From Nitrospirota bacterium (GTDB lineage: Bacteria > JACPQY01), in NCBI GenBank assembly GCA_016190245.1, contig JACPQY010000002.1:1-6945 (forward strand): 6,945 bases of DNA. Direction: 5' to 3'. Within the stretch, counting starts at the first letter, position 1. Every line of letters begins with the position of its first letter. Both the position numbers and the translations under genes were made by a program. A model generated the notes under the pieces. That model was not told the DNA's origin. It searched no databases and was given only the letters and a program-made list of their open reading frames with translations. Positions 1 to 6,945 of the stretch are shown here, one piece after another.

Positions 1-141
1 ATACCCCCCCCTGAGAAGTCGCGTCTAATAGCTTCCAAACGGGCAAGTTTCAGGAGGAAAGACGAGGAGAGATGAAAAAGAGAAAGAAAGGGCACAAAAC
101 CGTGCCTTGACAGGGCAGCCGCTTTCAGAGATAGGGGCGGG
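1..141. repeat. Left copy of a 141-bp terminal inverted repeat
   Basis: Bases 1-141 are the exact reverse complement of 6805-6945. The match stops at base 142 (C here, where the other copy would need T). It starts with a run of eight C residues, contains a purine-rich tract (about 52-92) and a short hairpin (91-106), and ends in the GGGGCGGG module shared with the MITE-like elements. Identity that begins exactly at the contig edge and is 141 bases long suggests a shared node in a de Bruijn assembly rather than a true element end. The real repeat probably extends beyond the window. Confidence 0.95.
74..106 (-). terminator. Possible terminator downstream of tRNA-Gln
   Basis: Read on the minus strand, GGCAC (106-102) pairs with GTGCC (95-91) across the six-base loop GGTTTT. 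It is followed by an interrupted T-rich tract (90-74). The stem is short, with five solid pairs plus possible weak flanking pairs, so this is a modest intrinsic-terminator candidate. It lies about 110 nt beyond the tRNA 3' end. The identical structure sits downstream of the operon at the other end of the window. Confidence 0.35.
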
Positions 142-152
142 CTTGCCCGCCC
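135..152. repeat. GC-rich palindrome (REP-like hairpin)
   Basis: GGGCGGGC (135-142) and GCCCGCCC (145-152) form a perfect 8-bp stem with TT between them. The outer edge ATAGGGGCGGG resembles the GTAGGGG...CCCCTAC boundaries of the hairpin modules at 2700-2757 and 6740-6814, so this is probably another member of the same dispersed palindrome family. It straddles the inner boundary of the 141-bp terminal repeat. No T-run follows on the tRNA strand. Confidence 0.6.
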
Positions 153-216
153 GTTCGTCCAATTGTGAACGTAAATTCCGGACGGGCCCTAGCTTGCTGA
201 CACTGGGCCAGAAGGG

Positions 217-290
217 TGGCTGGGGGACTAGGATTCGAACCTAGATTGACGGATCCAGAGTCCGCTGTCCTGCCGTTGGACGATCCCCCA
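217..290 (-). tRNA. tRNA-Gln (anticodon CUG), CCA encoded
   Basis: The minus strand folds into a complete 74-nt cloverleaf. It has acceptor stem TGGGGGA/TCCCCCA, D stem GTCC/GGAC with a GG-containing loop, anticodon stem GCGGA/TCCGT with loop CTCTGGA (anticodon CTG), a 4-nt variable loop, T stem CTAGG/CCTAG with loop TTCGAAT, discriminator G and an encoded CCA end. The weak U1-A72 first pair and G73 are known glutamine tRNA identity features. It decodes CAG codons and is transcribed divergently from the M23 peptidase gene. It looks intact. Confidence 0.97.
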
Positions 291-339
291 GTGGGTCGGT
301 CCGCCCCGGCGTCGGCCTGCCGTCGTGGGCCGAGCCGCC

Positions 340-367
340 AACTTACTCGATCCTGACGATTTTTCAA
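340..367 (-). promoter_or_regulatory. Weak candidate promoter for tRNA-Gln
   Basis: On the minus strand TTGAAA (367-362) is followed after 16 nt by TAAGTT (345-340), giving a predicted start roughly 40 nt upstream of the mature tRNA. The -10 match is poor (3/6), so this is only the best candidate seen in the divergent gap. Confidence 0.22.
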
Positions 368-403
368 GAGCCATCCCCGGTGGCCCGCCCCCCCCTTTTC
401 TCC

Positions 404-433
404 TTGACACCCCCCTTCGGGCGATGCTACGAC
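404..433 (+). promoter_or_regulatory. Candidate sigma70-type promoter for the M23 peptidase
   Basis: A consensus TTGACA lies at 404-409. After an 18-nt spacer comes TACGAC (428-433), preceded by TG one base away as in an extended -10 (TGCTACGAC). The -10 itself matches weakly. Transcription would start near 440, which conflicts with the ATG at 424 and would favour the GTG at 442 or a later start for the peptidase. Confidence 0.4.
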
Positions 434-1443
434 CCGATCAGGTGAAGCGACCGAAATCCGAGGGGGGTGGTACAGTCGCCCCCAAGGAATCCCTGACGTC
501 GCGGGTGCGCTCGCGGTTGGCACGGCTCCGTCATCAATCCTACACGCTGATGCTCGTCCCGAGTGGCCGCTCGGGCAAGATCATGCAGTTCCGCGCGTCA
601 AGCCTCACCTTGCGGCTCGTGTTCGGGGCGTGTGCTTTGGGGATCGTCGCCGTCGTCAGCCTGAGCTTGGACGCCATCCGCCTCCGCCGCCAGTTCGGCA
701 ATCTCCGGGCGCTCCAGGAGCAGAACGCCGCGCAGGGGGTCGCGTTGGACGCGGTCTCCGAAAAGGCCGCCTTCCTCGACCAGGAGCTCCTCAAGATCAA
801 GCGCTTCGACCATCGGCTCAGAAAGGTCATGAATCTCGACCTCCCACGCGAGGAGGCGACCATCGTGGGCGCGGGCGGGGCGCCCGACCCGGACGCCTCG
901 TACTACTCGCAGCTGTCGCGCGAAGACCAGGAAGAAGTGCGGGAGACGCTGATGGACTTCGATGAGATCGCGCGCCAAGTGAATGTTGAGTACAAGAGCC
1001 TCCACGACTTGGAGACGTACATGTCCGAGCAGCAGTCCATCCTCGATGCGCTTCCCACCATCCGGCCCGCCACAGGTTGGCGAACCTCCCGCTACGGCAA
1101 CCGCCGATCGCCCTTCACGGGACTCCGCCAGATGCACCGCGGCGTGGACATCTCCAACGCGGTCGGCACGCCCATCGTCTCCCCTGCGGACGGGGTGGTC
1201 CTCTTTGCCGGCCGCAAAGGCGAATTCGGAAAGTTCCTTGTCATCGATCACGGATACGGTCACGTCACCCGCTTCGGGCACTTGTCCAAGCTCAACGTCG
1301 AGGCCGGCCAGCGCGTCAAGCGCCGCCAAGTCGTGGCGGCGTTGGGGAACACGGGGATCAGCACCGGCCCGCACCTGCACTACGAGGTCTGGGTCAACGG
1401 GCAAGCGCAGGACCCCGAAGCCTTCTTCCTCGACCAGGAATAG
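424..1443 (+). CDS. Membrane-anchored M23 family murein endopeptidase
   Basis: This is a LytM/M23-type zinc metallopeptidase expected to cut peptide cross-links in peptidoglycan from the periplasmic side. Counting from the ATG at 424 (339 aa), a basic cytoplasmic tail is followed by one transmembrane helix (about 61-84), a heptad-like coiled-coil region (about 85-210) and a C-terminal M23 domain (about 220-330). The metal-site pattern is complete: H238xxxD242, H286 in FGHL, and H317xH319 in GPHLHYEV, so it should be an active enzyme rather than a LytM activator such as EnvC. The start is uncertain. An in-frame GTG at 325 adds 33 proline-rich residues, and GTG codons at 442 and 505 are possible. 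None has a clear Shine-Dalgarno, and a promoter candidate at 404-433 favours a start at or after 442. The conserved YTLMLVPS segment just before the helix is present with every start. Confidence 0.9.
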   Translation: MLRPDQVKRPKSEGGGTVAPKESLTSRVRSRLARLRHQSYTLMLVPSGRSGKIMQFRASSLTLRLVFGACALGIVAVVSLSLDAIRLRRQFGNLRALQEQNAAQGVALDAVSEKAAFLDQELLKIKRFDHRLRKVMNLDLPREEATIVGAGGAPDPDASYYSQLSREDQEEVRETLMDFDEIARQVNVEYKSLHDLETYMSEQQSILDALPTIRPATGWRTSRYGNRRSPFTGLRQMHRGVDISNAVGTPIVSPADGVVLFAGRKGEFGKFLVIDHGYGHVTRFGHLSKLNVEAGQRVKRRQVVAALGNTGISTGPHLHYEVWVNGQAQDPEAFFLDQE

Positions 1444-1463
1444 CCGATCTTCCGGGTCGGCCG

Positions 1464-1492
1464 TTGATTCGCCTGCCGGCCCGCCAGATAAT
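1464..1492 (+). promoter_or_regulatory. Promoter of the cysteine desulfurase gene
   Basis: TTGATT (1464-1469), a 17-nt spacer and GATAAT (1487-1492, 5/6 match) form a good sigma70-like promoter inside the 64-bp gap after the M23 gene. The predicted start near 1499 gives a leader of only about nine bases before the ATG at 1508, with no Shine-Dalgarno. The desulfurase can therefore probably be transcribed independently of the upstream peptidase. Confidence 0.5.
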
Positions 1493-1507
1493 CTCCTCTC
1501 GCTCTCA

Positions 1508-2659
1508 ATGAAGATCTACTTCGACCACAACGCCGCCACGCCCGCTCACCCGGAGGTGGCAGCGGCCATGCAACCGTTCTTCGGCGAGACGTTCGGCAAC
1601 CCGTCCAGCATCCACGGGGCGGGGCGCGAGGCAAAGGGACACGTCCAGATCGCCCGCCGGCACGTGGCCGAACTCCTCGGCTGCTCGCCGCGGGAGATCA
1701 CGTTCACCAGCGGCGGCACCGAGGCCAACAGCACGGCAGTGCTCGGCGCGGCACGGGAAAGACGGGAGCGCGGGCGGCACATCGTTGTCACCCGCGTCGA
1801 GCACAGCTCGATCCTGGACCCCTGCAAGTTCCTCGAGGGCGAAGGCTTCGAGGTGACTCGGCTGCCGGTCGGCCCCGACGGGCGGCTCAATCCGGCCCAT
1901 TTCCAGGAGGCGATCCGGCCCGACACGATCCTCGCCTGCGTGATGAACGTGAACAACGAAACGGGGAACATCTACCCGATCGAACCCGTGGCCAAGATCG
2001 CCCGCGAGCGGGGCGTCTGGTCCCACTGCGACGCCGTGCAGGCCGTCGGGAAAATCCCTGTGGACGTTCGGAAGCTCCAGGTGGATTCACTTTCGCTCTC
2101 CGCCCACAAGTTCCAGGGACCCAAGGGAATCGGCGCGCTCTATGTTCGCCGTGGCCTCCGCTTGCCGCCCCTCGTGTTCGGTGAGCAGGAAGATGAAAGG
2201 CGGGGCGGAACCGAGAATGTGGCCGGGATCGTCGGGATGGGACGAGCCGCTCAGATCGCGCACCGCGACCACGAGCGCCACCGGTCCCATACGGAGGCGC
2301 TGGGCCACCGGCTCCAGGTCGAAATCCTCGCTCGCATCCCCGGCGCGCGCCTGAACGGTCCCGATGGCGAAGACCGGCTCTACAGCACCGTGAACATCTC
2401 CTTCCCAAAGGTGGAAGGGGAAGCCATCCTCATCAACCTCGACCTCAAGGGGTTCGCCGTCTCAACGGGTTCGGCCTGCGCAGCGGGCTCCATCCAGCCC
2501 TCTCACGTTCTCCTCGCGATGGGGCGTTCCGAGGCGGAGGCCCGCAGCGCCGTGCGTCTCAGCCTCGGCCCGCAGAACACGCGCGACGAGGCGGACGCGC
2601 TGCTCGGGGTGCTGCCTGGTATCCTGGAAAAGCTCTGGGCGTTGGCGGGCGGCGCCTAG
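1508..2659 (+). CDS. nifS: Cysteine desulfurase, NifS/IscS type (class I)
   Basis: This 383-aa PLP enzyme converts L-cysteine to alanine and leaves a persulfide on its active-site cysteine for Fe-S cluster assembly or tRNA thiolation. The N-terminal YFDHNAATP motif is typical. PLP-site residues are visible: H99 (VEHSS), D175 and Q178 (CDAVQAVG), and the Schiff-base lysine K201 in SAHKFQGPKG. The persulfide cysteine is C324 in STGSACAAGS, followed by the PSHVLLAMG segment of the long-loop class I (NifS/IscS) group rather than SufS. Length is normal and the protein looks intact. No iscU, mnmA or nif gene is next to it, so the sulfur acceptor cannot be read from context; iscS is an equally fair name. 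The reading frame stays open far upstream because of high GC, but family homology begins at this ATG. The TAG stop lies in the CTAG that starts the MITE-like repeat. Confidence 0.95.
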   Translation: MKIYFDHNAATPAHPEVAAAMQPFFGETFGNPSSIHGAGREAKGHVQIARRHVAELLGCSPREITFTSGGTEANSTAVLGAARERRERGRHIVVTRVEHSSILDPCKFLEGEGFEVTRLPVGPDGRLNPAHFQEAIRPDTILACVMNVNNETGNIYPIEPVAKIARERGVWSHCDAVQAVGKIPVDVRKLQVDSLSLSAHKFQGPKGIGALYVRRGLRLPPLVFGEQEDERRGGTENVAGIVGMGRAAQIAHRDHERHRSHTEALGHRLQVEILARIPGARLNGPDGEDRLYSTVNISFPKVEGEAILINLDLKGFAVSTGSACAAGSIQPSHVLLAMGRSEAEARSAVRLSLGPQNTRDEADALLGVLPGILEKLWALAGGA

Positions 2660-2814
2660 GCTCTGTTTGAAAACCCTTCGCCGGCCACCGCAATCCTTGT
2701 AGGGGAGGGTGCTTGTACCCTCCCTCCCCTCGGGCGGGTCCAAGGACCCGCCCCTACGAAGAACCGTCCTGCCCATGGTCGATCCCCTTAAGGTCGTTTT
2801 CAAACAGAGCCTAG
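2656..2814. mobile_element. 159-bp MITE-like element with 19-bp terminal inverted repeats
   Basis: The left end CTAGGCTCTGTTTGAAAAC (2656-2674) is the exact reverse complement of the right end at 2796-2814. CTAG at both edges can be read as a 4-bp target duplication, as produced by some IS5-family transposases. No ORF of its own is credible. Inside are two strong hairpins: an 8-bp stem at 2703-2710/2717-2724, and a 10-bp stem at 2732-2741/2744-2753 with an AA loop. It separates the convergent desulfurase and zinc-ribbon genes, so the hairpins may also act in mRNA 3'-end formation. The desulfurase stop codon is part of its left CTAG. A non-autonomous transposon is inferred from structure; no transposase is in the window. 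Confidence 0.8.
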
Positions 2815-2832
2815 TGGGACACGCTCAATTTC

Positions 2833-3048
2833 CTACCGCGCCGCAATCAGCCGCACCGGCGCCGCCGACTTGTCCAACTTCGATCCCACAGGATTCCCGC
2901 AACGCGAGCACACGTAGTCGTACTTGTCCCCCTCGGGAAGCGCCAGCAAGAGGCGCTTGCGAACGGGAACCGACTGCCTGCACGCCGAACAGAACAATTC
3001 CGAAGCCTCGAATTCCCCATAAGCATCTGGATGTCCGCTACGACGCAT
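2833..3048 (-). CDS. Small zinc-ribbon protein of unknown function
   Basis: This 71-aa protein has two CxxC knuckles, C20-S-A-C23 and C47-S-R-C50, separated by 23 residues. That is the layout of a single structural zinc ribbon. The segment between them (RKRLLLALPEGDKYDYV) is basic then mixed, and the C-terminus is a short basic tail. I associate similar short zinc-ribbon proteins with environmental Gram-negative genomes, but know no assigned role. No transmembrane helix or signal peptide is evident, so it is probably cytoplasmic. The ATG at 3048 follows a purine-rich AGGCGGG and lies 17 bases from a good -10 hexamer. It is convergent with the desulfurase and divergent from the FapA operon. 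The spaced cysteine pairs on a sensible ORF support a real gene over the overlapping plus-strand frame. Confidence 0.78.
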   Translation of the reverse strand: MRRSGHPDAYGEFEASELFCSACRQSVPVRKRLLLALPEGDKYDYVCSRCGNPVGSKLDKSAAPVRLIAAR

Positions 3049-3064
3049 GCCCGCCTGGTCCCTT

Positions 3065-3093
3065 ATGATACCACGTCCCCCTCGGTAGGGAAA
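3065..3093 (-). promoter_or_regulatory. Candidate promoter for the zinc-ribbon gene
   Basis: On the minus strand TATCAT (3070-3065, 5/6 match to TATAAT) lies 17 nt after a weak TTTCCC (3093-3088). The predicted start is near 3058, a leader of about ten bases. The same bases read TATGAT on the plus strand (3064-3069), but no matching -35 precedes that, so the minus orientation is preferred. Confidence 0.35.
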
Positions 3094-3125
3094 TCTCCCC
3101 CCCCCGCCAGGATTGCCCCACAGTC

Positions 3126-3155
3126 TTGAAACACCGGCCCGCCGGGGAGCATAAT
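3126..3155 (+). promoter_or_regulatory. Promoter of the FapA-kinase-regulator operon
   Basis: TTGAAA (3126-3131, 5/6) and CATAAT (3150-3155, 5/6) are separated by 18 nt. Transcription would begin near 3162, about three bases before the ATG at 3165, implying a leaderless or nearly leaderless mRNA. The TTGAAA coincides with an in-frame TTG codon at 3126 that could be mistaken for an upstream start. Confidence 0.5.
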
Positions 3156-3164
3156 ACGATCCGG

Positions 3165-4640
3165 ATGCCGATTCAGCAGGAGACCCCCTCAGCGACCCTC
3201 CCCGACCCCACCGAGGGAGAATCCGTACGCGTCCCGATCAAGGTGGACATCTCCAGCGACGACATGGAAGCCTACATCTCGTTCGACCCGATGGACTTGA
3301 GGACAGGCATGGAGTCCAAGGTTGAAGCCATCCACCTGAAGGAGGCATTGAACAGCCGCAAGGTGCTGATGGGCATCATCCCCAAGCAGGCCCAACAGTG
3401 TATGGACATGATCCGCAAACTCGAAGCGTTCTCGGGCCTCCTCATCGCGAAAGGAACACTGCCTGAAGACGGAAAGGATGCGGAGTACGTCCCGTCCGAG
3501 AAGGTGGGTCGAACGGGCCCGCTCGTGACCGAGGAAGGCACGATCGACTACAAGGAGCATTCCACCATCCTGCCCGTGGTCAAGGGGGACGTTCTCGGCA
3601 CCAAACGACCCGCCACGCCGGGGAAAACAGGCTTCACCGTGACCGGCCGCGTTCTGCGCACCAAGCCGGGCGTGGACACCGCGCCGAAGCCCGGCACCAA
3701 CGTGGAGATCGAGAAAACCGAGGACGGCGGCTACATCTACAAGGCGGCGGCGGACGGCGGCTACCGCCTCGAACACAATACCGTGCACGTCTCACAGATC
3801 ACGGTGATCGACGGCGACGTGGACTACTCCACCGGCAACATCCGCTGCAACGGCGACCTCGATGTCAAGGGCGGAGTGGCCAGCGGGTTCAAGATCGAGG
3901 TTCAGGGCAACCTCGACGTGCACGAGGCCGTGGAGGCCGCCGAAATCACCGCAGGAGGCGACGTGCACGTTCACCGGGGCGTGAAAGGCCAGGGCTCGGC
4001 CAAGATCAAGTGCGGCCGCGATTTCCGGGCCATGTACGTGGAGCGAGCCACCCTCGAGGCCGGCCGACACGTGGACGTGGGCACCGCCCTCCTCGACTGC
4101 AAGGTGTCGGCCGGGGGAAAGGTCACCGTCCTTCGCGGGCGCGGCGTGATCATCGGCGGAGAGATCCGCGCGAGCCAGGGCGTGGAGGTTAAGCAACTCG
4201 GTTCCGACGTGGCCGGGCTGACCACCGTAGATGTGGGGATCGACTTCGGCCGGGAGAGGGAATTGAAAGCCGTCAACGAGGAAATCAAAGACGTGGAGAC
4301 CATGATCGCCAAGATCGAGCGGGCCGTGAGCACCGACCTCCTGAAAAAAGACGACCTGTCGTGGCTGCCGGCGGAGCGCATGTCGGCCGCCCAAAAGCTC
4401 CAGACCCGATGGAAAGAGCTGATCGCCCACCGCAACGAACTCCACCTCCGACGCGACAAGCTCAGCGGCGATGAGGGCGAAGGCAAGTACTCCCGCCCGA
4501 CCATCCGCGTCACCCAAAAGCTTTCCGCCCGGGTGCGCACCCGCTTCGCCCAGTCCACCTTCACCACGGACAGGGACTACTACAACGTCACGCTCTACGA
4601 AGACCCCGACCGGAAGGAAGTCCGACTCATCCAGAAATGA
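3165..4640 (+). CDS. FapA/DUF342 (COG1315) family beta-helix protein
   Basis: This 491-aa protein belongs to the FapA/DUF342 family. Vibrio FapA, described as linking flagellar assembly to sugar-PTS signalling, is the best-known member, but most members have no defined function. An N-terminal FapA_N region (about 22-200) carries the family signatures AKGTLPEDGKDA (95-106) and the VKGDVLG...PGKTGFTVTGRV segment (139-163). A right-handed beta-helix-like stretch follows (about 212-358), with repeats such as GDVDYSTGNI, GDLDVKGGV, GNLDVHEAVEAAE and GGDVHVHRGVKGQG. A coiled coil (about 364-435) and a short beta-rich tail complete it. No signal peptide or transmembrane helix is present. The ATG at 3165 is preferred over a TTG at 3126 because that TTG is the likely -35. 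It heads a three-gene operon and overlaps the histidine kinase by ATGA. No flagellar gene is nearby, so a motility role cannot be assumed. Confidence 0.88.
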   Translation: MPIQQETPSATLPDPTEGESVRVPIKVDISSDDMEAYISFDPMDLRTGMESKVEAIHLKEALNSRKVLMGIIPKQAQQCMDMIRKLEAFSGLLIAKGTLPEDGKDAEYVPSEKVGRTGPLVTEEGTIDYKEHSTILPVVKGDVLGTKRPATPGKTGFTVTGRVLRTKPGVDTAPKPGTNVEIEKTEDGGYIYKAAADGGYRLEHNTVHVSQITVIDGDVDYSTGNIRCNGDLDVKGGVASGFKIEVQGNLDVHEAVEAAEITAGGDVHVHRGVKGQGSAKIKCGRDFRAMYVERATLEAGRHVDVGTALLDCKVSAGGKVTVLRGRGVIIGGEIRASQGVEVKQLGSDVAGLTTVDVGIDFGRERELKAVNEEIKDVETMIAKIERAVSTDLLKKDDLSWLPAERMSAAQKLQTRWKELIAHRNELHLRRDKLSGDEGEGKYSRPTIRVTQKLSARVRTRFAQSTFTTDRDYYNVTLYEDPDRKEVRLIQK

Positions 4641-5884
4641 GCACCACAGCCAACGCCTTGACAGGTAGCAGCGAACCGACGACCATGACGCCCATGGCCG
4701 ATCCCTCCCCTTCCGACGTGGAGTTGCTCCACGAGCTCCGAGAAAGCGAGGAGCGCCTTTGGACGATGCTCGAAACGGCCGAGGAAGGCTTCGTCACCCT
4801 CGGGCCCGATTCCCGCGTCGTCTCGGCCAATACCGCGGCGCACACCCTGTTCGGTGTGGATTATGGCGAGCTGATGGGACAACCCGTCACCCGGTTCGTC
4901 CCGGAGGCTCATCGCGAGGACCTGGCCTTCCTCGCCGACGGAGACTCCAGGTCGAGGAGGAACGCTCCGTGGATCGGTCGGAGGCTCGAATGGACGCTGC
5001 GCGGCACCGAGGGCAACGACCGATTTGTAGAAGTGGAACTATCGCGGCACGTGACCCGCACGGGCGAGTACGTCTCCATGATCCTGCGCGACGTGACCGA
5101 GAGGATCAGGGCCGAGCGCGCCCTCAAAGCCTCCCACGCGGAACTGCAACGCGCCCTCGAAGACCTCAAGCGCGCCCAGTCCGCCCTCGTCGCCCAGGAG
5201 CGGTTCGCCGCGCTCGGCGAGCTCGCCCTCGGCGTCGCCCACGAGGTGAACAACCCCCTTCAGGGGTTCAAGGGGCGCCTTCAACTGATGGCCGATGACC
5301 TGCGCGAATGTCTCGGCGCGGAGCACATGGTCCTCAAGGACATTCGCCTCCTAGACGAGCAGGTGGACCGGATCGCGCGGATCGTGCAAGGTCTCCTCAC
5401 CTTCGCCCGGCCCAGCACAGCCAAACGCGCCGCCGCCGATCTGAAGCAGGTGATCGCGACCGTGGCCGAGCTCGCGGCCTCCCCCGTCCGCGCCGCCGGC
5501 CTCACCCTCGACATACAAACCGACGCGGCATTGCCCACGGTGCAGATCGACGTCCAGCAGGTACAGCAGGTCATTCTCAACCTACTGCAAAACGCGATCC
5601 AAGCCACACCCAAAGGCGGCCGGATCTCCGCGAGGACCCTCGCGCAGGACGGCTGGGCCGTGATCGAGGTGAGCGACACCGGTTGCGGAATCCCGGCGAC
5701 CGAGTTGAACAAGATCTTTGAACCCTTCTACACGACGAAAGAAAAAGGGACCGGACTCGGCCTGGCGCTCAGCCGCAGCATCGTCATTCAGCATGGGGGC
5801 AGGCTGGATGCCGAGAGCGCGCTGGGCAAGGGTTCCACCTTCCGGGTGAGGATCCCGCTCCCAGAAGGGGCCGACCGGTCATGA
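4637..5884 (+). CDS. Soluble PAS-domain sensor histidine kinase
   Basis: This 415-aa cytoplasmic kinase has no transmembrane segment. A PAS domain spans about 38-155, ending in the usual ILRDVTERIRAERAL hinge, and is followed by a coiled-coil linker (about 158-190). The HisKA domain holds the phosphoacceptor H202 in GVAHEVNNPL. The HATPase_c domain has the N box NLLQNA (N315, N319), G1 DTGCGIP (D347, G349, G351), F box FEPFY (361-365) and G2 GTGLGLALS (371-379). All catalytic boxes are intact, so it should autophosphorylate and pass phosphate to D56 of the receiver encoded immediately downstream. The PAS ligand cannot be told from sequence. Its ATG overlaps the FapA stop and its stop overlaps the next ATG, implying translational coupling on both sides. 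A purine-rich GGAAGGAAG lies at 4612-4620, too far upstream to be an ideal ribosome site. Confidence 0.93.
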   Translation: MSTTANALTGSSEPTTMTPMADPSPSDVELLHELRESEERLWTMLETAEEGFVTLGPDSRVVSANTAAHTLFGVDYGELMGQPVTRFVPEAHREDLAFLADGDSRSRRNAPWIGRRLEWTLRGTEGNDRFVEVELSRHVTRTGEYVSMILRDVTERIRAERALKASHAELQRALEDLKRAQSALVAQERFAALGELALGVAHEVNNPLQGFKGRLQLMADDLRECLGAEHMVLKDIRLLDEQVDRIARIVQGLLTFARPSTAKRAAADLKQVIATVAELAASPVRAAGLTLDIQTDAALPTVQIDVQQVQQVILNLLQNAIQATPKGGRISARTLAQDGWAVIEVSDTGCGIPATELNKIFEPFYTTKEKGTGLGLALSRSIVIQHGGRLDAESALGKGSTFRVRIPLPEGADRS

Positions 5885-6699
5885 CCGAACCCAAACGAAA
5901 AATCCTGGTGGCGGACGATGAGGAGCTCATCCGCCGCAACCTCCAGGATCTGCTCGATCGGAAGGGCTACGAGGTGGTGACATGCGCCGATGGCCGCGAG
6001 GCGCTCGACGCTTTCAAGGTCCAACCGTTCGATGCCGCCATCATCGATCTGCGCATGCCGGAGATCCAGGGCCAGGAGTTGCTCGAATACATGAAGGCGC
6101 ACGATCCGTCCGTGCCGGTCGTCGTCCTCACCGGCTACGGCACGGTCGAGAACGCGATCGAGTGCATGAAAGCCGGGGCGTTCAACTTCCTGTGCAAACC
6201 CTGCGGCAACCTGGACATTCTCAAGGTGGTCGAGAAGGCCGTCACGCATCGCGACAATCTGGTCGTGGAGGACGTCCTCGCCCGCACGGCCACGCTGAGC
6301 CTGCGCGTGGCCATCGGCCTCACGGCGGAGAGCAAGCGCGCCGCCATCACCACGTTGCTGCACCTGTGCGCAAAAACCCCGTACAACCACGACCGCTCGG
6401 CGATCTCGGTGGCCGTGGAGGAGGCGCTCTCCAACGCCTTCAAACACGGCAACAAGGGCGACGCGAACAAGAAAGTCTGGCTCGCCGCCGATATCAACGA
6501 AGAAGCCCTCCGCGTCCGTGTGGAAGACGAAGGCCAGGGGTTCAACTACCAGGAGGCCATCGCGCACCTGGAGGACGCCGACGCCCAGGGCGAGTACGGC
6601 AGCGGCCTGTTTCTCATCCAGCAGAGCATGGACAAGATCGCGTTCGAAGAGGGAGGCCGCGCGATCGTGATGACCCGGTTCCCGACCAATAGCGGCTAG
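5881..6699 (+). CDS. Receiver domain fused to RsbW/SpoIIAB-like anti-sigma ATPase
   Basis: This 272-aa response regulator has an unusual output. The receiver (1-125) has the acidic pocket D12-D13, phosphoacceptor D56 in IIDLRMP, T84 in LTGYG and K106 in LCKPCG. After a short linker, an HATPase_c_2 domain (about 135-270) resembles SpoIIAB/RsbW: N box VEEALSNAFKHGN with the putative catalytic E181 and N185, G1 VEDEGQGF (D216, G218, G220), and lid YGSGLFLIQQSMDKI. Members of that family bind sigma factors or phosphorylate STAS anti-anti-sigma proteins. There is no PP2C phosphatase domain and no DNA-binding domain, so phosphorylation of D56 probably gates the ATPase directly. It overlaps the upstream histidine kinase by ATGA, its obvious phosphodonor. 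The sigma or STAS partner is not in the window. An in-trans ATPase with another target cannot be excluded. The TAG stop lies in the CTAG that starts the next repeat. Confidence 0.93.
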   Translation: MTEPKRKILVADDEELIRRNLQDLLDRKGYEVVTCADGREALDAFKVQPFDAAIIDLRMPEIQGQELLEYMKAHDPSVPVVVLTGYGTVENAIECMKAGAFNFLCKPCGNLDILKVVEKAVTHRDNLVVEDVLARTATLSLRVAIGLTAESKRAAITTLLHLCAKTPYNHDRSAISVAVEEALSNAFKHGNKGDANKKVWLAADINEEALRVRVEDEGQGFNYQEAIAHLEDADAQGEYGSGLFLIQQSMDKIAFEEGGRAIVMTRFPTNSG

Positions 6700-6814
6700 G
6701 CTCTGTTTGAAAACCCTCCGCCGGCCACCGCAATCCTTGTAGGGGAGGGTGCTTGCACCCTCCCTCCCCCCGGGCAGGTCCACCTGTCCGCCGTGGCGGA
6801 AGGACCCGCCCCTA
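6696..6814. mobile_element. Second, right-truncated copy of the MITE-like element
   Basis: This copy matches 2656-2756 closely from CTAGGCTCTGTTTGAAAAC through the CCCCTA edge of the second hairpin. It has a few single-base differences and an 18-bp insertion, itself hairpin-forming (TCCGCC/GGCGGA at 6787-6800), between GGTCC and AAGGACC. The right inverted repeat is absent; the sequence passes instead into the 141-bp terminal repeat at CCCCTAT. The first hairpin is a 10-bp stem (6743-6752/6755-6764, TT loop). As in the other copy, the TAG stop of the preceding gene is contained in the starting CTAG. Confidence 0.72.
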
Positions 6815-6945
6815 TCTCTGAAAGCGGCTGCCCTGTCAAGGCACGGTTTTGTGCCCTTTCTTTCTCTTTTTCATCTCTCCTCGTCTTTCCTCCTGAAACT
6901 TGCCCGTTTGGAAGCTATTAGACGCGACTTCTCAGGGGGGGGTAT
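6805..6945. repeat. Right copy of the 141-bp terminal inverted repeat
   Basis: This is the exact reverse complement of 1-141. It starts inside the CCCGCCCCTAT edge of the truncated MITE-like copy and runs to the contig end. In the outward direction it presents the same hairpin, pyrimidine tract and eight-G run as the left copy. Both copies lie downstream of outward-transcribed genes (tRNA-Gln on the left, the operon on the right). Confidence 0.95.
6840..6872 (+). terminator. Possible terminator downstream of the kinase operon
   Basis: GGCAC (6840-6844), loop GGTTTT and GTGCC (6851-6855) form a short hairpin followed by an interrupted T-rich run (6856-6872). The stem is weak. The stronger GC hairpins of the preceding repeat (6743-6764 and 6787-6800) may contribute more to 3'-end formation. 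It is identical to the candidate downstream of tRNA-Gln. Confidence 0.35.

Follow-up and report, generated by a model that had tools for sequence, protein, structure and literature searches.

A receiver fused to an RsbW/SpoIIAB-like ATPase, encoded behind fapA and a histidine kinase gene in a Nitrospirota bacterium

The 6,945-nt stretch of DNA analysed here (the window; contig JACPQY010000002.1 of the Nitrospirota assembly GCA_016190245.1) encodes a response regulator in which an N-terminal receiver is joined to a C-terminal ATPase of the RsbW/SpoIIAB family (REC:RsbW), and its gene closes a run that begins with fapA and a histidine kinase gene. With a probability of about one half, I read this protein as a kinase-driven regulator of the LvrC/TciR type that acts by capturing a partner protein. 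REC:RsbW proteins form a widespread family; this member, with its kinase and FapA operon and apparently no free STAS protein in its genome, narrows the choices of what such regulators may act upon.

Results

The regulator gene and its two domains

The GC content of the regulator ORF at the three codon positions is 0.65/0.37/0.88 and resembles that of the neighbouring genes, so the frame was taken to be coding (Table 1). Pfam assigned residues 8-117 to Response_reg (E 1.3e-29) and residues 171-265 to HATPase_c_2 (E 2.6e-19), while the general HATPase_c model reached 30.1 bits, 40 bits less than HATPase_c_2; HisKA/DHp, PP2C, sigma-like and DNA-binding domains were not found in the protein by Pfam. 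A preliminary description of this DNA had read from motifs a complete receiver and a complete anti-sigma-type ATPase, with no phosphatase in the fusion, and all of this was borne out: the acidic pocket (D12 and D13), the phospho-acceptor D56, T84 and K106 are in place, as are E181 and N185 of the N box, DEGQG of the G1 box (216-220), and GSGLF of the G2 box (240-244). The aromatic switch residue of the receiver is F103, three positions before K106. Across 40 aligned fusions, little or no variation is seen at D56, K106, E181, N185, H189, N191, D216, G218, G220, and G242, and in a genome-wide profile search this protein was the best HATPase_c_2 match of its genome (71.7 bits, with the runner-up at 32.6). 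The two-domain reading of the ORF is confirmed, far beyond chance.

Table 1. Features of the window around the REC:RsbW gene.
Feature	Position (nt)	Strand	Basis
FapA (DUF342) gene	3126..4640	+	FapA 197.9 bits, FapA_N 113.8 bits; start uncertain, TTG 3126 or in-frame ATG near 3165
PAS-HisKA-HATPase_c histidine kinase gene, H202 in HEVNNP	4637..5884	+	Pfam; probable cognate kinase
REC:RsbW response regulator gene, 272 aa	5881..6699	+	ATG to TAG ORF; Pfam; match to 9QIH; structure model
Receiver domain, residues 8-117	5902..6231	+	Pfam Response_reg 103 bits; D12 D13, D56, T84, F103, K106
Long connecting helix, residues 110-136, from the last receiver helix into the ATPase	6208..6288	+	Predicted secondary structure
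RsbW/SpoIIAB-like ATPase domain, residues 139-266	6295..6678	+	HATPase_c_2 69.9 bits; comparison of C-terminal model
Dispersed MITE-like repeat and contig-end repeat, directly 3' of the regulator gene	6696..6945		Repeat search

Predicted fold

The full-length protein was modelled with AlphaFold2 from an alignment of 40 fusions, which resulted in a confident model (mean pLDDT 93.7, pTM 0.79) with an uninterrupted helix between the two domains. Foldseek ranked PDB 9QIH, the response regulator LvrC of Leptospira, first (E 1.4e-20), and no other solved chain of this architecture matched from one end of the protein to the other. The TM-score between the two was only 0.46, and the relative placement of the domains therefore differs or is not fixed. 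At the level of sequence, a profile of the 40 fusions matched 9QIH with 197.8 bits over positions 4-271, and the REC:RsbW sequence by itself with 69 bits over 7-260. In the PDB sequence file the molecule name given for 9QIH is SenB, so a search by name does not bring it up.

Since receiver domains filled the structural alignment of the full-length protein, the C-terminal domain was also modelled alone (pLDDT 83.8). Its closest relatives were SpoIIAB (Z 16.8), RsbW (Z 16.1), LvrC (Z 15.3), and UsfX (Z 14.6), followed by SiaB (Z 11.9), while the best catalytic (CA) domain of a histidine kinase reached Z 8.9. Scores this far above those of kinase CA domains put the domain on the anti-sigma/serine-kinase side. 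Whether the C-terminus would fare better as a HisKA-linked HATPase_c, a question raised by the preliminary description, is answered in the negative by profile, by sequence comparison with solved structures, and by predicted fold, and the assignment to the RsbW/SpoIIAB family is firm.

The operon and the end of the contig

The fapA and kinase genes overlap by 4 nt (ATGA, 4637-4640), and so do the kinase and regulator genes (ATGA, 5881-5884), which makes co-translation of all three likely. The upstream kinase is a soluble PAS histidine kinase and, judging by the gene overlap, is probably the phosphodonor of the REC:RsbW protein. The ORF list, Pfam, and a sigma search revealed no sigma-factor gene on the whole 6945-nt contig. 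At the other end of the window, a tRNA-Gln gene (CTG; 217-290, minus strand) lies ahead of a gene for an M23 peptidase.

The repeat behind the regulator gene is a MITE-like element of ~160 nt with the terminal inverted repeats CTAGGCTCTGTTTGAAAAC ... GTTTTCAAACAGAGCCTAG, often located at contig ends and present at 23 places in the host genome, and the window holds copies at 2656-2814 and from 6696 onward. These copies supply the TAG stop codons of both a cysteine desulfurase gene and the REC:RsbW gene, the latter TAG sitting within the CTAG boundary of the element. The contig stops 246 nt past this stop codon, within repeats, so a further partner gene downstream would not be visible. Contamination, which was considered given the shortness of the contig, is unlikely: an 84-nt repeat of the contig occurs at 23 places in the host genome, and neither this repeat nor the MITE-like element was found in the genome of a sister bacterium (G001). 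The two contig ends form a perfect 141-nt inverted repeat (1-141 and 6805-6945); 141 nt is a common maximum k-mer length in assembly, and the two ends probably lead into one shared repeat node.

Distribution and neighbourhoods of the fusions

A scan for fusions using one genome per species returned at least 80 loci; a single ORF scored with both domains in at least 45 of them, and additional members align from end to end. Among the matches listed, fusions occur in Spirochaetota, Acidobacteriota, Planctomycetota, Nitrospinota, SAR324, Pseudomonadota, Delongbacteria, and other phyla. The alignment separates two classes, one with a ~30-residue insert after the HGN motif and one that is compact: LvrC and a proteobacterial clade (L077, L092, L096, L105, L108, L109, and L110), among others, carry the insert, while the window protein is compact. 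In some relatives (L023/L163, L024, and L047) the receiver-like domain has no acidic pocket. Plasmid searches brought up mostly ordinary response regulators when the full protein was the query, and just three distant RsbW-type matches when the ATPase domain was used by itself; viral contigs returned no match.

In both trees the branch of the window protein is long and its placement unresolved, for which reason conclusions at the level of clades were not drawn. The ATPase-only tree places it nearest to rows of other fusions, and the label that marks fusions is clustered (6 changes compared to 19.9 when shuffled), which does not by itself establish a single fusion event. A histidine kinase gene directly adjoins the fusion in the window and at eight other loci (L061, L069, L073, L077, L080, L092, L096, and L109), but this setting is scattered, as the kinase-neighbour label required 8 changes on the tree and did no better than shuffled labels. 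PP2C and/or STAS genes lie near the fusions of L048, L049, L050, L053, and L110, and unrelated neighbours surround many others. A REC:PP2C gene paired with the REC:RsbW gene is common to L048 and L050, which come from two deltaproteobacterial-type genomes, and in L050 a NUDIX hydrolase gene is next.

Candidate partners in the host genome

The window is an entire contig of a 3.29-Mb assembly that is 84.8% complete. The preliminary description had named STAS and sigma-factor genes of the genome as candidate partners, and here the outcome was divided: sigma factors are encoded, while in this assembly neither a free-standing STAS protein (profile search, E up to 10) nor a SpoIIE/RsbU-type PP2C phosphatase was found. 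The sigma factors are RpoD, FliA (beside FlhF), and three ECFs, two of which adjoin zf-HC2 zinc-finger proteins typical of anti-sigmas. FlgM is encoded as well, and its presence weakens the idea that the REC:RsbW protein substitutes for it as an anti-sigma-28.

The STAS matches of the host amounted to a domain of a SulP permease and a FabF-like ketosynthase matched by chance, the latter not below E 0.9; STAS_2 had zero matches. The one real STAS match was rejected as a free antagonist, being part of a SulP-family permease whose tail is cNMP-binding-like, and the single weak match to the SpoIIE model was rejected as well, being a Stp1-type PP2C. The sister genome, 97% complete, has STAS only within two longer proteins, one of them a histidine kinase and the other an ORF the size of a permease, and the REC:RsbW fusion was absent from it. 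Without a free STAS or a SpoIIE phosphatase found, a classical STAS kinase/phosphatase cycle is doubtful in this host; the absences come from an 84.8% complete assembly in which the contig ends behind the regulator gene, and are suggestive only. STAS matches were present in 35 of the 36 other fusion-bearing genomes, many as short ORFs, and given that some fusions also lie beside STAS/PP2C genes, kinase activity towards STAS may be the ancestral use of the fusions. One of these surveys showed an unusual expansion: the 7.6-Mb genome of L070 (SAR324 cluster) has at least 96 STAS-domain matches, mostly free-standing ORFs of 110-150 aa.

FapA and a link to motility

FapA had been picked out from the window before any other locus was inspected. 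At L049, the nearest row in the tree, a STAS gene sits directly behind the fusion and the order is REC:RsbW-STAS-FapA, with gaps of ~30 nt. At L163 (G134, 1-10560) one run reads CheA-CheW-HEAT-CheR-CheB-REC:RsbW-STAS-FapA, in which the REC:RsbW protein is degenerate and the FapA is a Jag_N:FapA protein of 1131 aa. L048, which gave the best tblastn match, follows a CheW-CheR-CheD-CheB run and a REC:PP2C gene. Two FapA neighbourhoods among ~44 other loci correspond to a chance P of about 0.006 if two FapA genes per 3000-gene genome are taken, this copy number being an assumption. Taken together, the REC:RsbW-STAS-FapA clusters of L049 and of the L163 chemotaxis operon suggest a link to motility.

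Vibrio FapA binds EIIA-Glc only when EIIA-Glc is dephosphorylated (PMC6877527), and the polar landmark HubP recruits FapA, according to a title cited in PMC8789113. State-dependent binding of EIIA-Glc and recruitment by HubP make FapA a plausible client of a switch protein. A link between REC:RsbW proteins and FapA or motility was not found described in a search of open-access papers, which is weak evidence given that scope.

Discussion

Proposed mechanism and alternatives

In the reading favoured here, the upstream kinase would phosphorylate D56 of the receiver, and the phosphorylated receiver, by way of the long connecting helix, would alter how it packs on the RsbW-like dimer. This repacking would open or close the partner-binding face of the RsbW-like domain, in whichever direction the switch runs, and the output would most likely be reversible capture of a partner rather than DNA binding. 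As the genome apparently has no free STAS protein, the regulator should act by directly capturing either a sigma factor or a motility protein. A sigma factor (FliA or an ECF sigma) is somewhat the likeliest partner, and the operon-mate FapA is the main alternative; the slight lead of the sigma factor comes from the nearest fold relatives, which bind sigma factors, and from the missing free STAS. Against sigma capture, FliA already has FlgM and two of the ECFs have their zinc-finger neighbours, leaving L154 as the only ECF that looks orphaned. With the N box intact, serine/threonine kinase activity is possible whether the partner is a sigma factor, FapA, or a STAS protein.

A canonical partner switch with a receiver as its input, in which the RsbW domain is the kinase of a STAS protein encoded in the portion of the genome missing from the assembly or past the contig end, together with a matching phosphatase, is rather unlikely. 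The intact N box (E181/N185) and nucleotide motifs agree with it, as do the nearly universal STAS matches of fusion-bearing genomes, the STAS gene next to the L049 fusion, and the STAS/PP2C genes near L048, L050, L053, and L110, and both the incomplete assembly and the 246 nt left after the stop codon provide room for the required genes. However, within what has been assembled, the permease domain and the chance match are the only STAS hits and a SpoIIE-type phosphatase was not found, and the more complete sister genome likewise has STAS only in longer proteins, although it also has no fusion. A classical cycle, with STAS phosphorylated by the kinase and dephosphorylated by a PP2C, is accordingly the less likely course in this genome.

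That the regulator instead binds or phosphorylates FapA, or a partner of FapA, and so steers the assembly or placement of flagella without any sigma factor is an unlikely reading, but one to which several observations point: the single operon with its 4-nt overlaps, the L049 and L163 clusters, the position of L048 behind chemotaxis genes, the binding of EIIA-Glc by Vibrio FapA in one phosphorylation state only, and the FliA, FlhF, and FlgM proteins encoded by the host, which would fit a motility output. The link is nonetheless confined to two of ~44 other loci and its P value depends on an assumed copy number; operon partners need not be targets, and DUF342 proteins are also found in unrelated settings. 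Its narrower form, a two-component-driven RsbW switch working without STAS and PP2C and with FapA as its target in place of a sigma factor, is quite unlikely; if true, it would give the RsbW fold an output not seen before and, outside Vibrio, add a novel type of input to FapA/DUF342, and the recurring REC:RsbW-STAS-FapA cluster makes the question of the target testable in relatives. Finally, the 30.1-bit HATPase_c match and the frequency of receiver-first kinases such as LvrB could be taken to indicate a degraded hybrid histidine kinase with an ordinary HATPase_c and no anti-sigma relationship. This is extremely improbable: HisKA is absent, HATPase_c_2 scores 40 bits higher, the fold favours SpoIIAB/RsbW by 7-8 Z units, and the two-domain layout recurs in more than 40 relatives; an ordinary histidine-kinase ATPase was rejected for the C-terminus on the Pfam scores and fold Z.

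Comparison with known systems

RsbW, SpoIIAB, and UsfX share their fold and catalytic residues with the C-terminal domain of the window protein, but those are free-standing proteins under the control of STAS antagonists, whereas the window ATPase is fused to a receiver, which sets it apart from stand-alone anti-sigma kinases, and a STAS gene was not found in its host. SiaB of Pseudomonas aeruginosa also has the RsbW-like fold, without a receiver; it is a partner-switch kinase with a non-sigma output that works with the phosphatase SiaA and the STAS protein SiaC. In PhyR, a receiver controls the balance of sigma and anti-sigma factors via a sigma-like decoy domain, which is absent from the window protein by Pfam. 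SypE of Vibrio fischeri combines an RsbW-like domain and a receiver as the window protein does, but additionally has a PP2C domain, absent here, and acts on the STAS protein SypA (PMC12826045).

The preliminary description had regarded the architecture as unusual, which did not hold: the REC:RsbW architecture is not new, and the motility link is the part for which the open-access papers searched gave no earlier description. REC:RsbW regulators have been published as TciR (PMC12826045, J Bacteriol 2025) and LvrC (PMC13269768, Nat Commun 2026), the former paper counts 100 proteins of this layout, and by its account the layout was noted already in Galperin's 2006 census. TciR of Vogesella indigofera consists of a receiver and an RsbW-like domain, acts genetically downstream of the kinase TciK, and belongs to a host reported to be without RsbV (PMC12826045). 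By description, it resembles the window protein in its domains and in its operon position directly behind its kinase, and differs in controlling indigoidine and in a two-gene operon without FapA. LvrC (LIC11110, 9QIH) is phosphorylated by LvrB in vitro, its crystal structure is solved, and it is proposed to reprogramme Leptospira transcription via a sigma factor (PMC13269768). It is ~21% identical to the window protein, carries the insert of ~30 residues that follows the HG motif and is missing from the window protein, and is part of a LvrA-LvrB phosphorelay, unlike the setting seen here. Nevertheless, both combine a receiver that has a canonical phospho-acceptor and an aromatic switch Phe with an RsbW-like Bergerat domain, and while LvrC is driven by a histidine kinase, the window protein lies beside a kinase gene that would be its counterpart. 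An N-terminal receiver with its Asp, a C-terminal RsbW Bergerat domain, similarity to LvrC across both domains, and an adjoining kinase gene are all found in the window, and place its regulator with the LvrC/TciR type.
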